From NCBI GenBank assembly GCA_028287235.1, contig JAQBQB010000010.1, positions 372,001 through 436,000 on the forward strand: 64,000 nucleotides of DNA. Reading direction: 5' to 3'. The stretch is from Gemmatimonadota bacterium (GTDB taxonomy: Bacteria > Gemmatimonadota > Gemmatimonadetes > Gemmatimonadales > Gemmatimonadaceae). The notes under the pieces were generated by a model. The model saw only the letters and a program-made list of their open reading frames with translations. It made no database searches and had not been told where the DNA came from. Positions within the stretch are counted from its first letter, which is position 1; each line of letters starts with the position of its first letter. Below, in pieces: positions 1 through 64,000 of this stretch. The position numbers were made by a program, and so were the translations under genes.

Positions 1-124
1 GCATCGCTTCGTTCAACGGGCTGCGCGGCCGGCGGATGGTTTGCATCCAATCGGCAACGTGATGCCGGCGCCACCCGGGCATGGTGGAAAGGATTGAGCC
101 GATCGCGCGAAGCTTTCTGGTCAT
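1..124 (-). CDS. Possible start of a gene cut by the window edge (41 codons, unknown)
   Basis: An open frame begins with ATG at 124 and runs off the left edge without a stop. The visible part begins MTRKLRAIGS and is rich in Arg and His. A second ATG lies at codon 15. There is only a weak purine-rich stretch before the start. An open frame of 41 codons is not significant by itself in DNA this GC-rich, so this is only a candidate. I recognise no family. Confidence 0.22.
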   Translation of the reverse strand, partial: MTRKLRAIGSILSTMPGWRRHHVADWMQTIRRPRSPLNEAM

Positions 125-278
125 GACCACAGCGACACCCCACCGGCGGCGAACCCCGACTCGATCCTAGTATGTCAAAGTCATACGACGCTCCAGGTGG
201 TTTCGTTGGTCCCGGTCGTCCACGTTCAGGACGCAACTGATGTTTCGGGCGCTCCAGGTCGCTTGCACCGTTACGATA

Positions 279-848
279 TCAGCGGTCCGACCCGATCGGC
301 TCAGAGCCGTGCACGTACGCCGCCACCTGCGCGAGCACCGCGATGAACGCGCCGGGATCCGCCCAGTTTCCGTCGAACCGCGCGCCGTTGATGAAGAAGG
401 TCGGCGTGCCGTTCACGCCGCTGCGCACCCCGCCGCGGAAATCGTCGCGCACTTTTCTCGTGTGCACTCCCTCCGCCAGCTCCGTCGCGAATCGCGTCAC
501 GTCGAGATGGAGCTCGTCCGCGTACACGAGCAGGTACGGCTCGTCGAGCGCGTTCTGATGCTCGAACAACATGTGGTGCATGTCCCAGAACTTGCCCTGC
601 GTTCCGGCCGCCTCGGACGCTTCGGCGGCGAGTGTGGCGTGCGGATGCACTTCGGCGAGCGGAAAGTGGCGGTAGACGAAACAGAGCTCGTCGCTCAGGT
701 ACCGCCGTGCAGCTTCGACGATCGGGTACGCGCGCCCACAGTGCGGGCACTCGAAGTCGCCGTATTCCACGAGCACCACAGGCGCCTCGACGGAGCCTGC
801 GACATGGTCCCGATCGTTCACCGGAACTACCAATTGGCTCATGTTCAT
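279..848 (-). CDS. DsbA-family thiol-disulfide protein
   Basis: A 189-residue thioredoxin-fold protein of the DsbA/FrnE-like group. The CPHC active site is at residues 34-37, after the beta strand VVLVEYGDFE, and the cis-proline loop GTP is near 148-150. No signal peptide is visible, so it probably works in the cytoplasm, unlike classical periplasmic DsbA. The start at 848 is chosen because ATG overlaps the stop of the peroxiredoxin gene by four bases (ATGA), which implies translational coupling. Longer readings upstream lie inside that gene in another frame. Its position as the last gene of an oxidative-stress operon suggests it reduces or isomerises protein thiols, or supplies electrons to the peroxiredoxin; that link is inference. 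Confidence 0.86.
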   Translation of the reverse strand: MNMSQLVVPVNDRDHVAGSVEAPVVLVEYGDFECPHCGRAYPIVEAARRYLSDELCFVYRHFPLAEVHPHATLAAEASEAAGTQGKFWDMHHMLFEHQNALDEPYLLVYADELHLDVTRFATELAEGVHTRKVRDDFRGGVRSGVNGTPTFFINGARFDGNWADPGAFIAVLAQVAAYVHGSEPIGSDR

Positions 849-1387
849 GGGTGCACCTGGGCAGGAGTTGAAAACGCGGGCGATCGCGGGGTGAGCGACT
901 CGAGCGCGTTGAGAATTCCGTCCGCGCCCGGGTTGACGTTGACGGGCGACAGGTAGCTCCAGCGAACGACACCATCCCGGTCGAGCACGAACAGCGCACG
1001 CTCGCTGAAGCCGTCCTGTGTGCGATACGCGCCGTACATCCGGGAGACGGCGCCTTTCGGCTCGAAGTCGCTCAGCAGCGGGAAGTGCAGCCTTCGATCG
1101 CGCGCGAACGCGGCGTGACACCACGCGCCGTCCACCGAGATGCCGAGCAGGTCGGCGCCATACTCGCGAAAATCGGGAAGGATCTCGTTGTACAACGCCA
1201 TCTGGTCGCCGCACACGGGGCTCCAGTCGGCGGGATAGAACGCGAGAATGATCGGACGTCCGCGCTGCTCGCTCAGCCGCATCGTTTTGTCGGGCGCCGA
1301 GCGGAGCGCGAAATCGGGCGCCGTCGTGCCCGCCGCGAGAATCTTCGACTGCTCGACTTGGTTCGATTGGTTCGCTTGAGTCGCCAT
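845..1387 (-). CDS. Peroxiredoxin (AhpC/TSA redoxin family)
   Basis: A 180-residue thiol peroxidase reducing hydroperoxides. The peroxidatic cysteine is C59 in the motif ADWSPVCGDQ, where the usual PxxxTxxC is read as PxxWSPVC. A second cysteine, C90, lies in the motif AWCHAAF and may act as the resolving residue. The start at 1387 is supported by GGAGAAGCA just upstream. It follows the quinone oxidoreductase by 13 bases and overlaps the DsbA-like gene by four, so the three are probably co-transcribed. The cytoplasmic location and the lack of a signal peptide fit a general peroxide-detoxifying role. The subfamily beyond AhpC/TSA is not resolved. Confidence 0.9.
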   Translation of the reverse strand: MATQANQSNQVEQSKILAAGTTAPDFALRSAPDKTMRLSEQRGRPIILAFYPADWSPVCGDQMALYNEILPDFREYGADLLGISVDGAWCHAAFARDRRLHFPLLSDFEPKGAVSRMYGAYRTQDGFSERALFVLDRDGVVRWSYLSPVNVNPGADGILNALESLTPRSPAFSTPAQVHP

Positions 1388-1400
1388 TGCTTCTCCATGC

Positions 1401-2405
1401 CTAGCGGATTTCCAGCACGATGCGTCCAATCACGTGCCCGCGCTCCAAGCGCGCGTGCGCCTTCGCGGCCTGACCGAGCGGGTACGTCTCGGCAATCGGC
1501 ACCACGAGACGCGCGGCTTCCACGGCGCGCGCGAGGCTCGCCCACGCGCTCGGGCTGGCCTCGGCGTCATAGGGAATTCGCTTCACCTGCGCGCGCTTCT
1601 TCGGTGCCGGCTCCACGCCGTTCGGATACGCGACGCGTCCGCCGCTCACGACGAGGTCCACGCACGCGTCGAGCACTGGGCTCCCGGCGAGCGCGAGAAT
1701 CGCATCGAGCCCGTCGGGGGCCGCGTCCTTGATCCGGTCGACCGCGTCGCGCTTGCGGCCGTCCACCACCGTCTCGGCGCCGAGCTTCTCGAGCAGGACC
1801 TGGGCGTCGGAGCCAGATCCCACGGCGATGACGCGCGCACGCCGGCGCGCGGCGAACTGCACCGCCAGCGTGCCGACGGCGCCGGACGCACCGAAGATCA
1901 ACAGCGTCTCGCCGCTGCGTACGGCCAGATGCTTGTCGATTCCTTGCAAGGCGGTGAGGCCGGTGACTGCCGCCGCACCGCCCTCGCGCAGACTGAGTCG
2001 CTGCGGCAAGCGCCCCACGTTGCCCGCGGCGACAGCGGCGTACTCGGCGTAGAACCCGCCTTTCGGATTCTCATACTCATAAGCCCATACGCGCTCGCCG
2101 AGCTCGAATCGGTCGACGCGGTCGCCCATCTCGGCGATCACGCCCGCGCCATCGGTTCCCAGGATGAGCGGAAAGTGCGCGTCGTCGGCCCATTCGCCGG
2201 CGCGGGTCTTCGCGTCCCAGATACCAACCCCGGCGTAGTGCAGTGCGATGAGTACCTCGTATGGCCCGGGGCGCGGAACGGGCACCGTGTGCAGCTTCAG
2301 CACCGACGGCGGTCCGAACTTGTCGATCGCCACCGCCTCCATTTCGGCGGGCACCTCCTCCTTCAACACCGCGCGCTCGTCGTCCGTGTGTGCGGCGCGA
2401 CTCAC
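1401..2405 (-). CDS. NADPH:quinone oxidoreductase-like zinc-independent MDR protein
   Basis: A 334-residue medium-chain dehydrogenase/reductase with the GroES-like N-terminal half (GTDGAGVI near residue 83) and a Rossmann half with the dinucleotide-binding GASGAVG at 172-178. The catalytic zinc cysteine and the structural four-cysteine loop of alcohol dehydrogenases are absent, as in quinone oxidoreductases. The GTG start at 2405 overlaps the preceding stop by four bases (GTGA). An internal ATG at codon 22 matches the usual N-terminus of the family and could be the real start. Neighbouring peroxiredoxin and DsbA-like genes, and the MhqO-like operon just upstream, suggest a role in electrophile or quinone detoxification. 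Confidence 0.85.
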   Translation of the reverse strand: MSRAAHTDDERAVLKEEVPAEMEAVAIDKFGPPSVLKLHTVPVPRPGPYEVLIALHYAGVGIWDAKTRAGEWADDAHFPLILGTDGAGVIAEMGDRVDRFELGERVWAYEYENPKGGFYAEYAAVAAGNVGRLPQRLSLREGGAAAVTGLTALQGIDKHLAVRSGETLLIFGASGAVGTLAVQFAARRRARVIAVGSGSDAQVLLEKLGAETVVDGRKRDAVDRIKDAAPDGLDAILALAGSPVLDACVDLVVSGGRVAYPNGVEPAPKKRAQVKRIPYDAEASPSAWASLARAVEAARLVVPIAETYPLGQAAKAHARLERGHVIGRIVLEIR

Positions 2406-2767
2406 GGCTGGCCTCGTTCGGGAAGACCGTCGGGACCGCGCACCTTGTAGTCGGCGCGATGCTCCCGGTTGCCGAGCACGCCGTGGAGGTTGCCCTTGTT
2501 GTCGCTCGGACCGGCATCGCGGCCGCGCGCGTGCTCCACGAACAGCCGTTCATGCTCGCTGTTCTTTTCGGCTTCGTCGTGCTGCTCGCGATCTTCCACG
2601 AGCCGCCGTTTGCCGTCGTACGCCGCTTCGGCGCGATCGAGCTCGAGGCGCGCCTCCGTCGGCAGCTCCGGCGTGGACGACTGGAGCTGCTCCACGATCG
2701 CCGCTTCCGTCTTCGGACCGTGCTGGCCTTCGGCGTGGCCTTCGGTCCGCCTGCGACGCTTACCCAT
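2402..2767 (-). CDS. Charged, probably disordered hypothetical protein
   Basis: A 121-residue hydrophilic protein, rich in Glu, Arg, Asp and Lys, with no hydrophobic segment, no cysteine and a basic N-terminus (GKRRRRTEG). It looks intrinsically disordered apart from a likely helix near residues 30-70. I recognise no family. The chosen ATG at 2767 lies eight bases inside the upstream PRC-barrel gene; a GTG at 2776 would add three residues. Its stop overlaps the GTG of the quinone oxidoreductase, so it belongs to the same operon and is a real gene rather than a shadow. Confidence 0.62.
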   Translation of the reverse strand: MGKRRRRTEGHAEGQHGPKTEAAIVEQLQSSTPELPTEARLELDRAEAAYDGKRRLVEDREQHDEAEKNSEHERLFVEHARGRDAGPSDNKGNLHGVLGNREHRADYKVRGPDGLPERGQP

Positions 2768-3206
2768 GTTCGGCACCCACGGCGGTGACTTCGTAGTAGG
2801 CGAGGATGGCGCGCTCCTCGCTGGGCGACGGAAGTCCGCGAGCGCGCTGCGGAGCGTTCGTCAGTCCGCCGGCTGGCAGGTGATCGACGAGTACTCTCGC
2901 ATTGTCGGAGTCGACGCGGATCAATTCGGCCGGAATGAGCAGCCAGCGGTCGTCTTCGCCAACCAACACGTCGCGATCGAGTTTCACTTCGACGTACTTC
3001 ACCGTCATGGTCGTGGTATCGACGATGACGTCGTCCACCTTGCCGAGGCGCCGTCCGTCGGCGAGCGTGACGTTCCAATCGCGAAAGTCGGGAATGGGAT
3101 CGGCGATCATGTAGTCGTCGAGATCGCCGAGGTGCGCGAGCAGGCCGGGCGCGACGGCAGGGGCGTCGTCCTTTTTCGGGACGATACGAATTGGGTGGTG
3201 ATGCAT
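2760..3206 (-). CDS. PRC-barrel domain protein
   Basis: A 148-residue protein whose middle part (about residues 25-95, containing DWNVTLADGRRLGKVDDVIVD and then a strand pattern ending in LLIPAELIRVD) matches the PRC-barrel fold known from photosynthetic reaction-centre H subunits and stress-induced small proteins. The N-terminus is MHHHPIRIVPKKDD. ATG at 3206 is preceded by GGAG at eight bases spacing; the longer open frame upstream has no such support. It is the second gene of a six-gene minus-strand operon. Soluble PRC-barrel proteins usually lack a known biochemical function, and none is assigned here. Confidence 0.8.
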   Translation of the reverse strand: MHHHPIRIVPKKDDAPAVAPGLLAHLGDLDDYMIADPIPDFRDWNVTLADGRRLGKVDDVIVDTTTMTVKYVEVKLDRDVLVGEDDRWLLIPAELIRVDSDNARVLVDHLPAGGLTNAPQRARGLPSPSEERAILAYYEVTAVGAEHG

Positions 3207-3219
3207 GGTCGGGGCTCCG

Positions 3220-3408
3220 CTACCGCGCCGAGGCCGTCGCCGACGCGGCTCTCCGGTAAAGGTGGAGAAGATGCTCGGCGAGCCACACGAGAACGGGGCC
3301 GTTCTCATCGACGCCCGGCACCAGCTTGAGCGACTCGTGCGCATCGGCCACGCACCGCACCAGACACTCCCGCTCCTTCTCCGACACCTTCAACTCGTCC
3401 GTCATCAT
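3220..3408 (-). CDS. Small hypothetical protein (62 aa), first gene of stress operon
   Basis: A short gene starting with two ATGs (MMTDELKVSE). A GGGAG sequence lies about seven bases upstream. The product has two cysteines and a predicted amphipathic helix (VLVWLAEHLLHLYRR) near the C-terminus. It ends 13 bases before the PRC-barrel gene and so probably leads the operon. No family is recognised. Codon-position GC pattern and ribosome binding site support reality more than the short length does. Confidence 0.5.
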   Translation of the reverse strand: MMTDELKVSEKERECLVRCVADAHESLKLVPGVDENGPVLVWLAEHLLHLYRRAASATASAR

Positions 3409-3533
3409 TGCGGCGCTCCCGTTGGGCGATTCCGTGAGAAGGTGCTCTAACGGGTAGGAGGCCGCTGTCGGACAAACAGGAAGCAAGCGCCGGGAATTGG
3501 GGACGCGCTCGGAAGTTGCTGTGCGCGCGCGAG

Positions 3534-4487
3534 TTAGCCTAGCGGCTTCAACACCGCCTCGATCTCCGCGCGCCGCGGCTCGAGAAAGGGCGGCAGCGAC
3601 AAGCGCTCGGGGTCGATTGGGCCATCCACCTCGAAGCCCGGACCGTCGGTCGCAAGCTCGAAGAGCACGTGGTTCGGCTCGCGCACGTAGACCGACGTGA
3701 AGTAGTGGCGGTCGACGACGCCACTGTTGTTGTAGCCGAACGACGTCAATCGATCCACCCATTCCTCCATGGGCTGGGCGTCGGGCGTCCGCAGCGCGAC
3801 GTGATGCACGCCGCCCGAACCGTACTTCGCGCGCGGCAGGTCGTCGCGCACGATCACGTGCACCTCGGCATTTGCGCCGCCGTCGCCGATCTGGTACACG
3901 TGCACGCGAAAGCGCGGTTCTCCGGCGAGCACATAGGTGTGATCCTGCCGCAGGCCGAGCCCCTCGGTGAGAAACCGGTCAGTCGGCTCGAGGTCGGGCA
4001 CGGTGATCACGGTGTAGCCTAGGCCGCGAATCTGTCGTTCCGCCGGCACGGGGCTCTCCGTCCATGGAAACGACGCGCCGGCACCGCCGTCGTCGACGAG
4101 CGAGAGCTGTGTTCCCATCGGGTCGGCGAAGTCGAGCACGCGCCGCCCGTCGCGCAGCGCGATCTCGCCGGCCGGCACCCCATGCGCAATGAGCCGGTCC
4201 GCCCAGAAGTCGAGCGTGTCGCCGCCATTCACGCGAAAGGTCGTGAGCGAGATGCTGTTGTTGCCGTGATGCTCGGGCGCGGCGTGCGGCATGTCGAACA
4301 CCGTCATGTCCGAGCCCGGGCTTCCGACACCGTCGCCGAAGAACAGGTGGTACATGCTCGGCTCGTCCTGGTTCACCGTCTTGATGACCGGACGCATGCC
4401 CAGCACGCGCGCGTAGAACTCGTTCGACCGGCCAATGTGCGCGCTGAGCGAGCTCACATGGTGGATCCCGGTGAGCGGCAGCGTCAC
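3534..4487 (-). CDS. Ring-cleaving dioxygenase, MhqO-like (VOC superfamily)
   Basis: A 317-residue protein built of two vicinal-oxygen-chelate halves. The first half opens with GIHHVSSLSA and contains VNQDEPSMYHLFFGD; the second carries GGVHHVALRT and HVLFELATDGPGF, which supply the His and Glu metal ligands of the family. This layout matches Bacillus MhqO/MhqE, iron-dependent enzymes induced by hydroquinones and catechols. The GTG start at 4487 has GGAGG upstream and overlaps the MarR stop by four bases (GTGA). It is the last gene of the operon and a divergent paralogue of the gene at 5399-6346, probably with different substrate range. The substrate itself is not shown by the sequence. Confidence 0.88.
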   Translation of the reverse strand: MTLPLTGIHHVSSLSAHIGRSNEFYARVLGMRPVIKTVNQDEPSMYHLFFGDGVGSPGSDMTVFDMPHAAPEHHGNNSISLTTFRVNGGDTLDFWADRLIAHGVPAGEIALRDGRRVLDFADPMGTQLSLVDDGGAGASFPWTESPVPAERQIRGLGYTVITVPDLEPTDRFLTEGLGLRQDHTYVLAGEPRFRVHVYQIGDGGANAEVHVIVRDDLPRAKYGSGGVHHVALRTPDAQPMEEWVDRLTSFGYNNSGVVDRHYFTSVYVREPNHVLFELATDGPGFEVDGPIDPERLSLPPFLEPRRAEIEAVLKPLG

Positions 4488-4966
4488 GAGGCCTCCTCGA
4501 GCGCGCCGAGTGTGCCGTCGGCGTGCTTGCCGAGCTTGCGCAGCAACGCGACGAGCTTCGCGCGCTCGTGCGCCGTCAACACGGCGGCGACGTCGTCGAG
4601 ATCGGACTGGTGCCGGGCGAACACCGGCTTGATGAGCCGCCGACCTTCCGCGGTGAGTGCGACGACCCGCACACGGCGATCGTTCGCGTCTTCCGAGCGC
4701 GCGACGAGGTCGCGCTCGGTCAAGCGGTCCACCGCGGCGGTCATGGAGCCGCTCGTCAGCAGGACCAATTTGCCGAGCGCGTTCACCGGCAGCGGACCCT
4801 TGTGCAGTAACGCTTCCATCACGGCGAAGTCGCTCGCGCACAGGCCCGAATCCTCGATGCTGGCGAGGGCGCGCGCCTCGACGGCGCGCGCCGCCCGCGA
4901 CAGCACGAGATAGAGGTGCGCGCCGGTCGCGTGTTTCACGGGTTTCACGAGTTTCCCGGGTGTCAT
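4484..4966 (-). CDS. MarR-family transcriptional regulator (MhqR-like)
   Basis: A 160-residue winged-helix repressor. The recognition region around residues 45-90 (HKGPLPVNALGKLVLLTSGSMTAAVDRL) and the wing with DRRVRVVALTAEG are typical of MarR proteins such as MhqR and OhrR. There is one cysteine, C43 (SGLCASDF), which could sense electrophiles. It overlaps its neighbours by four bases on both sides, so it is co-transcribed with both dioxygenases and likely represses its own operon through the palindromic half-sites at 6375-6396. The MhqR label is by context and similarity from memory; no inducer can be read from the sequence. Confidence 0.88.
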   Translation of the reverse strand: MTPGKLVKPVKHATGAHLYLVLSRAARAVEARALASIEDSGLCASDFAVMEALLHKGPLPVNALGKLVLLTSGSMTAAVDRLTERDLVARSEDANDRRVRVVALTAEGRRLIKPVFARHQSDLDDVAAVLTAHERAKLVALLRKLGKHADGTLGALEEAS

Positions 4967-5376
4967 CGGTCGCGCGGCGCCGAGTCGAGCACGCGCACCA
5001 CTTCGACATGCGCGATCACGACGTCGGGCGATTCCTGGAGCGCCCGGTCGTAGTTCCGCTGAAAAGCGTCGCCTTCGGGATTCGTCGTGAGCATTCCGCG
5101 AATCTGCGTGAGCAACGCGCGCGCGTTGTCGTCGGGCATCGGCTCCTCGCCCTCGAGGCGCTCGTCGATCTCCACGACGAGCTCCGACAGCCGCCGCAGC
5201 CACGCGAAGAACGGATCGTTGATCACGAGCTGCAGCAGCGCGCTGCCGTTCTCGATGCGGCCATGCTCCTTTTCGTAGCGCGCCCGCTCGGCGTCGAGCA
5301 GCTTCTTGTGCAGGCGGAGCAGTCCCATTCGCGCGCCTTCGAGCGTGCGCGTGAGCGGTGTGTGTGGGTGCTTCAT
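4963..5376 (-). CDS. Hypothetical helical protein in dioxygenase operon
   Basis: A 137-residue, mostly alpha-helical soluble protein (for example LLRLHKKLLDAERARYEKEH and FFAWLRRLSELVVEIDERL), without cysteines or a signal peptide. It starts 22 bases after the first dioxygenase stop and its own stop overlaps the marR start (ATGA). I do not recognise a named function. Tight linkage to two MhqO-like dioxygenases and MarR suggests a role in the same stress response, perhaps as a binding or adaptor protein; that is inference. Confidence 0.7.
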   Translation of the reverse strand: MKHPHTPLTRTLEGARMGLLRLHKKLLDAERARYEKEHGRIENGSALLQLVINDPFFAWLRRLSELVVEIDERLEGEEPMPDDNARALLTQIRGMLTTNPEGDAFQRNYDRALQESPDVVIAHVEVVRVLDSAPRDR

Positions 5377-5398
5377 AGCGATGGCCTCTCCTAGCTTG

Positions 5399-6346
5399 TC
5401 AGTCGATTGGTTTGAGATTGGCGACGATCTGCTCGCGTTGCGGCTCGAGGAACGGCGCCAGCACGATCTTCTCGCCGAGCGTCGCCTCGTCCTCGTCCAC
5501 CGAAAACCCGGGACCCTCGGACGCAATCTCGAACAGAATGCCGTTCGGCTCGCGGAAGTAGAGGCTGTGGAACCAGAAACGATCCACCTTGCCGCTGTTC
5601 GGCACGCCGAGCGTATTGAGCCGGTCGGCCCACGCGTCGTAGTCCGCGTCGGGCGTACGGAAGGCGACGTGATGTACGCCCCCCGCACCGGGATTGGCCG
5701 GGGCGAGATCGGGTTGCACCGCCACGTGCAGCTCGGCGTGCGGACCACCGTGTGCCATCTCGTAGACGTGCACGAGCTGCTTCGCGTTGTCCGGATGCTC
5801 GTACTCGCGCACCGGCCGCATGTTGAGCACCTTCTGCAGCACACCGTCGGTGGGCTCGAGCTTGGGCACGCTCAGCGTGATCGGTCCAAGACCGCGCACC
5901 TGATGCGCCGCCGGCACAGGGCTGTGCTCCCACGGATAGGCGTCGCCCGCGCCGCCGTCGTCGACGAGCGTGAGCCGCTGTCCTTCCGCGTCTTCGAGAT
6001 CGAGCTGCAGGCGCCCATCGCGCTCGGCGATCTCGCCGGCGTGCACGCCCTGCTCCGCGAGATGACCCTTCCACCAGTGCAGCGCGTCGAGCCCGTCGAC
6101 GCGCAGCGCCGTGCGCGCGATCGAGCGCGTGCCGCGGCGCTCGGGTCGCGCCGGCCAGTCGAAAAAGGTGAGATCGCTTCCGGGGCTTCCCTTCCGGTCG
6201 GCGTAGAAGAGATGGTACGCGCTCACGTCGTCCTGGTTGACCGAACGCTTCACGAGCCGCATGCCGAGCGTCCGAGTATAGAAACGGTGGTTGTCGCGAA
6301 TTTTCGCGGACACCGCCGTGAGATGATGAATGCCGAGTAGGTCCAT
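5399..6346 (-). CDS. Ring-cleaving dioxygenase, MhqO-like (VOC superfamily)
   Basis: A 315-residue two-domain VOC enzyme. The N-terminal [10 protein letters not shown] and [20 protein letters not shown] are close to Bacillus MhqO; the second half has [10 protein letters not shown] and [14 protein letters not shown] with the metal-binding His and Glu. The start at 6346 is set by GGAGG five bases upstream; an in-frame ATG at 6364 would put the start almost on top of the promoter and before the Shine-Dalgarno. It is the first gene of a four-gene operon with its paralogue, marR and an unknown gene. Predicted role: oxygen-dependent cleavage of hydroquinone or catechol rings in the cytoplasm. Confidence 0.9.
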
Positions 6347-6366
6347 GATATCCTCCGTCTGCAATG

Positions 6367-6396
6367 AATCTCGTCATCAAGTGTCTTGATGTCAAG
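6367..6396 (-). promoter_or_regulatory. Promoter overlapped by three TCAAG half-sites (MarR operator)
   Basis: On the minus strand TTGACA (6395-6390) is followed after exactly 17 bases by GAGATT (6372-6367), a sigma70-like pair. On the plus strand CATCAAG-TGT-CTTGATG (6375-6391) is a perfect palindrome, and CTTGA-TG-TCAAG (6385-6396) is a second one sharing a half-site. The spacer and the -35 box are covered by these half-sites, as expected for repression by the MarR protein encoded downstream. The ATG of the first gene is 20 bases past the -10. Confidence 0.72.
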
Positions 6397-6418
6397 ATAT
6401 CAGTCGACGAAGAGCCGG

Positions 6419-6826
6419 CTATCCCCCGAGCGCTCGCGCCGGGAACGCATCGAGACTCCACTCGCGGACGGCGGCGAGCAACTCCGCAGGCGGTTCTTCC
6501 GGGCCGGCCGCGTCGCGCACGGTCTGTACGGCGAGCTCCGTTGCGCTGCGCGACTCGTGGCCGAGCGCGCTGAGAATGTGCGCGTACTCGCTCACGAGCC
6601 GCTGCATCTCCCGGCAGGGCTCGTGCGCGGCGTACCGCTCGGGGGCAAAAGCGCCTGCGGGCAGGGCGCCGGCGGCCAGCGCCGCTATGCACTTCTCAGC
6701 CGCTGTCAGGATCGACTGCCGGGCTGTCTGCGCGCGATCACGAATTTCCCACCGTTCGATTCCCCGAACTCTCCCCGGCCGTTCGTCCGAGCCCGGCCGT
6801 TCGTTCGAGAATGACGCCTGCCCCAT
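6419..6826 (-). CDS. Hypothetical helical protein with short N-terminal repeat
   Basis: A 135-residue protein of unknown family. ATG at 6826 follows GGGAGGG at good spacing. The N-terminus carries an in-frame duplication (ERPGSDERPG) made by two 18-base copies near 6779-6815. The rest is helical and alanine-rich, with one Cys pair (C48-like in KCIAAL and C in EPCREM). No signal peptide or membrane segment is seen. It is divergent from the acetyltransferase gene and does not belong to the dioxygenase operon, whose promoter lies beyond its 3' end. Confidence 0.58.
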   Translation of the reverse strand: MGQASFSNERPGSDERPGRVRGIERWEIRDRAQTARQSILTAAEKCIAALAAGALPAGAFAPERYAAHEPCREMQRLVSEYAHILSALGHESRSATELAVQTVRDAAGPEEPPAELLAAVREWSLDAFPARALGG

Positions 6827-6992
6827 CGTGCCCTCCCGCCATCGGGTTGACCACCGCTGTCCATCCCATGGTTGAACGCGCATTTCGCGCCAAAGTTCGG
6901 TGACCGGGATCACACGTCGTTGTCGGGCCTGGTAGCTTTCCGCCATCAACGGGTGGTGCTTCGTGGACCAGATCGAGGTTCAACAAACGCTC

Positions 6993-7289
6993 ATGGCATC
7001 GGTGCCGTACACGGTCGTCAACAACCGCGAGGCCAGCCGCTTCGAGGTCGATCTCGACGGCGAGCTCGCCGTGCTGGAGTACACGGAGCGCGCCCACCTC
7101 ATCGATCTGCGCCACACGGAAGTGCCGCCGGCGCTCGCCGGACACGGCGTTGGCGGGGCGCTCGCGGCCGCGGCGCTGGAGTACGCGAACCAGACGGGCA
7201 AGCGGGTGGTTCCGAGCTGTCCGTTCGTGCGCGCCTACATGAAAAAGAAGGGGCTGATTCCTCCCGAGGAAAAAGCTCCAGGCGATTAA
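6993..7289 (+). CDS. GNAT-like N-acetyltransferase (YidJ/NATD1-type)
   Basis: A small acetyltransferase of the YidJ/YjdJ type, about 98 residues, the usual length of this minimal GNAT family. The core VLEYTERAHLIDLRHTEVPPALAGHGVGGALAAAAL contains the acetyl-CoA-binding GHGVGG loop, followed by VVPSCPFVRAYMKK, a typical C-terminal signature. The ATG at 6993 fits the family N-terminus (VPYTVVNN...F). A GTG at 6963 with a GGGTGG sequence upstream would add ten residues and cannot be excluded. Substrate unknown. It stands alone, divergent from the gene at 6419-6826. Confidence 0.84.
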   Translation: MASVPYTVVNNREASRFEVDLDGELAVLEYTERAHLIDLRHTEVPPALAGHGVGGALAAAALEYANQTGKRVVPSCPFVRAYMKKKGLIPPEEKAPGD

Positions 7290-7317
7290 TAGCGATCGCT
7301 GACAGGCAACGATTCTA

Positions 7318-7363
7318 GGATACTGCTCCCTGCGCTGAGCGCTCAGAACAGAGAGCAGTATCC
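7318..7363. repeat. Long imperfect hairpin with nested palindrome
   Basis: GGATACTGCTC (7318-7328) and GAGCAGTATCC (7353-7363) are perfect inverted repeats; the pairing extends to 15 bp with one mismatch. The loop contains the perfect palindrome CTGAGCGCTCAG (7335-7346). No T-run follows, so a classical terminator is not clear. It lies just before the truncated oxidoreductase and may be a small mobile or REP-like element, or a factor-dependent terminator of the acetyltransferase gene. Confidence 0.6.
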
Positions 7364-7444
7364 GAGAGTATTCGAGGTTGCACCAATCGCGATTAGGCGC
7401 GCGATAGTTTCACTACAGAACGCTCTCGAGCATGCAACCTGGAC

Positions 7445-8374
7445 GTGTTCGGCGTGGGCGAGCACCACCGGCCCGACTATGCCGTCTCGTCGCCGGCGAT
7501 CGTGCTTGCCGCCGCCGCGGAACGAACGAAGCGCATTCGGCTCACGAGCGCCGTCACGGTGTTGAGCTCCGACGATCCCGTGCGCGTCTTTCAGAACTTC
7601 GCCACGCTCGACCTGCTCTCTGGCGGGCGCGCCGAGATCATGGCCGGACGCGGCTCGTTCATCGAGTCCTTTCCACTGTTCGGCTACGACCTGAGCGATT
7701 ACGACGAGCTGTTCACCGAGAAGCTCGAGCTGCTGCTGGCGCTCCGCGACAACGTGCGCGTCACCTGGTCGGGCAACCACCGCGCACCGCTGCGCGACCT
7801 GGGGGTGTATCCGCGGCCGCTGCAGAATCCGCTGCCTGTTTGGGTGGCCGTTGGCGGAACGCCGCAGTCCGTCGTGCGCGCCGCCACCCTCGGCCTGCCC
7901 ATGGGGCTCGCCATCATCGGCGGAATGCCGGAACGGTTCGCGCCCATGGTGTCGCTCTATCGCGAGACGGCGCGCAAGGCGGGCCACGACCCGGCGAAGC
8001 TGGCGGTGAGCATCAACTCGCACGCCTATATCGCCGACACGTCGCAGCGCGCGTCCGACGATTTCTACCCGGGCTACGCCGAGGTGATGACCCGTCTCGG
8101 GCGCGAGCGTGGGTGGCCGCCGACCACACGCGAGCAGTTCGACGTCTCGCGCTCGCTGCGCGGCGCGTTAGTTGTCGGCACCCCGGACGAGGTAGTCGAG
8201 AAGATTCTGTATCAGTACGACATCTTCAAACACGATCGCTTCATGGCCCGATTCAGCGTTGGCGCCATGCCGCACGAGAACATGATGCGCTCGATCGAGC
8301 TGTTTGGGACGGAAGTTGCCCCTAGAGTGCGGCAGGAAATCGAGCGGCGCTCCGCGGCGGACCAAAAGACTTGA
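7445..8374 (+). pseudogene. LLM-class flavin-dependent oxidoreductase, 5'-truncated
   Basis: The sequence from [16 protein letters not shown] to the stop is a clear bacterial luciferase-like monooxygenase ([45 protein letters not shown], and a C-terminus [11 protein letters not shown]). Relatives I know carry about 45-50 residues before the conserved FGVGEHH, holding the first strand and helix of the TIM barrel. Here the frame is open only back to 7397 and the added residues do not resemble that part; homology starts at LDVFG (about 7439). No ATG or Shine-Dalgarno serves the frame; only GTG at 7445. The likely reading is a gene that lost its 5' end, next to the hairpin at 7318-7363. Sequencing error or an unusual start upstream are alternatives. 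Confidence 0.68.
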
Positions 8375-8450
8375 CGACCGCTGCCCGCTCGAAGGCCTCT
8401 CCCGGAAAACACAAGCTGTCCGGGGTCCTCGAAATCGGCTAAGTTGAATC

Positions 8451-9464
8451 ATGCCAATGAGATGGACATCTAGTTCCGGCAAGTCGCTGAAGCAGACTCT
8501 GGCGCGCTTTGGAATCAAGGCGGCCATCGTCGTGTCCGGTGTCGCTGTGGCGGCGGGAACGATTCACAAGCAGACGTACCTGCCGCGTACACCGTTGGCG
8601 AAGCGCATTGTCGCGTCCGCTCCGGTGAACGTGAAGACGCCGTGGGGTACCACGCACGCAGCGGACTCGAGCGTGGCACCGGGCGGTTTGGACGCGGGCG
8701 TCGACCACGATCGCATCTCGTATTGGGTGAAGCGTCTCTCGACTACGCTGAGCGCCGACTTCGCGCGCACGCTCGAGCGCAAGGCGAAGTATTCCGACAT
8801 GATCGCCGCCAAGCTCGAGGCGAAGCAAATGCCGCGCGATCTCGTCTACCTCGCGATGATCGAGTCGGAGTTCAATCCGAATGCCAAGTCGCCGGTGAAG
8901 GCGGTGGGTCTGTGGCAGTTCATGAGCGCCACGGCGCGCCAGTTCGGCCTCACCGTGAAGGGCCGTGTCGACGAGCGCCGCGATCCGGCGCGCGCCACCG
9001 ACGCCGCGGTCGCCTATCTCTCGAGCTTGCACGACAGACTCGGCTCGTGGTATCTCGCCGCCGCCGCGTACAACTCGGGCGAGGGTACGGTGCTGCGCGC
9101 GCTCAAGGCGACGACGGGGAAGACGACCGGCACCGACGACGACTTCTTTCGCATTCTTCCGCTGCTCCCGAAGGAGACGCAGGACTACGTGCCGAAGCTC
9201 ATCGCCTCCGCGCGCGTGGGCAACGACCCGGCACGCTATGGTGTCGCCGTCAAGGAAGCGGCGGCGAGCGGCGACGTGGCCCCGACCCCCGCTGCGACGG
9301 TGACACCCACGCCGACGGCGACGGCCGCCACGCCGGTTGCAAAGCATGTGAAGAAATCCCCACCGAAGACGACGAAGCACAAGGTTGCGACCGCCGTGAA
9401 GAAGAAAATCGCGCCGAAGACCAGAGCGAAATTGAAAACGGCGCACCGTACGCCGAAGCCCTAA
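8451..9464 (+). CDS. Lytic transglycosylase (SLT domain) with basic tail
   Basis: A 337-residue murein lytic transglycosylase of the MltD/Slt type. A hydrophobic signal or anchor segment lies at residues 22-38. The catalytic domain follows at about 105-245, with the catalytic Glu138 in AMIESEFNP, then AVGLWQFMSATARQFGL and AAAYNSGEGTV. After about residue 265 comes a Pro/Thr/Ala linker and a Lys-rich tail (HVKKSPPKTTKHK) that may bind the wall or nucleic acid; no LysM repeat is visible. It acts in the periplasm, cutting peptidoglycan glycan strands. It lies 18 bases before the cobalamin-binding protein gene on the same strand. Confidence 0.9.
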   Translation: MPMRWTSSSGKSLKQTLARFGIKAAIVVSGVAVAAGTIHKQTYLPRTPLAKRIVASAPVNVKTPWGTTHAADSSVAPGGLDAGVDHDRISYWVKRLSTTLSADFARTLERKAKYSDMIAAKLEAKQMPRDLVYLAMIESEFNPNAKSPVKAVGLWQFMSATARQFGLTVKGRVDERRDPARATDAAVAYLSSLHDRLGSWYLAAAAYNSGEGTVLRALKATTGKTTGTDDDFFRILPLLPKETQDYVPKLIASARVGNDPARYGVAVKEAAASGDVAPTPAATVTPTPTATAATPVAKHVKKSPPKTTKHKVATAVKKKIAPKTRAKLKTAHRTPKP

Positions 9465-9482
9465 CGCACGAGCACGTTCGAC

Positions 9483-10328
9483 ATGCGCATTGTCTCTTTT
9501 CTCCCGGCGGGTACCGAGATCGTCGATGCGCTCGGCGCGAGCGCGCAGCTCGTCGGCCGGTCGCACGAGTGCGATCATCCGGCCGAGGTCACGCGTCTGC
9601 CGATCGTCAGCCGGCCCGCGCTCGACCTCGCGGGGCTGACCCAGGCGGAGATCGATGGCGCCGTCGCCGACAAGCTGCGAAGCGGCGACAGTCTGTACGT
9701 CGTCGACGAGCTGCTGCTGCGCGAGCTCGCCCCCGACGTGATCCTCACGCAGGATCTCTGTCAGGTATGCGCACCGTCGGGAAACGAGCTCACGCGCGCG
9801 GTGCTGTCGCTCCCGTCGCGACCGAACGTGGTCTATCTCTCGCCGCGCACGCTGAGCGACATCGACGGCAACATCATCGCCGTGGGCGACGCGATCGGCC
9901 GCGCGGAGGAAGCGCGCGCGATCGTGGCGACGAGCCGCGCGCGCATCGATCGCGTGCGCGACAGTGTGCGCGGCGTTTCGCGGCGCCCGCGCGTCGCCTT
10001 TCTCGAGTGGACCGACCCGTTGTACTGCGCCGGCCATTGGGTGCCGGAGATGATCGACATCGCGGGCGGTGAGGATCGACTCGGCCGTCCGGGCGCCGAC
10101 TCCGTGCGCATGTCGTGGGACGACGTGACGGCGTGGGCACCGGAGGTGGTCGTCGTGGCGCCGTGCGGCTTCGGGCTTGCGGACGCCGAGCGGTTGTCGC
10201 GCGAGATGCCCCACATCCCGAATGCGCGTGTCGTACCGGTGGACGCGAACGCTTACTTCGCACGGCCGGGCCCGCGCTACGTCGAGGGAATCGAGCTCCT
10301 CGCTCGAGTGATTCACCAAAGTTCATAA
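9483..10328 (+). CDS. Cobalamin-binding protein (BtuF-like, no signal peptide)
   Basis: A 281-residue periplasmic-binding-protein fold of the BtuF/FhuD type: N-terminal RIVSFLPAGTEIVDALG, middle VILTQDLCQVCAPSG, and C-terminal AYFARPGPRYVEGIELLA. Members with the DLCxVC signature are usually annotated as cobalamin-binding. There is no signal peptide, so it is cytoplasmic or not exported by Sec, unlike true BtuF; no BtuCD transporter genes are nearby. The role may be corrinoid handling inside the cell. Start ATG at 9483 matches the family start. Confidence 0.83.
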   Translation: MRIVSFLPAGTEIVDALGASAQLVGRSHECDHPAEVTRLPIVSRPALDLAGLTQAEIDGAVADKLRSGDSLYVVDELLLRELAPDVILTQDLCQVCAPSGNELTRAVLSLPSRPNVVYLSPRTLSDIDGNIIAVGDAIGRAEEARAIVATSRARIDRVRDSVRGVSRRPRVAFLEWTDPLYCAGHWVPEMIDIAGGEDRLGRPGADSVRMSWDDVTAWAPEVVVVAPCGFGLADAERLSREMPHIPNARVVPVDANAYFARPGPRYVEGIELLARVIHQSS

Positions 10329-10340
10329 GTAGCTTCAAAC

Positions 10341-10402
10341 CCTGGTTCCCGCGTCGATGTCCAAGTCCTGACGACCGACGCCGCTCCACTCGAGGAACCA
10401 GG
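10341..10402 (+). promoter_or_regulatory. Inverted repeat whose 3' arm covers the Shine-Dalgarno of the next gene
   Basis: CCTGGTTCC (10341-10349) pairs perfectly with GGAACCAGG (10394-10402), which contains the ribosome-binding sequence directly before ATG 10405. In mRNA a 9-bp stem with a 44-base loop could hide the start of the ADOP permease gene. Whether the mRNA begins upstream of the left arm is not known. Confidence 0.4.
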
Positions 10403-10404
10403 CC

Positions 10405-12831
10405 ATGGAACTGCTCCTGCAGGACACCCGCTTCGCATTGCGCTCGCTGCGCAAACACCGGAGCACGACGATCGTCGCGATGCTCTGCCTCGCGCTCGGC
10501 ATTGGCGCAAACACGGCGATCTACTCCGTGGTTCGCGCCGTGCTGCTCGATTCGCTTCCCTACCGCGAGCCCGAGCGTCTCCTCAAGATCACCGAGACGT
10601 ACGTCGCGCGAGGCGAGCGCGGGACGAACGGTTCCGTGTCGCCCGACAACTTTCGCGATTGGAAGGCGCAGACCACCGCCTTCGTGGACATGGCCGCGTA
10701 CCGGGACGGCAGCCTCGATCTGGGGGACGTGGCGGATCCCGAACGCCTTCGAGGCATGCGCGTCACCGCGAATCTGTTCACGGTGCTCGGCGCGCGTCCG
10801 GTTGCGGGCCGCGCCTTTCTGCCGCAGGACGACGAGCCGGCCGCGGCGCCCACGGTAGTCGTTGGCGAAGGGTTGTGGCGCAGGCGCTTCAGCGCCGATC
10901 CGAAGCTGATCGGTACGCAGATCACGCTCGGCGGCGCCAAGTACACCGTGATCGGCGTGATGCCGGGGAGCTTCGACTTTCCCGTGACGCCGGTGCGAAA
11001 CGACTTCTGGCGGCTGGTCACCACCGCGTCGATGGATCAGATGAAGGGCCGTGCCTATCACGCGCTGAACGTGGTCGGACGGCTCGCGCCGACGGCCGAC
11101 TCGGTGAGTGCGGCGGCGGATCTCGCGCGCATCACGAGCCGAATCGCGCAAGAGTTTCCGGAATCGCAGAAGAACCGCGGCGCACTCGCCGTGTCGCTCG
11201 CCGGCAACATCGTCGGCAACGTGCGCCCCGCGCTCCTCGTGCTGTTGGGCGCCGTTGGCCTCGTGCTGCTCATCGCCTGCGCGAACGTCGCGAACCTCTT
11301 GCTCGCACGCGCCGCCGGACGGCGCCGCGAGATCGCAATCCGCACCGCGCTCGGCGCCGAGCGAACGCGGCTCGTCCGCCAGTTGCTCACGGAGAGTCTG
11401 GTGCTAGCGGTGAGCGGCGGCGTCCTCGGCCTCGCGGTCGCGCAGTGGGGCTTGCGCGCCCTCGTCGGACTCGCCGCGAGCAGCCTGCCACGCAGCGAGG
11501 CCGTTGGACTGAACGGGCGCGTGATGCTCTTCGCAATGATCGTCTCTCTGGCTACCGGGTTCATCTTCGGCATCGTGCCTGCGCTGCGCGCGAGCCGGAC
11601 CGACCTCCGTGAGGATCTCTCCGAGTCGGCCGGGCGCACGAGCGCCAGCCGCCGGCAGAACCGCACCCTCGACGCATTGATCGTGGGCGAGATCGCCATC
11701 TCGTTGGTGCTGCTCGTCGGAGCGGGGCTCGTGATTCGCGGATTCGTGTCGCTGTTGCACATCGAGCCCGGCTTCAAGCCGGACGGTGTGCTCGCCTTTC
11801 ACGCGTCGGCACAGCCGACCACTCCGGACAGCGCGCGGTACGGACAGTTCTATGCACCGGTCCTGCAGCGGCTCCGCGCGCTGCCCGGCGTGCGGGACGC
11901 CGCGTTCACCAGCCTCTTGCCCATTCAAGACGCCATGACCGATCGCTACTTCACGATCATTGGGCGGCCCGTGCCGGAGATCAACCAACATCCGGACGCC
12001 GAGCAGCGCGTGGTGAGCAGCAACTATTTCCACACGCTCGGCATCCCAATGGTCGCGGGCCGGGAATTCACCGACGGCGACGGCGCGTCGGCGCCTCCCG
12101 TGATCATCATCAACGACGAGCTGGCCAAGAGCTATTTCCCCGGTGAGAGCCCGCTCGGCAAACAGATCGACGCGAGCACCGGCGTTGCGGCGACGATTGT
12201 CGGCGTGGCGAAGTCAGTCCGCCAGATGAGCCTCGACCAGGAGCCGCGCGCCGAGTTCTACCTGCCTGCACCGCAGGCCCTCCACTACCTTGGCGTCATG
12301 GCGTTCGTCATCTCGACCCAAGGATCGCCGGAGTCGTTCATATCGTCGGTGCGCAATGCCGTGCACGCGGTGGCGCCGCAGCAGCCGGTCTATCAGATCG
12401 CGACCATGAACGCGGTGATCGGCAACTCGCTGGCGACGCGCAAGCTCGTGCTGGTGTTGCTCACGATCTTTGCCGGCCTGGCGCTCGCCCTGTCGGCGGC
12501 CGGCGTGTACGGCGTGATGTCGTACGGCGTGTCGCAGCGCACGCGCGAGATCGGCATTCGCATGGCGCTCGGCGCCCGCGCCGGCGACGTCACGGCGATG
12601 GTGCTGCGCGACGCGGCGAAGTTGGTGGGCGCCGGGGTGGGCATCGGCCTCGTCGGCGCGGCGCTGTTGTCGCGCATGCTTCAGAGTTTGCTATACGACG
12701 TCGGGACGCACGACCCGCTCACCTTCGCCCTCGTGCCGGCGCTCATCGTGGCGACGGCACTCGTGGCAAGTGCGCTTCCTGCACTTCGGGCCGCGCGCGT
12801 CGATCCGTTGGACGCGACGCGGGCGGAGTGA
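10405..12831 (+). CDS. ADOP-type FtsX/MacB-like permease (808 aa)
   Basis: An 808-residue duplicated permease of the ADOP family (orphan permeases common in Acidobacteria and Gemmatimonadota). It starts with the short N-terminal box QDTRFALRSLRKHRSTT, a first transmembrane helix near 22-45, a MacB-like periplasmic domain, three helices around 275-400 (with CANVANLLLARAAGRRREIAIR), a second periplasmic domain with PGVRDAAFTSLLP, and three C-terminal helices after 680 with GVSQRTREIGIRMALGA. No ATPase gene is adjacent, which is normal for this family. Transport substrate unknown. The start has GAGGAACCAGG upstream. Confidence 0.93.
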   Translation: MELLLQDTRFALRSLRKHRSTTIVAMLCLALGIGANTAIYSVVRAVLLDSLPYREPERLLKITETYVARGERGTNGSVSPDNFRDWKAQTTAFVDMAAYRDGSLDLGDVADPERLRGMRVTANLFTVLGARPVAGRAFLPQDDEPAAAPTVVVGEGLWRRRFSADPKLIGTQITLGGAKYTVIGVMPGSFDFPVTPVRNDFWRLVTTASMDQMKGRAYHALNVVGRLAPTADSVSAAADLARITSRIAQEFPESQKNRGALAVSLAGNIVGNVRPALLVLLGAVGLVLLIACANVANLLLARAAGRRREIAIRTALGAERTRLVRQLLTESLVLAVSGGVLGLAVAQWGLRALVGLAASSLPRSEAVGLNGRVMLFAMIVSLATGFIFGIVPALRASRTDLREDLSESAGRTSASRRQNRTLDALIVGEIAISLVLLVGAGLVIRGFVSLLHIEPGFKPDGVLAFHASAQPTTPDSARYGQFYAPVLQRLRALPGVRDAAFTSLLPIQDAMTDRYFTIIGRPVPEINQHPDAEQRVVSSNYFHTLGIPMVAGREFTDGDGASAPPVIIINDELAKSYFPGESPLGKQIDASTGVAATIVGVAKSVRQMSLDQEPRAEFYLPAPQALHYLGVMAFVISTQGSPESFISSVRNAVHAVAPQQPVYQIATMNAVIGNSLATRKLVLVLLTIFAGLALALSAAGVYGVMSYGVSQRTREIGIRMALGARAGDVTAMVLRDAAKLVGAGVGIGLVGAALLSRMLQSLLYDVGTHDPLTFALVPALIVATALVASALPALRAARVDPLDATRAE

Positions 12832-12843
12832 CGGCCTCCCGAG

Positions 12844-14232
12844 CTACTTTCCGCCGTAGGTGACCCGCCACACGCGGCCGCCTTTGTCGTCGGAGATGTA
12901 CAACGCGCCGTCGGGTCCTTGCGCGACACCGACGGGGCGATGGGCCGCCTGGTCGGGCTGCATCACTCCGCCGGCGAACTTGTCGGCGAAGATCTCGAAT
13001 TTTCCGGCGCCCATCGACGGCGTTCCGCCGGCGAACGGCACGAATACCACGTTGTAGCCCTGCTGCGGACCGGGTGCGCGATTCCAGGATCCATGAAAGG
13101 CGATGAACGCGCCGCCGCGGTAATGCTCGGGAAACATCGATCCTGTATAGAACAACAGCCCGTCGGGGGCCCAGTGCGCCGGGAAGAACGCGGCCGGCGG
13201 AAGTTTCTGCGCGCACTCGCCCACCGCCTTGCCGCCGTCGCCGCCATACTCGGGCGCCAAGACCAGCTTCTGCTGATTCGGGTCGAAGTAGCAGTATGGC
13301 CAGCCGTAGTCGCCGCCTTTCACGATCTTTAACAGCTCTTCTGCCGGAAGATTCTGTCCCTGGTCGGCGTTGTACAGCTTCGGCCAGTTCTCGAACAACT
13401 GATCGCGGCCGTGCTGCGTGGAGTAGAGCTGCCCGTCGGGCGCGAAAGCGATGCCGACCGCGTTGCGAATACCCGTCGCGTAGCGCTCCCTCGGCGAGAA
13501 GGTCTGGCCCGTCTTGTTCGCGTCGTACCGCCACAGGCCGGCACGTGTCTCGAGCTCGGTGCACGGCTTGCGGCCCGGTGACTCGAGCGTGCGGTTCTTG
13601 ATCTGGCAGGAGTTCGTCGCCGAGCCCATGTCGATGAACATCCCGCCCGACGTGTCGATGGCGAATGGATGCATCGGATGGTCGCCCGTGACGGGCATGC
13701 CGCTCAGGATCGTTTCCGCTTTCGCCGTGGGGGCACCGCCGCCTGAAGGAAGCGCATAGCGCACGATGGTGGAGTGTTCTTCCGCGTAGAGCGCGTTGGC
13801 GTGCAACCCAATGCCGGTGCCGCCATGTCCGCCGCGATCGGGCGTGGCGCCGAACCGTGTGATGACATCCGCCCGTCCGTCGTGGCTCGTGTCGCGGAGC
13901 GCGACGAGGAATCCGCGGCCTGGAGGCGCCGTGTCGGGATAGTAGCTGCCGCTCCACGTGTTGACGTACACGTCGCCGTTTGGCGCGACGACGAGGTGCC
14001 GCGCGTGGCCGAGACTGTCGGCGAACACCGTCGCACAGAATCCGGGCGGCAACGTGATGCCGCCGTTGTCGCCCGGGCATGCGGCCGGCGCCGGCGCAGC
14101 GGCCCCGCGGGTCGATGCGGCGGTCGTGTCAGTCGCCGACTTGGCGCTCTCGGTTCCCCTGCTGCACGCGGACGCGATCAGCGCCGTTGCCACGAGCGCC
14201 CACAGGCCCCGCCTCCCCTTCTCGTTCATCAT
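12844..14232 (-). CDS. Sorbosone/PQQ-type sugar dehydrogenase beta-propeller lipoprotein
   Basis: A 462-residue secreted protein. The N-terminus has a signal sequence ending in a lipobox (LIASAC, Cys at about 23) and a low-complexity Ala/Thr linker. The remainder is a six-bladed propeller of the soluble glucose dehydrogenase/L-sorbosone dehydrogenase type (LPPGFCATVFADSLGHARHL, TGIRNAVGIAFAPDGQLY, GGDYGWPYCYFD, HRPVGVAQGPDGALYISDD). Several Cys pairs probably form disulfides. PQQ binding and the substrate are presumed from the family, not shown; no PQQ synthesis genes are nearby. ATG at 14232 follows GGAG at five bases. It converges on the ADOP gene with a 12-base gap. Confidence 0.88.
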   Translation of the reverse strand: MMNEKGRRGLWALVATALIASACSRGTESAKSATDTTAASTRGAAAPAPAACPGDNGGITLPPGFCATVFADSLGHARHLVVAPNGDVYVNTWSGSYYPDTAPPGRGFLVALRDTSHDGRADVITRFGATPDRGGHGGTGIGLHANALYAEEHSTIVRYALPSGGGAPTAKAETILSGMPVTGDHPMHPFAIDTSGGMFIDMGSATNSCQIKNRTLESPGRKPCTELETRAGLWRYDANKTGQTFSPRERYATGIRNAVGIAFAPDGQLYSTQHGRDQLFENWPKLYNADQGQNLPAEELLKIVKGGDYGWPYCYFDPNQQKLVLAPEYGGDGGKAVGECAQKLPPAAFFPAHWAPDGLLFYTGSMFPEHYRGGAFIAFHGSWNRAPGPQQGYNVVFVPFAGGTPSMGAGKFEIFADKFAGGVMQPDQAAHRPVGVAQGPDGALYISDDKGGRVWRVTYGGK

Positions 14233-14313
14233 ACGTGCTCCATTGCGGACGTTCGCAAAAAGGGCGATGCGTGAATCGTTCCATGCGAAGCGGAGAGAGA
14301 CGGAGAGCGCCCG

Positions 14314-14916
14314 CTATGCCTTGACCGCGAGCAGCACCGCGCCTGTCTGCTTCCCTTCAATGCTCTGCACGTAGACGCGCGCGACATCGGCAGCGGGAAT
14401 TCCGGTCTTGGGGTCCTGTCCCATCGCGGCAAGTGTTTCCGAGACCCAGCCCGGACTGACGACGTTCACGCGAATGCCGCGAGGCGCTTCGAGCGCCGCT
14501 GCACGCGCAAAGCTTTCGAGCGCGCCGTTCGCGAGGCTGAAGGCCGCCCCTCCGGGCGCGGGTTGCTGCGCCAACACGCCGCTGCTGATCGTGACCGATC
14601 CGCCGTCGCTCAACGCGCCCGGCTCGAGTGCGGCGCGCACGACGCTCACCTGTCCCATGAGCTTGTCGCCGACGCTGGCCACGAAATCGTCGTCGGTGAG
14701 CGCCGCGAGCGGCGCCCACTTCGCGCCCCCCGCGGCGCTCACGATGGCGTCGACCGGACCCACGCGCTTGAACAGCGCGCGAATCGACGCCGGGTCGGTG
14801 ATGTCGACCTTCGTTTCGCCGTGGCGGTTCGCCGAGATGACGTCGTGCTTGGGCGACAGCGTCTTCACGACCGCCGAACCGATCAATCCAGTGCCACCGA
14901 TGACGAGAACCTTCAC
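14314..14916 (-). CDS. Short-chain dehydrogenase (200-aa atypical SDR)
   Basis: A 200-residue Rossmann protein beginning VKVLVIGGTGLIGSAVV, with VDAIVSAAGGAKW and the conserved GIRVNVVSPGW. The position of the SDR catalytic YxxxK is occupied by FSLAN (within GGAAFSLANGALESF), so both Tyr and Lys are missing; the small SDR group with xSxxNGALE shares this as far as I recall. It may bind NADPH and act by another mechanism or be a sensor. GTG at 14916 is chosen because of GGGGAGAG seven bases upstream; the in-frame ATG at 14967 has no support. Confidence 0.82.
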   Translation of the reverse strand: MKVLVIGGTGLIGSAVVKTLSPKHDVISANRHGETKVDITDPASIRALFKRVGPVDAIVSAAGGAKWAPLAALTDDDFVASVGDKLMGQVSVVRAALEPGALSDGGSVTISSGVLAQQPAPGGAAFSLANGALESFARAAALEAPRGIRVNVVSPGWVSETLAAMGQDPKTGIPAADVARVYVQSIEGKQTGAVLLAVKA

Positions 14917-15032
14917 AGAATCTCTCCCCTCTGAGGTTGCCGTTGCATGCGTGCCGCGTTCATGCATTGCAGGATAATGCGATGGGAAGGGTCATCGGCT
15001 GTTCAGCTCGATGACGTGATCGCGTAGCGGCG

Positions 15033-17699
15033 CTATTTCACCGCGGGCACGCCACTCTGCTGGATCAGCTTCGCGACCAAGGCCGTCCAACCCGTTTGAT
15101 GCGACGCCCCGAGCCCCGCGCCCACGTCGCCGTGGAAGTATTCGTGGAACGGAACGAGGTCGCGCCAGTATGGGTCGTGCTGGAATTTCTCCGTGCCGCC
15201 GAATACCGCGCGGCGCCCCTCGTGACGGATGAAGATCCGAATGAGCCGGCGCGAGAGCTCGACCGACACCTCCCAAAGCGTCAGCATCTGCTTCGACCCC
15301 ACGGGATGCTCGACGGTGAACGTGGGCCCATAGTACCAGTCGAACTTCTGCAGCGCCTCGATGATGAGATAGTTGAGTGGAAACCACACTGGGCCGCGCC
15401 AGTTCGAATTGCCGCCGAACAGACCGGTACGCGACTCGGCCGGCTCGTACCCCACCTCGCCGAGGTCGGTGCCGTTCACGCGTAGGCGGAAGGGATGCTC
15501 CGCGTGCCAGCGCGAGAGTGAGCGCAGCCCATAGGGCGACAGAAACTCCTCTTCGGCGAGCATACGCGAGAGGATGGCGCGCAAGCGCGGTGCGCTCACC
15601 ACGGCGAACAGATGGCGGTGAAACTCCCCCGTGCGTGTGACGGACGCCGCGTCGCCCACGAGATCGGAGCGGTTGCGCAGGAACCACTCGAGCCGCGCGC
15701 GAAAGCTGGGAAGCTTCTCGAGCACCTCGTGGTCCATCGTCTCGACGGCGAGCAGCGGAATCAGCCCCACCATCGAGCGCGCGCGCACGTAGGTCTTGGT
15801 TCCGTCCGGGAGCCGCAGCAGGTCGTAGTAGAACTCGTCCTCGTTGTCCCACAGGTCGGCGTCGTCTTCGCCGACGGCCGCCGCGCGGTCGTTCATCGAG
15901 TGCGCGATGTGGAAATAATGCTCGAGGAACTTCGTGGCGACGTCCTCGTACGCGTCGTCCTGGCGCGCTAGCTCGAGCGCGATCGCCAGCATGTTGAGGC
16001 AGAACATCGCCATCCAGCTCGTGCCGTCGCTCTGGTCGAGCCGTGCGCCGCCGGGCAGCTGCTCGCTGCGGTTGAACACGCCGATGTTGTCCAGACCGAG
16101 GAATCCGCCTTGGAACACGTTGCGTCCGTCGACGTCTTTGCGATTCACCCACCAGGTGAAGTTGATGAGCAATTTGTGAAAGACCCGCTCGAGAAACTTG
16201 ACGTCGCCCGTTCCCGTCGCGCGTCTGTCTATCTGATACACCCGCATCGCCGCCCAGGCGTGTACGGGCGGATTCACGTCGCCGAATTCCCACTCGTACG
16301 CGGGCAGCTGGCCGTTCGGGTGCATGTACCATTCGCGGAGCAGCAGCACGAGCTGCTCCTTGGCGAGCTGCGGGTCCACCATCGCCAATGGAATCGCGTG
16401 AAACGCGAGATCCCAGGCCGCGTACCACGGATACTCCCACGTGTCCGGCATCGAGATGATGTCGTGGTTGTTCACGTGCGTCCACGAATGATTGCGTCCG
16501 TGCCATCGCTCCGGCGGCGGCGGAGGTTGCGCCGGATCGCCGAGCAGCCACCGGTGCACGTCGTAGTGATAGAACTGCTTGCTCCAGAGCAGCCCGGCGA
16601 ACGCCTGGCGTTGCACCAAACGCTCGTCGCTCGACACCTCTGGCGGCGCGAGCGGCTCGTAGAACGCATCGGCCTCGGCGATGCGGCGCGCGAACAGCGC
16701 GTCGAATGCCTCGCCGAACGCAGCCGGCCCGTTGACGTCGGCCGAGAGCCGGAGGCGAATCACGTGCTCACCGCCGGCGGCAACCGTGACGCGGTAGCGC
16801 GCCGCCGATTTGGTCCCCTCGCGCGCGGGGTTCACCGCCTCGCGATGGCCATTCACGACGTACTCGTGAAACGCGTCCTTCACGTACGGCGATTGGTTGG
16901 GCGACTGATAGAGCGCCCACGTGTTCGTCTCGTTTCCGGTGAAGAGCAGCTCGGGCTCGCCCTCGCAGGTGAGATGATACCGGCCGAGCGCTTCGTGCTC
17001 GGCAAGCACCTGCGCGGAGCCGTCGCGTGTATCGAGCGCCGCGAGCGACGGCCGGTAGCCCCGCGTTCCCCACGACCAGCCGTTACGGAACCAGAGCGTC
17101 GGCAGCACGTCGAGCGTCGCGTCCTCCGGACCGCGGTTGGCCACGGTAATGCGCACCAGCAGGTCGGTCGGCGAGCCCTTGGCGTATTCGACGGTCACGT
17201 CGAAGTAGCGATCGTCGTCGAAGCTGCCGGTGTCGAGGAGCTCGAACTCGGGATCGTCCTTGCCGCGCCGCCCGTTCTCCTCGCGCAACCGGCCGTACGG
17301 AAACGCGCGTTGAGGATACTTGTATAACGCCCGCATGTAGGCGTGCGACGGCACGTTGTCGAGGTAGAACCAGTAGTCCTTGGCGTCTTCGCCGTGGTTC
17401 CCCTCGTGACCCGAGAGGCCGAATGCGCGCTCCTTGAGATACGGATCGGCGCCGTTCCAGAGGGCCAGCGCGAAGCAGAGGCGCTGGCCCTCGTCGCAGA
17501 CGCCGAGCAAGCCGTCCTCGTTCCAGCGGTAGGCGCGGCTTCGCGCGTGGTCGTGCGGGAAGTATCCCCACGCGTCGCCGTTCGCGCTGTAGTCCTCGCG
17601 CACGGTGCCCCACGCCCGTTCGGCGAGGTATGGCCCCCAGAGACGCCAGGGCGCCTCGCCGTTGCGTGCCTCCTTCAGGCGCCGCTCTTCTTCAGTCAT
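15033..17699 (-). CDS. Large glycoside hydrolase of the GH63/MGH1 type
   Basis: An 888-residue, probably cytoplasmic enzyme with no signal peptide. The N-terminal half is a beta-sandwich region ([23 protein letters not shown]); the C-terminal (alpha/alpha)6 part contains [51 protein letters not shown] and [18 protein letters not shown], motifs of GH63 and related mannosyl-glycoside hydrolases. It should release glucose or mannose from alpha-linked glycosides or glycosylglycerate-like solutes, but the exact bond is unknown. The length fits the bacterial 'glucosidase' group of about 880-900 residues. It is a single gene; the start is at the first ATG with only weak Shine-Dalgarno. Confidence 0.88.
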
Positions 17700-17773
17700 G
17701 CCGCGGCTCGCCCGAAGGAAGGCTCATGTGCTTGAATGTGGGCCGGCAGACTCCCGTCGCCAAGGCCTTTGTT

Positions 17774-17860
17774 ACAGCGGAGAACGCAGAGAATGCGGAG
17801 GAACACTACGGAAAGCAGACTTCTCTTGCGGCCTCTGCGTCCTCCGCGGTCAACGCTGTA
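17774..17860. repeat. Imperfect inverted-repeat element next to folE
   Basis: The 87-base segment begins with TACAGCG and ends with CGCTGTA. Its arms contain related purine-rich text (GGAGAACGCAGAG against the complement of CTCTGCGTCCTCCG), so RNA from either strand would fold into a long hairpin. This composition (cycles of gcggag/gcagag) resembles dispersed intergenic repeats seen in many GC-rich genomes. It abuts the folE stop codon and may serve as the operon terminator. Confidence 0.6.
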
Positions 17861-18471
<611 letters not shown>

Positions 18472-18475
<4 letters not shown>

Positions 18476-19686
18476 AAGGTCTTCAGATATTCGACGAGGT
18501 CGTGTTTTTGTTGCGACGACAGACGGAGCGACAGCGCGCCGTCGTAGTGATCGACGACGGCGGCCAGCGTCGCGGCGCTGCCGTCATGGAAGTACGGCGC
18601 ATGCTGCAACAACCCGCGCAACGGCGTGGTACGATACGCCTTGTCAGCGGTGCGCGCGGCGTAGCGCGGGTCCATGCCCGTCTCCGACGGCGCGTGCAGC
18701 CTGTTGAAATTCACGTCGGTGTAGGTGGTGCCGAGGTGGCACGACGCGCAGTTCGCCGCGCCGTTGAACAGCGCGCGCCCGCGCGCCTCCGCCGCGTCGT
18801 CGACCGTTCCCGCCGGCGGCTTCGGTGTGCCAAGGCTCAACTGGTACTGCCTCAGCGCCGTGAGCTTGGGCGTGACCAGATCGGGCGTCTGCAGGACGTT
18901 TACGCCGATGCGCGGATCGCTGAAGCTTCCCTGCCCGTGCATCTGCGTGACGGCAACGTACGCGTTCCAGTAGGAAATCGATCCCTCGGCGGTGTAGGTG
19001 ACCTTGTCCACGCCGGCGAGCCCGTACGCCGGCGGCAGCACGAGCGGCGTGCTCAGTCCGTCGAGGTTGATGCGGGGGTCGTACTTTCCTGGCCCCCAGC
19101 TGTTGAGGATCGTCTTGAGCGCCGGCGACACCGCCGGCGACAGCGCGACGATCGCGCCGGCATTCATGTCCATGTTCGGCCACCCGTCGAGGCGATGGCC
19201 AATGCCCTTCGCGAACGAGTTGTCGACGGTGGAGTGACAGAGCGCGCAGGTGATGCCGACGCGCGCCAGCGTATCGCGTCCGTTGATCGTTCGCACATCG
19301 CCTTTCAGCCCGACCACGGCATTGAGCTTGAGCAGCGTCACCGTGGTCGCGGGGCTCGCGAGATCCACCGTGCCGGCGGCGATCGCATCGCGCACCGCCC
19401 GCGGAACCGAATCGACGTCGACCTTGAAGCCCACCGAGAGCGCCGCCGCGGGACTCACCGCGCTTTGGATGACCTCGTGCATTCGGAGGGTGTCCGTCCA
19501 ATACTTCTCGTCGCCAAACGTGTCGAAGCGGAAGATGTCCTTTCCCGCGCTGACGAGCGCCGGATCGAGCTGCTCGGGCTTCGGTTGCGTCGGAACGCCG
19601 CTGCCGCAGGAGATCGCGAGACCTCCGGCGGCAGCTGCTCCGACGAGGGCGAACGCGCTACCAAACTTCCGTAGCGGGCGGCGCAC
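18472..19686 (-). CDS. Di-haem cytochrome c peroxidase-like lipoprotein
   Basis: A 404-residue exported protein with two c-type haem motifs, CALCH at 147-151 and CASCH near 315. The N-terminal hydrophobic segment ends in AISC27, a possible lipobox. The second half ([46 protein letters not shown]) matches the MauG/CcpA cytochrome c peroxidase family; the first half is less typical. It probably reduces peroxide or oxidises a substrate in the periplasm. A GTG at 19686 is the start, one base after the DUF4142 stop, and its own stop overlaps folE, so three genes form an operon. Confidence 0.88.
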
Positions 19687-19687
19687 G

Positions 19688-20227
19688 TCAGCTTCCGAGC
19701 TTCGTCTCGAGATTCTGCGCGGCGAGCATGTGCGCCTGGAACGCCGGCGCCACTTTGACGACGAGCGCCTTCACGTCGGCGTTCTGAATCGCCGGCAGCA
19801 GCGTGGTCGTCACCGCGTCGATGACCGCTTTGTGAAACGCGACTTCGTGCTGCAGGAAGGCCTTGTCGAACGCCTTGCCGTCGAGACCGCGCAACTGCGT
19901 CATCGCGGCGGCATGGTCGCGCGCGCCCTGGTCGGGCTTCGGTGCAGTCGGCGTGACGCCGAGCTTCTTCGCCAGATCGCGGCCCTGTTGACGGACGGCC
20001 TTGTGGTCGCGGGCGAGCATCGCGCCAAAGTCGCGGACCTCCTTGGTCGTGCCCTTCTTGGCGGCGAGCTCGCCGGTCTCGATGTCGGCGGTGTTCGCGG
20101 CGTCGAAGATCGCGACGATGGTGGGGTCGTCGAGCGCGGGCGCGGTGCGAGCGCTCGCCTTGGGGACGAATGCGACGGTCGAGATGCTGGCGACCGCAAG
20201 AGCGGCGGCGACGATGGCTTTGCGCAT
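19688..20227 (-). CDS. DUF4142 secreted protein
   Basis: A 179-residue protein with a signal peptide (residues 1-26, cleavage after ASA), then a four-helix ferritin-like bundle of the DUF4142 family: TIVAIFDAANTADIETGELAAKKG, VRDFGAMLARDHKAV, AFLQHEVAFHKAVIDAV. ATG at 20227 has GGAGG six bases upstream. It leads the operon with the di-haem peroxidase and folE and is divergent from the SufR-like gene with a shared control region. The family is often stress-linked but has no firm biochemical role. A second DUF4142 gene lies at 43959-44669. Confidence 0.9.
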   Translation of the reverse strand: MRKAIVAAALAVASISTVAFVPKASARTAPALDDPTIVAIFDAANTADIETGELAAKKGTTKEVRDFGAMLARDHKAVRQQGRDLAKKLGVTPTAPKPDQGARDHAAAMTQLRGLDGKAFDKAFLQHEVAFHKAVIDAVTTTLLPAIQNADVKALVVKVAPAFQAHMLAAQNLETKLGS

Positions 20228-20295
20228 GGAAATTCCTCCAAACGGTGAGTACGGATCCTGTTGTGGTGGTAAGAGATGGGATATTAAGACACAAA

Positions 20296-20347
20296 TGTCA
20301 AGTATTTATTGTGCTTATTTGACAATCGGTCCTCCCGGGCGCATTTT
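20296..20347. promoter_or_regulatory. Divergent control region: palindromic operator and sigma70-like boxes
   Basis: TGTCAAGTA (20296-20304) and TATTTGACA (20316-20324) are inverted repeats matching at 8 of 9 positions, in an AT-rich island unlike the surroundings. Each half contains TTGACA pointing outward. To the right, TTGACA (20319-20324) is followed after 17 bases by CATTTT (20342-20347), placing the start of transcription at about the ATG at 20356. The left-facing -10 is not convincing. Confidence 0.6.
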
Positions 20348-20355
20348 TCGGACAT

Positions 20356-21006
20356 ATGAGCATCGCCTCGCTCGGCGCGCGCTTCCTGGACAGCACCCGC
20401 GGGCAGATGGTTTCCCTGCTCCGCCGCGGCGCGCGCACCGTCGAGGATCTCGCCGGTGCCCTGGGGCTGACCAACAACGCCATCCGCAACCATCTCGCGA
20501 CGCTCGAGCGCGACGGCATCGTGCGGCAGGAGGGAGTCCGGCGCGGACCGGGCGCCGGGAAGCCCGCCGTCGTCTACGAGCTGCACCCCGATGCCGAGCC
20601 GCTCTTCTCGAACGCCTACGCGCCGGTGTTGCGCACCCTCGTCGATGTGCTCGTGGCCGAGCTTCCGCGCGAGCAGGCCGACGCCGTCATGATGCGCGTG
20701 GGACACCAGCTGGCGGCCGGCGCGGGCGGACGCGCGCCGGGCGATCTTGCGGCACGCGTAAAGGCTGCCGCCGCGGTACTGACTTCACTCGGCGGCGACG
20801 TCGAGATCATCGAGGACGAGGGCATGCTTCGCATTCGCGGGTGCGCGTGCCCGCTCGCGGCGACCGTGGCCGACCACCACGAAGTCTGTCGCGCCGTCGA
20901 GACGCTCGTGGGCGACGTGGTCGGGGAGCCCGTGCGGTTGCAGTGCGAGTACGGCGCGAGACCGTGCTGCTGCTTCGCGATCGAGCCGGCGACGTCAGGG
21001 CTGTAG
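20356..21006 (+). CDS. SufR-like winged-helix regulator with cysteine cluster
   Basis: A 216-residue regulator. The N-terminal winged helix (residues 15-75, ARTVEDLAGALGLTNNAIRNHLATLERDGIV) is followed by GPGAGKPAVVYEL and a C-terminal sensor with cysteines at 163, 165, 178, 197, 204, 205 and 206 (GCACPLA, HHEVC, LQCEYGARPCCCF). This is the layout of SufR and related iron-sulfur-cluster sensing repressors. There is no Shine-Dalgarno, and the promoter suggests a leaderless mRNA. No suf genes are in the window; the divergent peroxidase/DUF4142/folE operon and its own gene are the likely targets. Confidence 0.84.
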   Translation: MSIASLGARFLDSTRGQMVSLLRRGARTVEDLAGALGLTNNAIRNHLATLERDGIVRQEGVRRGPGAGKPAVVYELHPDAEPLFSNAYAPVLRTLVDVLVAELPREQADAVMMRVGHQLAAGAGGRAPGDLAARVKAAAAVLTSLGGDVEIIEDEGMLRIRGCACPLAATVADHHEVCRAVETLVGDVVGEPVRLQCEYGARPCCCFAIEPATSGL

Positions 21007-21819
21007 CGACACCGAGACCATCGCTCCACCGCGGCCATCGGGCACGACGGACGTGCCGAGCAGCACGCGATCGAGCTTCGTGCGCTTGTGGCTGTGCGCA
21101 TAGCTCACGACGCGCGAGCCGATCAGCGTGCCGACGAACGCGCCGGCGACGACGTCGCTCGCCCAGTGCTGATTGAGATACATGCGCGTGAGGCCTGGGA
21201 CGGCGGCCGCCGTGTACAACAGCGGCGCGGCGTACCAGCTCGCACTGGGGTTGCGCTCGTGAATCTCACCCACGAGTGCCGCCGCGGCGGCGAACGCGGT
21301 GGCCGAGTGCAGCGATGGGAACGCACGGTTGTCGAAGTGCGTGAAGCCCTTTCCGAAATCGAATTTGTACTGGTCGTTGGGGCTGATGCTCGGACGCTCG
21401 CGGCCGAGCGGGCCGCGGATGATCTGGCTGATCGCGCTCGTCAGCAGCAGCGACTCGGTCGTGTGCGCCGCGACGTCGGCAATCGTTTCGGAATGCGTCA
21501 GGCGTCCGACGCCGTAGCTGAGAATGGCCGCGGCGGTCAGCGTGGTCTCGTTGACGTGCGTGACCTTGTTGGCGAGGTCGTGGCGTGACGTTCCGCCCTG
21601 CACGTTCGACGTCTGCGTGTAGTGCGCGATGCGTTTGTCGAAGATCGACACCACGCCGGTGCCCGCGAGCGCGACGGCCGTGTACGCGAGATCGCGCCGG
21701 GTAAAGAAGGTCTTGGTGGTGTCCTTGTGGGCCTGCTGCGCGGCCAGTGAGGCCGGCGCGGTGCCGCCGGCCGAAAGAATGAGAAGACCGAGAAACGTGA
21801 GTCGACGGTTCATTGCCAT
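20995..21819 (-). CDS. PAP2-family phosphatase (membrane/secreted)
   Basis: A PAP2 phosphatase of about 274 residues with an N-terminal signal segment (LTFLGLLILSAGGTAPASLAAQ). The three phosphatase motifs are present: RGPLGRERP, FPSLHSATAF (PSLH in place of the common PSGH) and TRMYLNQHWASDVVAG with the catalytic His and Asp. It should cleave lipid or diphosphate phosphate esters on the outer side of the membrane. Start uncertain: ATG 21819, ATG 21813 or GTG 21840. Its 3' end overlaps the end of the regulator gene by 12 bases in convergent orientation. A related PAP2 gene is divergent at 21977. Confidence 0.85.
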   Translation of the reverse strand: MAMNRRLTFLGLLILSAGGTAPASLAAQQAHKDTTKTFFTRRDLAYTAVALAGTGVVSIFDKRIAHYTQTSNVQGGTSRHDLANKVTHVNETTLTAAAILSYGVGRLTHSETIADVAAHTTESLLLTSAISQIIRGPLGRERPSISPNDQYKFDFGKGFTHFDNRAFPSLHSATAFAAAAALVGEIHERNPSASWYAAPLLYTAAAVPGLTRMYLNQHWASDVVAGAFVGTLIGSRVVSYAHSHKRTKLDRVLLGTSVVPDGRGGAMVSVSLQP

Positions 21820-21976
21820 GATCTGTTCGAGAGTGGTCACGATGTTGAGCCGTCCGTAGCGGGAAACGTACCGGTGGATGGCGCAGCGCCGACCAAAGCA
21901 AGAAGCGAGCGAGCTCCGCTGTTCGTCGCGCCCGCTTTGTCAGGTTGGCGTCATCTGCTCCGGCTATGTTGTCCCG

Positions 21977-22855
21977 ATGCGACAGGTCAAACGCTTCAGC
22001 AGACTCTCACGCAACGCGATCCGCGCGCTGTGTCATTCCTCGGCGCTGCTGCTCGCCGCGACGTACGCGGCACGAGCGCAAACGCCGGAGCGCCCGAGGA
22101 TGTCGCCCGCCGATTCGGCGTACGCGGCACGACCTTTGTTCGGCGTGCGCGACGCGGTGATCGCCGCCAGCTTCGTGGGCGGAACGATCATCCTCTTTCC
22201 ATTCGACAAGCGAATGGCGCACTATCTCGAGGACGAGGAGACCCAGGCCAACAAGTTCTTCGGCAAAGCGGCGACGGGGTTCGAGGTCATTGCCAGCCCG
22301 GGCGCCTACATCATTGGCGGGGGCATGTACATCATCGGCCGCGTCGGCAACTACGGCCGGCTGCAGGATCTCGGATTGCACGGCACCGAGGCGGTGCTCG
22401 TCGGCGATGCGGTCGCTGGGTTGATCAAGGGACTGGCCGGCCGCGCGCGGCCGTACGTGAGCCTCGACACGAACCCGCGCGACTTCAAGTTCGGGCACGG
22501 ATTCACGACGACCGACAGGCAGTCATTTCCGTCGGGACATACGACCACGGCGTTCGCCGCCGCGGCCGCGGTGACCTCCGAAACCGGGCGGTGGTGGCCC
22601 GGCTCGACGAAGTACATCGGACCGTTGATGTACGGCGGCGCGACGATGGTCGGACTCTCGCGCATGTACCACAACAAGCATTGGGCGAGCGACGTGGCGC
22701 TCGGCGCCGCGATCGGCACCTTCGCCGGTCAGAAAGTGGCGCAGTACAACCACTCGCATCCCGACAACTGGATCGACCGGATGCTCCTGCACGTGTCGCT
22801 GGCGCCAAATGGGAATGGTGGCGCGGCGGTTGGGTATTCGATGGGGTTGCCGTAA
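21977..22855 (+). CDS. PAP2-family phosphatase
   Basis: A 292-residue paralogue of the preceding PAP2 protein, divergently oriented. A signal peptide (residues about 1-30, ending near ARAQ) precedes the phosphatase region with KGLAGRARPYV, FPSGHTTTAFA and SRMYHNKHWASDVALG. This copy keeps the canonical PSGH. Longer in-frame extension upstream to 21878 gives no signal sequence, so ATG 21977 is preferred. The pair probably arose by duplication; they share LDRVLLG/IDRMLLH and C-terminal VPDGRGGAMV/APNGNGGAAV blocks, which suggests both end in an outer-membrane-like strand. Confidence 0.86.
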   Translation: MRQVKRFSRLSRNAIRALCHSSALLLAATYAARAQTPERPRMSPADSAYAARPLFGVRDAVIAASFVGGTIILFPFDKRMAHYLEDEETQANKFFGKAATGFEVIASPGAYIIGGGMYIIGRVGNYGRLQDLGLHGTEAVLVGDAVAGLIKGLAGRARPYVSLDTNPRDFKFGHGFTTTDRQSFPSGHTTTAFAAAAAVTSETGRWWPGSTKYIGPLMYGGATMVGLSRMYHNKHWASDVALGAAIGTFAGQKVAQYNHSHPDNWIDRMLLHVSLAPNGNGGAAVGYSMGLP

Positions 22856-22859
22856 GCGA

Positions 22860-24827
22860 TCAGGGAATCACCGCCTTTCCCTTCACCAACGTCATCGTCA
22901 ACGTCGACGGATACTGCGTCGAGTGGTGGATGGACTGGTGCGCCACGACGGGCTTGTCCTCGTCGTAGTTGTTGCCGCCGGTGTTCAGGTTGCGGTCGAA
23001 GCGCGGGAAGTTGCTGCTCGACACTTCGATGCGCAGGCGGTGGCCCGGCGCGAAGTAGTTGCTCGTGTTGAGCGGCTGCAGCGCAACCTTGTAGACCTTC
23101 CCCGGCTCCATCCAGACCAGCGGCTTGTCGTATCCGTCGCGATAGCGCATGCGCTGGATCGACTCGTCGAGGTTGTAGGCGCGGCCGTCGGGATAGACGT
23201 CGATCACCTTCACGGTGAAGTCGGTGTCCTTGGCGTCCGATGAGACATACAACGTGGGAGTGATCGGCCCGCTGAACTCCATCCCTTCCTTGAACGGGTC
23301 GGACGTGAAGACGAGGATGTCCGGCCGCTCTTCCATCTTGCGCTGGTCGAGAGAGCCCGGCACCACCGCGTTGCCCTGGCAGCACACGTTGCCGCCGTAC
23401 GACGTGACCGGATGCAGCGGGTCGTAGGTGTAGTGATCGGGTTTGTCCGCGGCCGGCGCCTTCGTCGTCAGCACGCCGTCGCCGTTGAGCGTGTTGGCGC
23501 TGCCGCCGCTCGACAGGTAGAACGTCATGGGCTGCGCGTCGCGCGGGGGCCATGTGTCGGACGTCTGCCACTTGTTGAGACCCATCGTGTAGTAGCGCAC
23601 CTTCGGCAGCGTATCCATCACGGCGCTCTTCTCGCCTTTGAGGAACATGTCGAAGAAGTCGTACGTCAGATCGGCGTAGTTGAGCCGGGCGTCGCCCATG
23701 TCGCGTTCGCCGACGATCGTATGCTCGGCCGCGCGCGTGTACGAGCAGTGACCCACGGGGGCGATGACCGCCCACTGGTGATTGGCGCCGGCGCCCTTCG
23801 CGGTGTTCCGCACGTGGTTGAACATCGCGAGGTTCGGTCCAACCGACACGTCGTACCACGACATGAACCAGAGGCCCGGGATGTTGATGGGCATGTTGTC
23901 GTGCCACAGGCCGCCCTTGTACCACGCCGGATCGTTGGGCGCGCGCTTGATCATCGCGCCGCCGGTGGGCACGGGCATCGAATCGGCGAAGATGCCGTGC
24001 GGGCCATCCACCGCCTTCATGATGTCCTGCTCGGGCAGGTGATAGAACGCCTTCGACCAGTCGACCGGCGGTGCGTGCTGCGCGAGGTCGAACGATTTCG
24101 ACGCGCGAATGAGATCTTCCTGTGACGCATTCGCCGGCATCATCGGCCGCACCTGATTCTGCTCGCCCATGAGCCAGTCGATGAACAGCATCTGCACGGC
24201 GCCGCCCCGATACCAGTTGCCCTGTTCGTAGTAGCCGCCCACGCGGCCAACGCCAGCGCCGAAGCCCTGTACGTTCATCGCCGCGTAACCCGGATTGCCG
24301 AGCGAAGCGACGCCGCCCTGCCATTCGGCGGTGGACGAGCACCCGGTCGTGCCGACTTTGCCGTTCGACCAATTCTGCTTCGTCATCCACGTCACCTCGT
24401 CGTCGCCATCGGAGAGCGGCGCGCCGAGGATGTCGTAGTTGCCGCCGGCGAAGAAGTGCCCGCGCTCCTGCATGTCGATGTAGGCGTACCCGCGCTTCAC
24501 GGCCGTGAGCGCAGCCGTCATGTCGCGCGGCACGCCGTTGGCCACGTCCCAAAAATTGAAGTTGTAGGGCGTGCGCACCCAAATCACGGGATACTTCTTC
24601 GACGTGTCCTTGGGCCGATAGACGTCGGCGGGAATTCTGACGCCGTCGCGCATCGTGAGCATGACCTTGCGATCGACGACGGCCAGCGATTGCAGCTCGT
24701 TCTCGACGTCCCAGCGCTTGGCTTTGGCGCTGTCGGACATTTGCCCACCGCGCTGTGCGGCGGCGCTGGAGCTAATGCCGCAGACGAGCGCGGCGGCGAG
24801 TGCGAAGTGATGGAAAGGCCTGCGCAT
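22860..24827 (-). CDS. CocE/NonD-type secreted hydrolase (X-Pro peptidase/acyl esterase)
   Basis: A 655-residue secreted serine hydrolase. Signal peptide at residues 1-24 (ends SSAAAQ). The alpha/beta-hydrolase part contains [18 protein letters not shown] and the nucleophile elbow [12 protein letters not shown], the variant found in one CocE subgroup; the catalytic His is in PVGHCSYT. The C-terminal jelly-roll of X-Pro dipeptidyl peptidases follows ([48 protein letters not shown]). Substrate, peptide or ester, is unknown. One of three such genes in the window; most similar at the C-terminus to the one at 50726-52840. Confidence 0.9.
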
Positions 24828-24921
24828 GGGCGCTCCGTGGTTGCGCGACAGGGCAAAAGTACTTCTCGGTGTGACTGGCGGCGAGCGTTCGATTTACGAT
24901 CGGGCTAAGTTTTCCGTACAC

Positions 24922-25650
24922 ATGAATCCAACTTCGCGGATCGGCATCGTCGGGGCTGGCCGGCTTGGCAGCGCCCTCGCGGGGGCGTTGCGGGCGGCGG
25001 GGCTCGACGTCTCCGGCCCTTTGGGCCGAGGCGCGGACGGCGCGGACTGCGACGTCGTGCTGCTGTGCGTGCCCGACGCTGAGATCGCGGTTGCGGCGCG
25101 CGCCATTCGTGCCGGTCCATTGGTCGGGCACACGTCAGGCGCGACGTCGCTCGCGCCGTTGGCGCCGCACGAGGCGTTTTCTCTGCATCCGCTGGTGAGC
25201 GTCACAACGAGCGGCGCGAGCTTCGTGGGGGCCGGGTGTGCGGTGGCCGGAAGCACGGAGCGCGCGCGCACGGTCGCAACGCGGTTGGCGCTGGCCGTCG
25301 GAATGCGCCCGTTCGCCGTCGCCGACGTGGATCGGCCGCTCTATCACGCTTCCGCGTCGATGGCGTCGAACTACTTGGTGACGCTCGAAGGCGCGGCCGA
25401 GCGGTTGGCCGCCGCAGCCGGCGTCGATCGCGAGCACCTCGTACCACTCGTTCGCTCCGCCGTGGAGCATTGGGCGCGCGCAGGCGCGGCCGACGCGCTC
25501 ACGGGCCCGATCGCGCGCGGCGACGACGAGACGGTGGCGCGCCAACGCCAGGCGATCGACGCTCGCGCACCCGATCTGCTCCCGATGTGGGATGCGCTCA
25601 CGGGCGCGACGCGCGAGCTCGCGCGATCACGAACCATCAAGGCACAATGA
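24922..25650 (+). CDS. DUF2520 Rossmann-fold NADP-dependent reductase-like protein
   Basis: A 242-residue protein with an N-terminal Rossmann domain (SRIGIVGAGRLGSALAGALRAAG) and a C-terminal helical DUF2520 domain (LYHASASMASNYLVTLEGAAERL), the fold of 6-phosphogluconate dehydrogenase-like and ketopantoate reductase-like enzymes. ATG at 24922 fits the family start. The stop overlaps the panC start (ATGA). DUF2520 genes are often found beside panC and panB; since no panE is seen here, it could carry out the ketopantoate reduction step, but that is inference. Confidence 0.85.
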   Translation: MNPTSRIGIVGAGRLGSALAGALRAAGLDVSGPLGRGADGADCDVVLLCVPDAEIAVAARAIRAGPLVGHTSGATSLAPLAPHEAFSLHPLVSVTTSGASFVGAGCAVAGSTERARTVATRLALAVGMRPFAVADVDRPLYHASASMASNYLVTLEGAAERLAAAAGVDREHLVPLVRSAVEHWARAGAADALTGPIARGDDETVARQRQAIDARAPDLLPMWDALTGATRELARSRTIKAQ

Positions 25651-26495
25651 ACATCGTTCGCACCATCGCCGATGTCCGTACCGCGCTCGAGCCGCATCGG
25701 CGCGCCGGCAGGACGATCGGCTTCGTTCCCACGATGGGGTACTTCCACGCCGGACACGCATCGCTCATGCGGCGCGCGCGCGAGACGTCCGACGTCGTCG
25801 TTGTTTCGCTCTTCGTGAACCCCACGCAGTTCAACGATCCGTCGGATCTCACGGCGTACCCGCGCGACGAGGAGCGCGACGCCGCGCTCGCGTCGACGGA
25901 GGGTGTGGACATCCTGTTCGCCCCGGCCGCGACCGACGTGTATCCGCCCGGTTTCGCCACGACGGTGGTTGTGACGCGCGTGACGGAGCAAATGGAAGGC
26001 GCGACGCGCGGCGTGTCGCACTTCGTGGGCGTGGCGACCGTCGTCGCCAAGCTGTTCAACATGGTGCAGCCGACCACCGCGTTCTTCGGGCAGAAAGACG
26101 CGCAGCAGGCGCTCGTCGTTCGCCGCATGACGCGCGACCTCGACATCCCGGTGCGCATCGAAGTCTGTCCGACGGTGCGCGAGCCCGACGGATTGGCGAT
26201 GTCCAGCCGAAACGTTCGTCTGAGCGCGGCGGCGCGAGACCAGGCGCTGGCGCTCAGCGCCGCCCTGTCGTCCGCGGAGCGCGCGGTGGCGGCGGGGGTG
26301 CGCGACGCGAGGGTATTGCTCGACTCCGCGCGAGCCGTCATGCGCGGCCGGGGCGTGGAGCCGGAGTATCTCGAGATCGTGTCGGCCGACACGCTCGCCG
26401 CGGTCGATCGGATCGCGGGTGAGGCGCTGATGGCCGTCGCGGCGCACGTCGGCGGCGTGCGGCTCATCGACAACGTCATGCTGCGCGCCGGATGA
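25647..26495 (+). CDS. panC: Pantothenate synthetase (pantoate-beta-alanine ligase)
   Basis: A 282-residue ligase joining pantoate and beta-alanine with ATP. The HIGH-like motif is FVPTMGYFHAGHASL (H34, H37); the usual GALH is changed to GYFH. Other marks are VSLFVNPTQFN, FNMVQPTTAFFGQKDAQQ and the KMSKS-like MSSRNVRLS. Start by the four-base overlap with the DUF2520 gene; the stop overlaps panB in the same way. It sits in the pantothenate/CoA pathway in the cytoplasm. Confidence 0.96.
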   Translation: MNIVRTIADVRTALEPHRRAGRTIGFVPTMGYFHAGHASLMRRARETSDVVVVSLFVNPTQFNDPSDLTAYPRDEERDAALASTEGVDILFAPAATDVYPPGFATTVVVTRVTEQMEGATRGVSHFVGVATVVAKLFNMVQPTTAFFGQKDAQQALVVRRMTRDLDIPVRIEVCPTVREPDGLAMSSRNVRLSAAARDQALALSAALSSAERAVAAGVRDARVLLDSARAVMRGRGVEPEYLEIVSADTLAAVDRIAGEALMAVAAHVGGVRLIDNVMLRAG

Positions 26496-27331
26496 GGCGA
26501 ACCACTACCGGCGATCTCCGCGAGCTCAAGACGCGTGGCGTGCCGATCGTCATGGTCACCGCGTACGACTTCAACTCCGCGTCGGTGGCGGAGGCCGCGG
26601 GCGTCGACGTGGTGCTCGTCGGCGACTCGGCCGCGATGACGATGCTGGGCTACGCGTCGACGCGGCTGGTGTCGCTCGACGAGATGCTCATGCTCACGCG
26701 CGCCGTGCGGCGCGGGCTCACGCATCCGCTGCTCGTCGGCGACCTGCCGTTCGGCAGCTACGAGCAGAGCGACGACCAGGCCATGGAGACGGCGGCACGG
26801 TTCGTCGACGCGGGCTGCGACGCGGTCAAGCTCGAGGGGGGGAGCGACGCGATGGTCGACCGCGTTCGCGCGTTGATCGCCGCCGGCATTCCGGTGATGG
26901 GCCACGTGGGGCTCACGCCGCAGAGCACGGGAGAAGGCGAGGGCTTTCACGTGCACGGCCGGACGGCCGACGACGCGCTTCAAATTCTTCGCGAAGCGAC
27001 GGCGCTCGAGGGCGCGGGCTGCTTCGCCGTGGTCTTCGAGGCGATTCCCGCGCCGGTCACGGCGCTGCTGGTGCCACGCCTCGACGTCCCGATCATCGGC
27101 ATCGGCGCCGGCGGGGCGACGGATGGACAGGTGCTCGTGTTCGACGATCTCGTCGGACTGTTTGCCGGCCGCGCGCCCAAGTTCGTGAAGCGATTCGCCG
27201 AGGTGCGTGCCGAGATGCTGTCGGCGGTCGAGCGGTACGCCGGCGAAGTGCGCACGGGGAGCTTTCCCGACGTCGCGCATGGGTATGGGTTGGATGCAGC
27301 GGAGCTGGACCGGTTGCGAACGCTGCTGTGA
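26492..27331 (+). CDS. panB: 3-methyl-2-oxobutanoate hydroxymethyltransferase
   Basis: A 279-residue TIM-barrel enzyme making ketopantoate from alpha-ketoisovalerate and methylenetetrahydrofolate. Visible family features: IVMVTAYDFNSASVAEAAGVDVVLVGDS, LPFGSYEQS, DAVKLEGG, GHVGLTPQS, VFEAIPAPV and the C-terminal DLVGLFAGRAPKFVKRF. ATG overlaps panC by four bases. Last gene of the three-gene pantothenate operon; a dispersed inverted repeat 15 bases downstream can act as terminator. Confidence 0.97.
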   Translation: MRRTTTGDLRELKTRGVPIVMVTAYDFNSASVAEAAGVDVVLVGDSAAMTMLGYASTRLVSLDEMLMLTRAVRRGLTHPLLVGDLPFGSYEQSDDQAMETAARFVDAGCDAVKLEGGSDAMVDRVRALIAAGIPVMGHVGLTPQSTGEGEGFHVHGRTADDALQILREATALEGAGCFAVVFEAIPAPVTALLVPRLDVPIIGIGAGGATDGQVLVFDDLVGLFAGRAPKFVKRFAEVRAEMLSAVERYAGEVRTGSFPDVAHGYGLDAAELDRLRTLL

Positions 27332-27345
27332 GCCTGAGCCGCTCT

Positions 27346-27419
27346 TGTCATCCTGAGCGAAGCGAAGGATCTCTCCGCCCGGAAAGAGATCCTTCGTCGC
27401 TGCGCTCCTCAGGATGACA
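27346..27419. repeat. Dispersed TGTCATCCTGAG inverted repeat
   Basis: The terminal arms TGTCATCCTGAG and CTCAGGATGACA are perfect complements, with inner complementary GAAGGATCTCT and AGAGATCCTTC. This is the well-known intergenic repeat that reads 'cctgagcgaagcgaaggatct' in many bacterial genomes. It folds into a long hairpin downstream of panB and may end transcription. Confidence 0.85.
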
Positions 27420-27503
27420 GTAGGAGACAGCAGGAAACAGCGGGCTGACCGGTGATTGCGCCGCGCCCTCGCGGATTGTCTCGTCGGGCGTAGGTTCTCC
27501 CGA

Positions 27504-29378
27504 ATGCGCCTTCAACTATCCGTTCTCGCCTCGCTGGGTCTCGCGGTCTCAGTTTCCGCGCAGCAGCCGCAGTTCACCGTGCAGGAAGTGATGATCCCCG
27601 TCCGCGACGGCGTTCACCTGCAGACCGCGATCCTCACCCCCGTCAACCAAACGGGTCCGCTGCCGATTCTCTTTCGACGCACGCCGTACGGCGTACCGGA
27701 CAAAGCGCCGAATCCAGTCCCCGCGAGTCTCAAGGAGCTCGCGAAGGACGGATACATCTTCGTCATTCAGAATTTGCGCGGGCGATTCAAGTCGGAAGGC
27801 ACGTTCCTCCTGTCGTCGCAGGTGAATCTTGCCGACCCCAAGTCGACCAACGAGACGACGGATGCGTACGACAGCATCGACTGGCTCGTGAAGCACGTGC
27901 CGAACAACAACGGAAAGGTCGGGCTGTACGGCGTGTCGTACGACGGGTTGACCGCGGCGCTCGCGCTGCTGCATCCGCATCCCGCCCTCAAGGCGATCAG
28001 CGAGCAGGCGTCGCCGGTCGATCAATGGATGAACGACGACGACCATCGCTACGGCGCGCTGCGCGAGAGCTACGCGTTCGAATACGCGGTGTACGAGCAG
28101 GCGGACAAGAACAAGAACACGAACTTCAACTTCGAGACGTACGACACGTACTCGTGGTATCTCGCGCTCGGACCGCTGTCGAACATCAACGCGAAGTATC
28201 TCCACGGGTCGATTCCCTACTGGAACGACGTCGTGGCCCATCCGAACTACGACTCCTTTCATAAGAAGGAAGCGTGGATCAATCAACTCCACGCCTCGAC
28301 GGTGCCCAACCTCAACGTCGCGGGCTTCTGGGACCAGGAAGATCCGTGGGGCCCGTGGCAGATCTTCCGCCACGCGGCCGAGCACGATCCCGACAACACC
28401 AATTTCATGGTCGCGGGGCCGTGGTATCACGGCGGGTGGCACGGGCCGAAGGGCGACAGCATCGGCGCGATCGCGCTCGGTGGCCACGAGACGGCGCGCG
28501 AATTCCGCGAGACGCTCGAGGCGCCCTTTTTCAACTACTATCTGCACGGCGTCGGACAGAAACCCACGTGGAAGGCGACGACGTTTCAGTCGGGATCGAA
28601 CCGCTGGCGCACCTACGCCGCGTGGCCGCCGGTGGGGGCGAAGGCGACCAATCTCTATCTCCACACCGACGGAACGCTGTCGTTCGCTCCGCCCGCCGCT
28701 GCATCGGGCGCGAGCGCGTATCGGGAGTATGTGTCCGACCCGGCGAGCCCGGTGCCGTACCGGCAGCGCCCGATCTCGCCGACCTATCCCGAAGGAGATT
28801 GGCGCAGATGGGAAGTCGCCGACCAGCGCTTCGTCGACGGACGTCCCGACGTGCTCACCTTCACGAGCGCGCCGCTCGATCACGATCTCACGATCACCGG
28901 TGAGCTCGCGGCGGACCTGTTCGCGTCCACGTCGGGCACGGACGCCGACTTCATCGTCAAGCTGATCGACGTCTATCCGGAGAATGCGCAGCCGAACGCC
29001 TGGGACGCCGGCGCCGGTCCGGCGCCGGGACAATACGCGAAGTCGGTGAACGGCTACCAACTGCCGATCGCGATGGAGGTCCGCCGCGGACGATACAACA
29101 CGAGCTACGAGCACCCGAGCGCGCTGACGCCGAACGCGCCCACCGAGTGGAAGGTTCCGCTCCGCGACCACGACCACGTGTTCCTCAAGGGACACCGGCT
29201 CATGGTGCAGGTGCAGTCGACCTGGTTCCCCCTGATCGACCGCAATCCGCAGAAGTTCGTACCGAGCATCTACGCGGCCAAGGCGAGCGACTACGTCAAG
29301 GCGACGCAGCGGGTGTACAGCACGCCGGCCTATCCGTCGCGCATCGTGCTGCCGGTGGTGCCAACGATGCCGGAGTAG
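27504..29378 (+). CDS. CocE/NonD-type secreted hydrolase (X-Pro peptidase/acyl esterase)
   Basis: A 624-residue secreted hydrolase with a signal peptide at residues 1-19 (LAVSVSAQQ). The catalytic domain contains MIPVRDGVHLQTAILTP, the nucleophile elbow GLYGVSYDG and the His loop GPWYHGGWHG; the C-terminal jelly-roll is at about 420-620 (PDVLTFTSAPLDHDLTITGELAADLF). This is the classic GxSYxG form, unlike the other two copies in the window. ATG 27504 is used; the extra 16 codons upstream do not add to the signal sequence. Substrate unknown, periplasmic or extracellular. Confidence 0.9.
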   Translation: MRLQLSVLASLGLAVSVSAQQPQFTVQEVMIPVRDGVHLQTAILTPVNQTGPLPILFRRTPYGVPDKAPNPVPASLKELAKDGYIFVIQNLRGRFKSEGTFLLSSQVNLADPKSTNETTDAYDSIDWLVKHVPNNNGKVGLYGVSYDGLTAALALLHPHPALKAISEQASPVDQWMNDDDHRYGALRESYAFEYAVYEQADKNKNTNFNFETYDTYSWYLALGPLSNINAKYLHGSIPYWNDVVAHPNYDSFHKKEAWINQLHASTVPNLNVAGFWDQEDPWGPWQIFRHAAEHDPDNTNFMVAGPWYHGGWHGPKGDSIGAIALGGHETAREFRETLEAPFFNYYLHGVGQKPTWKATTFQSGSNRWRTYAAWPPVGAKATNLYLHTDGTLSFAPPAAASGASAYREYVSDPASPVPYRQRPISPTYPEGDWRRWEVADQRFVDGRPDVLTFTSAPLDHDLTITGELAADLFASTSGTDADFIVKLIDVYPENAQPNAWDAGAGPAPGQYAKSVNGYQLPIAMEVRRGRYNTSYEHPSALTPNAPTEWKVPLRDHDHVFLKGHRLMVQVQSTWFPLIDRNPQKFVPSIYAAKASDYVKATQRVYSTPAYPSRIVLPVVPTMPE

Positions 29379-29467
29379 CCTTTGCATCCCGGCTGCTGCA
29401 GCGCGGACGAGGGCCGCAGACGGCGCGGTACAAGCTCTTAACGCGCTTTTTGTGCGCCGATACCAGG

Positions 29468-30238
29468 CTACGCGCGCCGCCGGCGAATCGTCTCCACAGC
29501 CTCGAAGAGCTGATCGAACGAGTCGACGACGAAGAGCACGTCCTGGAAGTGATCGATCTCGAACGGCTGCGCCAGCACGTCGTCGAGCGCAAAAGGACGC
29601 CGGTCGCAGCGGTCGCCGAGCGCGTTGGCCGCGTCGCCGTGCGATGAGATCAAGCCGCTGCCGTAGATCTTTACGCGGCCGGCTTCGCGGATGAGACCAA
29701 ATTCGACGGTGAACCAGAAGAGACGCGCCATCTGTGTCGTCTCGTCCTCGGTCGTCGCGTCAGCGGCAATCGCGCCGAACTGCTGCAGGAAATCCGCGAA
29801 CACCGGATCGGAATGCAGCGGCACGTGGCCGAATACGTCGTGGAAGATGTCCGGCTCGGGGAGGTAGTCGAGCTGTGCGCGCGGGCGAACGGCGAGTGTC
29901 GTGGGAAATCGACGGTTGGCGAGACAGCGGAAGAACTGGCCGGCGGGAATGAACCCTCCCACGCCCACCGCGTTCCAACCGGTGCGCTCGCCGAGACGGC
30001 GGTTGACGTCCGCCAGATCGGGCACGCGATCGGGCTCGAGACCGATGCGCTGAATGCCTTCGAGAAATACCTGGCTACCGGTGTCGTGGAGCGTCGTCAT
30101 GCGCCGCTCGAACAGGATGCGCCACACGTCGTGCGCTTCCGCGTCGTAGTCGGCGTAGCGCTGCTCGACGAATGTCGGAAGGGCAGTAGAGGCAGTCATG
30201 GTGTCCGGCGAGGCGGCGGCATGCTCGTGCTGGTGCAT
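29468..30238 (-). CDS. phhA: Phenylalanine 4-monooxygenase
   Basis: A 256-residue pterin- and iron-dependent hydroxylase turning phenylalanine into tyrosine. The iron ligands are H133 and H138 in DIFHDVFGHVP and E179 in FTVEFGL; the 41-residue gap between the second His and the Glu equals that in known bacterial enzymes. The bacterial enzyme lacks the ACT regulatory domain, as here. ATG at 30238 follows GAGGATCCT; a longer reading would run through the terminator hairpin and is rejected. The gene is preceded by a Tyr-rich leader ORF and an intrinsic terminator (see 30255-30407), so it is probably controlled by transcription attenuation. Confidence 0.96.
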   Translation of the reverse strand: MHQHEHAAASPDTMTASTALPTFVEQRYADYDAEAHDVWRILFERRMTTLHDTGSQVFLEGIQRIGLEPDRVPDLADVNRRLGERTGWNAVGVGGFIPAGQFFRCLANRRFPTTLAVRPRAQLDYLPEPDIFHDVFGHVPLHSDPVFADFLQQFGAIAADATTEDETTQMARLFWFTVEFGLIREAGRVKIYGSGLISSHGDAANALGDRCDRRPFALDDVLAQPFEIDHFQDVLFVVDSFDQLFEAVETIRRRRA

Positions 30239-30254
30239 AGGATCCTCATGGGCG

Positions 30255-30291
30255 AAAAAAAAGCGGCCCGTGGACATTGTCCACGGGCCGC
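30255..30291 (-). terminator. Intrinsic terminator (attenuator) before phhA
   Basis: On the minus strand GCGGCCCGTGGAC (30291-30279), a three-base loop and GTCCACGGGCCGC (30275-30263) form a perfect 13-bp hairpin directly followed by eight Ts (30262-30255). It lies after the leader-peptide stop and 16 bases before the phhA start, so it would stop transcription before phhA unless an alternative structure forms. Confidence 0.93.
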
Positions 30292-30314
30292 AGGGAAAAC
30301 GAAGGCTGGGTCGA

Positions 30315-30407
30315 CTAGACGCGCAAACGCTCGCTCCTACGTCCCGGGGACCGGGTGGCGTAGTAATAGCGATACGAATAGTTGGCGCGCGCGGACAAGC
30401 TCGACAT
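30315..30407 (-). CDS. Tyrosine-rich leader peptide of phhA (30 aa)
   Basis: An open frame ATG to TAG of 30 codons between the promoter and the attenuator. Residues 10-16 read YSYRYYY: five Tyr codons in seven, far above chance, since Tyr is rare in this GC-rich genome. Downstream codons 18-23 encode the segment GTCCCCGGGAC (30351-30341), which matches 9 of 11 bases of the terminator 3' arm GTCCACGGGCC and could pair with the 5' arm as antiterminator. The ATG lies about seven bases after the -10 box with no Shine-Dalgarno, so the mRNA may be leaderless. Model: shortage of Tyr-tRNA stalls ribosomes here and lets phhA be transcribed. Not tested. Confidence 0.82.
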   Translation of the reverse strand: MSSLSARANYSYRYYYATRSPGRRSERLRV

Positions 30408-30414
30408 GATACTG

Positions 30415-30443
30415 ACGTTAATGGTGCGGGGCGAAGCCGTCAA
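30415..30443 (-). promoter_or_regulatory. Promoter of the phhA leader
   Basis: Minus strand: TTGACG (30443-30438), a 17-base spacer, then TAACGT (30420-30415). It sits right after the stop codon of the upstream DUF5916 gene and would start transcription at about the leader ATG at 30407. Confidence 0.6.
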
Positions 30444-30448
30444 CCCGC

Positions 30449-32818
30449 TCACATCCGGAACAGATAGCTGAACTTCGCGAAGAAGTAGTCCGACGCCCGA
30501 ATGAGCGGCTGGTAGTTGAAGCGGTCACGCGGATCCGGATTGGCGTTCGCCAAGCTGCCGTAGCCGAGGAACACGACGGTGCCGGGCACCGGCTGATAGG
30601 AGAAGAGCCAGTCGCCGTGCAGCTGCGCGGTGCGCGTGGCCAGCGCCTTCTTGCCGTTGACGATGAGCGGGAAGAACGTCCGCGTCTCGTCGCGTAGATC
30701 GCCCTGCTCCGAAAGATCGTATTCGCCCACGGCGCGGAAGAAGATCGAGCGGGTGAGCTGGTACTCGACCTTGAGGCGCGGAATGACGTTCTTTCCGGCG
30801 AGCGTGTGATCGGAGCGGCGCCGGTAGTCCTGATACGCAAGCGTGCCCGTGGCGCGCACCCGGTCATTCGGCCGGAAGTTCGTCGTCATGGACAGGTAGT
30901 GGATGTCCGCCTGCGCCCACTCGAAGAAATTCTCGTCCTGGCCGCCGATGTACGTCGCCGACGCGCTGAAGCGCGACCACTGCGGCGTCGTCACCGTGGC
31001 GACGTAGTCGCGGTTCGGGATGCGGCCCACGCCGGTGAACGGAACGGTGTCCACGGTCGAGCCGATCGTGCGCTCGATCTTGTAGTTGGCGTAGAGCGTC
31101 TTGTCCCAGCCGAACGACTCCCAGTACACGGCGCCGAGCACGGCCCAGCCACCGCGCAGCGCCGCGCTCGTGGTCAGGTGAAACTTCTTGTCCTGTGCGT
31201 CGCCATGGCCGAAGTGCGAGTACTCCCAGATGTCGTCGTACGACACGGATTCCGTCACCGACTCGACGGCGCTGCCGCGCGCGTTGAACCACGTGAAGCG
31301 ATTGTCCATCAGCCCGTGGACGATCGCGCCGCGCGCAATGAAACCCGACGGCGCGCGGAAATTGTCGTCGATGCCGGTGAGCAGGTAGCGAAAGCCGAAC
31401 TTCTTTCCGTTGCGCGAAAGAATGTTCTCCCAGAGCGGCGCATCGGCCACCGAGCCGCGCGTCTTGTCGTAGCTTCGCGCGTACTGGAACTGCTCGGTGT
31501 AGATCTTTCCGAACACCATGCGTCCGTCGACGTCGATGACGCGATTGTAGTCCGCGCCGACGACCCGATCGGTGTATGCCATGCCGATGCGCGACTCGCT
31601 GCCGATGTCGCGTTGCGCGCGCACGATGTTGTAGCGGATCGCGTCGCGGCCGGACGGTGACAGCGACTGATCGTCGCTCGCCGACAGCAGCCCGAGCGCG
31701 GTGCCGGCGGCCTTGCCGGTGAGCTTGAGCGCCGCGTCGGGCAGCGCGATGCGCCGCGTGTAGATGAGTCCATTCGGCACGCTGAACTGCTCGAGCCCAT
31801 CGAGAAAGAACGGACGCTTCTCGGCGAAGCGCACCGCACGCCGCGGATCCAGCACGATCTGCCCGGCGTCCGACTCCACCTCGGCGAAGTCGGGGCGCGC
31901 GGTGCCGGTGACCGTGAGGTTGTTCGTCACCCCCCAACGCGCGGTGCCGCCGAACTGCGGCGCGGGGTGCGTGTACGCCCAGCCGAGCGGCGTTGGCGCG
32001 CCGGTCGCCTTGCGAGTGGCGACAGGATTGAGGTCGAGCACGAGGCCGCGATCGAAGCCCGTGAGATCAGCGAGTGAGCCGGACTGGCCGAGGAACGACG
32101 CGCCAGACCGTTTCGCCGGAACCCAACTGTCCTCATAGCCCGAGTGCTGCACCTCGCGCAGGATGTTGATGTCCCACGACTGCACGTCGGTCGACTGATA
32201 CTTGAGGCTCTTGAAGGGAATGCGAACCTCGACCTCGTAGCCGTAGTCGGTGAGGCGTCCCTTGGATGTATAGACGAAATCCTGATTGAGGTCGGCCGCC
32301 GGCCGGCCCGCCGACGTGGGCGCGAAGCCGCCGCCGCTCGAGACGCGACCGCTCTCGACGATCGTGCCGTCCATCTGAATGCCGAATGGATTCACCGCGA
32401 AGACGTACGCCTGCCGACGATCGTGGAAGGTGCCGAGCAGAATCTGGACGTTGTCGTCGGAGGCGATCTTGTCGCGGTCGGCGAGCGTGGCGTGGACCGC
32501 TCCACTCGTGGCGAACGCGCGGATGCCGACGTACAGCGCCGTGGGCGAATACCAGATCAGGATCTGGGTCGTATCCGCGGCGGGAATTCCGTCGAGCGGA
32601 GAGAACTGCGAGAAGCCCGTGAGCACCGCGGCCTGCTGCCAGACGGGATCATCGAGCACTCCGTCGATGGCCGGCCGCGCGAGCTCGCCTTCGATCCGCG
32701 GGATGTGAACCTGAAGTTGGTTCAGCCGCCCGATGTAGGTGCCGGCGGGAGCGGGCGTTGGGGTTCGATCGCGCGGACAAAGCGCCGTCAGTGCTGCGAG
32801 CGCCAGGCAGGAAAGCAT
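30449..32818 (-). CDS. DUF5916 protein: CBM9-like domain plus outer-membrane barrel
   Basis: A 789-residue exported protein. After a short hydrophobic N-terminus comes a carbohydrate-binding family 9-like domain (about residues 45-245: IDGVLDDPVWQQAAVLTGFSQFSP, LYVGIRAFATSG, GYEVEVRIPFKSLKY), then DUF5916, whose alternating strands end in FAKFSYLFRM with a C-terminal aromatic residue pattern of outer-membrane barrels. The conserved RFAEKRPFFLDGLEQFSVPN is characteristic. Probable role: surface binding or uptake of polymers; no substrate is evident. ATG 32818 has weak ribosome binding. The phhA leader promoter begins just after its stop. Confidence 0.86.
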   Translation of the reverse strand: MLSCLALAALTALCPRDRTPTPAPAGTYIGRLNQLQVHIPRIEGELARPAIDGVLDDPVWQQAAVLTGFSQFSPLDGIPAADTTQILIWYSPTALYVGIRAFATSGAVHATLADRDKIASDDNVQILLGTFHDRRQAYVFAVNPFGIQMDGTIVESGRVSSGGGFAPTSAGRPAADLNQDFVYTSKGRLTDYGYEVEVRIPFKSLKYQSTDVQSWDINILREVQHSGYEDSWVPAKRSGASFLGQSGSLADLTGFDRGLVLDLNPVATRKATGAPTPLGWAYTHPAPQFGGTARWGVTNNLTVTGTARPDFAEVESDAGQIVLDPRRAVRFAEKRPFFLDGLEQFSVPNGLIYTRRIALPDAALKLTGKAAGTALGLLSASDDQSLSPSGRDAIRYNIVRAQRDIGSESRIGMAYTDRVVGADYNRVIDVDGRMVFGKIYTEQFQYARSYDKTRGSVADAPLWENILSRNGKKFGFRYLLTGIDDNFRAPSGFIARGAIVHGLMDNRFTWFNARGSAVESVTESVSYDDIWEYSHFGHGDAQDKKFHLTTSAALRGGWAVLGAVYWESFGWDKTLYANYKIERTIGSTVDTVPFTGVGRIPNRDYVATVTTPQWSRFSASATYIGGQDENFFEWAQADIHYLSMTTNFRPNDRVRATGTLAYQDYRRRSDHTLAGKNVIPRLKVEYQLTRSIFFRAVGEYDLSEQGDLRDETRTFFPLIVNGKKALATRTAQLHGDWLFSYQPVPGTVVFLGYGSLANANPDPRDRFNYQPLIRASDYFFAKFSYLFRM

Positions 32819-33016
32819 TCGCTAAGATGGTGCGCGCGTGGCAGGGGCGCGAGTGTCGGGATCTACTTTCGAGGCCTCTGAAACCGACCCACTCGACCGA
32901 GACGGCAGATCCCGACGCTCGCTTCGCTCGCGCGGGATGACGAGGGTTTTGTCCGCGTTTGTCGGTGCCGTGTCCGCGCTTGTCCGCGCCCACGCTGTTG
33001 GTTTGCCGACTCGCCC

Positions 33017-33052
33017 TTGACTGACCTACTCGTCGTGCTAATAACTTAGCAC
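33017..33052 (+). promoter_or_regulatory. Promoter with GTGCTAA-TAAC-TTAGCAC operator
   Basis: TTGACT (33017-33022), 17 bases, then AATAAC (33040-33045) form a promoter for the ADOP gene starting 33094. A perfect 7-bp inverted repeat GTGCTAA (33035-33041), TAAC, TTAGCAC (33046-33052) covers the -10 box. A repressor bound here would block polymerase. The PadR protein encoded just downstream of the permease is the natural candidate. Confidence 0.7.
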
Positions 33053-33093
33053 ACCTGACGCAACCTTCCGCGCGATCCGGGAGTCCAACCAAC

Positions 33094-35574
33094 ATGCCCC
33101 TCGAGAGCCTGAAGCAGGACATCAGCTACGCCATCCGCGGCCTGCGCACCAAGCCGGGCTTCACGATCGCGGTAGTCGCCACCCTCGGCCTCGGCATCGG
33201 CGCGAACGCGGCAATGTTCGGGATCGTCGACCAGTTGCTCTTTCGGCCGCCGGCGCTCATCAAGGATGCCGCGACCACGCATCGCATCTACACGTATCAG
33301 ACCTTTCGCGGCACGGAGGGATCGGGCGACGTGGGGCGATACGCGCGCTACGTCGATCTCACCAAGTGGACGCACTCCTTCTCGCGCACCGCCGGCTACA
33401 CGATGCGCGATCTCGCCGTGGGCGTCGGGGACGCCGCGCGCGAGATGCACGTGGGCGCGGTGAGCGCGAGCTTCTTCGAGTTCTTCAATGCACCTCCCGC
33501 GCTCGGCCGGTACTTCACGGCGGCGGAAGACAGAACTCCCGAGGGCGCGCCAGTCGCGGTGCTCAGCTATGCGATGTGGCAAGCGCAATACGGCGGACGC
33601 CACGACGTGCTCGGTTCCAAGATCCAGATCGGACCGATCATCTATACGGTCATCGGCGTCTCGGCTCCGGGATTCGTCGGGCTCTGGGCCGACCGGCCGC
33701 CGGCCGCGTTCATTCCGATCACGAGCTACGCCGCCGGCGTCGGCGTTCAGGTGAAGGGCGCGACCTGGTGGACGACCTACAGCTGGGGATGGATGTCGAT
33801 GATGGCGCAGCGGAAGCCTGGCGTCAGCGTCGCCGCCGCGGATGCCGATCTCACGAACGCCGTCTCGAAGAGCTACGACGCCCAGCTCGTCGAGCAACCG
33901 AGATCGTCGCCGAAGTCGCTCGCGCGTCCGCACGCGATCGCCGGATCGATCGTCGCCGAGCGTGGGCCGAATCAGTCGAGCGTGGCGAAAGTCGCGACGT
34001 GGGTCGGCGGCGTGTCGGTCATCGTGCTACTCATCGCCTGCGCCAACGTGGCGAATCTGCTGCTGGCGCGCGCGTTGCGCCGCCGGCGCGAGATCGCGCT
34101 GCGCCTCGCGTTGGGGGTGAGCCGCGCACGATTGCTCTCGCAACTCCTCACCGAGAGCGTGGTGCTCGCGTTGCTCGGCGGTGTTGCGGGACTTCTCATT
34201 GCGCACTGGGCCGGCGCGGCACTGCGCGCGGGGCTGCTCCCGAAGAACGAGGCGGCGGCAGGTTTGCGCGATGTCCGCACCGTGCTGTTCGCCGCCGTCG
34301 CGGCGATCGCCGTCGGTCTGCTCACCGGCCTCGCGCCCGTACTGCAAGCGCAGCGCGCCGACCTCACGACCGATCTCAAGGCGGGCTCGCGCGAAGGCAC
34401 TTACACGCGCTCGCGGTTGCGCGTCGCGTTGCTCGTGCTGCAGGGTGCGCTCTCCGTCGTGCTGCTCGTGGGCGCGGGTTTGTTCGTGCGCAGCCTGAAC
34501 AACGTGCGGTCGACGCGCCTGGGCTACGACGTCGATCCCGTGCTCCTCGTGGAGCTGCGCATGCGCGGCGTGACGCTCGACAGCGCGCAAGCGGCGGGGT
34601 TGCGAGGCCGGCTGCTCGCGGCCGCGAAAGCGAGTCCTGGTGTGGAGAATGCCAGCCTGCAGGCGGCCGTTCCGTTCTGGAGCACGTGGAGCACAGGGTT
34701 ATACGTGGCGGGCATCGACACGGTCGGCCGCCTGGGTCAATTCGATCTGAACGCGGTGACGCCCGGGTATTTCGCGACGATGGGTACGCGCATCATTCGC
34801 GGACGCGGCATCTCCGAGCAGGACACGCCGAACGCGCCGCGCGCGATGGTCGTGAGCGACGCGATGGGCAAGACGCTGTGGCCCGGCAAGGACCCCATTG
34901 GCCAATGCATTCGCGTCAGCGCCGACACCATGCCGTGCACCTACGTCGTCGGCATCGCCGAAAACATCAAGGCCCAGAGTCTGAGCAGCGATCCCGGCCT
35001 CTACTACTACTTGCCCTTCGCGCAAACCGCGCGGAAGACCGGCGGCCTGTTCATCCGCACGCGCGGCAACGCCGGCAATTTCAAGGAAGCGCTGCGGCGG
35101 CGCTTACAGCGCGAGATGCCCGGCGCGTCGTACGTGGCCCTGACGCCGTTGGACGAGATGATTGGGAACGAGACTCGCTCGTGGCGCCTCGGCGCCACGA
35201 TGTTCGTGGCGTTCGGCGTGTTGGCGCTCGTGCTGGCGGCGATCGGTTTGTACAGCGTGATCGCGTACAACGTCGCGCAGCGCACGCACGAGTTGGGCGT
35301 GCGCGTTGCGCTCGGCGCGCAGGCGCGAGACGTCGTGCGCCTCGTGGTGTCGGACGGCCTGCGCATCGCGGGAGTGGGGGTAGCGATTGGAACGGTCGCG
35401 GCGGTCTGGGCGGGCCGATTCGTGAAGCCGCTGCTGTTCGACGTCTCGCCGAACGATCCCGTGGTGTTCGCGCTCGTCGCCGGCCTGCTCATTCTCGTCG
35501 CGACGGCGGCGAGCTGGATTCCGGCGTTGCGCGCATCGCGCGTGGATCCGAACCAGGCGCTGCGGTCGGACTGA
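33094..35574 (+). CDS. ADOP-type FtsX/MacB-like permease (826 aa)
   Basis: A second ADOP orphan permease, with N-terminal LKQDISYAIRGLRTKPGFTIAVVATLGLGIGANAAMFGIVD, a MacB-type periplasmic domain, the FtsX-like helices with CANVANLLLARALRRRREIALRLALG near 310-340, and the C-terminal copy with YNVAQRTHELGVRVALGAQARDVV and final ALRASRVDPNQALRSD. No ATP-binding partner is adjacent. Its promoter carries a palindromic operator, and a padR gene follows convergently 26 bases after its stop, a common pairing for ADOP genes. Substrate unknown. Confidence 0.93.
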   Translation: MPLESLKQDISYAIRGLRTKPGFTIAVVATLGLGIGANAAMFGIVDQLLFRPPALIKDAATTHRIYTYQTFRGTEGSGDVGRYARYVDLTKWTHSFSRTAGYTMRDLAVGVGDAAREMHVGAVSASFFEFFNAPPALGRYFTAAEDRTPEGAPVAVLSYAMWQAQYGGRHDVLGSKIQIGPIIYTVIGVSAPGFVGLWADRPPAAFIPITSYAAGVGVQVKGATWWTTYSWGWMSMMAQRKPGVSVAAADADLTNAVSKSYDAQLVEQPRSSPKSLARPHAIAGSIVAERGPNQSSVAKVATWVGGVSVIVLLIACANVANLLLARALRRRREIALRLALGVSRARLLSQLLTESVVLALLGGVAGLLIAHWAGAALRAGLLPKNEAAAGLRDVRTVLFAAVAAIAVGLLTGLAPVLQAQRADLTTDLKAGSREGTYTRSRLRVALLVLQGALSVVLLVGAGLFVRSLNNVRSTRLGYDVDPVLLVELRMRGVTLDSAQAAGLRGRLLAAAKASPGVENASLQAAVPFWSTWSTGLYVAGIDTVGRLGQFDLNAVTPGYFATMGTRIIRGRGISEQDTPNAPRAMVVSDAMGKTLWPGKDPIGQCIRVSADTMPCTYVVGIAENIKAQSLSSDPGLYYYLPFAQTARKTGGLFIRTRGNAGNFKEALRRRLQREMPGASYVALTPLDEMIGNETRSWRLGATMFVAFGVLALVLAAIGLYSVIAYNVAQRTHELGVRVALGAQARDVVRLVVSDGLRIAGVGVAIGTVAAVWAGRFVKPLLFDVSPNDPVVFALVAGLLILVATAASWIPALRASRVDPNQALRSD

Positions 35575-35600
35575 CCGGCGCGCCAGCTCCACTCTGCGCC

Positions 35601-35933
35601 TTACGCCGGACCGAGCACGCGGCCGACCGCCGCAGCGTACTCGTACCAGGTCGACGACTCGGCGCGCAACTGCTTCCTCCCCGCCGCGGTGAGCTCGTAG
35701 TACTTGGCCTTCCGGTTGTTCTCGGAGAGGCCCCATGTCGCGGCGACGAGCTGCTTTCGCTCGAGGCGGTGGAGCGCCTGGTAGAGCGCCGCGCCCTCGA
35801 CGGAGAGCACGCCCTGGCTGCGCTCGCGCACCCAGTGCGAGATGCCGTAACCGTGCATCTGCTGCCAGGCGAGGGTGCGCAGGATCAGGATGTCGACAGT
35901 ACCCTGCAGCAGGTCGGACGGAGTGCGCGGCAT
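35601..35933 (-). CDS. PadR-family transcriptional regulator
   Basis: A 110-residue winged-helix regulator of the short PadR-s2 type: LLQGTVDILILRTLAWQQMHGYGISHWV, GALYQALHRLERKQLVAATWGLSENNRKAKYYELTAAGRKQL. These are often next to ADOP permeases in Acidobacteria and Gemmatimonadota. It converges on the ADOP gene rather than sharing its promoter region, so repression of the permease would act at the distant operator at 33035-33052; that target is inferred. Ligand unknown. Confidence 0.92.
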   Translation of the reverse strand: MPRTPSDLLQGTVDILILRTLAWQQMHGYGISHWVRERSQGVLSVEGAALYQALHRLERKQLVAATWGLSENNRKAKYYELTAAGRKQLRAESSTWYEYAAAVGRVLGPA

Positions 35934-36067
35934 GATCTTCCAGTCATGTGGTGAGTGGAAGGCTAGCCCGCGGCCGCGCCCGTCGCAAGCGGTTTCGCGT
36001 CACGCCGCGTATATGGGATGCGCCCTTGCCGGATCGGCGCAAATCCGTTCAACCAGGTGAGAGGAAC

Positions 36068-38140
36068 ATGCGCAACCGTCTCCTGCTTCACATTACCGTT
36101 TCGTCGGCCCTCGTTCTCTTCGCCACCGCGGCGCTCGCCGCGCAGCGGGGAACGACCGCCAAACCACTCAGTCGCACGAATCTCGACACCACCTGCGCGG
36201 CCTGTAACGACTTCTATCAGTTCGCCAACGGCGGGTGGCTCAAGCACAACACCATCCCCGCCGACAAGGCCAACCTGGGCAGCTTCGGCATGCTCGGCGA
36301 CCAGAACCAGGAAGTCGTTCAGAAGATCGTGATCGACGACGCGCTGCTCGTGCGCGACGGCGAAGCGAAGGCGGGCTCGAACGACTGGAAGATCGGCACG
36401 TTCTACGCGGCGTGCATGGACACGAGCGCAATGGAAACGGCCGGCCTCAAGCCGATCAAGCCGGCGCTCGACGCCATCGCTGCCGTGAAGACGACGGACG
36501 ACGTCGTGAGGACGTTCGGCATGCGCGGCGCGGGCGGTGGTGGTGGACGCGGCGGTGGCGGACTCGCGCCCTTCTCGCTCGGCCCACAGACCGATCCGCG
36601 CAACAGCAAGATCGTGATCCTGTCGGCGAATCAGGGCGGCCTCGTGCTCAATCGCGAGGACTACGTCGGCACGAATGACCGGGCGCAGAAACGGAAGGCG
36701 GACTACGTAGACCATGTGAAGCGGACGCTCGCGCTCACCGGCGAGAGCGACGCGCAGGCGACGACCGACGCGAACCGCGTGATGGAGCTCGAGACTGCAA
36801 TCGCGAAGATCACGATTCCGCAAGCCGACATGCGCGATCCCGTCGCGACCTATCACAAGATGACGCTCGCCGAGTTCGGCAAGACGACGCCGCACGTGAG
36901 CTGGTCGCGCTACCTCCAGCAGCAGGGCGCGAAGACGCTCGCCGATGTGAACGTTCGCGCGCCCGCCTACTTCACCGCACTCGATTCGCTGATCGTCGCG
37001 ACGCCGGTAGACACGTGGAAAGCCTACCTCCGCTGGCACGTCGCCAACGGCGCCTCCGCCTCGCTCAGCTCGCCGTTCCGGACGGAAGCGTTTCGCTGGC
37101 AGCAGGTCACGAGCGGCGTACGGCAGCAGCAGGCGCGCGTGAAGCAGTGCGCGGCGGCGACGAACGCGGCGTTGGGCGAAGCCGTTGGCCAGGACTGGAT
37201 CAAACGCAACTTCACCCCTGAAGCGAAGGTGCGCGCCACGAAGATGGTCGACAACCTGGTGTCGGCACTGCGCGACCGAATCAACGGACTGGATTGGATG
37301 AGCCAGCCCACCAAGGTCCAGGCGGTCGCCAAGCTCAATGCCTTCCTTCGCAAGGTGGCGTACCCCGACAAGTGGCGCGACTACTCCACGCTCGCGATCA
37401 AGCCGGGCTCGTACTATGAGAACCAGCGGGTCGTGGGCGAGTGGAATTCGGAGCGGAGCTGGGCGCGCGTGGGCAAAGCGCCGGATCGCACCGAATGGAG
37501 CATGACGCCGCCGACGGTGAACGCATCGTACAGCTCGTCGCTCAACCAGATCCAGTTCCCCGCCGGCATTCTGCAACCGCCGTTCTTCGATCCGAACGCC
37601 GACGACGCGGTCAACTACGGCGCGCTGGGCGCCGTGATCGGCCACGAGATGACGCACGGCTTCGATGACTCAGGGCGGCAGTTCGACGCGCAGGGCAACC
37701 TGCGCGACTGGTGGACGCCCGAAGACGCGGCGAAGTACAAAGCCGCGGCACAGCTCGTGGTCGACCAGTTCAACGGCTACACCGTGGTGGACAGCGCGTC
37801 GCACGTGAATGGGCGGCTCACCCTCGGCGAAAACATCGCGGATCTCGGCGGTCTCACCGTCGCGTACTACGCGATGGAGAAGGCGCTCGGCAACAAGCCG
37901 CGCACCAAGATCGACGGCTTCACGCCGGAGCAGCGCTTCTTCCTCGGCTGGGCGCAGGTGTGGCGTGGACTCACGCGGCCCGAGCAGGCGCTGCAAACGC
38001 TGAAGACCGATTCACACTCGCCGGGCAAATGGCGCGTCGACGGTCCGCTATCGAACATGCCGGAGTTCAAGAAGGCGTGGGGCTGCAAGGAAGGAGATGC
38101 GATGGTGCGCCCCGACCCGTTGCGGGCGCGGATCTGGTAG
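36068..38140 (+). CDS. M13-family zinc metallopeptidase (neprilysin/PepO-like), secreted
   Basis: A 690-residue secreted endopeptidase. A signal peptide spans residues 1-25 (LFATAALAAQ). The zinc site is HEMTH near residue 525 (GALGAVIGHEMTHGFDDSG), with the third ligand Glu in LTLGENIADLGG, and the substrate motif VNASYSSSLN upstream. A Gly-rich loop (GAGGGGGRGGGG) interrupts the N-terminal domain near residue 155. The start is set by GAGAGGAAC directly before ATG 36068; the longer frame upstream is not used. It likely degrades peptides up to about 40 residues in the periplasm. Length fits the family (about 680 residues). Confidence 0.95.
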   Translation: MRNRLLLHITVSSALVLFATAALAAQRGTTAKPLSRTNLDTTCAACNDFYQFANGGWLKHNTIPADKANLGSFGMLGDQNQEVVQKIVIDDALLVRDGEAKAGSNDWKIGTFYAACMDTSAMETAGLKPIKPALDAIAAVKTTDDVVRTFGMRGAGGGGGRGGGGLAPFSLGPQTDPRNSKIVILSANQGGLVLNREDYVGTNDRAQKRKADYVDHVKRTLALTGESDAQATTDANRVMELETAIAKITIPQADMRDPVATYHKMTLAEFGKTTPHVSWSRYLQQQGAKTLADVNVRAPAYFTALDSLIVATPVDTWKAYLRWHVANGASASLSSPFRTEAFRWQQVTSGVRQQQARVKQCAAATNAALGEAVGQDWIKRNFTPEAKVRATKMVDNLVSALRDRINGLDWMSQPTKVQAVAKLNAFLRKVAYPDKWRDYSTLAIKPGSYYENQRVVGEWNSERSWARVGKAPDRTEWSMTPPTVNASYSSSLNQIQFPAGILQPPFFDPNADDAVNYGALGAVIGHEMTHGFDDSGRQFDAQGNLRDWWTPEDAAKYKAAAQLVVDQFNGYTVVDSASHVNGRLTLGENIADLGGLTVAYYAMEKALGNKPRTKIDGFTPEQRFFLGWAQVWRGLTRPEQALQTLKTDSHSPGKWRVDGPLSNMPEFKKAWGCKEGDAMVRPDPLRARIW

Positions 38141-38165
38141 CACCGCACAGAATCAAGTGATGGCA

Positions 38166-38198
38166 AGAAAGGCCCGGCGCAATTGGCCGGGCCTTTCT
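38166..38198. terminator. Bidirectional intrinsic terminator
   Basis: AGAAAGGCCCGGC (38166-38178) and GCCGGGCCTTTCT (38186-38198) are a perfect 13-bp inverted repeat with a seven-base loop, with A and T ends on both sides. It lies between the convergent M13 peptidase and cupredoxin genes and can end both transcripts. Confidence 0.9.
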
Positions 38199-38205
38199 GT
38201 TCCAC

Positions 38206-38733
38206 TCAAGGACTCATGACGGTCACCGTCGTGCGCATCCATGGATGAATGCAACACTGATAGTGCTCCGTACCCACGTCGGTCTCCGGCGCGGTCGTGA
38301 ACACCGATCCCGCCGCCACGAGATCGACGCTCGTGAGCGCCGTACACTCGGGTGCTTCGATCGGATTGCCGGAGGCCGCATTCAACGCTGGAACCATACC
38401 GCCGCCGAATTGCGCGACCTGGGTGAACGTGTGCGTCTCGCCGCCGTTGTTCATCGCCTGGATCGATTGTCCCACGCGAACCGCCAACGCCGTCGGCACG
38501 AACTGCCATTCCGCAACGCTCTTGCTCGCGGCGAGCGCCGAGTTGAACTGACCGAACGTCACTTTCCCCTGGCGAACACACGTTCCCGGACCCAGTGCCG
38601 CGTTGAATGTCGCCGGATCGCACTCGTCCTGCATGCTCACGGACGCGTCCGCAAATACTCCGGTCGAGTCGCCGCACGCCACGAATGCGAGTGGGGCGAG
38701 CGCGACGGAAAGAAACCAATAAGAACGACGCAT
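38206..38733 (-). CDS. Cupredoxin-like lipoprotein
   Basis: A 175-residue exported protein. The N-terminal signal ends in FVAC (Cys near 20), a probable lipoprotein site. The C-terminal half has the single-copper pattern: a His in GGETHTFTQV and the loop YQCCIHPWM supplying Cys, His and Met, as in plastocyanin-like and 'FxCxxHPxM' domains. An extra pair of Cys occurs in the N-terminal part. It probably carries electrons in the periplasm. ATG 38733 is seven bases after GGAG; ATG 38739 would be too close to it. Confidence 0.85.
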   Translation of the reverse strand: MRRSYWFLSVALAPLAFVACGDSTGVFADASVSMQDECDPATFNAALGPGTCVRQGKVTFGQFNSALAASKSVAEWQFVPTALAVRVGQSIQAMNNGGETHTFTQVAQFGGGMVPALNAASGNPIEAPECTALTSVDLVAAGSVFTTAPETDVGTEHYQCCIHPWMRTTVTVMSP

Positions 38734-38927
38734 AACCATTCTCCTCGAAGATGCGGCACATGCCGCGTACGGTCTCGATTGCCAGTGTCCAACATTGCTG
38801 ACACCGTACATTGTCGACGCATCATCGATACCCGCGCGTGGACGTGTCGCGCGTCATTCGAGAACTGTTACACCTCCGTCAGTAGCGTCTGCATCGAAAC
38901 GCACCAGGCGTTGCCGTTCAGCGGCGC

Positions 38928-41390
38928 TCAGCCTTCGCTTCGCAGCGCGACGACTGGCGCGATTCGCGCGCTGGCGCGCGCCGGAATCGCGGCGGCGAGC
39001 AGTGCGAGCAACAGCAACGCCACCGCGGAGCCGAGGAGTGTGACGGCATCCGTCGGCGCGACGTGATAGAGAAGCTCATCGAGGAGATTGTTGCCCGCGA
39101 ACGCCGCGACGAGTCCCAAGGCGACGCCGATCGCGGCGAGCCGCGCACCGCGCCCGAGAACCAACCGGCCGATCTCCGCGCTCGTGGCTCCGAGCGCCAT
39201 GCGCACGCCGAGCTCCTGCGTCCGTTGGCGAACCATCGTCGTCATGACACCGAACAGACCGATGGCCGCGAGCGAGAGCGCCGCGGCGGCAAACACCCCG
39301 AGTAGGGAGGCGTTCAGCCGCGGATGCGCGAGCGGCTGAGCGAGAATGTCGTCGAACGTGCGCGCCGTCGTGAGCGCGGCGCCGGCGTCGACCTCGGCGA
39401 TCGCCGCGCGGAGCGACGGAACGATCGACTCCGGCCGGCCGCGCGCGCGGATGGCGAGTGTCGTCGGAGCAAACGGAAAGGGCGATTGCCCGAGCGGAAT
39501 GTAGACCGTGGGCCGAGCGTCGCGCAGGTCGCGATAGCGCGTGTCGGGCGCGACGCCGACGACGGTGCGCACGCCATCGCCTTTCAGGCGTTTGCCGATC
39601 GCGCTCTCGCCCGGCCAAAAACGGCTGGCCACCGACTGGCTGACGATCGCAACCGGCAACGCACCGGCGCGATCGGCATCCGTGAACGTGCGTCCGCGCG
39701 CGATCGAGATGCCGAGCGTCGCGAAGTAGTCGGCAGTCACAGCCTCGGCGTTCACGAATGGATTCTTCGCAATCTCGCCCGGTGTTTGCTCCTCGAGCGC
39801 CGGCCGGAAGTCGATACCCGTTCCAGTAAACGGCGCGGCGCCAACCGGAGACACCGCTTCCACGCCGGGGATCGCCCGTACGCGCGGGAGCAAACGCTCC
39901 AGCAAGGCGAGCTGTTGTTCTTTGCCCGCGAACCGATCGCGGCGCAACGTCAACTCGGCGACCATGAGATGGGCGGGATCGTACGAAAGCTGCACCCGCT
40001 CGAGGGCACGCAGGCTCCGCGATACGAGACCGGCGGCCGACAGGATCACGAGCGCCAGCGCCACCTGTCCGACCACGAGCATCTCCGTTGCTTGCCGAAC
40101 GCGGCGGCTTCCACTCTGCCGGGTTCCGGAGCGTAGCGCGGCCCGCGATTCTCGTTGGGTGGCCACGAGTGCCGGCGCAATACCGAACACGATGGTCGCC
40201 AGCAGCGCGATGGCCATCGCGGCACCGAGCGTCGCGCCGCCGACATGTATCTCGTCGAGGCGCGGCACGTCGGGCGGCGCGAAGGCGATCAGCAGTCGGA
40301 GGCTCCCCGCCGCGACCGCCGCGCCCAGGATACCGCCGGCGATCGCGAGCAACACGCTCTCCGTGAGCAGCTGACGCACGAGTCGCAGTCGCGACGCGCC
40401 CAACGCCGAGCGAACGGCGATCTCGCGCATCCGTCCGATGCCGCGAATGAGCAGGAGGTTCGCGACGTTGATGCACGTGATGAACAGCAGGAGCACGACG
40501 GCAACGCTGAAGACGACCACCGCCGGCTTGACGTCGCCAACCATCAGCGTCGCGAGCGAATGCACGACACCCTGCACGTCGTGGTCGATGGCCGGTGCGC
40601 CGGCGCGCGCGAAGAACTCGGTCAACTCGTCGCGGGCCGCTGTCTCCGTCGCGCCAGGCGCGAGCCGTCCGACCGCGTCGACTTCGACGATCGGTTCACC
40701 ATTGAACGAGTGATCGTTTCCCGGTGCGGTCGTCGCCGGCGTGATAGCGGCCCAGAACTCGGTGCCGCGCGGATAGTCGAGTCCGCGCGGCATCACGCCC
40801 ACGACGGTGAAGTCGAATCCGGTCGACTGGACCTGAAAGTGGCGTCCGACGACATGCGGGTCGCCGCCGAACTGGTGCTGCCATCCGGCGTAGCTCAGCA
40901 CGGCGACCGGTGCGGCGCCGAGCAGGTCGTCGTCGGCCCGGAGCGCGCGACCGAGAGCGGGATTCGCGCCGAGCACCGTGAAGAACGATCCCGAGACGAG
41001 AGCACGACGGACGAGGGCTGCGCTGCTCCCGCCGAGGCTGATCGGAATGGGCGATGCACCTTCGCGCGCCACGAACGCGACGCTGCTGAGCGCGCGCGAC
41101 GCGCGTACGAGCTCGCGCGTCTGGTCGCCGAGCAACGGCACGTTGTCGTACTTGCGATCGCGCGACTGGCCCCAGAGGACGACGAGGCGGTCCTGGTCGC
41201 GCACCGGGAGGGGTCGCAGCAACAGCGTGCTCGCGACGCTGAACATCGCCGTCGCGAGCCCAATCCCGAGCGCGAGAGTGAGCACCGCCGCAACGGTGAA
41301 GCCCAGGGCGCGGCGAAGGCTGCGAGCCGTGAAGCGAATGTCCTGCTCCACCGTGTGCGCCATGTGCATCACGTGCGTCGTGGCGATCAT
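38928..41390 (-). CDS. ADOP-type FtsX/MacB-like permease (820 aa)
   Basis: The third ADOP orphan permease in the window: VEQDIRFTARSLRRALGFTVAAVLTLALGIG at the N-terminus, MacB-like periplasmic domain, CINVANLLLIRGIGRMREIAVRSALGASRLRLVRQLLTESVLLA near 300-340, and the C-terminal copy with MVRQRTQELGVRMALGATSAEI. ATG at 41390 has GGAG seven bases upstream; an open frame running further is only a shadow of the catalase region. It is divergent from katE with a 58-base gap that holds a small palindrome. Substrate unknown. Confidence 0.92.
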   Translation of the reverse strand: MIATTHVMHMAHTVEQDIRFTARSLRRALGFTVAAVLTLALGIGLATAMFSVASTLLLRPLPVRDQDRLVVLWGQSRDRKYDNVPLLGDQTRELVRASRALSSVAFVAREGASPIPISLGGSSAALVRRALVSGSFFTVLGANPALGRALRADDDLLGAAPVAVLSYAGWQHQFGGDPHVVGRHFQVQSTGFDFTVVGVMPRGLDYPRGTEFWAAITPATTAPGNDHSFNGEPIVEVDAVGRLAPGATETAARDELTEFFARAGAPAIDHDVQGVVHSLATLMVGDVKPAVVVFSVAVVLLLFITCINVANLLLIRGIGRMREIAVRSALGASRLRLVRQLLTESVLLAIAGGILGAAVAAGSLRLLIAFAPPDVPRLDEIHVGGATLGAAMAIALLATIVFGIAPALVATQRESRAALRSGTRQSGSRRVRQATEMLVVGQVALALVILSAAGLVSRSLRALERVQLSYDPAHLMVAELTLRRDRFAGKEQQLALLERLLPRVRAIPGVEAVSPVGAAPFTGTGIDFRPALEEQTPGEIAKNPFVNAEAVTADYFATLGISIARGRTFTDADRAGALPVAIVSQSVASRFWPGESAIGKRLKGDGVRTVVGVAPDTRYRDLRDARPTVYIPLGQSPFPFAPTTLAIRARGRPESIVPSLRAAIAEVDAGAALTTARTFDDILAQPLAHPRLNASLLGVFAAAALSLAAIGLFGVMTTMVRQRTQELGVRMALGATSAEIGRLVLGRGARLAAIGVALGLVAAFAGNNLLDELLYHVAPTDAVTLLGSAVALLLLALLAAAIPARASARIAPVVALRSEG

Positions 41391-41415
41391 CGACACTCTC
41401 CTATCGGAACGCGCC

Positions 41416-41434
41416 TTGCCTCCAGGCGAGGCAA
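41416..41434. promoter_or_regulatory. Palindrome TTGCCTC-N5-GAGGCAA between katE and permease
   Basis: A perfect 7-bp inverted repeat with a five-base centre in the 58-base divergent gap. It is close to the katE start (15 bases) and could be an operator shared by the two genes or a 5' hairpin of katE mRNA. No match to a known operator is claimed. Confidence 0.4.
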
Positions 41435-41448
41435 TCCCACCACACAAC

Positions 41449-43839
41449 ATGCCCAAGAAAAAATCTTCAGGAACCTCGCCCGCCAAGGCCGCTTCACGCA
41501 ACACCGCCAGCGCACCTTCGCGTCCTGCTCCGCCGCCGCCGAACGACGTTCTCGCCGACAAGGCCGCGGGCACCGAAGAGCTGGCGGCGTCGGTGCCGTT
41601 CAATCCAAACAAGCCGGGAGAGTTCGGGCACGACAACGCCGTAACGCCACCGACTGGGTTTTCCGTTCCGCCGTCGTCGCCAATCGTCGGCGCCAGCACG
41701 GTCACCGAGCAGAACGGGTCGGACAAGACCGGCACGGGCGATTCCATCGAAGGCGTCAACGCGATGGACGGATCGCTCGACCGCGTGCGCGTCGACAACA
41801 CCGGCCGCGCGCTCACGACGAACCAGGGCGTGCTGGTCGGCGACAATCAGAATTCGCTAAAGGCCGGCCTGCGCGGGCCCACGCTGCTCGAAGACTTCAT
41901 CCTGCGCGAGAAGATCACGCATTTCGACCACGAGCGCATTCCCGAGCGCATCGTCCACGCGCGCGGCTCTGCGGCGCACGGCTACTTCGAATGCTACGAG
42001 CCGCTGACGGACTATACGCGCGCCGCGCCCTTCCGGGAGGCGGGCAAGCGCACGCCGGTGTTCGTGCGCTTCTCCACCGTAGCCGGCGAGCGCGGCTCGG
42101 TCGACACCGCGCGCGACGTGCGCGGCTTCGCGGTGAAGTTCTACACCGACGAAGGGAACTGGGACCTGGTCGGCAACAACATTCCGGTGTTCTTCATTCA
42201 GGACGCGATGAAGTTTCCCGATCTCATCCACGCGGTGAAACCGGAGCCGCACCATGCCATGCCGCAGGCGGCATCGGCGCACGACACCTTCTGGGACTTC
42301 ATCTCGCTGATGCCCGAGTCCACCCACATGATGATGTGGGCCATGTCCGATCGCGCCATTCCGCGCAGCTACCGCATGATGCAGGGCTTCGGCGTCCACA
42401 GCTACCGGCTCGTCAACGAGGCCGGAGAGTCGGTGTTCGTGAAATTCCACTGGCGGCCGCTGCAGGGCACGCATTCGCTCGTGTGGGACGAAGCGGTGAA
42501 GATCGCCGGTGCCGATGCCGACTACCATCGCCGCGACCTGTGGGAGGCGATCGAGGCGGGGGACTATCCGGAATGGGAGCTCGGACTGCAGCTCTTCACC
42601 GAGGAACAGGGCGAGGCGTTCAGCTTCGACTTCCTCGACGCGACGAAGATCATTCCCGAAGAGCTCATCCCGGTGATGCCCGTTGGCCGAATGGTGCTCG
42701 ACCGCAACCCCGACAACTTCTTCGCGGAGACCGAGCAGGTCGCGTTCTGCACGGCGCACGTCGTACCGGGCATCGACTTCTCGAACGATCCCCTGCTCGC
42801 CGGCCGCATTCACTCGTACGTCGACACCCAGATCTCGCGGCTCGGCGGACCGAACTTCCACGAGATTCCGATCAACGCGCCAGTGGCGCCCGTGCACAAC
42901 AATCAGCGCGACGGCCTGCATCGTCAGGCAATTGCGCGCGGACGCGTAGCGTATGAGCCCAACTCGCTCGGCGGCGGCTGTCCCTTCCAGGCCGGCGCGA
43001 AAGGATTCGTGTCGTTCCCGCAGCCGGTGCAGGAAGACAAGGTGCGCGGCAAGCCCGAGAAGTTCGCCGACCACTACACGCAAGCCACGCTCTTCTATAA
43101 CAGTCAGACCGAGTGGGAGAAGGCGCACATCGTCGGCGCATTCCGATTCGAGCTGAGCAAGCTGACGGTGCCGGCGATTCGCCAGCGGATGGTCGCCTCG
43201 CTGCGCAACGTCGATGAGGATCTCGCGGCACAGGTGGCCGAAGGACTCGGACTCGACCTGCCGGACCCGCTGCCGCGCGTGCTCGAGCGCCCGGCGAAAC
43301 CCGAAGTGACGACGTCCCCGGCGCTGTCGCTCACGGCGCTGCCGGGACAAGCCGGCGTGCGTACGCGGCGCGTTGCCATTCTCGTCGCCGATGGCGTCGA
43401 GGGCAGCTCGTTGAAGTTGCTGCACGCCGCACTGACCGACGCGGGCGCGGTTCCGCGCTTCGTCGGTCCGCGCCTCGGCACGTACACCACCACGAACGGG
43501 CCGATCGACGCCGACGCATCGATGGAGAACTCGCCCGCGGTGCTCTTCGACGCTCTCGTGCTTCCCGACGGGGACGCGGGCGTTCAAGCCCTCGCGGCCG
43601 ACGGCCACACGATGGAGTTCGTGACGAACCAGTACCGCCACTGCAAGACCATCCTCGCGCTCGGCGCATCGAGCAACCTGCTCGAGCGCGCCGGAATTCC
43701 CGCGACCGCGGCGAACGCCAAGGGCGATGCCGGGCTTCTCCTGACGCGAGCGGATGATGAGAGCGCCGCTTCCGCCTTCATGACCTCACTCGCGAAACAT
43801 CGGCACCCGGAGCGCGAGACAGATCCCCCATTGGTGTAA
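41449..43839 (+). CDS. katE: Large-subunit catalase HPII type
   Basis: A 796-residue clade 2 monofunctional catalase. An N-terminal disordered extension (residues 1-120, Lys/Pro/Ala rich) precedes the catalase core: the active-site His in [15 protein letters not shown], the Asn in [10 protein letters not shown]-like [14 protein letters not shown], and the haem-ligand Tyr in [13 protein letters not shown]. The C-terminal 150 residues form the DJ-1/PfpI-like flavodoxin domain ([16 protein letters not shown]) typical of large catalases. It removes hydrogen peroxide, typically in stationary phase. Start ATG 41449. The DUF4142 lipoprotein gene follows after a 119-base structured gap. Confidence 0.96.
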
Positions 43840-43855
43840 TCGAATCGAGCCGTCC

Positions 43856-43939
43856 AATTCCATCGCGTGGCCCGTCGGTTGCGCCTTGCGCGCCAGCCTC
43901 CGGTCGCGCGCACCGCGCGACGTGTGACGCGATGGAATT
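43856..43939. repeat. Long-range 13-bp inverted repeat between katE and DUF4142
   Basis: AATTCCATCGCGT (43856-43868) and ACGCGATGGAATT (43927-43939) are perfect complements with a GC-rich 58-base centre. The right arm ends just before the ribosome-binding site of the DUF4142 gene. It may be the katE terminator, an RNA processing hairpin or a small mobile-element remnant. Confidence 0.5.
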
Positions 43940-43958
43940 CAATGGAGGGGAGCAGACA

Positions 43959-44669
43959 ATGAAGAACGGAAAAATCCAATGGCTCGCCGTGGGACTGACG
44001 GCGGCCTTCGCGGGGTGCGCGCGCAACCACCCAAGCCCAACCATCTCGACCGCGACGATGACTACGACGACCACGAGCACGGCGGCTGGCGACGTGGGGT
44101 CGATGAGCGACGCGAGCGGCATGTGGATCGATAGCGTCGGTGGCACGTGGGTCGACTCGTCGGGTATCGTGCGGCTGGGCGGGCCGGGCGGAATGACCGT
44201 GGGACTCCGGCCCGTCGACGTGGCACAGATGACCAACTCGAACATCATCGCGCACCTCGCCATCGGCGATACGCTCGAGGTCCTTCTCTCACGACTGGGC
44301 GTGGACCGCGCACAGAACATGGCGGTGCGGGAGTTCGCGCAGCGGATGGTGGACGCGCACTCGGCGCACCTGCACGGCATCATTCAGAACGCGGTACAGA
44401 ACGGCATCTCGCCGATGCTGGCGCCGAGCGACACCGCGGACATCGCGACGACGCGCCGCGCGATCGACGCGCTCACGAAGGCGCCCGCGGGACCCGATTT
44501 CGACCGGCAGCTCATGCGCGCCGAAGTCGCAGTGCACGAGCACATGCTGCACGACCTGAACTTGATGCGGTCGCAGGCAGCGGGCACTGCACAGCAGATC
44601 GTCGATCAGACGATTCCCGTGGTGCAGCAGCATCTCAGCGACGCACGAAACATCCTGCAGCAGTTGTGA
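43959..44669 (+). CDS. DUF4142 lipoprotein
   Basis: A 236-residue exported protein. The signal ends in AFAGC (lipobox), followed by a Thr/Ser-rich linker (residues 25-60) and a DUF4142 ferritin-like helical domain (NIIAHLAIGDTLEVLLSRLGVDRAQNMAVREFAQRMVDAHSAHLHG, RAEVAVHEHMLHDLNLM). ATG 43959 has GGAGGGG eight bases upstream; the longer frame starting 43932 lacks this. It is a paralogue of the protein at 19688-20227. Placement beside katE suggests a stress role. Confidence 0.87.
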   Translation: MKNGKIQWLAVGLTAAFAGCARNHPSPTISTATMTTTTTSTAAGDVGSMSDASGMWIDSVGGTWVDSSGIVRLGGPGGMTVGLRPVDVAQMTNSNIIAHLAIGDTLEVLLSRLGVDRAQNMAVREFAQRMVDAHSAHLHGIIQNAVQNGISPMLAPSDTADIATTRRAIDALTKAPAGPDFDRQLMRAEVAVHEHMLHDLNLMRSQAAGTAQQIVDQTIPVVQQHLSDARNILQQL

Positions 44670-44680
44670 CTTTCTCTCCA

Positions 44681-44727
44681 TGTCGCGCCAAGCGAAGTGG
44701 ACCGGCTCCGCTTCGCTTGGCGTGACA
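44681..44727. terminator. Bidirectional hairpin terminator
   Basis: CGCCAAGCGAAG and CTTCGCTTGGCG pair over 12 bp, extending to 17 bp with one wobble position at the base (TGTCG... against ...TGACA). It is located between the convergent DUF4142 and catalase genes. Confidence 0.82.
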
Positions 44728-44737
44728 GCACGGCGGT

Positions 44738-46270
44738 TCAGTCGGCCGCGGCGGCGGTGAGAACGGGCACCGGCAGTCCGAGACCTTCCGCGACACGGCG
44801 ACCGTAGTCGCGATCGCAACGGGTGAAATGCTCGATCATCCGATCCTGGATGTCGCGCCGGCAGGGCCCGAGTTGGTCCACGAGGTTCGCGATCAACTCG
44901 ACGCGCTCCCAGGTTTCGAACGCGCGATATCGATCGCCCGCCTGGCCGTAGTCGTTGAGACGGCTGATCGGTTGGCGCACCACATTGCCCGACACGTGCG
45001 GTGTGTGCGGAACGCCGGCGGGCTTCGCTTCGTGAGGACCGCCCCGCGCCGTGGGCTCGTAGTTGACGTGCGGATTGCCGCCGGCCTCGACGCCGTCGAC
45101 GTTGTACGTCATCTGCCCGTCGCGCTGATTGGTCGCGACCTCGTTGCGCGGCCGGTTGATCGGCAGCTGCAGATAGTTCGGGCCGACGCGATAGCGCTGC
45201 GTATCGGAGTACGAGAAAGTGCGGCCCTGCAGCAGCTTGTCGTCGGAGAAGTCCATACCGTCGACCATCACGCCGGTGCCGAACGCGACCTGTTCGACTT
45301 CCGCGAAATAGTTCGTGGGATTGCGATCGAGCACCATGCGTCCGACGGGGCGCAGCGGGAACTGCTCGGGCGGCCAGATCTTCGTCGCGTCGAGCGGATC
45401 GAAGTCGAGCTCGGGATGCTCGCCGTCTTCCATGACCTGCACCTGGAGCTCCCACTCGGGGTGGTCGCCGCGCGCGATGGCGTCGAACAGATCCTGCGTG
45501 GCGTGATTGAAATTCTTTCCCTGAATCGCCTCGGCCTGTGCCTGGGTGAGGTTGCGCTGCGCCTGCTTCGGGATCCAGTGGTACTTCACGAGGACCGCTT
45601 TGCCGTTGGCGTTCACCCACTTGTAGGCATGCACGCCGGAGCCGCGCATCTCGCGGTAGCTCGCGGGAATGCCCCAGGGGCTGAACAGCCAGGTGATCAT
45701 GTGCATCGCCGACGGCGACAGATGCACGAAGTCGAAGATGCGCGTCGAGTCCTGGCGGTTGGTGACCGGATCGGGCTTGAACGCGTGCACGACGTCGGGG
45801 AACTTCATGGCGTCGCGGATGAAGAACACCTGCAGGTTGTTGCCGACGAGATCCCAGTTGCCGTCCTCGGTGTAGAACTTCACGGAGAAGCCGCGCGGAT
45901 CGCGCAGCGTCTCCGGCGAGTGGCCGCCGTGGATGACGCTGGAGAAGCGCACGAAGAGGGGCGTCTGCGCGCCCTTCGTCTGAAAGAGCTTGGCGCGCGT
46001 GAGCGGCGCGATCGGATCGCCGCCGATGGACCCATATGCCTCGAAGAACCCGTGCGCGCCGGCGCCGCGGGCGTGCACGACACGCTCGGGAATGCGCTCG
46101 CGATCGAAGTGCGAGATCTTCTCGAGAAAGTGATAGTTCTCGAGCACCGTCGGCCCGCGGTCGCCCACGGTGCGGTTGCTTTGGTTGTCGGGCACCGGAT
46201 GGCCCTGGCGGGTCGTGAGGGTCGGCGCGCCGTTCGCCGGCGGTGCGGTCTCGTCGTGGGAATTGGACAT
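44738..46270 (-). CDS. katA: Small-subunit monofunctional catalase
   Basis: A 510-residue clade 1/3 catalase without the C-terminal flavodoxin-like domain. The active-site His lies in [16 protein letters not shown], the distal Asn in [18 protein letters not shown] and the haem-binding Tyr in [17 protein letters not shown]. The end [17 protein letters not shown] is typical. ATG 46270 has GGAG five bases upstream. It is divergent from oxyR, and the gap contains four phased half-sites, so induction by OxyR under peroxide stress is very likely. The symbol follows common use; katB would be equally possible. Confidence 0.95.
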
Positions 46271-46340
46271 GCGAGCTCCGGTGGTGATGAAAATCGATCG
46301 ATCGAACGGGCAAGGTATCGCGGCCGTGCCCATCAGAGAA

Positions 46341-46376
46341 ATCGATTGTATTGATTGTTCGATCGATTCTGTCTAT
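46341..46376. promoter_or_regulatory. OxyR-type operator between katA and oxyR
   Basis: Four related hexamers, ATCGAT (46341), ATTGAT (46350), ATCGAT (46362) and GTCTAT (46371), are spaced by 9, 12 and 9 bases, so they lie on one face of the helix, like the four contacts of OxyR on its target. Similarity to the ATAGnt consensus is partial. The block is 31 bases before the oxyR start. Confidence 0.6.
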
Positions 46377-46406
46377 CCTCCCGCACACCTCTTCCCGGCA
46401 GCGCTC

Positions 46407-47372
46407 GTGGACCGCGATCTCACGCTCACCCAGCTCGCCTACGTCGTGGCGATCGACACGCATCGCCACTTCGCCCGCGCGGCCGAGGCGTGCAACGTGA
46501 CCCAGCCCACGCTGTCGATGCAGATCGCGAAGCTCGAGCGCACGCTCGGCGTCGCGCTATTCGACCGCGCGCGCGCGCCGGTCGTGCCCACGGACATCGG
46601 AGTGCACCTGATCGCGCAGGCGCGGGTCACCCTGCGCGCGGCGAGCCGCATGGCGGAGATTGCCGAAGCGCGGGCCGGCGTCGTCGCAGGGGTGCTGCGG
46701 CTCGGTGTCATTCCCACCCTCGCGCCGTACCTCTTGCCGCGCGTGATTCAGCGCCTGGCCAAGCTGTATCCCGAGCTCGAGCTGGTGATCGAGGAGCGTC
46801 TGACCGACGACGTCATCACTGGACTGCGGCGCGACACACTCGACGCCGGCATCGTCGCGTCAGCCATCGCCGAGCCCGGCACCGACGAGCGAATGCTGTT
46901 CACGGAGCCGTTCGTCGGGTACCTGAGCACCACGCACCGCCTCGCTCGGCAGCGGAAGATCAACCGGTCCGACCTCTTGCTCGACGACTTGTGGCTGCTG
47001 TCCGAGGGCCACTGTTTTCGCGAGCAGACGGTGCAGTTGTGCGAGCAGCGGCCGTCGCGCGGGCATCGCGCGCCGGCGGCGCATCAGAACCCGCGAGGGT
47101 GCACGGTGGGCGTGCAATTCGAGAGCGGCAACCTCGAGACGCTCAAGCGCCTCGTTGAAACGGGAACGGGAATGACCCTGCTGCCGATGCTCGCGGCGCT
47201 CGATCTACAGACGGCGGCGGAGCGGCGGCGCATTCGGCCGTTCGTCGCGCCGGCTCCGGCGCGCGAGGTGCGGCTCGTGCGGCGGCGCGACTACCTGAAG
47301 CAGCATCTCGTGGAGGCGGTCGTGACCGGGATTCTCGAGACGCTACCGGACGAGATCCGCGCGTATCGGTGA
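46407..47372 (+). CDS. oxyR: Hydrogen peroxide-sensing LysR regulator
   Basis: A 321-residue LysR-type activator. The N-terminal helix-turn-helix (HFARAAEACNVTQPTLSMQIAKLERTLGVALFDR) matches OxyR. The two redox cysteines are present as C203 and C212 in EGHCFREQTVQLCEQ, the same nine-residue spacing as Cys199 and Cys208 of E. coli. The C-terminal ESGNLETLKRLVETGTGMTLLPMLA also fits. The GTG at 46407 gives the N-terminus expected for the family; no Shine-Dalgarno is seen. Its 3' end overlaps the convergent monooxygenase gene by 30 bases. Confidence 0.94.
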   Translation: MDRDLTLTQLAYVVAIDTHRHFARAAEACNVTQPTLSMQIAKLERTLGVALFDRARAPVVPTDIGVHLIAQARVTLRAASRMAEIAEARAGVVAGVLRLGVIPTLAPYLLPRVIQRLAKLYPELELVIEERLTDDVITGLRRDTLDAGIVASAIAEPGTDERMLFTEPFVGYLSTTHRLARQRKINRSDLLLDDLWLLSEGHCFREQTVQLCEQRPSRGHRAPAAHQNPRGCTVGVQFESGNLETLKRLVETGTGMTLLPMLAALDLQTAAERRRIRPFVAPAPAREVRLVRRRDYLKQHLVEAVVTGILETLPDEIRAYR

Positions 47373-47699
47373 CCCGAGGGTGGCCCCGTCCGACGCCAAG
47401 TGAAAATGCCGGACGCGTCGCTCGAACTCGACGAGGACCGCCTGCGCATCCGGCTCGACGACCGCGCGCTCGATATCGTCTCCAGCAAAGGCGCGCACTG
47501 CGTCCATCGACTCCCAGTGCGTGAGCACGACGATGTCGACGGTCGACCGCGCGTCGTCGCTTGGCAGCTGCTCGAGAAGCGTCGCACCGAGAAAGCCGGG
47601 CAACGTTTCGAGCTGCGGCCGTACCAAGCCGTCGAAGTGCTGGCGGTAGGCGACGACGTTGGCCGGTGTCGCCCGCGCGCACCACATGCGCACGATCAC
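47343..47699 (-). CDS. Antibiotic biosynthesis monooxygenase (ABM) domain protein
   Basis: A 118-residue dimeric alpha+beta barrel protein (VIVRMWCARATPANVVAYRQHFDGLVRPQLETLPGFLGATLL, then VDIVVLTHWESMDAVRAFAG). The ABM family includes quinol monooxygenases and haem-degrading enzymes. GTG at 47699 overlaps the YciI stop by four bases (GTGA). The C-terminal 25 residues exceed the domain. It forms a two-gene operon with the YciI-like protein. Its 3' end runs 30 bases into oxyR in antisense. Confidence 0.8.
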   Translation of the reverse strand: MIVRMWCARATPANVVAYRQHFDGLVRPQLETLPGFLGATLLEQLPSDDARSTVDIVVLTHWESMDAVRAFAGDDIERAVVEPDAQAVLVEFERRVRHFHLASDGATLGSPIRADLVR

Positions 47700-48004
47700 G
47701 GTCGCGCCGGCCGGACGGGTGTCGCGGCGAGCGTACCGGCGACGGTCGTCCAGGCGCGCACCGACCAACTCGTGACGAGACCGTTCGTCACGTACGGGTC
47801 GGTGCGCGCGAATTCCTCGACGACGGCAGGCGAATCGGCGGAGAACATGAGCACCGCCCGGTCGAGCGGATCGGTCAGCGCGCCGGCGACGAGCAGCTCG
47901 CCGCGCTCGTTGGCGGCCCATGCCTTGGCGAGATGCGCGTCGCGAAAGGCGCCGCGCCGTTCGGCGTAGTCGGGCACTAGGTCGTAGAAGAGCAGGAAGT
48001 GCAT
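47696..48004 (-). CDS. YciI-like protein
   Basis: A 102-residue YciI family protein: MHFLLFYDLVPDYAERRGAFRDAHL, LLVAGALTDPLDRAVLMFSAD, and a C-terminal segment SWSVRAWTTVAG. The ferredoxin-like fold has a conserved His-Asp pair (RDAHL) proposed to be an active site; function is unknown in most members. It leads the operon with the ABM protein. An AT-rich palindrome lies about 30 bases upstream. Confidence 0.87.
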   Translation of the reverse strand: MHFLLFYDLVPDYAERRGAFRDAHLAKAWAANERGELLVAGALTDPLDRAVLMFSADSPAVVEEFARTDPYVTNGLVTSWSVRAWTTVAGTLAATPVRPARP

Positions 48005-48034
48005 GTGATGGTCCGCGCGGTGGCCGAGTTACGA

Positions 48035-48053
48035 TAGTTGACAAAATCAACTA
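48035..48053. promoter_or_regulatory. Palindromic operator TAGTTGA-N5-TCAACTA
   Basis: A perfect 7-bp inverted repeat with a five-base centre in an AT-rich stretch unlike its surroundings, upstream of the YciI gene and 25 bases past the end of the lipase maturation factor gene. It probably binds a dimeric repressor or activator of the YciI/ABM operon; no regulator gene is adjacent. Confidence 0.58.
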
Positions 48054-48078
48054 ATTGATTGCCTTCGTCAAGCTTGCG

Positions 48079-49614
48079 CTACGGCGTGGCCGGACTGAAC
48101 GTCGGGCGTCCGTCCGGCCCGCGCGACACCACGCCGGAAAAGACGCCGAGCTCCTGCCGTCGCCACCACGCGCCGGTCGCACGCTTCGTGGCGGGGTCGG
48201 TAAACCAGTACTGCCAGAGCACGGTGCGCACCTGGGCGGGCGGATGTCCGGCGAACGGATCGCGCCGAAAGAGCGACAGCACGTCGCGGCTTCCCTCGAG
48301 CAGCCGCGCCTGCACGGCGACCACCCAGGGCGATGCTTGCCAGGGCGCGAGCGACGCGAACCAGAGATTCCACTCGAAGCGCGGCTGGTAGGGCGCGTAT
48401 ACGCCGGGACGCTCCATCGGATCCTGTGGCTTGTACCGGAAGGGATAGGGCGTCCAGGTCTTGCCGGCATCGTTGCTCCCTTGGAACTCGATCTCGTAGC
48501 GCGCCTCCGTCATGTTCGCGAACAGACCGTACGCGTTGGCGATGCGGAACGGCTCGAGCGCGCGCTCCGGCTTGCCGAGGATACTCGCCGATCCCGGCGC
48601 GACGAAGGCCCACACCGTAGCGTAGAAGATCCAGCCGAGCGCCACGGCTTCGACCACCGCGCGAGGCCGACTGTGTTCCGCCGCCGACAGTCCGGGCAGC
48701 GGCAGCGTGAACGGCAGGCGCAGCCGGCGCGCCAGCCACTGGGCGGCCGTATCGTCGAACAACAAGAAGCCGAGCACGAGCACTAGATAATTCAAGAACG
48801 CATAATTCGCGGTCGCGATGATGCCGACCTGCAGCGCCGTGACGATCGCGAAGCACGCGATGCGGAAGCGGTGGGGCAGGAAGACGGCCCAGACGATGAA
48901 GAGCTCGACGAGCAGCGTCAGCGCCACGGTCCCGGCATGATACCAATGGGGAAAGTGCTGGACGTACCATCCCGGCCAGGCGGGCAGCGGGCCGTTCTGA
49001 TAGTACTCGTCCATCGCCGTGAAATTGCGCCAGTGGACGTCGCCGCTCATCAGCTTCACGAGGCCGGACTCGAAGTAGATCCGGAACCACTCCCAGCGGA
49101 GCATGAACAGGCTGAGTCGCGACGGCGGATCGTGCACGCCCAACCCTGGCCGGAAACCGCCCGGAGCGAAGAAGATCGAGATGAAGCCCGCCTCGAGGAG
49201 CATGCCGTCCGACTGATACGAGGAGAAGTCCTGAAGCGTCGCGACGAACGACAGGAAGAGCACCGTACAGAGCGCGACCATGGCGCACGGCCAGACGTTC
49301 GCCACGAGGAGCAGCGAGCACACGATTCCCGCCGCGACGGCGACGGTGAGCGCCCGGTCGCTCGCGCTGAGCCAGAACAGGCTCGGGACGTACCAGAAGT
49401 GGAGGAGACCATGCTGCGCCGATCCAACCTGTTCCAGGTAGTCGCGCATCGGCAGAACGCCCGTGGCGCCGACCAGCCCGTGCGCCTGGCGAGCGAACGA
49501 ATAGAAGGCCGAAAGGAAGATCAGCCCCAGCGCGCGCAGAAAGAGCCAGCGCGGCACGAGGCTGTCGCGCGCGGGGACGAGAAGTCGTTCGAGAAGTCGC
49601 GCGACGATGTTCAT
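48079..49614 (-). CDS. Lipase maturation factor family membrane protein
   Basis: A 511-residue LMF protein. Six or more hydrophobic segments occupy residues 20-330 (for example ALGLIFLSAFYSFA, AVAAGIVCSLLLVANVW, LVLVLGFLLFD). Conserved family pieces are FSSYQSDGMLLEAGFISIFFAPGG, WEWFRIYFESGLVKLMSGDVHW and YYQNGPLPAWPGWYVQHFP; the C-terminal soluble part has YEIEFQGSNDAGKTWTPYPFRYKP and RFEWNLWFASL. It helps fold lipases or acts in the envelope. ATG overlaps the CHAD stop by four bases (ATGA). Confidence 0.92.
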   Translation of the reverse strand: MNIVARLLERLLVPARDSLVPRWLFLRALGLIFLSAFYSFARQAHGLVGATGVLPMRDYLEQVGSAQHGLLHFWYVPSLFWLSASDRALTVAVAAGIVCSLLLVANVWPCAMVALCTVLFLSFVATLQDFSSYQSDGMLLEAGFISIFFAPGGFRPGLGVHDPPSRLSLFMLRWEWFRIYFESGLVKLMSGDVHWRNFTAMDEYYQNGPLPAWPGWYVQHFPHWYHAGTVALTLLVELFIVWAVFLPHRFRIACFAIVTALQVGIIATANYAFLNYLVLVLGFLLFDDTAAQWLARRLRLPFTLPLPGLSAAEHSRPRAVVEAVALGWIFYATVWAFVAPGSASILGKPERALEPFRIANAYGLFANMTEARYEIEFQGSNDAGKTWTPYPFRYKPQDPMERPGVYAPYQPRFEWNLWFASLAPWQASPWVVAVQARLLEGSRDVLSLFRRDPFAGHPPAQVRTVLWQYWFTDPATKRATGAWWRRQELGVFSGVVSRGPDGRPTFSPATP

Positions 49615-50525
49615 GTTCGCAGCGCGTCGAGCCGTGTGACCAGGCGCTCCACGCGAGCAAAGAACGGCGCAGCGGAATCGCCAAGCCAGTCGCGCGCGAG
49701 TGCCACGTACGCTTCCCTGCCGCGCCGGCGGAGGTGACGATCGAGCAGGCGCAGACCGGCGGTCGTGTCGCCGCCTTTCTCCGATTCGATCTCCGCGAGA
49801 AAGACGTGGACGTCGTGCAGGTCGCCGGCGATGTCCTGCAACTTCGTCAGATCGTCGACGATCGAGACGCCGCCTCGCACGCCATGGGCGGCCGGCTCGA
49901 GCAGGTAGCGCAGCCGCTTCGCAGCGATGCGCGCCGCGTGCGCCTCGTCCCAATCGGTCGGCGAGTGAACCGCCGCGAGGCGCTCACGGAGGGCATTGGC
50001 GGCCTCGCCGACGAGCGCCGCGAGTGCATTGGCGAACGGCGCCTCCTCGTCGTCGGGTGTGACACGCACGCAATACGGCTCGATCCGTCGAGCGAGCGCG
50101 TGACGCATCGCCTCGAGGCGCGCCGCCGCCTCGATCGCTCGCGCCACCGCGTCGCGCTGCCGCCCGTCGAGTCGCTCGATCACTCGATCGATACCAACCC
50201 GCTGCCGCGCGGTCGCGCCGTGCTGCTCGCGGCGCAGCCACTCGAGATGCACCTCGAGGTCGCGCGCCGGTCCGGTTGCGCTGGCGATCTTCCGAAGCCG
50301 GCGGGTCTGCTTGGCCGAGATGCAATCGTCGAGCAAGGCCGCGGTGAGCTGAAGCCAGCTGCGGAGCCGCCGAACCGCAACGCGGAAGTCGTGCAGCTCT
50401 TCGGACGGCGAGCCGCCGGCTTCGTGGAACTGATGCGCGGTGTGGCGGGCGTCCTCGAGGAGGAAGAGCGCAATCACCCGCACCGCGCGACGGGCTGGCT
50501 CGCGGAGGAGGTGCTCGGGCGTCAC
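49611..50525 (-). CDS. CHAD domain protein
   Basis: A CHAD (conserved histidine alpha-helical) domain protein of about 304 residues: LHDFRVAVRRLRSWLQLTAALLD, RDLEVHLEWL, DEAHAARIAAKRLRYLLEPAAHG, LTKLQDIAGDLHDVHVFLAEIES. The conserved His and Arg residues bind polyphosphate. It is co-transcribed with the lipase maturation factor. The start is uncertain: GTG 50525 lies directly before the domain; in-frame starts at 50663 and 50705 would add a Pro/Ala-rich leader with no clear ribosome binding site. Confidence 0.84.
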   Translation of the reverse strand: MTPEHLLREPARRAVRVIALFLLEDARHTAHQFHEAGGSPSEELHDFRVAVRRLRSWLQLTAALLDDCISAKQTRRLRKIASATGPARDLEVHLEWLRREQHGATARQRVGIDRVIERLDGRQRDAVARAIEAAARLEAMRHALARRIEPYCVRVTPDDEEAPFANALAALVGEAANALRERLAAVHSPTDWDEAHAARIAAKRLRYLLEPAAHGVRGGVSIVDDLTKLQDIAGDLHDVHVFLAEIESEKGGDTTAGLRLLDRHLRRRGREAYVALARDWLGDSAAPFFARVERLVTRLDALRT

Positions 50526-50725
50526 GTACGGCGCGGCGGGCGCGTGAATCGAATTGGAACACCGCTCAGCATGTGGCCTCAGAAGCCCGGGGAGGCGAAG
50601 ATGGTCGGACCGGAACACCCCGCGCAATACGCCTGCGCTCACGCTGGCGTTCGCCGCTCGCATGGCGCATTCTCTTGCGACAGCGCAGCCCGCTTCGTTC
50701 GCCACCGTCTCGAGACCTCGCCGAC

Positions 50726-52840
50726 ATGAACTTCAAGCGCTCGATGTCTTCGGTTCGCAGTCGTATCTGCGCCGCCATGATCGCAATCGGTGTACTCAGC
50801 GCCACAGCGGCCGGTACGGGCTGTGCTGCCCGAAGTCCATCACCTACGATCGCGGGCGATTGGGACGCCTACGTGGCGGGCGGGTCGACCGCGCGAGCCG
50901 GATTCGAAGGGTGGCGGCGGATGGGTTTCGCGCACTTCGCCGGCAGCGACTCGAATTTCGCCGGGTCGATTCGCCGCCGGACCGGCGAGCCGATACTCGA
51001 CGTCACACGGGTCACCGCGCACGCCGACTCTGTCGTGCTCGGCAACGACGCGCAATCGCTCAACGCCGCCTGGCACGGCGACACACTCAGCGGATCGATT
51101 TTCGTCGGAGCCACGGCGGCAGGACGGCGGATTCGTCTGGTGCGGCGGAAGAAGCCGTTCGTCGTCGAGCAACAATACGTCCTCTGGCCCGGCGCCGTGT
51201 CGGATTCCCAGTACGCCGTCACCGAAGACACGGCCGTGTTCATGAAGACGCACGACGGCGCGCGGCTCGTGAGCTACATCGCGCGTCCAGTCGGCAACGG
51301 GCCATTCGGCGTGGTGTTGCAGCGCACGCCGTACACGCGGATTCTGCATCCCGCCGGCCGGTACTGGGCAGCGCGCGGATACATCTTCGTCGCGCAGCAC
51401 GTGCGCGGCCGCGACGTGTCCGACGGCAAGGATTTCGGAGACTACGACACCGACGTGCGCCATGGATACGACGCGGTGGAATGGGCGGCCGCGCTGCCCG
51501 GATCGAACGGCCGAGTGGGAATGATCGGCCACTCGGACGAAGGGCGGCTGGCGTGGTACGCCGCGGTGAGCGCGCCGCCGCATCTCGCGGCGATCGCGCC
51601 GTCGGCCGCGACCGGCGATCCATGGCGCATCGTGCCGTACGAGGACATGGTGTTCTCGCCGATCAACGTGGCGTGGGCCTGCCTCATGCGAGCGCGCACG
51701 TTGCAGAACATCAGCGATCTCGACATCGGCGCGGCGATGACACACCTGCCGCTCAGCGACCTGCCGCAACAACTCGGCTGCGGCGACGTGCCGCTGTGGG
51801 ACCGGTGGATCGCCCATCCCACGCTCGACGCGTATTGGCGCGCGCACGCCGTGACGACGAACGTCGCCAAGGTGAAGGCGCCGGTGCTTCAGATTTCGGG
51901 TTGGTACGACGACTCGCGCGGCCCGATCGATTACACGAACGCGCTGAACAGGGTGCCCGGACATCCTTACATCCGGCTCGTGATGGGCCCGGGAGCGCAC
52001 AAAGGCGTGGATTATGTCGCCGGCGAGTTCGGGCCGCGGTCGCGCGTCGACACGCGGCGACTGCAGCTGCGCTGGTTCGATCACTACTTGTTGGGCAAGG
52101 ACAACGGTGTCGACCGAGAGCCGCCGGTGGACGTGTTCGTCTTCGGCGACAACGTCTGGCGAAAGGAACCCGCCTGGCCGCTCGCACGCGCTGTTCCGAC
52201 CAACTGGTATCTGTCGTCAGGCGGTAGCGCGAATACGAGCGCCGGCGACGGGGTGCTCGATACCGTGCCGCCGCGCGGCGCACCGGCGGACACGTTTACC
52301 TATGATCCGGCGAACCCCACGCCCTTCCTCATCGACTCGCGCGAGCTCGAGACGTCCCTCAACGAAGATTTCACGGCGCTGAACGCCTCGCGGCACGATG
52401 CGTTGGTGTTCACGTCGAAGCCGCTCGCGAAGCCCATCGAGGTCACGGGCCAGATGTCGGCTACGCTGTGGGCCGCCACCGATGCGAAGGACACCGACTG
52501 GAACGTGATGCTGCTCGACGTCTTTCCCGACGGACACGCCGAGCGCCTACAGGACGGCGTGGCGCGGGCGCGCTTTCGCCAGGGCTACGACAAAGAAGTG
52601 ATGCTCACGCCGGGAAGCGTGGAGAAGTACGACCTCGATCTGTGGTTCACGTCGCGGGTGTTCGAACCGGGGCATCGCCTGCGGGTGAGCGTATCGTCGG
52701 CGCTGTTCCCGAAGTACGATCGCAACCTGAACACCGGTGGAAACAACGAGCGCGATAGCACGTTCGTCGTGGCGCATCAGCGGCTCGTGCACGACACGGC
52801 GCACCCGTCGCGCATCGTGCTTCCGGTGATCCCGCGGTAG
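50726..52840 (+). CDS. CocE/NonD-type secreted hydrolase with N-terminal extension
   Basis: A 704-residue exported hydrolase. Signal sequence ends near Cys 33 (AAGTGC; lipobox not canonical). Residues about 35-150 form an extra beta-rich domain found in some CocE-like proteins (IAGDWDAYVAGGSTARAGFEGWRR). The hydrolase domain has FMKTHDGARLVSYIARP and the elbow GMIGHSDEGRLAWYAAV, where SDEG replaces the common SYxG. His is in GPGAHKGV. The jelly-roll C-terminus ([27 protein letters not shown]) is close to the protein at 22860-24827. ATG 50726. Substrate unknown. Confidence 0.88.
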   Translation: MNFKRSMSSVRSRICAAMIAIGVLSATAAGTGCAARSPSPTIAGDWDAYVAGGSTARAGFEGWRRMGFAHFAGSDSNFAGSIRRRTGEPILDVTRVTAHADSVVLGNDAQSLNAAWHGDTLSGSIFVGATAAGRRIRLVRRKKPFVVEQQYVLWPGAVSDSQYAVTEDTAVFMKTHDGARLVSYIARPVGNGPFGVVLQRTPYTRILHPAGRYWAARGYIFVAQHVRGRDVSDGKDFGDYDTDVRHGYDAVEWAAALPGSNGRVGMIGHSDEGRLAWYAAVSAPPHLAAIAPSAATGDPWRIVPYEDMVFSPINVAWACLMRARTLQNISDLDIGAAMTHLPLSDLPQQLGCGDVPLWDRWIAHPTLDAYWRAHAVTTNVAKVKAPVLQISGWYDDSRGPIDYTNALNRVPGHPYIRLVMGPGAHKGVDYVAGEFGPRSRVDTRRLQLRWFDHYLLGKDNGVDREPPVDVFVFGDNVWRKEPAWPLARAVPTNWYLSSGGSANTSAGDGVLDTVPPRGAPADTFTYDPANPTPFLIDSRELETSLNEDFTALNASRHDALVFTSKPLAKPIEVTGQMSATLWAATDAKDTDWNVMLLDVFPDGHAERLQDGVARARFRQGYDKEVMLTPGSVEKYDLDLWFTSRVFEPGHRLRVSVSSALFPKYDRNLNTGGNNERDSTFVVAHQRLVHDTAHPSRIVLPVIPR

Positions 52841-52866
52841 GAACGAATCATGCCCCGACCGCCGGC

Positions 52867-53331
52867 ATGACGAACAGACTACGCGCGGGTCTCAACGGTG
52901 CCGCCGCCGGCGCGCTGGCGACCGTGCCGATGAGCGCCGTCATGCTCGGCGCGCAGCGGGTAGGAGCGATGGGCAAACAACCGCCGGAAGCGATTGTCGA
53001 ACGCGCGCTCGAGGCGGCGAATACGGAGCCGACCAGCACCGCGGTGAAGGCGACGGCAGCGGCGGCGCACATCGCGTTCGGCGCCGCTGCCGGAGCGCTG
53101 TTCGGTGTCCTCGACCACGACGACGACTCGGCGGCCGCTTCCGTGACGAAAGGCGTGGGGTTCGGGCTCGCGGTGTACGCGGTGAGCTACGCGGGTTGGA
53201 TTCCGGCGATGAACATCCTGCCGCGGCCGAAACACGACCGCAAAGACCGGCAGTCGTCGATGATTCTGGCGCACCTGGTGTATGGAGCGGCGCTCGGAGC
53301 GCTGCTTGCGGCGCAACGGCGATCGGACTGA
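52867..53331 (+). CDS. YagU/DUF1440-like small membrane protein
   Basis: A 154-residue protein with four short hydrophobic stretches (LNGAAAGALATVPMSAVMLGAQ, AHIAFGAAAGALFGVL, GVGFGLAVYAVSYAGWI, LAHLVYGAALGALLAA), Gly/Ala-rich, as in YagU/DUF6789-type inner-membrane proteins. A charged loop PRPKHDRKDRQ lies before the last segment. It is 26 bases downstream of the hydrolase on the same strand. Function unknown. Confidence 0.75.
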   Translation: MTNRLRAGLNGAAAGALATVPMSAVMLGAQRVGAMGKQPPEAIVERALEAANTEPTSTAVKATAAAAHIAFGAAAGALFGVLDHDDDSAAASVTKGVGFGLAVYAVSYAGWIPAMNILPRPKHDRKDRQSSMILAHLVYGAALGALLAAQRRSD

Positions 53332-53427
53332 GGATCGGACGGGGCTCGCCCATTGCCCACGTTTCCAAAACCGCATCGCGTATCTTCTGTTCACTTCTTT
53401 TCGCCCTCAACATGAGGAGTCGGCGAC

Positions 53428-54354
53428 GTGATGAACAGAATGACCAGAATCGCGATTACCATTGCGGCCGCTGGCACGCCGGCCATCGTCGCCGCACAAT
53501 CCGGCGCGCCGCCGGCCGCGTCACAGAATCCCTCACCGATGGTCGAAGAAACCCGCGCGCACGAGCGCCTCGCGTCGCGGGAGCTGCCCGGAGCGCACCG
53601 GTCGTTTCCTGGGCCGCAGGGGAAATCCGTGGAGGTCTGGATTCCCGACGGCGTTCGCCCCACCGACGACCTCGGTCTCGTCATTCACTTCCTCGGCGCA
53701 GCGTGGCTGCCGGAGTACGCGGCGTCGCGTCTCCAGACCAAGACTGCCGTGGCCGTTGTGAACCTCGGCGCCGGCTCTGGGATCTACGACCGTGCGTATT
53801 CAGATCCCGCCGCGTTCGACTCGCTGCTGGCCGGCGTGACGCGCGAGGTCTCGGCCTCGGTCGGCAGCGCGGCGCATTTTCATCGCGTGACGCTCGTGGG
53901 GTTCAGCGCAGGCCACGGCGCCGTCCGCGCGATTCTCCGTGAGCCGCGCCACTTCGCCCGCGTCGATGCCGTCCTGCTGCTCGACGGGATGCACACGTCG
54001 TACGTCCCCGAGGGAACGGTGCTCGAGAAAGGGGGCACGCTCGACCCTCACAATCTCGATGCATTCGTCCGCTTCGCGCAGGCGGCCATGCGCGGAGAAA
54101 AGCGTTTTCTCGTCACGCACTCGGAGATTTTTCCCGGCACCTTCGCGAGCACGACCGAGACCGCCGATTACCTGCTGCGCACGCTGGGACTGCGCCGCAC
54201 TCCCGTGCTGCGTTGGGGGCCGCGCGGAATGCAGCAGCTCAGCGAGGTCCACGCGGGCGGCTTCGAGCTCCTCGGCTTCGCCGGCAACACGGCCCCGGAT
54301 CACATCGACCAATTCCAGGGGATGCCGGAGTTTCTCGAGCGCCTTAGCCGGTAG
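53428..54354 (+). CDS. Secreted alpha/beta-hydrolase
   Basis: A protein of about 308 residues with a signal peptide (RIAITIAAAGTPAIVAAQ) and an alpha/beta-hydrolase fold: GLVIHFLGAAWLP, the nucleophile elbow VTLVGFSAGHGAVRAIL, and a late DHIDQF that may hold the catalytic His. The family is not certain. The start may be GTG 53428 (GGAG eight bases before) or the next codon ATG 53431. It is transcribed alone or with the downstream small lipoprotein gene. Confidence 0.78.
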   Translation: MMNRMTRIAITIAAAGTPAIVAAQSGAPPAASQNPSPMVEETRAHERLASRELPGAHRSFPGPQGKSVEVWIPDGVRPTDDLGLVIHFLGAAWLPEYAASRLQTKTAVAVVNLGAGSGIYDRAYSDPAAFDSLLAGVTREVSASVGSAAHFHRVTLVGFSAGHGAVRAILREPRHFARVDAVLLLDGMHTSYVPEGTVLEKGGTLDPHNLDAFVRFAQAAMRGEKRFLVTHSEIFPGTFASTTETADYLLRTLGLRRTPVLRWGPRGMQQLSEVHAGGFELLGFAGNTAPDHIDQFQGMPEFLERLSR

Positions 54355-54437
54355 TCGACGGCGGGCGGGTTCGCAGTTTGCTATTGCCACAGCACTCACC
54401 GCGGTTGCACAGCCTACTGCAGAGGAAGGTGTTCGTC

Positions 54438-54815
54438 ATGAAGTTCATCATCACCGCCGCGCTCGCCATCGTCATGGCCGCGTGCGGCAGCCAGGATGCC
54501 ACGTCGCCGACCGCGTCCGTATCGGGTGACTATGCCTTGCGCATGGTCAACGGAACTTCGCTTCCATACACGTTCTCTGATGGGAGCACGCTCACGAGCG
54601 ACGTGTTGACGCTCCGGAGCGACGGCACGTTCAGTGAATCGGCACAATTCAGGGACGGCACCGTGTTGGTGTTGCAGGGATTCTACGCGGCGAACAACGG
54701 CGCGATCACGTTTACCGACCAGGATACCGGGACCGCGTTCTCAGGGTCGGTGAGCGGCGACGTGCTCACCGAGATATTCGCGAACGGGCTGACCGAGGTG
54801 TTTCAGAGGATATGA
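54438..54815 (+). CDS. Small lipoprotein of unknown function
   Basis: A 125-residue exported protein, signal peptide ending in the lipobox MAAC (Cys near 15). The mature part has a repeating beta pattern (TLTSDVLTLRSDGTFSESAQF, GAITFTDQDTGTAFSGSVSGD) resembling small lipocalin-like or META-type barrels seen in Gemmatimonadota. ATG 54438 has GGAAGG eight bases upstream. No assigned function. Confidence 0.7.
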   Translation: MKFIITAALAIVMAACGSQDATSPTASVSGDYALRMVNGTSLPYTFSDGSTLTSDVLTLRSDGTFSESAQFRDGTVLVLQGFYAANNGAITFTDQDTGTAFSGSVSGDVLTEIFANGLTEVFQRI

Positions 54816-54857
54816 TAGCCGCGAGCCCCGCCTGTACCGCCGCGCGCACACCACGCC

Positions 54858-56054
54858 CTACCCCGCCGCGTTCACCATGTCGAAGATCGGCAGGTACATG
54901 GCGATCACCATGCCTCCCACCACAACGCCGAGGAACACGATCATCACCGGCTCCATGAGGGCCAAGAGGCCCGACACGGCCGCGTCCACTTCTTCGTCGT
55001 AGAAGTCGGCGATCTTCGTGAGCATCTCGTCGAGTCCGCCCGTCTGCTCTCCGACGGCGATCATCGAGATCACCATCGGCGGGAACACTTGAGATTTCTT
55101 TAACGGCGCGGCGATCGTTTCACCGCCGGCGATCGACGCGCGCGATTCCATGATGGCGTCCTGGATCACGCGGTTGCCCGACGTCTTCGCGGTGATCTCG
55201 AGGCCGTCGAGGATCGACACGCCCGACGAGATCAGCGTGCCGAGCGTGCGGGTGAAGCGCGACACGGCGGACTTGCGCAGCACGTCGCCGAGCACGGGCG
55301 CTTTGAGAAGCAGACGATCGATGACGAGCTTGCCGGCGGACGTGGCGTAGTAGCGCCGGAGCAGAAACATGCCCGAGACGACGACGACGATGACGAGCCA
55401 CCAGTAGCTCTTGAGCAGGCTCGACATGCCGATGACGATACGCGTCGGCAGCGGCAGCGGAATGTTCGCGCTTGCGAACATCGATTGGAACGTCGGGATC
55501 ACGAACAGGAGCAGCACGGTGATGGCGATCGCCGCGACGCTCATGATGACGCCCGGGTAGATCATGGCGCCCTTCACCTTCCGGACGAGGGCGTCGTTCT
55601 TTTCCATGAACACGGCGAGGCGCATGAGGATGGTGTCGAGAATACCACCCGCCTCGCCCGCGGCGACCATGTTGACGTAGAGCTCCGTGAACGCCTTGGG
55701 ATGCTTGCGCAGCGCATCGGCCACGGTGTTGCCCGACTCGACGTCGAACACGACCTGGCGCGTGGTGTCCTTGAGCGCCGGGTTCTCGCTCTGCTGCGCG
55801 AGGATATCGAGCGCCTGCACGAGCGGCAGTCCCGAGTTGATCATCGTCGAGAACTGCCGCGTGAAGATCACGATGTCGCGCATCTTGATCGACCCGCCGC
55901 GCTTCTTCTTGACCGCGACGCCTTCGTCGATCTTGATGACGTTCAGCCGCTGCTGCTTGAGCTGCTTGATGACTTCGTCGCGATTCGGTGCTTCGATGGT
56001 CGCGGACTTCAGGTCGCCGTTGACGGCGCGCGCGGTGTATGTGTAGGTAGCCAT
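54858..56054 (-). CDS. pilC: Type IV pilus inner-membrane platform protein
   Basis: A 398-residue PilC/GspF-type protein. The N-terminal domain (TYTARAVNGDLKSATIEAPNRDEVIKQLKQQRLNVIKI) is followed by two T2SF repeats: FTRQFSTMINSGLPLVQALDILAQQSENPAL and FTRTLGTLISSGVSILDGLEITAKTSGNRVI. Three membrane helices lie near 165-190, 215-235 and at the C-terminus (LLALMEPVMIVFLGVVVGGMVIAMYLPIF). It joins the pilus ATPases at the inner membrane. ATG 56054 has GGGAG seven bases upstream. It follows pilT on the same strand after 179 bases containing repeats. Confidence 0.95.
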   Translation of the reverse strand: MATYTYTARAVNGDLKSATIEAPNRDEVIKQLKQQRLNVIKIDEGVAVKKKRGGSIKMRDIVIFTRQFSTMINSGLPLVQALDILAQQSENPALKDTTRQVVFDVESGNTVADALRKHPKAFTELYVNMVAAGEAGGILDTILMRLAVFMEKNDALVRKVKGAMIYPGVIMSVAAIAITVLLLFVIPTFQSMFASANIPLPLPTRIVIGMSSLLKSYWWLVIVVVVSGMFLLRRYYATSAGKLVIDRLLLKAPVLGDVLRKSAVSRFTRTLGTLISSGVSILDGLEITAKTSGNRVIQDAIMESRASIAGGETIAAPLKKSQVFPPMVISMIAVGEQTGGLDEMLTKIADFYDEEVDAAVSGLLALMEPVMIVFLGVVVGGMVIAMYLPIFDMVNAAG

Positions 56055-56075
56055 GAAAAAACTCCCTTGGGCGAA

Positions 56076-56213
56076 GGGTTTAGGGTCTGGGGTTTAGGGT
56101 GTAGGGAAGGTGTGCGGTCGCGCCGTTGGCGCGCCCGCTCGATATGGGGATGCCGACAGGTCCACCCGTCAAGCCGCGCCTCAGGCGCGACGTACCATCC
56201 CTAAACCCTAAAC
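56076..56213. repeat. TTTAGGG-type inverted repeats between pilT and pilC
   Basis: GGGTTTAGGG at 56076-56085, repeated as GGGGTTTAGGG about 15 bases later, is mirrored by CCCTAAACCCTAAAC at 56199-56213. Two short perfect hairpins lie between (GCGCC-GTT-GGCGC and CGCGCC-TCA-GGCGCG). The block may be a small non-autonomous element or a factor-binding region; it separates pilT from pilC. Confidence 0.6.
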
Positions 56214-56233
56214 TCAATCCCCGAAACCCTGTC

Positions 56234-57373
56234 TCATTTCTTCCCCGCCATCCCGCCGGCGGGTGTCTTTTGGTCGTCCGGCGAGATGCCGATCATGCGC
56301 ATCAGCTCATTTTGATCGTGACTGGCGCGGAGCACTTCTTCGAGCACCACGGTCTTGCTCATGTACAACTGGTACAACGCGTCGTTCATCGTCTGCATGC
56401 CGTACTTCTTGCCCGACTGCATCATCGAGTAGATCTGGTGGATCTTGTCGTCACGAATGAGCGCGCGAATGGCCGGCGTCACGACGAGAATCTCCGCGGC
56501 CATGGCTCGGCCCTTTCCGCCGGCGCGGGGCAGCAGCGTCTGTGTGACGATGCCCTCGAGACAGAAGGCGAGCTGCGCGCGAACCTGCGACTGCTGGTGG
56601 CTTGGAAAGACGTCGATGATACGATTGATCGCTTCGGCGGCGCTGTTCGTGTGCAGCGTCGCGAAGGCCAGGTGGCCCGTTTCGGCGATCGTGAGTCCGG
56701 CCTGAATCGTTTCCAGATCGCGCATTTCGCCGATCAGCACGACGTCGGGATCCTGACGCAGCGCGTACTTGAGGGCGGCGGAGAAGCTTTTCGTGTCGCT
56801 GCCGACTTCGCGCTGGTTGACGATACAGCCCTGGTGCTTGTGGATGAACTCGATCGGATCCTCGATCGTGATCATGTGCCCCTTCAACTCCTTGTTGATC
56901 TTGTCGAGCATCGCCGCGAGCGTCGTCGACTTGCCGGAGCCCGTGGGACCGGTGACGAGAATGAGCCCGCGCGGCTTGTCGGAGAGATCGGCGATGACCT
57001 TGGGGAGCTTGAGCTCGTCGAAGGTCTTGATATTGAAGGGGATCTGTCGAATCACCATCGAGACACAACCGCGCTGCTTGAAGCAGTTGCCGCGGAAGCG
57101 CGCGAGGTTCTGGATGCCGAAGGAGAAGTCCAGCTCATCCTCGGTCTCGAAGCGCTTTTTCTGATTCTCCGTCAACACCGAGTAGGCGAGCTGCAGCGTG
57201 TCCTTGGGCTGCATCACGAAGTCGATGTTCGAGCTCTGCATGTCGCCGTCGATGCGGAGCTTGGGACGCTCGCCGGCGGAGATGTGGAGATCGGAGGCGC
57301 CACGCTCGATGACCTCTTCGAGCAAGACACGGAGGTTGAGGCCTTGGGCGCCAGGAGGAGTTGGAGCGGTCAT
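56234..57373 (-). CDS. pilT: Type IV pilus retraction ATPase
   Basis: A 379-residue hexameric ATPase powering pilus retraction. The Walker A is TGPTGSGKST at 141-150, the Asp box IEDPIEFIH, Walker B VLIGEMRDLETI, and the His box AETGHLAFATLHT. The C-terminal AIRALIRDDKIHQI corresponds to the AIRNLIRE motif required for retraction in PilT. It precedes pilC in the same direction; pilB and pilin genes are not in the window. The start is ATG 57373 with weak ribosome binding. Confidence 0.96.
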   Translation of the reverse strand: MTAPTPPGAQGLNLRVLLEEVIERGASDLHISAGERPKLRIDGDMQSSNIDFVMQPKDTLQLAYSVLTENQKKRFETEDELDFSFGIQNLARFRGNCFKQRGCVSMVIRQIPFNIKTFDELKLPKVIADLSDKPRGLILVTGPTGSGKSTTLAAMLDKINKELKGHMITIEDPIEFIHKHQGCIVNQREVGSDTKSFSAALKYALRQDPDVVLIGEMRDLETIQAGLTIAETGHLAFATLHTNSAAEAINRIIDVFPSHQQSQVRAQLAFCLEGIVTQTLLPRAGGKGRAMAAEILVVTPAIRALIRDDKIHQIYSMMQSGKKYGMQTMNDALYQLYMSKTVVLEEVLRASHDQNELMRMIGISPDDQKTPAGGMAGKK

Positions 57374-57515
57374 CGATCCGGGAAGATGAACGGCGGTAAG
57401 TGGCTGCGGCGCCGAAGGTTACGCGAGCATTGGCGAGGGGGGCCGGCAGTCGGAGCGGGCGCCACCGTTTAATGACGATTTGGATGGGGATCGGTCATGG
57501 AGACCGGTGGGAAAG

Positions 57516-57585
57516 ATCTTTGATGCGCTGTGGGTTCACGGTTTTGCGCTGTTCGTTTCGAGTCACTGATGGACTTCGACGGGTC
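57516..57585 (+). repeat. Left inverted repeat arm
   Basis: Reads ATCTTTGATGCGCTGTGGGT and onward to GACTTCGACGGGTC; complement of the arm at 58017-58085. Upstream of the four-helix-bundle gene. Confidence 0.75.
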
Positions 57586-57662
57586 GGCCTACCGCGTGGG
57601 AATGCAGTCGGTCGCAGGATTCCGATGCCATATCCGCCGAGCCGGACTGGTATTGTCGAGGC

Positions 57663-58217
57663 ATGCAGGACTTTCGTCGTCTGCGGGTCTGGAGAAAGGC
57701 GTTTGCGCTGGCGATCAACACGCGTCGGGCCACACAGCGCTTTCCGCGCACCGGGTATGCGGAGCTCAAGGCGCAGATGATCTCCGCTGCCGAGTCCATC
57801 TTCAACAACATCGTCGAAGGATGCGGGGCGAGCAGCCAGAAGGAGTTCGCGCGCTTCCTCGACACGAGCATCAAGTCATCGATGGAGCTCGAGGGAGAGT
57901 TCCAGCTGGCCTACGGCTACGGGGCGGTACCGAAGGCAGACTGGCTCGCCCGGCAAACCGAAATCATCGAGACACGACAGATGCTTTACGGTCTGCGACA
58001 AAAGGTCTTGGCGGATGACCTGTCGAAGTCCATCAGTGACTCGAGACGAACAGCGCAAAACTCTAAACCCACGGCGCATCAAGATGCCGAGCGCCGCGAC
58101 GGTGCTATGCCGCCGCCGCCGCCGCCACAAACCCCTCAAACAACCTCCTCGCCGCCTCCTGACTATCCGTCAACGCCTCCGGATGCCACTGCACTCCCAC
58201 CACGTACGCTCCATTAG
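57663..58217 (+). CDS. Four-helix-bundle protein (S23/IVP family)
   Basis: A 184-residue protein whose first 120 residues are a typical S23/IVP four-helix bundle (DFRRLRVWRKAFALAINTRRAT, MISAAESIFNNIVEGCGASSQKEFARFLDTSIKSSMELEGEFQLAY, and a last helix near 100-120). The family occurs in 23S rRNA intervening sequences, as the Avd accessory of diversity-generating retroelements, and as solitary genes. After residue about 120 the frame runs through the right inverted-repeat arm and then antisense into the neighbouring gene for 113 bases, giving a Pro/Thr-rich tail, so the natural C-terminus was probably lost. ATG preceded by GAGG. Function unknown; possible nucleic-acid binding. Confidence 0.82.
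   Translation: MQDFRRLRVWRKAFALAINTRRATQRFPRTGYAELKAQMISAAESIFNNIVEGCGASSQKEFARFLDTSIKSSMELEGEFQLAYGYGAVPKADWLARQTEIIETRQMLYGLRQKVLADDLSKSISDSRRTAQNSKPTAHQDAERRDGAMPPPPPPQTPQTTSSPPPDYPSTPPDATALPPRTLH
58017..58085 (-). repeat. Right inverted repeat arm
   Basis: Complement of the left arm. It lies inside the 3' part of the four-helix-bundle frame, so the arm encodes residues of about 119-141 of that protein. Confidence 0.75.
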
Positions 58218-58869
58218 CACTCTCTAAACCCTCCACCAACCCATCCGGCGCCACCGCGCTCACCGCCAATCCACCGCCCACCGCACGCACGCCTTGATGG
58301 TGCATGCTGTTCACTTGCAACGCCCCTTCCCCGAACACCGCCGCCAACCGGCTGTCCGGCGCCACGTCGACGTCGTGGGCGAGGTAATCGCGCCGAAGGT
58401 TCGACCCACCGTACGGGAAGTAGTCGTGCTTGATCGACCCCGGCAGCTGCTCGGCGATATCCTGATAGAGCGTGCCGCCGGCGGCGAGGTTGATGAGTTG
58501 CATGCCGCGGCACACGCCGAGCACGGGCTTGCCGTCGGCCATCGCCCAGCGCGCCAGCGCGAGCTCGACGCGGTCGCGCTCGCGGTCGGTCTTGTCGCAG
58601 AGTGGGTGGGGCGCGGTTCCATAGGACACCGGATCGATGTCCGCTCCGCCCGGAAGGAACACGCCGTCGAGCGAGTCGTAGATGCCGCGCAGCGTCTCGT
58701 CGTCGATCAGCGGCACGAGCCACGGGATCGCGCCCGCCTCCGTCAGCGTCACGACGTACCGTTGGCTCATGACCCACGATGGAGGAATCTCCGCCGACAC
58801 GCCGCCGAGGCTCTGCAGCGTCTGCGTGGGGATGCCGATGATCGGACGCGCTCGTGATTTCGACGACAC
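58105..58869 (-). CDS. Gamma-glutamyl hydrolase-type class I amidotransferase (peptidase C26)
   Basis: A 254-residue class I glutamine-amidotransferase fold of the C26/PuuD type: ARPIIGIPTQTL, VFLPGGADIDPVSYG, the nucleophile C120 in GKPVLGVCRGMQLINLAAGG, and the His-Glu of the triad in VGVQWHPEA. PuuD splits gamma-glutamyl-GABA; this enzyme should cut a gamma-glutamyl or similar amide bond. GTG 58869 starts one base after the upstream stop. It is the last gene of a six-gene operon with two ATP-grasp ligases and a YbdK-type ligase, which suggests it trims or recycles their product. Confidence 0.9.
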   Translation of the reverse strand: MSSKSRARPIIGIPTQTLQSLGGVSAEIPPSWVMSQRYVVTLTEAGAIPWLVPLIDDETLRGIYDSLDGVFLPGGADIDPVSYGTAPHPLCDKTDRERDRVELALARWAMADGKPVLGVCRGMQLINLAAGGTLYQDIAEQLPGSIKHDYFPYGGSNLRRDYLAHDVDVAPDSRLAAVFGEGALQVNSMHHQGVRAVGGGLAVSAVAPDGLVEGLESANGAYVVGVQWHPEALTDSQEAARRLFEGFVAAAAAA

Positions 58870-58870
58870 T

Positions 58871-60010
58871 CTATGCCCGCTCCATGAACCGCTTCGTAAT
58901 TTCGGGACGAACGCCTTCCGCCGTTTCGGCGATGACACGGTCGACCACGCGTAGAAAATCGCCGGTCTCGTCGAAGACCTTGAGCTGGCGATCGGCGCTC
59001 GTGCCGTTGCGCATGATCTCGAAGGCGTATTCGACCTCGCGGCGGCTGCCCAGCTCGTCCACGACGTCGTCGACGAACCACTGCAGCATCTCGGAGATCA
59101 GCTCGCGCGCCGGCAGCTCCTGCTGCTTCCCGAAATCTATCAGCTTGCCGTCGAGGCCGAAGCGCACGGCGCGCCACTTATTCTCCTCGATCATCGCCGT
59201 GGGATAGACGCGGAAGGTGAGGTTGTCGCGCCGCAGCTTCCAGATCTTGGCGACGATCGCTTGCAGAATCGCCGCGATGCACACCGCCTCCTCGACGCGC
59301 GTGCAGACGTCGCAGACTCGGAACTCGAGCGTGGGATAGGCGTGGTGCGGCCGCGCGTCCCACCAGATCTTCGATCCGTTCGGCACGCACTTGGTCGTCA
59401 CGAGCGAGCCGAGGAGCTCGTCGTAATCGCCGGCCGAGCGCATGATGGGCGGCACGCCGGTGCGCGGAAAATTCCTGAAGACGATGCTTCGGTACGACTT
59501 GAGGCCCGTGCGCCGCCCCTGCCAGAAGGGGGAGCTCGTCGAGAGACAAAGCACGTGCGGCAGCAAGTAACGCGCGACGTTCATGGCGTCGATGAGAAAT
59601 TCCGGGTCCTCGATGCCGACGTGAATGTGCGTGCCGAAAATCAGTAGCTGCTGCGCGAGGTCCTGCAGGTCTTCCTTCACGCCGGCGTAGCGCTCGAGCG
59701 GCGTGATCTCCTGCGTCATCCACGAGGAGAACGGGTGCGTGCCCGCGGCGGCGATGGCCAAGCCACTCTTTCCGGCGAGGTCCATCACGAGCCCGCGCAG
59801 GCGCACCAGCTCGTTGCGCAGATCCGACGGCGCGCGACACACCTTGCTGCCGATCTCCACCATCGACTGGTGGAGCTCGGGCTTCACCTCGTCGAGAATC
59901 ATGGAATCACCGGAGAGAATCTCGGTGATGTACGACTTGAGCTCGCGCGTCTCGGGGTCGATGATCTGGTATTCTTCCTCGATTCCCAGGGTCAACGATG
60001 GCGCATTCAT
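58871..60010 (-). CDS. Carboxylate-amine ligase, YbdK/GCS2 family
   Basis: A 379-residue GCS2-type glutamate-cysteine ligase-like enzyme: [19 protein letters not shown] at the start, [45 protein letters not shown], and [17 protein letters not shown]. These match YbdK proteins that join a carboxylate (often gamma-glutamyl) to an amine using ATP. The ATG overlaps the cpATP-grasp stop by four bases. Paired with two ATP-grasp ligases and a gamma-glutamyl hydrolase homologue, it likely builds a small peptide or amide; real glutathione synthesis cannot be inferred. Confidence 0.92.
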
Positions 60011-61365
60011 GAGACTGGCCGCCGTTCGGCGATGAAAGTGGGCGTCTGGCTGCCGCCGCCCGCCGTGACGTTCAGCAGCGACGCGGTCGCGAGACGTGTG
60101 AGACATCCGTCCACGTGATCGCCGTACGCGACGTACGGCGCGGTGTCCACCATGCGGTCCGTGATGACGACGCGCCCGTCGACGAAGCTGGGATACGGCT
60201 CGGTCGGCAGCGCGATCCGCTGCTGCGCGATGTACGGCTCGACGAGCGCCAGGGCGATCGCGTCGGTCCAGGCCGCGTCATCCACCTCCCAGCCCAGGAC
60301 GATCCCCTTGCCGCCGTACTCGTCGTTCGGCTTGAGCACGAGTTGGTCGCGGTTGCCGGCGATGTAGGTGAGGAGGTCGACGTGGGCGCCGTTCACGGTC
60401 GTCTTCCGCTCCTCGACGACGCGCGTCCACGGGATCGACGCAGCGATGGCCTCACGCTCTACTTGGTCGAACAGATACGCATTCCGCTCGTCGTGCAGCA
60501 CGGCGAGACTCGCCTTCTTGTGTAGAATCTTGCAACTCGGCGGATTGACCATGCACACCTTGTGGTCGCGCACCGCGCGCAAGATGGGGTGATCGAGCCC
60601 GCCGCGCTCGACCAGTTCGGCGAGAAGCACGCGCTTGTAGATCAGGTCGATCTCGCCGCGACTGCACCGCAACCGCGTGCCGTCGTACTCCACCTCGGCG
60701 GGATCGATGATCATGCACTCGATCCCTTGCCGCTTGAAATACTCCTGAAAGAGGACGAACTCGCTCTGCGTGGGCACGTCGGACCAATCGACGATGGCGA
60801 TGCGCGGCAGTGCGCGTCCGCCCGACCACTGCCGGTAGGCGTCGAGCAACGCGTGCAGCACGTCGTGGCGCGCGGGGAGCGGACGGAGGTCCCAGCGGCG
60901 CATGAACTCGCGCATGATGGGCAGACCGAAGAACAGCTCCGTGAGCACGTCGTTGTACGCGCCCCCCGCCGGCGTCTCGGCGTTGTACTCGGTGAAGCGC
61001 AGCCCACCCGCCTCGGCCACGAAGAACGCGTCGAGGCGCGACACCGGGCTCGCGTCGCGAAAGCCGGGATCCACGCGCGCGAGATCGCGCTCCCAGTCGA
61101 AGAGCCGGAACTGGTCGAGCACCGCGTCGTCGGCCAGTGCCGCGTGATGGGCCTTTCTGAACGCACGCAACACGACGCCGGCCCGCGTCTGAAGAAAGCG
61201 ATATTGCTGCGGCGACAAAAAGCGAGGGCGCAGCACGGAACAGAGCGGCCGGTCGCCGAAAAACAGGCCGCGCACACGGAGCTGCTCGTCGAGCTGCTGC
61301 TGAGTGTCGGCGGCCAGCTCGTCGGTGAGCAGGTTGTGATACTCGTCGATGCCCTCGCCGAGCAT
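60007..61365 (-). CDS. Circularly permuted ATP-grasp ligase
   Basis: A 452-residue protein with the features of cpATP-grasp enzymes: [85 protein letters not shown] and the nucleotide-binding [19 protein letters not shown]. Such proteins ligate carboxylates to amines with an acyl-phosphate intermediate. The start follows the preceding stop by two bases. It is probably cytoplasmic. The order of action relative to the second ATP-grasp enzyme is unknown. Confidence 0.86.
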
Positions 61366-61367
61366 CG

Positions 61368-62306
61368 TCAGCTCCCGCTATCGCGGTGGCCGAGCAGGAA
61401 CTCGCCGGCGCGCGCATCGGGCGGGCGGCGCGGCGCCTTGGCGAACCGGATGGCCATGGCCGCCATGTGCGTCACCGCCCATTCGAAGTAGTGCGGCGTG
61501 AGGGAGTTGATGTCCATGTCCGGCGCCGGGTTCATGAAGTCGATGGCATATGGCACACCGTCGCGCACGGCGAACTCCAGCGAGCACATGTCGTAGCCCA
61601 GGGAACGCATGAGCGTTCTTGAATCCCTGACGACGCGCTCGCCCAGCGCCGGCGACAGGTGCTCGTGCTCGACCAGGTAGCGGCGCTCCTTGGGATCGTA
61701 CTTCATCGGCAGCACTTCCTCGCGCCCAAGGGCGAGACAACGGATGAACTGGTCCCACTCGATGAACTCCTGCACGATCATCGTCAGCAGGCCGGACTCA
61801 TCGTAGTTGTGAATCAGCTCGTCGAGTGAGCGGCAGACGTAGACGTCCTTCCACCCGCCACCATGCGCGTCCTTGAGGATGCACGGCATGCCGATGTAGT
61901 CCACGATGCGCCGCCAGTCGAGCGGATACTGCAGGTTGCGCAAACTCTCATTGTGATCGATGCCCGGGATGTACTCCCGGTTCGGCAGCGCGATGGTCTT
62001 GGGGCTGGCGATGCCGAGGCGCGTGGCGAGCGAGGCGTCGAACAGCTTGTCGTCGGACGCCCACATGAACGGGTTGTTCACGACCGTCGCGCCCTGAAGC
62101 ACGGCGTGCTTGAGGTACGCGCGGTAGTACGGAACCTCGTGCGAGATGCGGTCGATGATCACGTCGTAAGGCACCGGCTCGTCCATCGCGGTGCCGCCCA
62201 GCGTGACGAACTCGGCTGTCACTCCCTGGTCGCGCTTCGCGACCTCCTCGATGAAAGCCGGCGGAAAGGACCACTCGCGCCCGACGATGAGTCCGATCTT
62301 CTGCAT
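61368..62306 (-). CDS. ATP-grasp ligase (RimK-like)
   Basis: A 312-residue ATP-grasp enzyme of classical order: N-terminal KIGLIVGREWSFPPAFIEEV, the flexible region with ATRLGIASPKTIALPN, the nucleotide-binding Lys in GMPCILKDAHGGGWKDVYV, the lid with QEFIEWDQFIRCL, and the Mg-binding end LEFAVRDGVPYAIDFMNPAPD. RimK and similar ligases add amino acids or form peptide bonds. The substrate is unknown; the gene lies between two esterase genes and the cpATP-grasp gene with gaps of 13 and 2 bases. Confidence 0.88.
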   Translation of the reverse strand: MQKIGLIVGREWSFPPAFIEEVAKRDQGVTAEFVTLGGTAMDEPVPYDVIIDRISHEVPYYRAYLKHAVLQGATVVNNPFMWASDDKLFDASLATRLGIASPKTIALPNREYIPGIDHNESLRNLQYPLDWRRIVDYIGMPCILKDAHGGGWKDVYVCRSLDELIHNYDESGLLTMIVQEFIEWDQFIRCLALGREEVLPMKYDPKERRYLVEHEHLSPALGERVVRDSRTLMRSLGYDMCSLEFAVRDGVPYAIDFMNPAPDMDINSLTPHYFEWAVTHMAAMAIRFAKAPRRPPDARAGEFLLGHRDSGS

Positions 62307-62319
62307 GTCGCCTCGTGGT

Positions 62320-63039
62320 TCAGTCGTGACCGCCGACGTACAGGCGGATCATGTCGCGCCAGTATGGCCAATCGTGCGCCCACCCGTCCCAAATGCGCAA
62401 TGCGTGTCCCACTCCCTTGGACCAGAGCCGCCGGGAGAACTCTTCGTTCTCGCCCCGCAGCCCGTCGTCGCGGCCGATCGCGAGGATCAGATCGAGTCGC
62501 TGCAGCGCGGCCATCCGATCCGGGTCGTGCTCGCCGAGTATGAAGTCGGACGGGTTGTAATGGTAGATCGTCGGGTCCGAATAGCCATCGGTCTGTTGGC
62601 GGATATCGTACAGTCCGCTGAGTCCAATTGCACGTCCCACGAGGTGCGGATACCGCAGCGCGAAGGTGACGGCGTGGTACGCACCGAAGCTCGCGCCGGC
62701 GGCGATCACGAAGCCGCTCGAGTTTCGCCGCCGGGTGAGCGGCAGCACCTCGTCGCGCAGGTAGGCGTCGTACTGCGCGTGCCGGAACGCGCGGTCGCCG
62801 GGCCGTTTCCACTTCGCGTACCAACTGTCGGCGTCCACGCTGTCTACGCAGTAGAGCTGAATCCATCCGCGCTCGAGATGTTCGCCGAGCGCGCGAATCA
62901 TTCCCTGGTCCTCCCACTCGAAGAACTTTCCCATCGAGGTAGGGAACGCGATCATCGGCGCGCCGCCATGCCCGAACACGAGCATGTCCATGTCCCTTCC
63001 CAGCGACGGGCTGTACCAGCGATGGAATTCGCGGTTCAC
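62320..63039 (-). CDS. Putative esterase (esterase D/enterochelin esterase fold)
   Basis: A 239-residue alpha/beta-hydrolase of the PF00756-like esterase group: FHRWYSPSLGRDMDMLVFGHGGAPMIAFPTSMGKFFEWED, the nucleophile elbow FVIAAGASFGAYHAVTFALRYP, and a His near the C-terminus in DGWAHDWPYWRDM. The GTG at 63039 is used since it lies seven bases after the stop of the previous gene. No signal peptide; intracellular. It differs strongly from the esterase encoded just upstream, so both may act on different ester bonds of the same product. Confidence 0.86.
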   Translation of the reverse strand: MNREFHRWYSPSLGRDMDMLVFGHGGAPMIAFPTSMGKFFEWEDQGMIRALGEHLERGWIQLYCVDSVDADSWYAKWKRPGDRAFRHAQYDAYLRDEVLPLTRRRNSSGFVIAAGASFGAYHAVTFALRYPHLVGRAIGLSGLYDIRQQTDGYSDPTIYHYNPSDFILGEHDPDRMAALQRLDLILAIGRDDGLRGENEEFSRRLWSKGVGHALRIWDGWAHDWPYWRDMIRLYVGGHD

Positions 63040-63046
63040 GGCTGCT

Positions 63047-63886
63047 TCATGATTGCGCCGCCTGTGATGGGAAGAGGAACTCGAGCACCGGTCCGACGCG
63101 CGCCGCCCAACTCGCCTCGTTGTGTTCACCCCCGTCGGCCTCGAGATACATCAGATCCTCGCCGACCACCCAGCCCTTCTCGACCAGCGCGTCGCGCAGC
63201 AGGCGCGAATTGGCGATGGTCTCCTCGCCTTCGCGCGTGCCCGCATCGAGCCAGATACGCTGCGGCAGCTTGTGCGTCAACGCCGCGACCTCCCTCAGAA
63301 TGACGCGATCGTCCCACCAGACTGACGGCGACAGCACCGCCAGCTTGCCGAACGCGGTCGGATAGCGCAAGCCGAGGTGCATGGTCAGCAAGCCGCCGAG
63401 CGACGAGCCGCCGATGGCGGTGTTCGCCGCCCCGGGGAACGTCTTGTACGTCGCGTCGATGAACGGCTTGAGCTCCTCGACGAGCATGCGGCCGTAGTCG
63501 TCGGCGTGGCCGCCATCGCCTTGGGCTCGCCGCACGGTGGGCGTGTACTCGTCGACGCGGGCTTCACCGGCGTTGTAGACGCCGACGACGATGACCGGCT
63601 CGATCGCGCCCGCGGTGATCAACGCCTGCGCCGTCTCGTCGACGCGCCATTCGTCGCCGAACGACGTCGCCTGATCGAAGACGTTCTGCCCGTCGTGCAG
63701 GTAGAGGGTGGGATAGCGAACGGCGCTCGTCGCGTCATAGCCGGGCGGCAGATAGACGACGATCGTGCGATCGCGCTCGAGATACCTCGAGTGAAAACCC
63801 TCATGGGTTCGAATGTCGCCCGTGAGGGTGTGCGGCCGCACGCTATCCGTGGTCTCGGGGGTGGGATCGGTCATCGGCGGCTGCAT
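63047..63886 (-). CDS. Putative esterase (enterochelin esterase-like), first gene of ATP-grasp operon
   Basis: A 279-residue alpha/beta-hydrolase: RTIVVYLPPGYDATSAVRYPTLYLHDGQNVFD, the elbow AIGGSSLGGLLTMHLGLRYP and the His in DGGEHNEASWAARV, matching Fes/IroE-like and esterase D proteins. No signal peptide is visible. Start either ATG 63886 or ATG 63874. About 110 bases upstream to the window end contain no other gene; a TAA at 63985-63983 could be the stop of a neighbour beyond the window. It probably leads the six-gene operon. Confidence 0.86.
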   Translation of the reverse strand: MQPPMTDPTPETTDSVRPHTLTGDIRTHEGFHSRYLERDRTIVVYLPPGYDATSAVRYPTLYLHDGQNVFDQATSFGDEWRVDETAQALITAGAIEPVIVVGVYNAGEARVDEYTPTVRRAQGDGGHADDYGRMLVEELKPFIDATYKTFPGAANTAIGGSSLGGLLTMHLGLRYPTAFGKLAVLSPSVWWDDRVILREVAALTHKLPQRIWLDAGTREGEETIANSRLLRDALVEKGWVVGEDLMYLEADGGEHNEASWAARVGPVLEFLFPSQAAQS

Positions 63887-64000
63887 AGTTTGTTGGGCAC
63901 ATGCGAAAGTTGGGCCGACCGTGCGAAGCGATCAACTCGACGGCCCCTTGGAGCGCCAGCGTCGCATTGCCGGGCCGGTTGATTAGGAGTTGCTCAACAT

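Follow-up and report, generated by a model that had tools for sequence, protein, structure and literature searches.

A clade of SufR paralogues in Gemmatimonadota with a predicted operator shared with divergent DUF4142 and peroxidase genes

SufR is described as the switch of the suf genes for iron-sulfur assembly. In cyanobacteria, SufR carrying a [4Fe-4S]2+ cluster binds the sequence CAAC-N6-GTTG and represses both sufBCDS and its own gene, and its ligands are given as C164, C171 and C206 in a 2026 review (PMC13421787). The Mtb protein requires C203, C216 and C244, a spacing of 0/13/41, but not C242, according to PMC6034842. The locus considered here lies in a 64,000-nucleotide stretch of a Gemmatimonadota contig (the window) and encodes a regulator that shares features with these proteins, but has a different genomic context. 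Comparative evidence gives good support to its placement in a clade of SufR paralogues distinct from the suf-linked SufR of the same phylum, and it appears that in these soil bacteria a sister of SufR has taken on another role, at a DNA site that differs slightly from that of SufR.

The regulator, its clade and its cysteines

The regulator gene (20356..21006, forward strand) starts with ATG and encodes a protein of 216 residues with a winged-helix N-terminus and a C-terminal cysteine domain. The N-terminus scores 35.6 bits against the Pfam model HTH_5 of the ArsR/SmtB type (cut-off 22) and likewise exceeds the cut-off of HTH_20, showing the winged helix-turn-helix expected of a SufR-type protein. 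The NCBIfam equivalog model for SufR (TIGR02702) weighs against such an assignment, as the regulator reaches 34.6 bits, far under the cut-off of 178.8; the suf-linked paralogue shown for comparison, at 115 bits, is likewise under it. The metalloregulator model NF033788 (HTH_metalloreg) gives 36.1 bits, under its cut-off of 55 bits, and does not place the protein among the ArsR/SmtB metalloregulators. A structure model built from the single sequence (pLDDT 64.9) is too poor for judging a cysteine cluster. The regulator is single-copy in a search of its genome, in which no further SufR-type protein was found at E 0.001. Its nearest named relative, L031 on a Gemmatimonadaceae contig (70% over residues 1-91), is likewise preceded by a TGTCAAG...TTTGACA site and has a DUF4142 gene upstream in opposite orientation. 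On the other side of the regulator gene, a PAP2 phosphatase gene (20995-21840, reverse strand) runs towards it and shares 12 bases with its end; this PAP2 gene is divergent from a second, related one (21878-22855, forward strand).

The first search covered 59 related genomes, of which 48 contain relatives, and 40 stretches were fetched. The discovery set comprises 28 informative loci of the close group, the window included, and the held-out set consists of 40 further members chosen by the authors among the results of a search across 395 genomes of the phylum; matches at 1e-25 are present in 165 of these genomes, with suf-linked paralogues counted in. L039 was left out of the counts because its contig begins at the gene, and L063 was left out of the suf-linked group as it has no suf neighbours. 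L032 (Burkholderiaceae) was rejected: the match is short and lies inside an unrelated reading frame, and its genome holds no relative.

A maximum-likelihood tree separates the 68 proteins of the regulator clade from 11 suf-linked proteins by a branch with support of 99/99. The two groups nevertheless align end to end with hhalign (probability 99.9, E 3e-32). In the suf-linked group (L061, L062, L064-L072) the regulator gene is followed by SufB/SufD-type genes, the Pfam check covering two clusters with one representative each. A clade member and a suf-linked paralogue are both present in five of the fetched genomes. The window's own genome carries sufB/sufD-type genes at L130 (G000:C30:9000-19000) with no SufR seen upstream. 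Since, in addition, no suf-linked paralogue was found in this genome, suf regulation is probably different here.

The reading made from the sequence alone had emphasised seven C-terminal cysteines with a CCC triplet. All of these are encoded (positions 163, 165, 178, 197, 204, 205 and 206, with 204-206 forming the triplet), but the conserved set is limited to four. C165, C178, C197 and C205 are invariant among the clade members (68/68) in a cysteine census, whereas C163 is found in 6/68, C204 in 2/68 and C206 in 24/68, and the triplet is private to the window protein. With three of the seven not conserved, the idea that all seven cysteines make up a ligand set of their own was dropped. The suf-linked paralogues have cysteine at the positions of C165, C178 and C205 in 11/11 sequences, but at C197 in 0/11. 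The regulator thus has three C-terminal cysteines at the places expected of SufR ligands, with a spacing of 0/13/40. Because of their conservation in both groups and the near-identical spacing in Mtb SufR, the three ligands of SufR seem to have been retained; C197, the fourth cysteine of the conserved set, is specific to the clade.

Divergent neighbours and the predicted shared operator

Upstream of the regulator, three genes are encoded on the reverse strand. The nearest (19688..20227) encodes a DUF4142 protein (PF13628, 3e-31), followed by a di-haem cytochrome c peroxidase or MauG-like protein with two CxxCH motifs (18472..19686; NF040606 at 6.9e-14, under the cut-off) and by folE for GTP cyclohydrolase I (17861..18475; TIGR00063 at 249.8 bits, over the cut-off), which shares 4 bases with the peroxidase gene. 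The peroxidase haem motifs are CALCH at 147 and CASCH at 313, and two CxxCH motifs are found in 17/19 aligned peroxidase sequences, the other two being short pieces. In an alignment of 60 DUF4142 sequences from these loci, H75, D121, E128, H132 and H166 are invariant; they may form a ferritin-like metal site, and the signal sequence can be read as that of a secreted protein. In the papers found to mention DUF4142, the name does not occur in titles or abstracts.

Neighbours were counted by tblastn, as the reading-frame calls missed DUF4142 at some loci. DUF4142 and/or the peroxidase is divergent from the regulator at 65/68 loci, DUF4142 itself at 60/68. In the discovery set, the divergent upstream position is taken by DUF4142 at 24 of the 28 loci and by a di-haem peroxidase-like gene at the remaining 4. 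The held-out set shows a divergent DUF4142 gene at 36 of its 40 loci and a peroxidase at one more (L190), the exceptions being L171, with folE and a Rieske reductase, L195, whose upstream DUF4142 gene points the same way as the regulator gene, and L205, with no partner gene. None of the three genes was found around the suf-linked regulators (0/11 loci) within the fetched stretches. The divergent DUF4142/di-haem peroxidase/folE operon proposed earlier is supported, with folE as an occasional partner: a strong match (<1e-80) occurs at 4/68 loci (the window, L034, L036 and L171), and the window's genome has a second folE elsewhere. Other redox genes, for Rieske/FAD reductases or cupredoxins, are present at some loci. 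A further DUF4142 match lies within the window at 44235-44654 (forward strand, E 4.7e-18), and the whole genome contains seven such matches, with the operator described below (at most 1 mismatch) occurring only at the regulator.

The intergenic region between the regulator and the DUF4142 operon contains a perfect repeat, TGTCAA-N17-TTGACA, at 20296-20324 (0 mismatches). This confirms the earlier report of an inverted repeat shared with the divergent operon and containing the -35 box, its right arm being the TTGACA at 20319..20324 (forward strand), the presumed -35 of the regulator gene. The left half-site, TGTCAA at 20296..20301 (reverse strand), reads TTGACA on the complement and is the presumed -35 of the DUF4142 operon. 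As first drawn, the repeat comprises only the outer arms of a larger operator, a conserved 36-bp region at 20292..20327 (forward strand), that also contains a middle half-site. The full site, present at 61 loci, consists of a left part TGTCAA or AGTCAA (59/61), 8 nt, a middle part and a right part, which is TTGACA, TAGACA or TGGACA in many of the 61 loci. The middle half-site is TTGAC in 28/61 and otherwise takes other forms, often of a TGT type; in the window it is a weak variant, TGTGC at 20310..20314 (forward strand), which counts against the repressor reading proposed below.

TGTCAA-N17-TTGACA is unique in the 5.7-Mb genome at up to 1 mismatch, with 0 matches for a reversed-pattern control. 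With up to 2 mismatches, the window contains 2 matches where 0.70 would be expected, which leaves the loose pattern by itself without significance there. As a finder of regulon members in relatives it was abandoned, since its hits at 1 mismatch resemble those of the reversed control, and the long pattern was therefore used only for uniqueness in the window's genome. Further evidence comes from a weight matrix trained on 22/27 discovery loci with the window excluded. The window operator scores 29.3 bits, whereas 100 dinucleotide-shuffled versions of its stretch reach at most 1.6, and 39/40 held-out loci score above all 100 shuffles, including L205 at 2.7 bits. With a presence line of 14 bits, applied after the shuffle test and leaving L205 below it, the operator is found in 61/68 loci. 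No operator is recognisable at the other seven (L041, L042, L045, L047, L056, L195 and L205), of which all except L205 form one subclade; these seven, too, count against the repressor reading. The peroxidase gene adjoins the regulator in four of these six subclade members, and the upstream regions of L042 and L056 both carry TTCCAGATAAA, perhaps a re-specified site.

The ideal core of the clade operator, CAAG-N6-CTTG, occurs exactly in 12/68 clade loci and in 0/11 suf-linked ones. The reverse is seen for AAC-N6-GTTGA, found in 0/68 clade loci but in 7/11 suf-linked upstream regions. The cyanobacterial sequence CAAC-N6-GTTG itself is present exactly in 3/11 suf-linked loci and in 0/68 of the clade, which accordingly lacks the SufR operator proper. 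The seven suf-linked regulators preceded by AAC-N6-GTTGA, a sequence near the cyanobacterial operator, are L061, L062, L064, L065, L066, L069 and L071. Judged from their sequences, the clade and SufR operators share a common layout with different specificity. In the putative recognition helix, the N40 position is occupied by aspartate in 50/61 members with a site and in 1/7 without, an association (uncorrected p 7e-4) that is confounded by relatedness, the window protein itself having N.

To look for copies of the operator away from the regulator, 59 genomes were scanned with the short palindrome, allowing up to 2 mismatches. Matches lie at clade regulator genes in 12 genomes and at 8 sites elsewhere. 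Three of these 8 precede a partner missing from the regulator locus, namely a peroxidase in G002, a peroxidase-folE pair in G001 and DUF4142 in G047, so that in these genomes the regulon keeps its operator where its genes have moved. Leaving out G000:C7, the four others are without a partner gene; a yield of 3/8 counts against the preferred reading. The hits G002:C127, G005:C41, G003:C39 and G044:C65 were dropped as targets, having no partner genes nearby. The G044 site precedes a gene that reads like P-II.

Promoters and the proposed mode of repression

The regulator promoter consists of TTGACA at 20319-20324, 17 nt, a presumed -10 box CATTTT (20342..20347, forward strand) and 8 nt before the ATG at 20356. 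Of the TTGACA-17-CATTTT promoter proposed earlier, the -10 box is conserved in position, while its sequence is weak and the promoter is missing from a simple sigma-70 scan. The -10 of the DUF4142 operon, CATCTC, is weak as well, and the weakness on both sides speaks against the repressor reading. Downstream of the right half-site, TAnnnT is found at exactly 17 nt in 23/61 loci, with 8 further loci having it at 16 nt and 2 at 18 nt. The middle half-site gives a minor peak, also at 17 nt, of 7 loci, and no other position beyond it exceeds 3. On the opposite strand, TAnnnT is located 17 nt from the left half-site in 19/61 loci, with 3 further loci at 16 nt, 4 at 18 nt and at most 1 for each other spacing from 9 to 43. 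Because of these peaks 17 nt off on each side, the outer half-sites can be assigned as the -35 elements of both divergent promoters, so that binding of a dimer would block both.

With ordinary promoter spacing, a -10 box that ends 8 nt before the ATG would place the transcription start 0-3 nt upstream of the ATG. A leaderless regulator transcript is thus plausible in the window, with uncertainty stemming from the weak -10 box. The lack of a Shine-Dalgarno sequence pointed out earlier is borne out, as the longest complement before the regulator ATG is 3 nt (DUF4142 has GGAGGA), but it is a common feature in the window, where 19/49 called genes are without a match of at least 4 nt. In the near relatives L033 and L034, 26-27 nt separate the -10 box and the start codon, so the short gap in the window would have arisen independently. 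L043, L052, L191 and L194 (with TAnnnT) and L057, all of one subclade that is likely leaderless, have gaps of 5-6 nt.

Taken together, the clade, its conserved cysteines, the synteny, the operator overlapping both -35 positions and the mobile regulon make it fairly probable that the regulator is a SufR-paralogue repressor with a [4Fe-4S] cluster, acting on its own gene and on DUF4142-peroxidase-folE through this operator and relieved by loss of the cluster. Most likely, each monomer would hold one [4Fe-4S] cluster on C165, C178 and C205, the SufR positions, and on the clade-specific C197. The cluster-loaded dimer would bind the operator and switch off both its own promoter and the divergent operon, and both would be freed when the cluster is lost or damaged by oxidant, NO or iron shortage. 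The derepressed cell would then produce the di-haem peroxidase in its periplasm, a secreted metal protein of ferritin-like type and additional FolE. These targets point to peroxide or metal stress as the most likely signal.

An unlikely reading, though one deserving consideration, retains the regulon but takes the four cysteines as a zinc site or a thiol/disulfide switch instead of Fe-S ligands. The ArsR/SmtB-type score of the N-terminal domain and the disulfides that CCC and CC pairs could form agree with it; against this, three of the four cysteines align with invariant positions of the suf-linked proteins at a spacing near that of Mtb SufR, and the extra cysteines are not conserved. The Fe-S repressor reading also has to be compared with activation of the divergent operon from sites placed for polymerase contact, which the weak -10 boxes of the window would suit. 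Overlap with the -35 box is the usual position of a repressor. As the half-sites overlap both -35 boxes, activation is quite improbable, and both characterised SufR proteins are repressors.

That the regulator is the organism's plain SufR, acting on suf genes at another place in its genome, would fit with the failure to find another SufR-type protein in the genome at E 0.001 or one beside the suf genes. This reading is nonetheless very improbable, given that no second operator copy (at most 1 mismatch) exists genome-wide, suf included, that five fetched genomes hold both types of regulator, and that the clades differ in an operator base and in the fourth cysteine; action on suf in this genome was dropped, there being no operator there. 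Linkage to suf or its control, as in SufR, was also not found at the locus, its neighbours being DUF4142 and the peroxidase and the sole operator copy lying away from suf. Slighter still is the chance that the inverted repeat is merely a pair of divergent TTGACA -35 boxes and not an operator of this regulator. Both arms do sit at -35 positions, and the outer arms alone are also what two such boxes would give, but conservation exceeds the hexamers (an AAT flank, the G after TCAA and the middle half-site), the arrangement accompanies relocated peroxidase and DUF4142 genes, and the motif is absent in the subclade with a changed recognition helix, an association confounded by relatedness.

Significance and comparison with known systems

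The earlier proposal of a SufR-related regulator sharing its operator with a divergent redox operon has strong comparative support, and the regulon is absent from the literature searched; no literature was found for SufR-like regulators or for the combination of a Gemmatimonas regulator, Fe-S and peroxidase. A second SufR-type clade across the phylum, whose operator is recognisably changed and whose regulon is not that of SufR, offers a case from nature of the way in which a repressor that senses a cluster may acquire a new job and stay apart from its parent. It also provides a regulatory handle on DUF4142, a widespread uncharacterised family, and makes specific predictions: an operator, four ligands and three target genes. 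A broader picture can be offered tentatively and with considerable doubt, in which a phylum-wide Fe-S sensor that arose as a SufR duplicate, insulated by a change from CAAC to CAAG per half-site and a relocated fourth cysteine, would run periplasmic peroxide and metal defence centred on a DUF4142 protein of ferritin-like type; in this lineage and some others the sensor would be made from a leaderless transcript with an operator-set start.

Among described systems, cyanobacterial SufR (Synechocystis sll0088) resembles the regulator in repressing itself and the adjoining operon, in its cysteine-bound [4Fe-4S] cluster (predicted for the regulator) and in an inverted repeat with a 6-nt centre (PMC13421787). 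It differs in its CAAC-N6-GTTG site and its sufBCDS targets, the clade having CAAG-N6-CTTG, a comparison made from the published description. The Mtb SufR (Rv1460) is likewise an Fe-S-bound repressor with three needed cysteines at 0/13/41, close to the 0/13/40 seen here (PMC6034842), but regulates the suf operon that contains it; the comparison is one of published positions. The suf-linked paralogues of the same phylum share full-length homology and the same three cysteines, but lie beside sufBCD-type genes, have AAC-N6-GTTGA in 7/11 cases and are without C197. Finally, the ArsR/SmtB metalloregulators have the HTH_5 N-terminus in common with the regulator, which differs from them by its extra C-terminal cysteine domain.

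Follow-up and report, generated by a model that had tools for sequence, protein, structure and literature searches.

Ribosome-mediated attenuators are typified by trpL, hisL and pheL of Proteobacteria, where codons for the end product, the alternative pairings 1:2, 2:3 and 3:4, and an intrinsic terminator precede the structural gene. The trpL attenuator of Sinorhizobium meliloti is leaderless, and has Trp codons before a trp gene. Leader-peptide systems were known only in Proteobacteria and Actinobacteria until a survey from 2010 added the Firmicutes (PMC2965389). For aromatic amino acids, the AroR leader before aroF in Corynebacterium glutamicum is described as carrying Phe-Tyr-Phe and responding to Phe rather than to Tyr (Neshat et al. 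2014, reviewed in PMC11802643), and Phe codons are found in the uORFC-13-1 motif that precedes aroF in Acholeplasma (PMC8632094). A survey of Actinobacteria lists attenuators for other amino acids, with tyrosine genes regulated by T-boxes elsewhere (PMC1262725), and a database-derived listing includes putative attenuators before tyrA operons, the listing itself giving no codon evidence (PMC1173090). The S. meliloti trp leader peptide, peTrpL, is described as acting in trans (PMC7298713). Our literature search, which most subscription papers fell outside, retrieved no description of a Tyr-codon leader, of attenuation of phhA, or of leader-peptide regulation in Gemmatimonadota. The first-pass annotation of this locus had likewise known of no ribosome-mediated attenuation of phhA.

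Here we describe a leader upstream of phhA for which transcription attenuation by the ribosome, in response to charged Tyr-tRNA, is the best explanation and a highly probable one. Within the window (the whole 64,000-nt stretch of DNA analysed), the gene and its leader lie on the minus strand, with the upstream parts running from 30443 to 30238; all coordinates below refer to this strand unless stated. A promoter that looks sigma-70-like in sequence precedes the leader ATG, with a -35 box TTGACG (30438-30443; TTGAC[A/G] stands at the equivalent place in most of the 74 leaders discussed below), a 17-nt spacer, and a -10 box TAACGT (30415-30420) that ends 7 nt upstream of the ATG. A phhA regulated by PhhR/TyrR would by comparison be marked by a sigma-54 promoter and a neighbouring PhhR gene. 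The leader ORF (30315-30407; ATG at 30407, stop codon TAG at 30317-30315) comprises 30 codons, encodes the peptide MSSLSARANYSYRYYYATRSPGRRSERLRV, and is conserved in 35 phhA leaders. Its control region YSYRYYY (30360-30380) contains five Tyr codons, at residues 10, 12, 14, 15 and 16.

Downstream of the control codons, the predicted RNA segments overlap in a way that permits alternative folding. Segment 1 (30351-30363), the 5' arm of a protector hairpin defined by folding and by 1:2 covariation, overlaps the last Tyr codon, and the whole protector (30363-30337) folds with -13.1 kcal/mol (z -2.6). The core of segment 2 (30337-30351; GTCCCCGGGACGTAG), assigned from its pairings and their covariation, is a copy of the terminator 3' arm and has two alternative partners, segment 1 or the terminator 5' arm; within it, GTCCCCGGGAC at 30351-30341 matches nine of the first eleven bases of the terminator 3' arm GTCCACGGGCC. 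The antiterminator 2:3 (30279-30351) is an imperfect hairpin of -33.0 kcal/mol (z -2.2) with the leader stop codon in its apical loop. The terminator hairpin 3:4 (30263-30291) has 13 perfect pairs around the loop AAT (-28.3 kcal/mol, z -7.3), and leads into a tract of eight Ts (30255-30262), the Shine-Dalgarno sequence GAGGA (30243-30247), and phhA itself (29468-30238). The encoded protein of 256 aa is recognised as phenylalanine 4-monooxygenase in profile searches (NF008877, E 2e-91; Biopterin_H, PF00351, E 2e-48). The first-pass annotation had reported the ORF with its Tyr codons, the perfect 13-bp hairpin with eight Ts and the ribosome binding site after it, and the copied segment; we recover the ORF base for base, the hairpin and its surroundings as described, and the copy in the same place with the same count. 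It made no mention of the nearness of the promoter to the ATG, of the protector hairpin, of the longer antiterminator, or of the occurrence of the scaffold on other genes.

Two side observations concern the annotation of the window. The phhA frame stays open into the terminator, where a further ATG stands at 30277, and a gene annotated from that codon would bury the terminator in its coding sequence. At 27328-27515, short overlapping ORFs on both strands (CHPERSEGSL and CHPEERSDEGSL) bear the marks of a REP-like palindromic repeat and not of genes.

To place the leader in a wider setting, relatives of phhA were taken from genome contigs plus 298 genomes of the phylum Gemmatimonadota, with near-duplicates between the two collections mostly counted once. 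We count 35 phhA leaders of the same design, found in Gemmatimonadota and in a few MAGs labelled Acidobacteriales. They share the order promoter, Tyr-codon ORF, copied arm, terminator, phhA, and the peptide core Y..YYY..TGR..RR.R; every one of the 35 has at least two Tyr codons, with a mean of 3.6. The first-pass annotation had held that orthologous leaders lacking Tyr enrichment and a terminator would speak against its reading, and we see instead that all 35 keep the Tyr codons, the terminator and the alternative pairing. Some close relatives of phhA set in other gene contexts have no leader (L003, L004, L010, L086 and L091), and neither do most phhA genes of a group at about 50% protein identity, which possibly has a different role. 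On the phhA tree, where deep branches are weak, the presence of the leader is strongly clustered (6 changes, versus 24 in shuffles).

Among the MAGs labelled Acidobacteriales, L015, L016, L018 and L020 carry the phhA leader, and a genome search of the four found no other strong copies of the scaffold. Either leader and phhA were transferred horizontally together, or the bins are mislabelled. As the tree is weakly supported, it neither dates the leader nor decides between transfer and mislabelling.

A long same-strand gene ends at 30449, and terminators come after genes, so that the hairpin before phhA could be the ordinary intrinsic terminator of this upstream gene and the short ORF in front of it meaningless. 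We regard this as extremely improbable: the upstream gene is separated from the terminator by a promoter-like site and by a Tyr-rich ORF that is conserved, the 35 orthologous leaders retain ORF, spacing and pairing behind varied upstream genes, and, as described below, the codons of the leader track the downstream gene.

Covariation was scored on the 35-row alignment of phhA leaders against 500 shuffles. These shuffles ignore relatedness, so the figures are not to be read as probabilities, but for each helix none of the 500 reached the observed score: the terminator 3:4 has 92.4% of cells paired and scores 0.330 (0.157 shuffled), the protector 1:2 has 89.9% paired and scores 0.260 (0.137 shuffled), and the antiterminator core 2:3 (A:T1) has 84.7% paired (80.1 shuffled, 31-42 when slid) and scores 0.218 (0.143 shuffled). 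Slid versions of the three helices are 24-48% paired. The helices 1:2, 2:3 and 3:4 are mutually exclusive, and all three covary. In L011, L088 and L095 both partners are replaced together, the copied arm reading CCGGGAGC or CCGGAAGC with the terminator altered to match, and in L011 and L088 a U in T1 restores an A-U pair with the copied arm. When the A:T1 duplex was simply compared with shuffled leaders, significance was not reached in many of the GC-rich leaders, among them that of the window, whose A:T1 pairing alone is no better than in shuffled leaders (p 0.36). For this reason, covariation and folds of the full hairpin were used instead, and it is because the 35 phhA leaders share one design and their pairings covary that the A:T1 pairing can be placed beyond chance.

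Folding was performed for 74 leaders (35 of phhA and 39 others), from the copied arm through the end of T1. A single long imperfect antiterminator hairpin is predicted in 72 of the 74, with a mean z of -2.9, and the leader stop codon usually falls at or near its tip. The copied segment had previously been proposed as an antiterminator; this role is borne out by the covariation of 2:3, although the hairpin is longer than had been noticed and usually carries the stop codon at its tip. The antiterminator has a modelled mean energy of -34.7, or of -16.0 once a ribosome footprint is placed over the stop codon, and the terminator one of -23.7. The protector hairpin 1:2 appears in local folds of 71/74 leaders. 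At equilibrium the finished leader RNA favours the terminator in 73/74, so antitermination would have to be kinetic, as in known attenuators. Counted from the first base of the final control codon, segment 2 starts at a median of 13 nt. A ribosome with this codon in its A site would have its front edge at about that distance, so a stalled ribosome would cover segment 1 and leave segment 2 free.

We infer that the leader is translated, that events follow the order given here, and that the system responds to tyrosine. When Tyr-tRNA is short, the ribosome would stall on the Tyr codons and cover segment 1, allowing segment 2 to pair with segment 3 (the terminator 5' arm) and preventing the terminator, and RNA polymerase would then proceed into phhA, leading to tyrosine being made. 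When Tyr-tRNA is ample, the ribosome would reach the stop codon at the tip of the antiterminator, where its footprint is predicted to break that hairpin, such that segment 3 could pair with segment 4 and transcription would end. The core of segment 2 lies just outside the reach of a ribosome on the stop codon, whose effect was modelled as breaking the hairpin tip. With no ribosome present, segment 2 would be held in hairpin 1:2, and termination would be expected. The features by which an attenuator is recognised occur together at this locus, namely end-product codons, an intrinsic terminator, a covarying antiterminator, a protector hairpin, and codons that match the pathway. No T-box was found among Rfam matches to the leader region up to E 10, and the best matches to any Rfam family there were far under the gathering scores.

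The -10 box ends 6-7 nt upstream of the ATG in 47 of the 74 leaders, and a Shine-Dalgarno-like 4-mer is present in just five. Together these suggest that the leader mRNA probably starts at or beside the start codon, and is probably leaderless in the sense of lacking an untranslated 5' region. This start and the stable terminator resemble the S. meliloti trp leader system, and the terminated leader RNA or its peptide could act in trans in addition to attenuation in cis. We consider such an added function unlikely; were it to exist, it would supplement attenuation by charged Tyr-tRNA and not replace it.

The strongest evidence comes from other genes. A covariance model built from the phhA leaders was run over the 298 genomes and matched 180 of them. 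A further 40 matches were fetched and read, and these precede DAHP synthase (31), pheA (6, one of which, L187, lies on a cut contig and was recognised from the first residues of pheA), hisG (2) and aspartate kinase (1), counts that, with a model built from Tyr leaders, do not represent true frequencies. We see that the leaders of phhA have on average 3.6 Tyr and 0.3 Phe codons and those of DAHP synthase 3.9 Tyr and 1.4 Phe, while pheA leaders have 4.0 Phe and 0.4 Tyr, hisG leaders have 6.5 His, and the single ask leader has 11 Thr. The last of these is the leader MSMHALRAGTTYTTTTTRVTTTTGRRRSRVR upstream of aspartate kinase in L201 (G283:C408). The bias that comes from training on Tyr leaders cannot account for Phe, His and Thr codons standing in front of the genes that match them. 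The control codons therefore change with the downstream pathway, which serves as an internal control. This exchange, together with the 35 conserved leaders, supports the earlier reading of the locus as a candidate Tyr-codon attenuator.

The conserved Arg-rich tail of the leaders (TGR..RR.R) could itself pause ribosomes, and the attenuator might then mainly sense translation rate or general starvation, with the Tyr codons of minor weight. The same tail is common to the His, Phe and Thr leaders, however, and it is the control codons that vary by pathway, which makes this very improbable compared with specific sensing of Tyr-tRNA.

The source genome itself contains the scaffold on two further genes. 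A Tyr leader MSCATAYRYYYYYATPNTGRWSRTR (L162, G000:C23:181170-181317, minus strand) precedes a cluster of DAHP synthase (aroF), chorismate mutase and tyrA, and a His leader MQPINRTHHTHRHHHGPSGPGEVRVHA on the scaffold of the phhA leader (L163, G000:C1:20035-20195, minus strand) precedes hisG. Other matches of the covariance model in this genome, besides those at phhA, aroF and hisG, appeared to be chance or bare terminators and were set aside. A possible history, to which we give even chances, is that one ancestral leaderless scaffold was copied before several amino-acid genes with its codons swapped, that the Tyr version came to sit on aroF-tyrA and phhA, and that in many lineages phhA replaced tyrA, with the result that tyrosine synthesis needs oxygen.

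Whether phhA makes tyrosine for synthesis or for breakdown was assessed from the accompanying genes. Strong tyrA matches (PF02153, E < 1e-12) occur in 6/27 genomes with leader-phhA versus 130/205 genomes without phhA (Fisher p 1e-4, uncorrected for kinship). As PF02153 could miss a divergent tyrA, the search was repeated with the TyrA of the source genome, and with both probes no clear tyrA was found in 18 of the 27, in which a more divergent TyrA enzyme is possible. In leader-phhA genomes without clear tyrA, no recognised route to tyrosine would exist besides phhA; the source genome has both genes. The frequent lack of tyrA supports a tyrosine-making role.

On the catabolic side, 22 of the 31 genomes searched have an hpd scoring above the family cut-off; in the source genome (L233, G000:C4:71000-73518, minus strand) this gene is followed by a divergent homogentisate dioxygenase gene (hgd). 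A genome search with PF04209 found this enzyme in 1 of 76 genomes and missed the divergent gene, whose match to TIGR01015 reaches just E 8e-12. Absence of hgd was at one stage taken as an argument against catabolism, and was dropped when the DNA beside hpd was found to hold an hgd that PF04209 misses. Tyrosine catabolism is thus possible in the source genome, and the leader might serve it, with phhA feeding tyrosine into breakdown by hpd and hgd and the leader doing no more than limit this flow when tyrosine is ample. We consider this improbable, because one would expect a catabolic gene to respond to its substrate with induction, whereas the logic of the leader would switch phhA on in tyrosine shortage; moreover, tyrA is frequently missing, and the aroF-chorismate mutase-tyrA cluster bears the same Tyr leader. 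The direction of control points to synthesis, and the role of phhA is inferred to be mainly biosynthetic. The first-pass annotation had proposed a tyrosine-forming rather than catabolic role, of which the first half agrees with the scarcity of tyrA, and the exclusion of catabolism does not survive the finding of hpd and hgd.

If correct, these interpretations would mean that a Tyr-specific ribosome-mediated attenuator controls a gene usually treated as catabolic. They also predict that Gemmatimonadota without tyrA make tyrosine from phenylalanine with a requirement for oxygen; Chloracidobacterium provides a published precedent for such oxygen-dependent synthesis (PMC4376005). The shared scaffold with its swapped codons would offer a set of natural variants in which the origin of attenuators and their changes of specificity can be studied.

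Compared with known systems, the phhA leader has the general plan of trpL, hisL and pheL, and differs from them in its Tyr codons, its target phhA, its phylum, its probably leaderless start, the position of its stop codon at the antiterminator tip, and the service of one scaffold to several pathways. AroR resembles the leaders described here as an aromatic-codon leader before DAHP synthase that works by ribosome stalling, but it is reported to respond to Phe rather than to Tyr, does not involve phhA and belongs to another phylum. The uORFC-13-1 motif similarly places a uORF, promoter elements and a terminator upstream of a DAHP synthase gene, but has a ribosome binding site and Phe codons, occurs in another phylum, and is found on aroF only. 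With S. meliloti trpL the phhA leader shares an ORF that begins at or beside the transcription start, although the codons there are for Trp and the gene is a trp gene. The T-boxes of tyrosine genes (PMC1262725) also sense aminoacylation of tRNA-Tyr and control termination, but they bind uncharged tRNA directly and have no translated leader. In short, the mechanism proposed for phhA is known in kind, and what is new is its specificity for Tyr, the gene it targets, the phylum, the probably leaderless start and the sharing of one scaffold.

Follow-up and report, generated by a model that had tools for sequence, protein, structure and literature searches.

We report a unit of 570 bases, located in a 64,000-nucleotide stretch of DNA (the window), that we interpret with a probability of about 0.8 as a copy of a small mobile DNA element built from two inverted degenerate-heptad arrays around one IVP/S23 gene. 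Read as a class, IVP-heptad units would form a family of very small mobile elements that is widespread in bacteria. Empty sites, presence/absence, ORF-less copies and dispersed arrays support mobility of the class; no movement has been observed and gain and loss have not been polarised on a tree, and the mobility of the individual window copy is inferred from its class. The unit and its surroundings comprise the following features:

57520 to 57585, plus strand: left arm, a 66-nt inverted repeat with a degenerate 7-nt-phased array
58017 to 58082, minus strand: right arm, inverted partner of the left arm
57663 to 58217, plus strand: ORF of the IVP/S23 four-helix-bundle family, 184 aa, family domain at about residues 6-110
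56234 to 57373, minus strand: flanking PilT/PilU-family ATPase gene, pilT (TIGR01420, 6e-146)
58105 to 58938, minus strand: flanking Peptidase_C26 / class-I glutamine amidotransferase gene (PF07722, 2.6e-61), start codon uncertain
56075 to 56230, no strand assigned: ORF-less fold-back element of GGGTTTA heptads, gene-free and resembling an IVP unit, between pilT and pilC

The two arms are 66 nt long, 91% complementary and 431 nt apart. Their local inverted-repeat score is 103; among 196 other window positions with this geometry the highest score is 28 and the median 18. The ORF between them matches PF05635 (6.7e-22, 78.2 bits versus a cut-off of 33.8) and TIGR02436 (2.1e-21, 76.2 bits versus a cut-off of 24). 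An S23/IVP gene enclosed by long inverted repeats, as proposed in the first-pass annotation, is therefore borne out; of the arms given there as about 69 bp long and about 90% identical, the inverted repeats stand and the length does not. Among solved proteins the closest, judged by sequence similarity only, is Xanthomonas campestris XCC0516 (2GSC, 3.5e-8); the S23 structure of X. campestris has been described as a homopentamer of four-helix bundles (PMC4990558). The unit is flanked by pilT and the Peptidase_C26 gene and so lies outside any rRNA, as had been stated. A gap of 22 bp separates the edge of its right arm from the Peptidase_C26 stop codon (58105-58107, minus strand), which faces the arm; the earlier placement directly after the stop of a neighbour thus holds, with the qualification that the IVP gene is oriented opposite to that gene. 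The RNA of the unit is predicted to fold into one long stem (z -10.6, with 0 of 100 shuffles equally stable), in agreement with the RNA stem that the arms had been expected to form.

The 7-nt phasing of the arms was overlooked in the first-pass annotation. In the window copy it was seen by eye and is weak and degenerate (best lag-7 window 21/49), the left arm reading GCGCTGT, GGGTTCA, CGGTTTT, GCGCTGT, TCGTTTC and GAGTCAC. Scans of the window for lag-7 arrays under strict settings detected nothing, since the arrays there are short or degenerate. Within the unit the IVP frame meets no stop codon and continues through the right arm, and no clear target duplication was seen around the copy; for these two reasons the window copy is probably old. 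No orthologous empty site for the unit was found among five congeners; their closest homologues to the flanking amidotransferase share about 40% identity with it and are located away from pilT, so that the window unit is not directly comparable. Another dispersed palindrome family, TGTCATCCTGAGCGAAGCGAAGGATC-like, was noted at positions 27346-27419 of the window (C23:399346) and at C23:169398.

We define the IVP-heptad element class as an IVP gene between inverted 7-nt-phased arms, and the window unit meets this definition. Long inverted flanks, counted at an inverted-repeat score of at least 40, were found at 73 of the 93 IVP loci of the window's order, versus 1/462 swapped flank pairs and 1/58 far pairs. 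The same pairing was recovered at IVP loci from many phyla (33/74, versus 4/296 GC-matched swaps). The Xanthomonadaceae set was left out of these statistics, its swapped controls (38/291) being inflated by heptads shared among many loci. Lag-7 identity was 0.318 and 0.321 in the IVP flanks versus 0.270 far off, and a best 49-position lag-7 window of at least 30 was seen in 27/94 flanks upstream and in 27/94 downstream, versus 4/145 far flanks; lags other than 7 gave counts of 0-7. Across phyla, lag-7 arrays were present at 27/74 positions near IVP genes versus 2/59 far from them. The heptad differs from locus to locus (GGGACTC, GGCATCA, GTGCAGA, GGATCGT and GGGTTTA, among others) and is typically G-rich upstream and C-rich downstream of the IVP gene.

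Several variations on this architecture were encountered. Some units and dispersed arrays are phased by 8 nt (G020 and G014, L460-L475; L249 and L250), and lag-8 arrays numbered 13 in IVP-rich genomes versus 0 in IVP-less ones. Two near-identical plasmid units, L385 and L386, have five versus three left-arm heptads, a difference that suggests gain or loss by slippage. Genes of the GxxExxY family (PF13366, PD-(D/E)XK-like) were also found inside inverted repeats (13/29, versus 1/812 swaps), for example at G000:C23:210397-210929 (L319) and among L304-L333; their arms, of the CACAGAGACACAGAG type, lack 7-nt phasing, and these loci possibly form a second class sharing the architecture of the IVP units.

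The source genome (G000) harbours six PF05635 genes and a decayed seventh (L007, C23:224988), and inverted arms surround the IVP gene in the window copy, in copies on contigs C12 and C9, and in the decayed L007. A solo copy of the left arm on C12, 81% identical over 66 nt, lies just past the stop of an upstream gene that, named by eye, looks like a cytidylate kinase. At this locus (L006:1480-1530, G000:C12) the solo arm is preceded by an imperfect tandem duplication, CTTAGAGATCTCGATGC, that contains the stop codon of the upstream gene. On C23 (456 kb scanned), fold-back ORF-less elements have arms matching particular IVP loci of the source genome: L007 for the element at C23:241532 and others, the C9 locus for those at C23:252324 and 336733, and the C12 IVP unit (88.9% over 36 nt) for the element at 56075-56230 of the window, which is 4 bp away from the pilT stop. 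In most of these elements the distance to a stop codon is 4-28 bp. Within the class, genomes contain MITE-like copies that lack an ORF and have heptads matching those of an IVP unit resident there. The finding that would have refuted the initial interpretation, namely no other copies and a locus conserved in relatives, was not obtained: copies exist, and no orthologous arrangement turned up in the congeners.

Dispersed heptads are also associated with IVP genes. A census of ten genomes gave 28 lag-7 arrays per 800 kb in six IVP-rich genomes versus 1 per 800 kb in four IVP-less genomes, the latter being a GC run. The distribution among IVP-rich genomes was uneven (G011, 12; G020, 9; G014, 3; G035, 3; G023, 1; G009, 0). 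For 20 of the 28 arrays the best-matching arms were those of the genome's own IVP loci, versus about 1 in 15 by chance. Neither the array counts nor the own-genome matches were corrected for phylogeny.

Filled and empty versions of one site could be compared on cyanobacterial plasmids. A 428-bp unit is present on Trichormus and Scytonema plasmids, and none is found at that site on plasmids of Nostoc linckia, Aulosira, Fremyella and Nostoc carneum. In the Trichormus/N. linckia pair the flanks of the insert are 99.5% and 98.5% identical; the empty site reads AAAAAGTAATTAACAAAT and the filled one AAAAAGTAAT-unit-GTAATTAACAAAT, the insert being located at a TAA stop codon and bracketed by a short direct repeat, GTAAT/TAAT. 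The same site holds a truncated unit copy in Nostoc C052 and, in Brasilonema, a fold-back element without an ORF, bordered on each side by TAATTAA. We regard the GTAAT/TAAT repeat as a candidate target duplication of uncertain length (GTAAT at one site, TAATTAA at another). Three further plasmids carry ORF-less elements of about 175 bp with the arms of the 428-bp unit and similar interiors, in unrelated surroundings. Two Calothrix plasmid copies were considered as a case of recent transposition and rejected: their surroundings are 97% identical, indicating one and the same insertion.

The sites of the class are intergenic and mostly at or just past stop codons, including within the core operons nuoC/nuoD, carA/carB and accB/accC. 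According to simple ORF calls, an arm edge lies at most 30 bp from a stop codon in 44 of the 73 IVP units of the window's order, and from a start codon in 12/73. The nuoC/nuoD junction (NCBIfam names) is occupied irregularly in Mesorhizobium, where 30 of 146 genomes match across the whole unit and most others match in two abutting pieces; clean empty junctions were confirmed in 18/20 inspected genomes. The junction shows four heptad types (AGTAGTC, GTGAATA, GCGAATA and GGCAGTA), and its IVPs are 48-66% identical among themselves versus 48-59% to the IVPs that the same genome carries at two further sites. They are thus about as distant from each other as from IVPs at other sites, which suggests repeated insertion. 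A single Mesorhizobium genome (G059) has four IVP units at four sites with four different repeats. Xanthomonadaceae have IVP units at carA/carB and accB/accC, with GGGATTC/GGGAATC arms at the latter, and orthologous unit positions are kept across many species of both Mesorhizobium and Xanthomonadaceae. The nuoC/nuoD IVP is under purifying selection (dN/dS 0.064; 29, 13 and 81 variable sites by codon position); we infer from selection at this fixed site that IVP may protect the expression of the interrupted operon and thereby retain the element. Inspection by eye of the Mesorhizobium nuoC/nuoD loci L188, L272, L282 and L283 also pointed to a resemblance between the first heptad of each type and the host sequence at the nuoC stop (host CAGTGA and heptad TAGTGAA; host GCAATA and heptad GCGAATA), which raises the possibility that the target seeds or guides the heptads.

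None of the partner families examined accompanies the units throughout. RVT_1 was detectable in only 12/59 relatives and undetectable in ten genomes with 7-12 IVP genes each (G009, G010, G011, G014, G020, G023, G035, G043, G050 and G052), while Y1_Tnp was undetectable in the source genome and in several IVP-rich genomes, including some without RVT_1. A reverse transcriptase or a Y1 transposase as the required trans factor was rejected because of their absence from several IVP-rich genomes. GxxExxY was likewise rejected as a required partner, being absent from genomes with 7-12 IVP genes; G008 presents the reverse situation. The proposal of a minimal mobile element with a four-helix bundle as its only protein, made in the first-pass annotation, accordingly gains support at the level of the class, from copies, empty sites, ORF-less derivatives and the candidate target duplication. 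As for the means of movement suggested there, a transposase in trans or an RNA route, the data do not confirm it and do not rule it out completely.

How the element moves is a more tentative matter. The most far-reaching hypothesis, to which we give somewhat less than even odds, is that IVP is the specificity factor of a transposase-free element: each IVP copy would recognise its own heptad and, relying on nothing but host enzymes, would bring about insertion and the growth of heptad arrays, the orphan heptamer repeats of Xanthomonas, Nostoc, Beggiatoaceae and others being products of this activity. Our main reading, for its part, includes an inference made on the evidence of association alone: the IVP protein would recognise its own arms, either as DNA or as an RNA stem, and would be needed in trans for their spread. 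Cutting and copying would be carried out by host enzymes, and the arms would be repeatedly expanded and homogenised, so that each element would keep its own heptad.

It is also conceivable, although we consider it unlikely, that the units are MITEs with a passenger, on whose arms an unrelated host transposase or recombinase acts in trans while IVP is merely carried along or protects operon expression. The existence of ORF-less copies, which move without IVP in cis, fits this explanation, as do the strong purifying selection on IVP at fixed sites and the lack of a known catalytic site in the IVP family. It would nevertheless oblige a single sequence-specific transposase to recognise very different ends, since the heptads differ at every locus, and it does not account for heptad arrays being nearly absent without IVP and matching the cognate IVP copy; moreover, RVT_1 and Y1_Tnp, the latter the only transposase family surveyed, are not required. 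An RNA route, in which the transcribed stem is excised by RNase III in the manner of rRNA intervening sequences (IVSs), reverse transcribed and reinserted, appears improbable. S23 proteins do resemble the Avd proteins of diversity-generating retroelements (DGRs), the predicted stem is strong, insertions lie within transcribed operons, and rRNA IVSs offer a precedent (PMC4990558); the scarcity of RVT_1, missing from all ten of the genomes listed above, argues to the contrary.

Slightly more improbable still is the absence of any mobility, with IVP an ordinary operon gene and the heptads products of slippage or binding or processing sites of IVP, forming a local palindromic flank. Purifying selection could indeed mean a host function at a fixed locus, and orthologous positions are kept in many Mesorhizobium and Xanthomonadaceae species. 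Against this, there are clean empty sites, unrelated heptads and IVPs at one junction and multiple non-syntenic copies, and the ORF-less copies at unrelated sites argue strongly for mobility together with the clean plasmid empty site. Finally, a chance inverted repeat around an unrelated gene can safely be discarded, being refuted by the arm score relative to the window maximum and by the order-wide flank statistics.

If the mobile-element reading with IVP as specificity factor is true, it explains the role of solitary S23/'four helix bundle' genes, which are very common, and the origin of intergenic heptamer repeats, and it implies a mobile element without recognisable transposase, recombinase or reverse transcriptase that inserts at stop codons in core operons.

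Among known systems, the DGR accessory protein Avd has a four-helix-bundle fold related to S23/IVP. Unlike Avd genes, the window IVP gene has no reverse transcriptase next to it, the only RVT_1 of the source genome being on C2 and the unit on C23. REP/BIME sequences mobilised by RAYT are similar in that they are palindromic repeats between genes, spread by a cognate protein encoded in single copy, and differ in that Y1_Tnp is absent from the source genome and several IVP-rich genomes, so that a cognate Y1 transposase is lacking, and in that the arms here are heptad arrays. With MITEs and insertion sequences the units share inverted ends, multiple copies, ORF-less derivatives and, at one clean site of the class, a short direct repeat (none is clear at the window copy); in contrast, the only ORF is a four-helix bundle matching no family other than IVP, there is no transposase, and the ends vary between copies. 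The closest parallel for the gene is the rRNA IVS with an S23p ORF, described in Leptospira, Coxiella and Brucella as sporadic and called a parasitic element (PMC4990558). Both have an S23/IVP ORF inside complementary, long-stem ends, which the window unit possesses in its arms and predicted fold, and both are sporadically distributed, whereas IVP-heptad units lie between protein-coding genes, have locus-specific 7-nt-phased arms and give rise to ORF-less dispersed copies. For the arms, the parallel is the orphan heptamers, GGGAATC in Xanthomonas and GGGGATT in Nostoc (PMC4692102) and TAACTGA in Beggiatoaceae and cyanobacteria (PMC4679880). These are likewise intergenic 7-nt arrays, and GGGAATC, for which enrichment and frequent inverted pairing in Xanthomonas have been published without a reported general link to mobile elements (PMC4692102), is the same heptad as in the arms of the Xanthomonadaceae accB/accC units. 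However, S23/four-helix genes are mentioned 0 times in PMC4692102 and PMC4679880, and a literature search of partial coverage retrieved no paper connecting them with heptamer repeats. As the rRNA location of IVSs, the transposase of insertion sequences, the Y1 transposase of REP elements and the adjacent reverse transcriptase of DGRs were each tested for and found absent, we place the IVP-heptad element in a category of its own, a more cautious view being that it is a variant of the IVS. Heptamer repeats and rRNA IVSs carrying S23 ORFs were each known before, and what appears new, within that partial literature coverage, is their joining.
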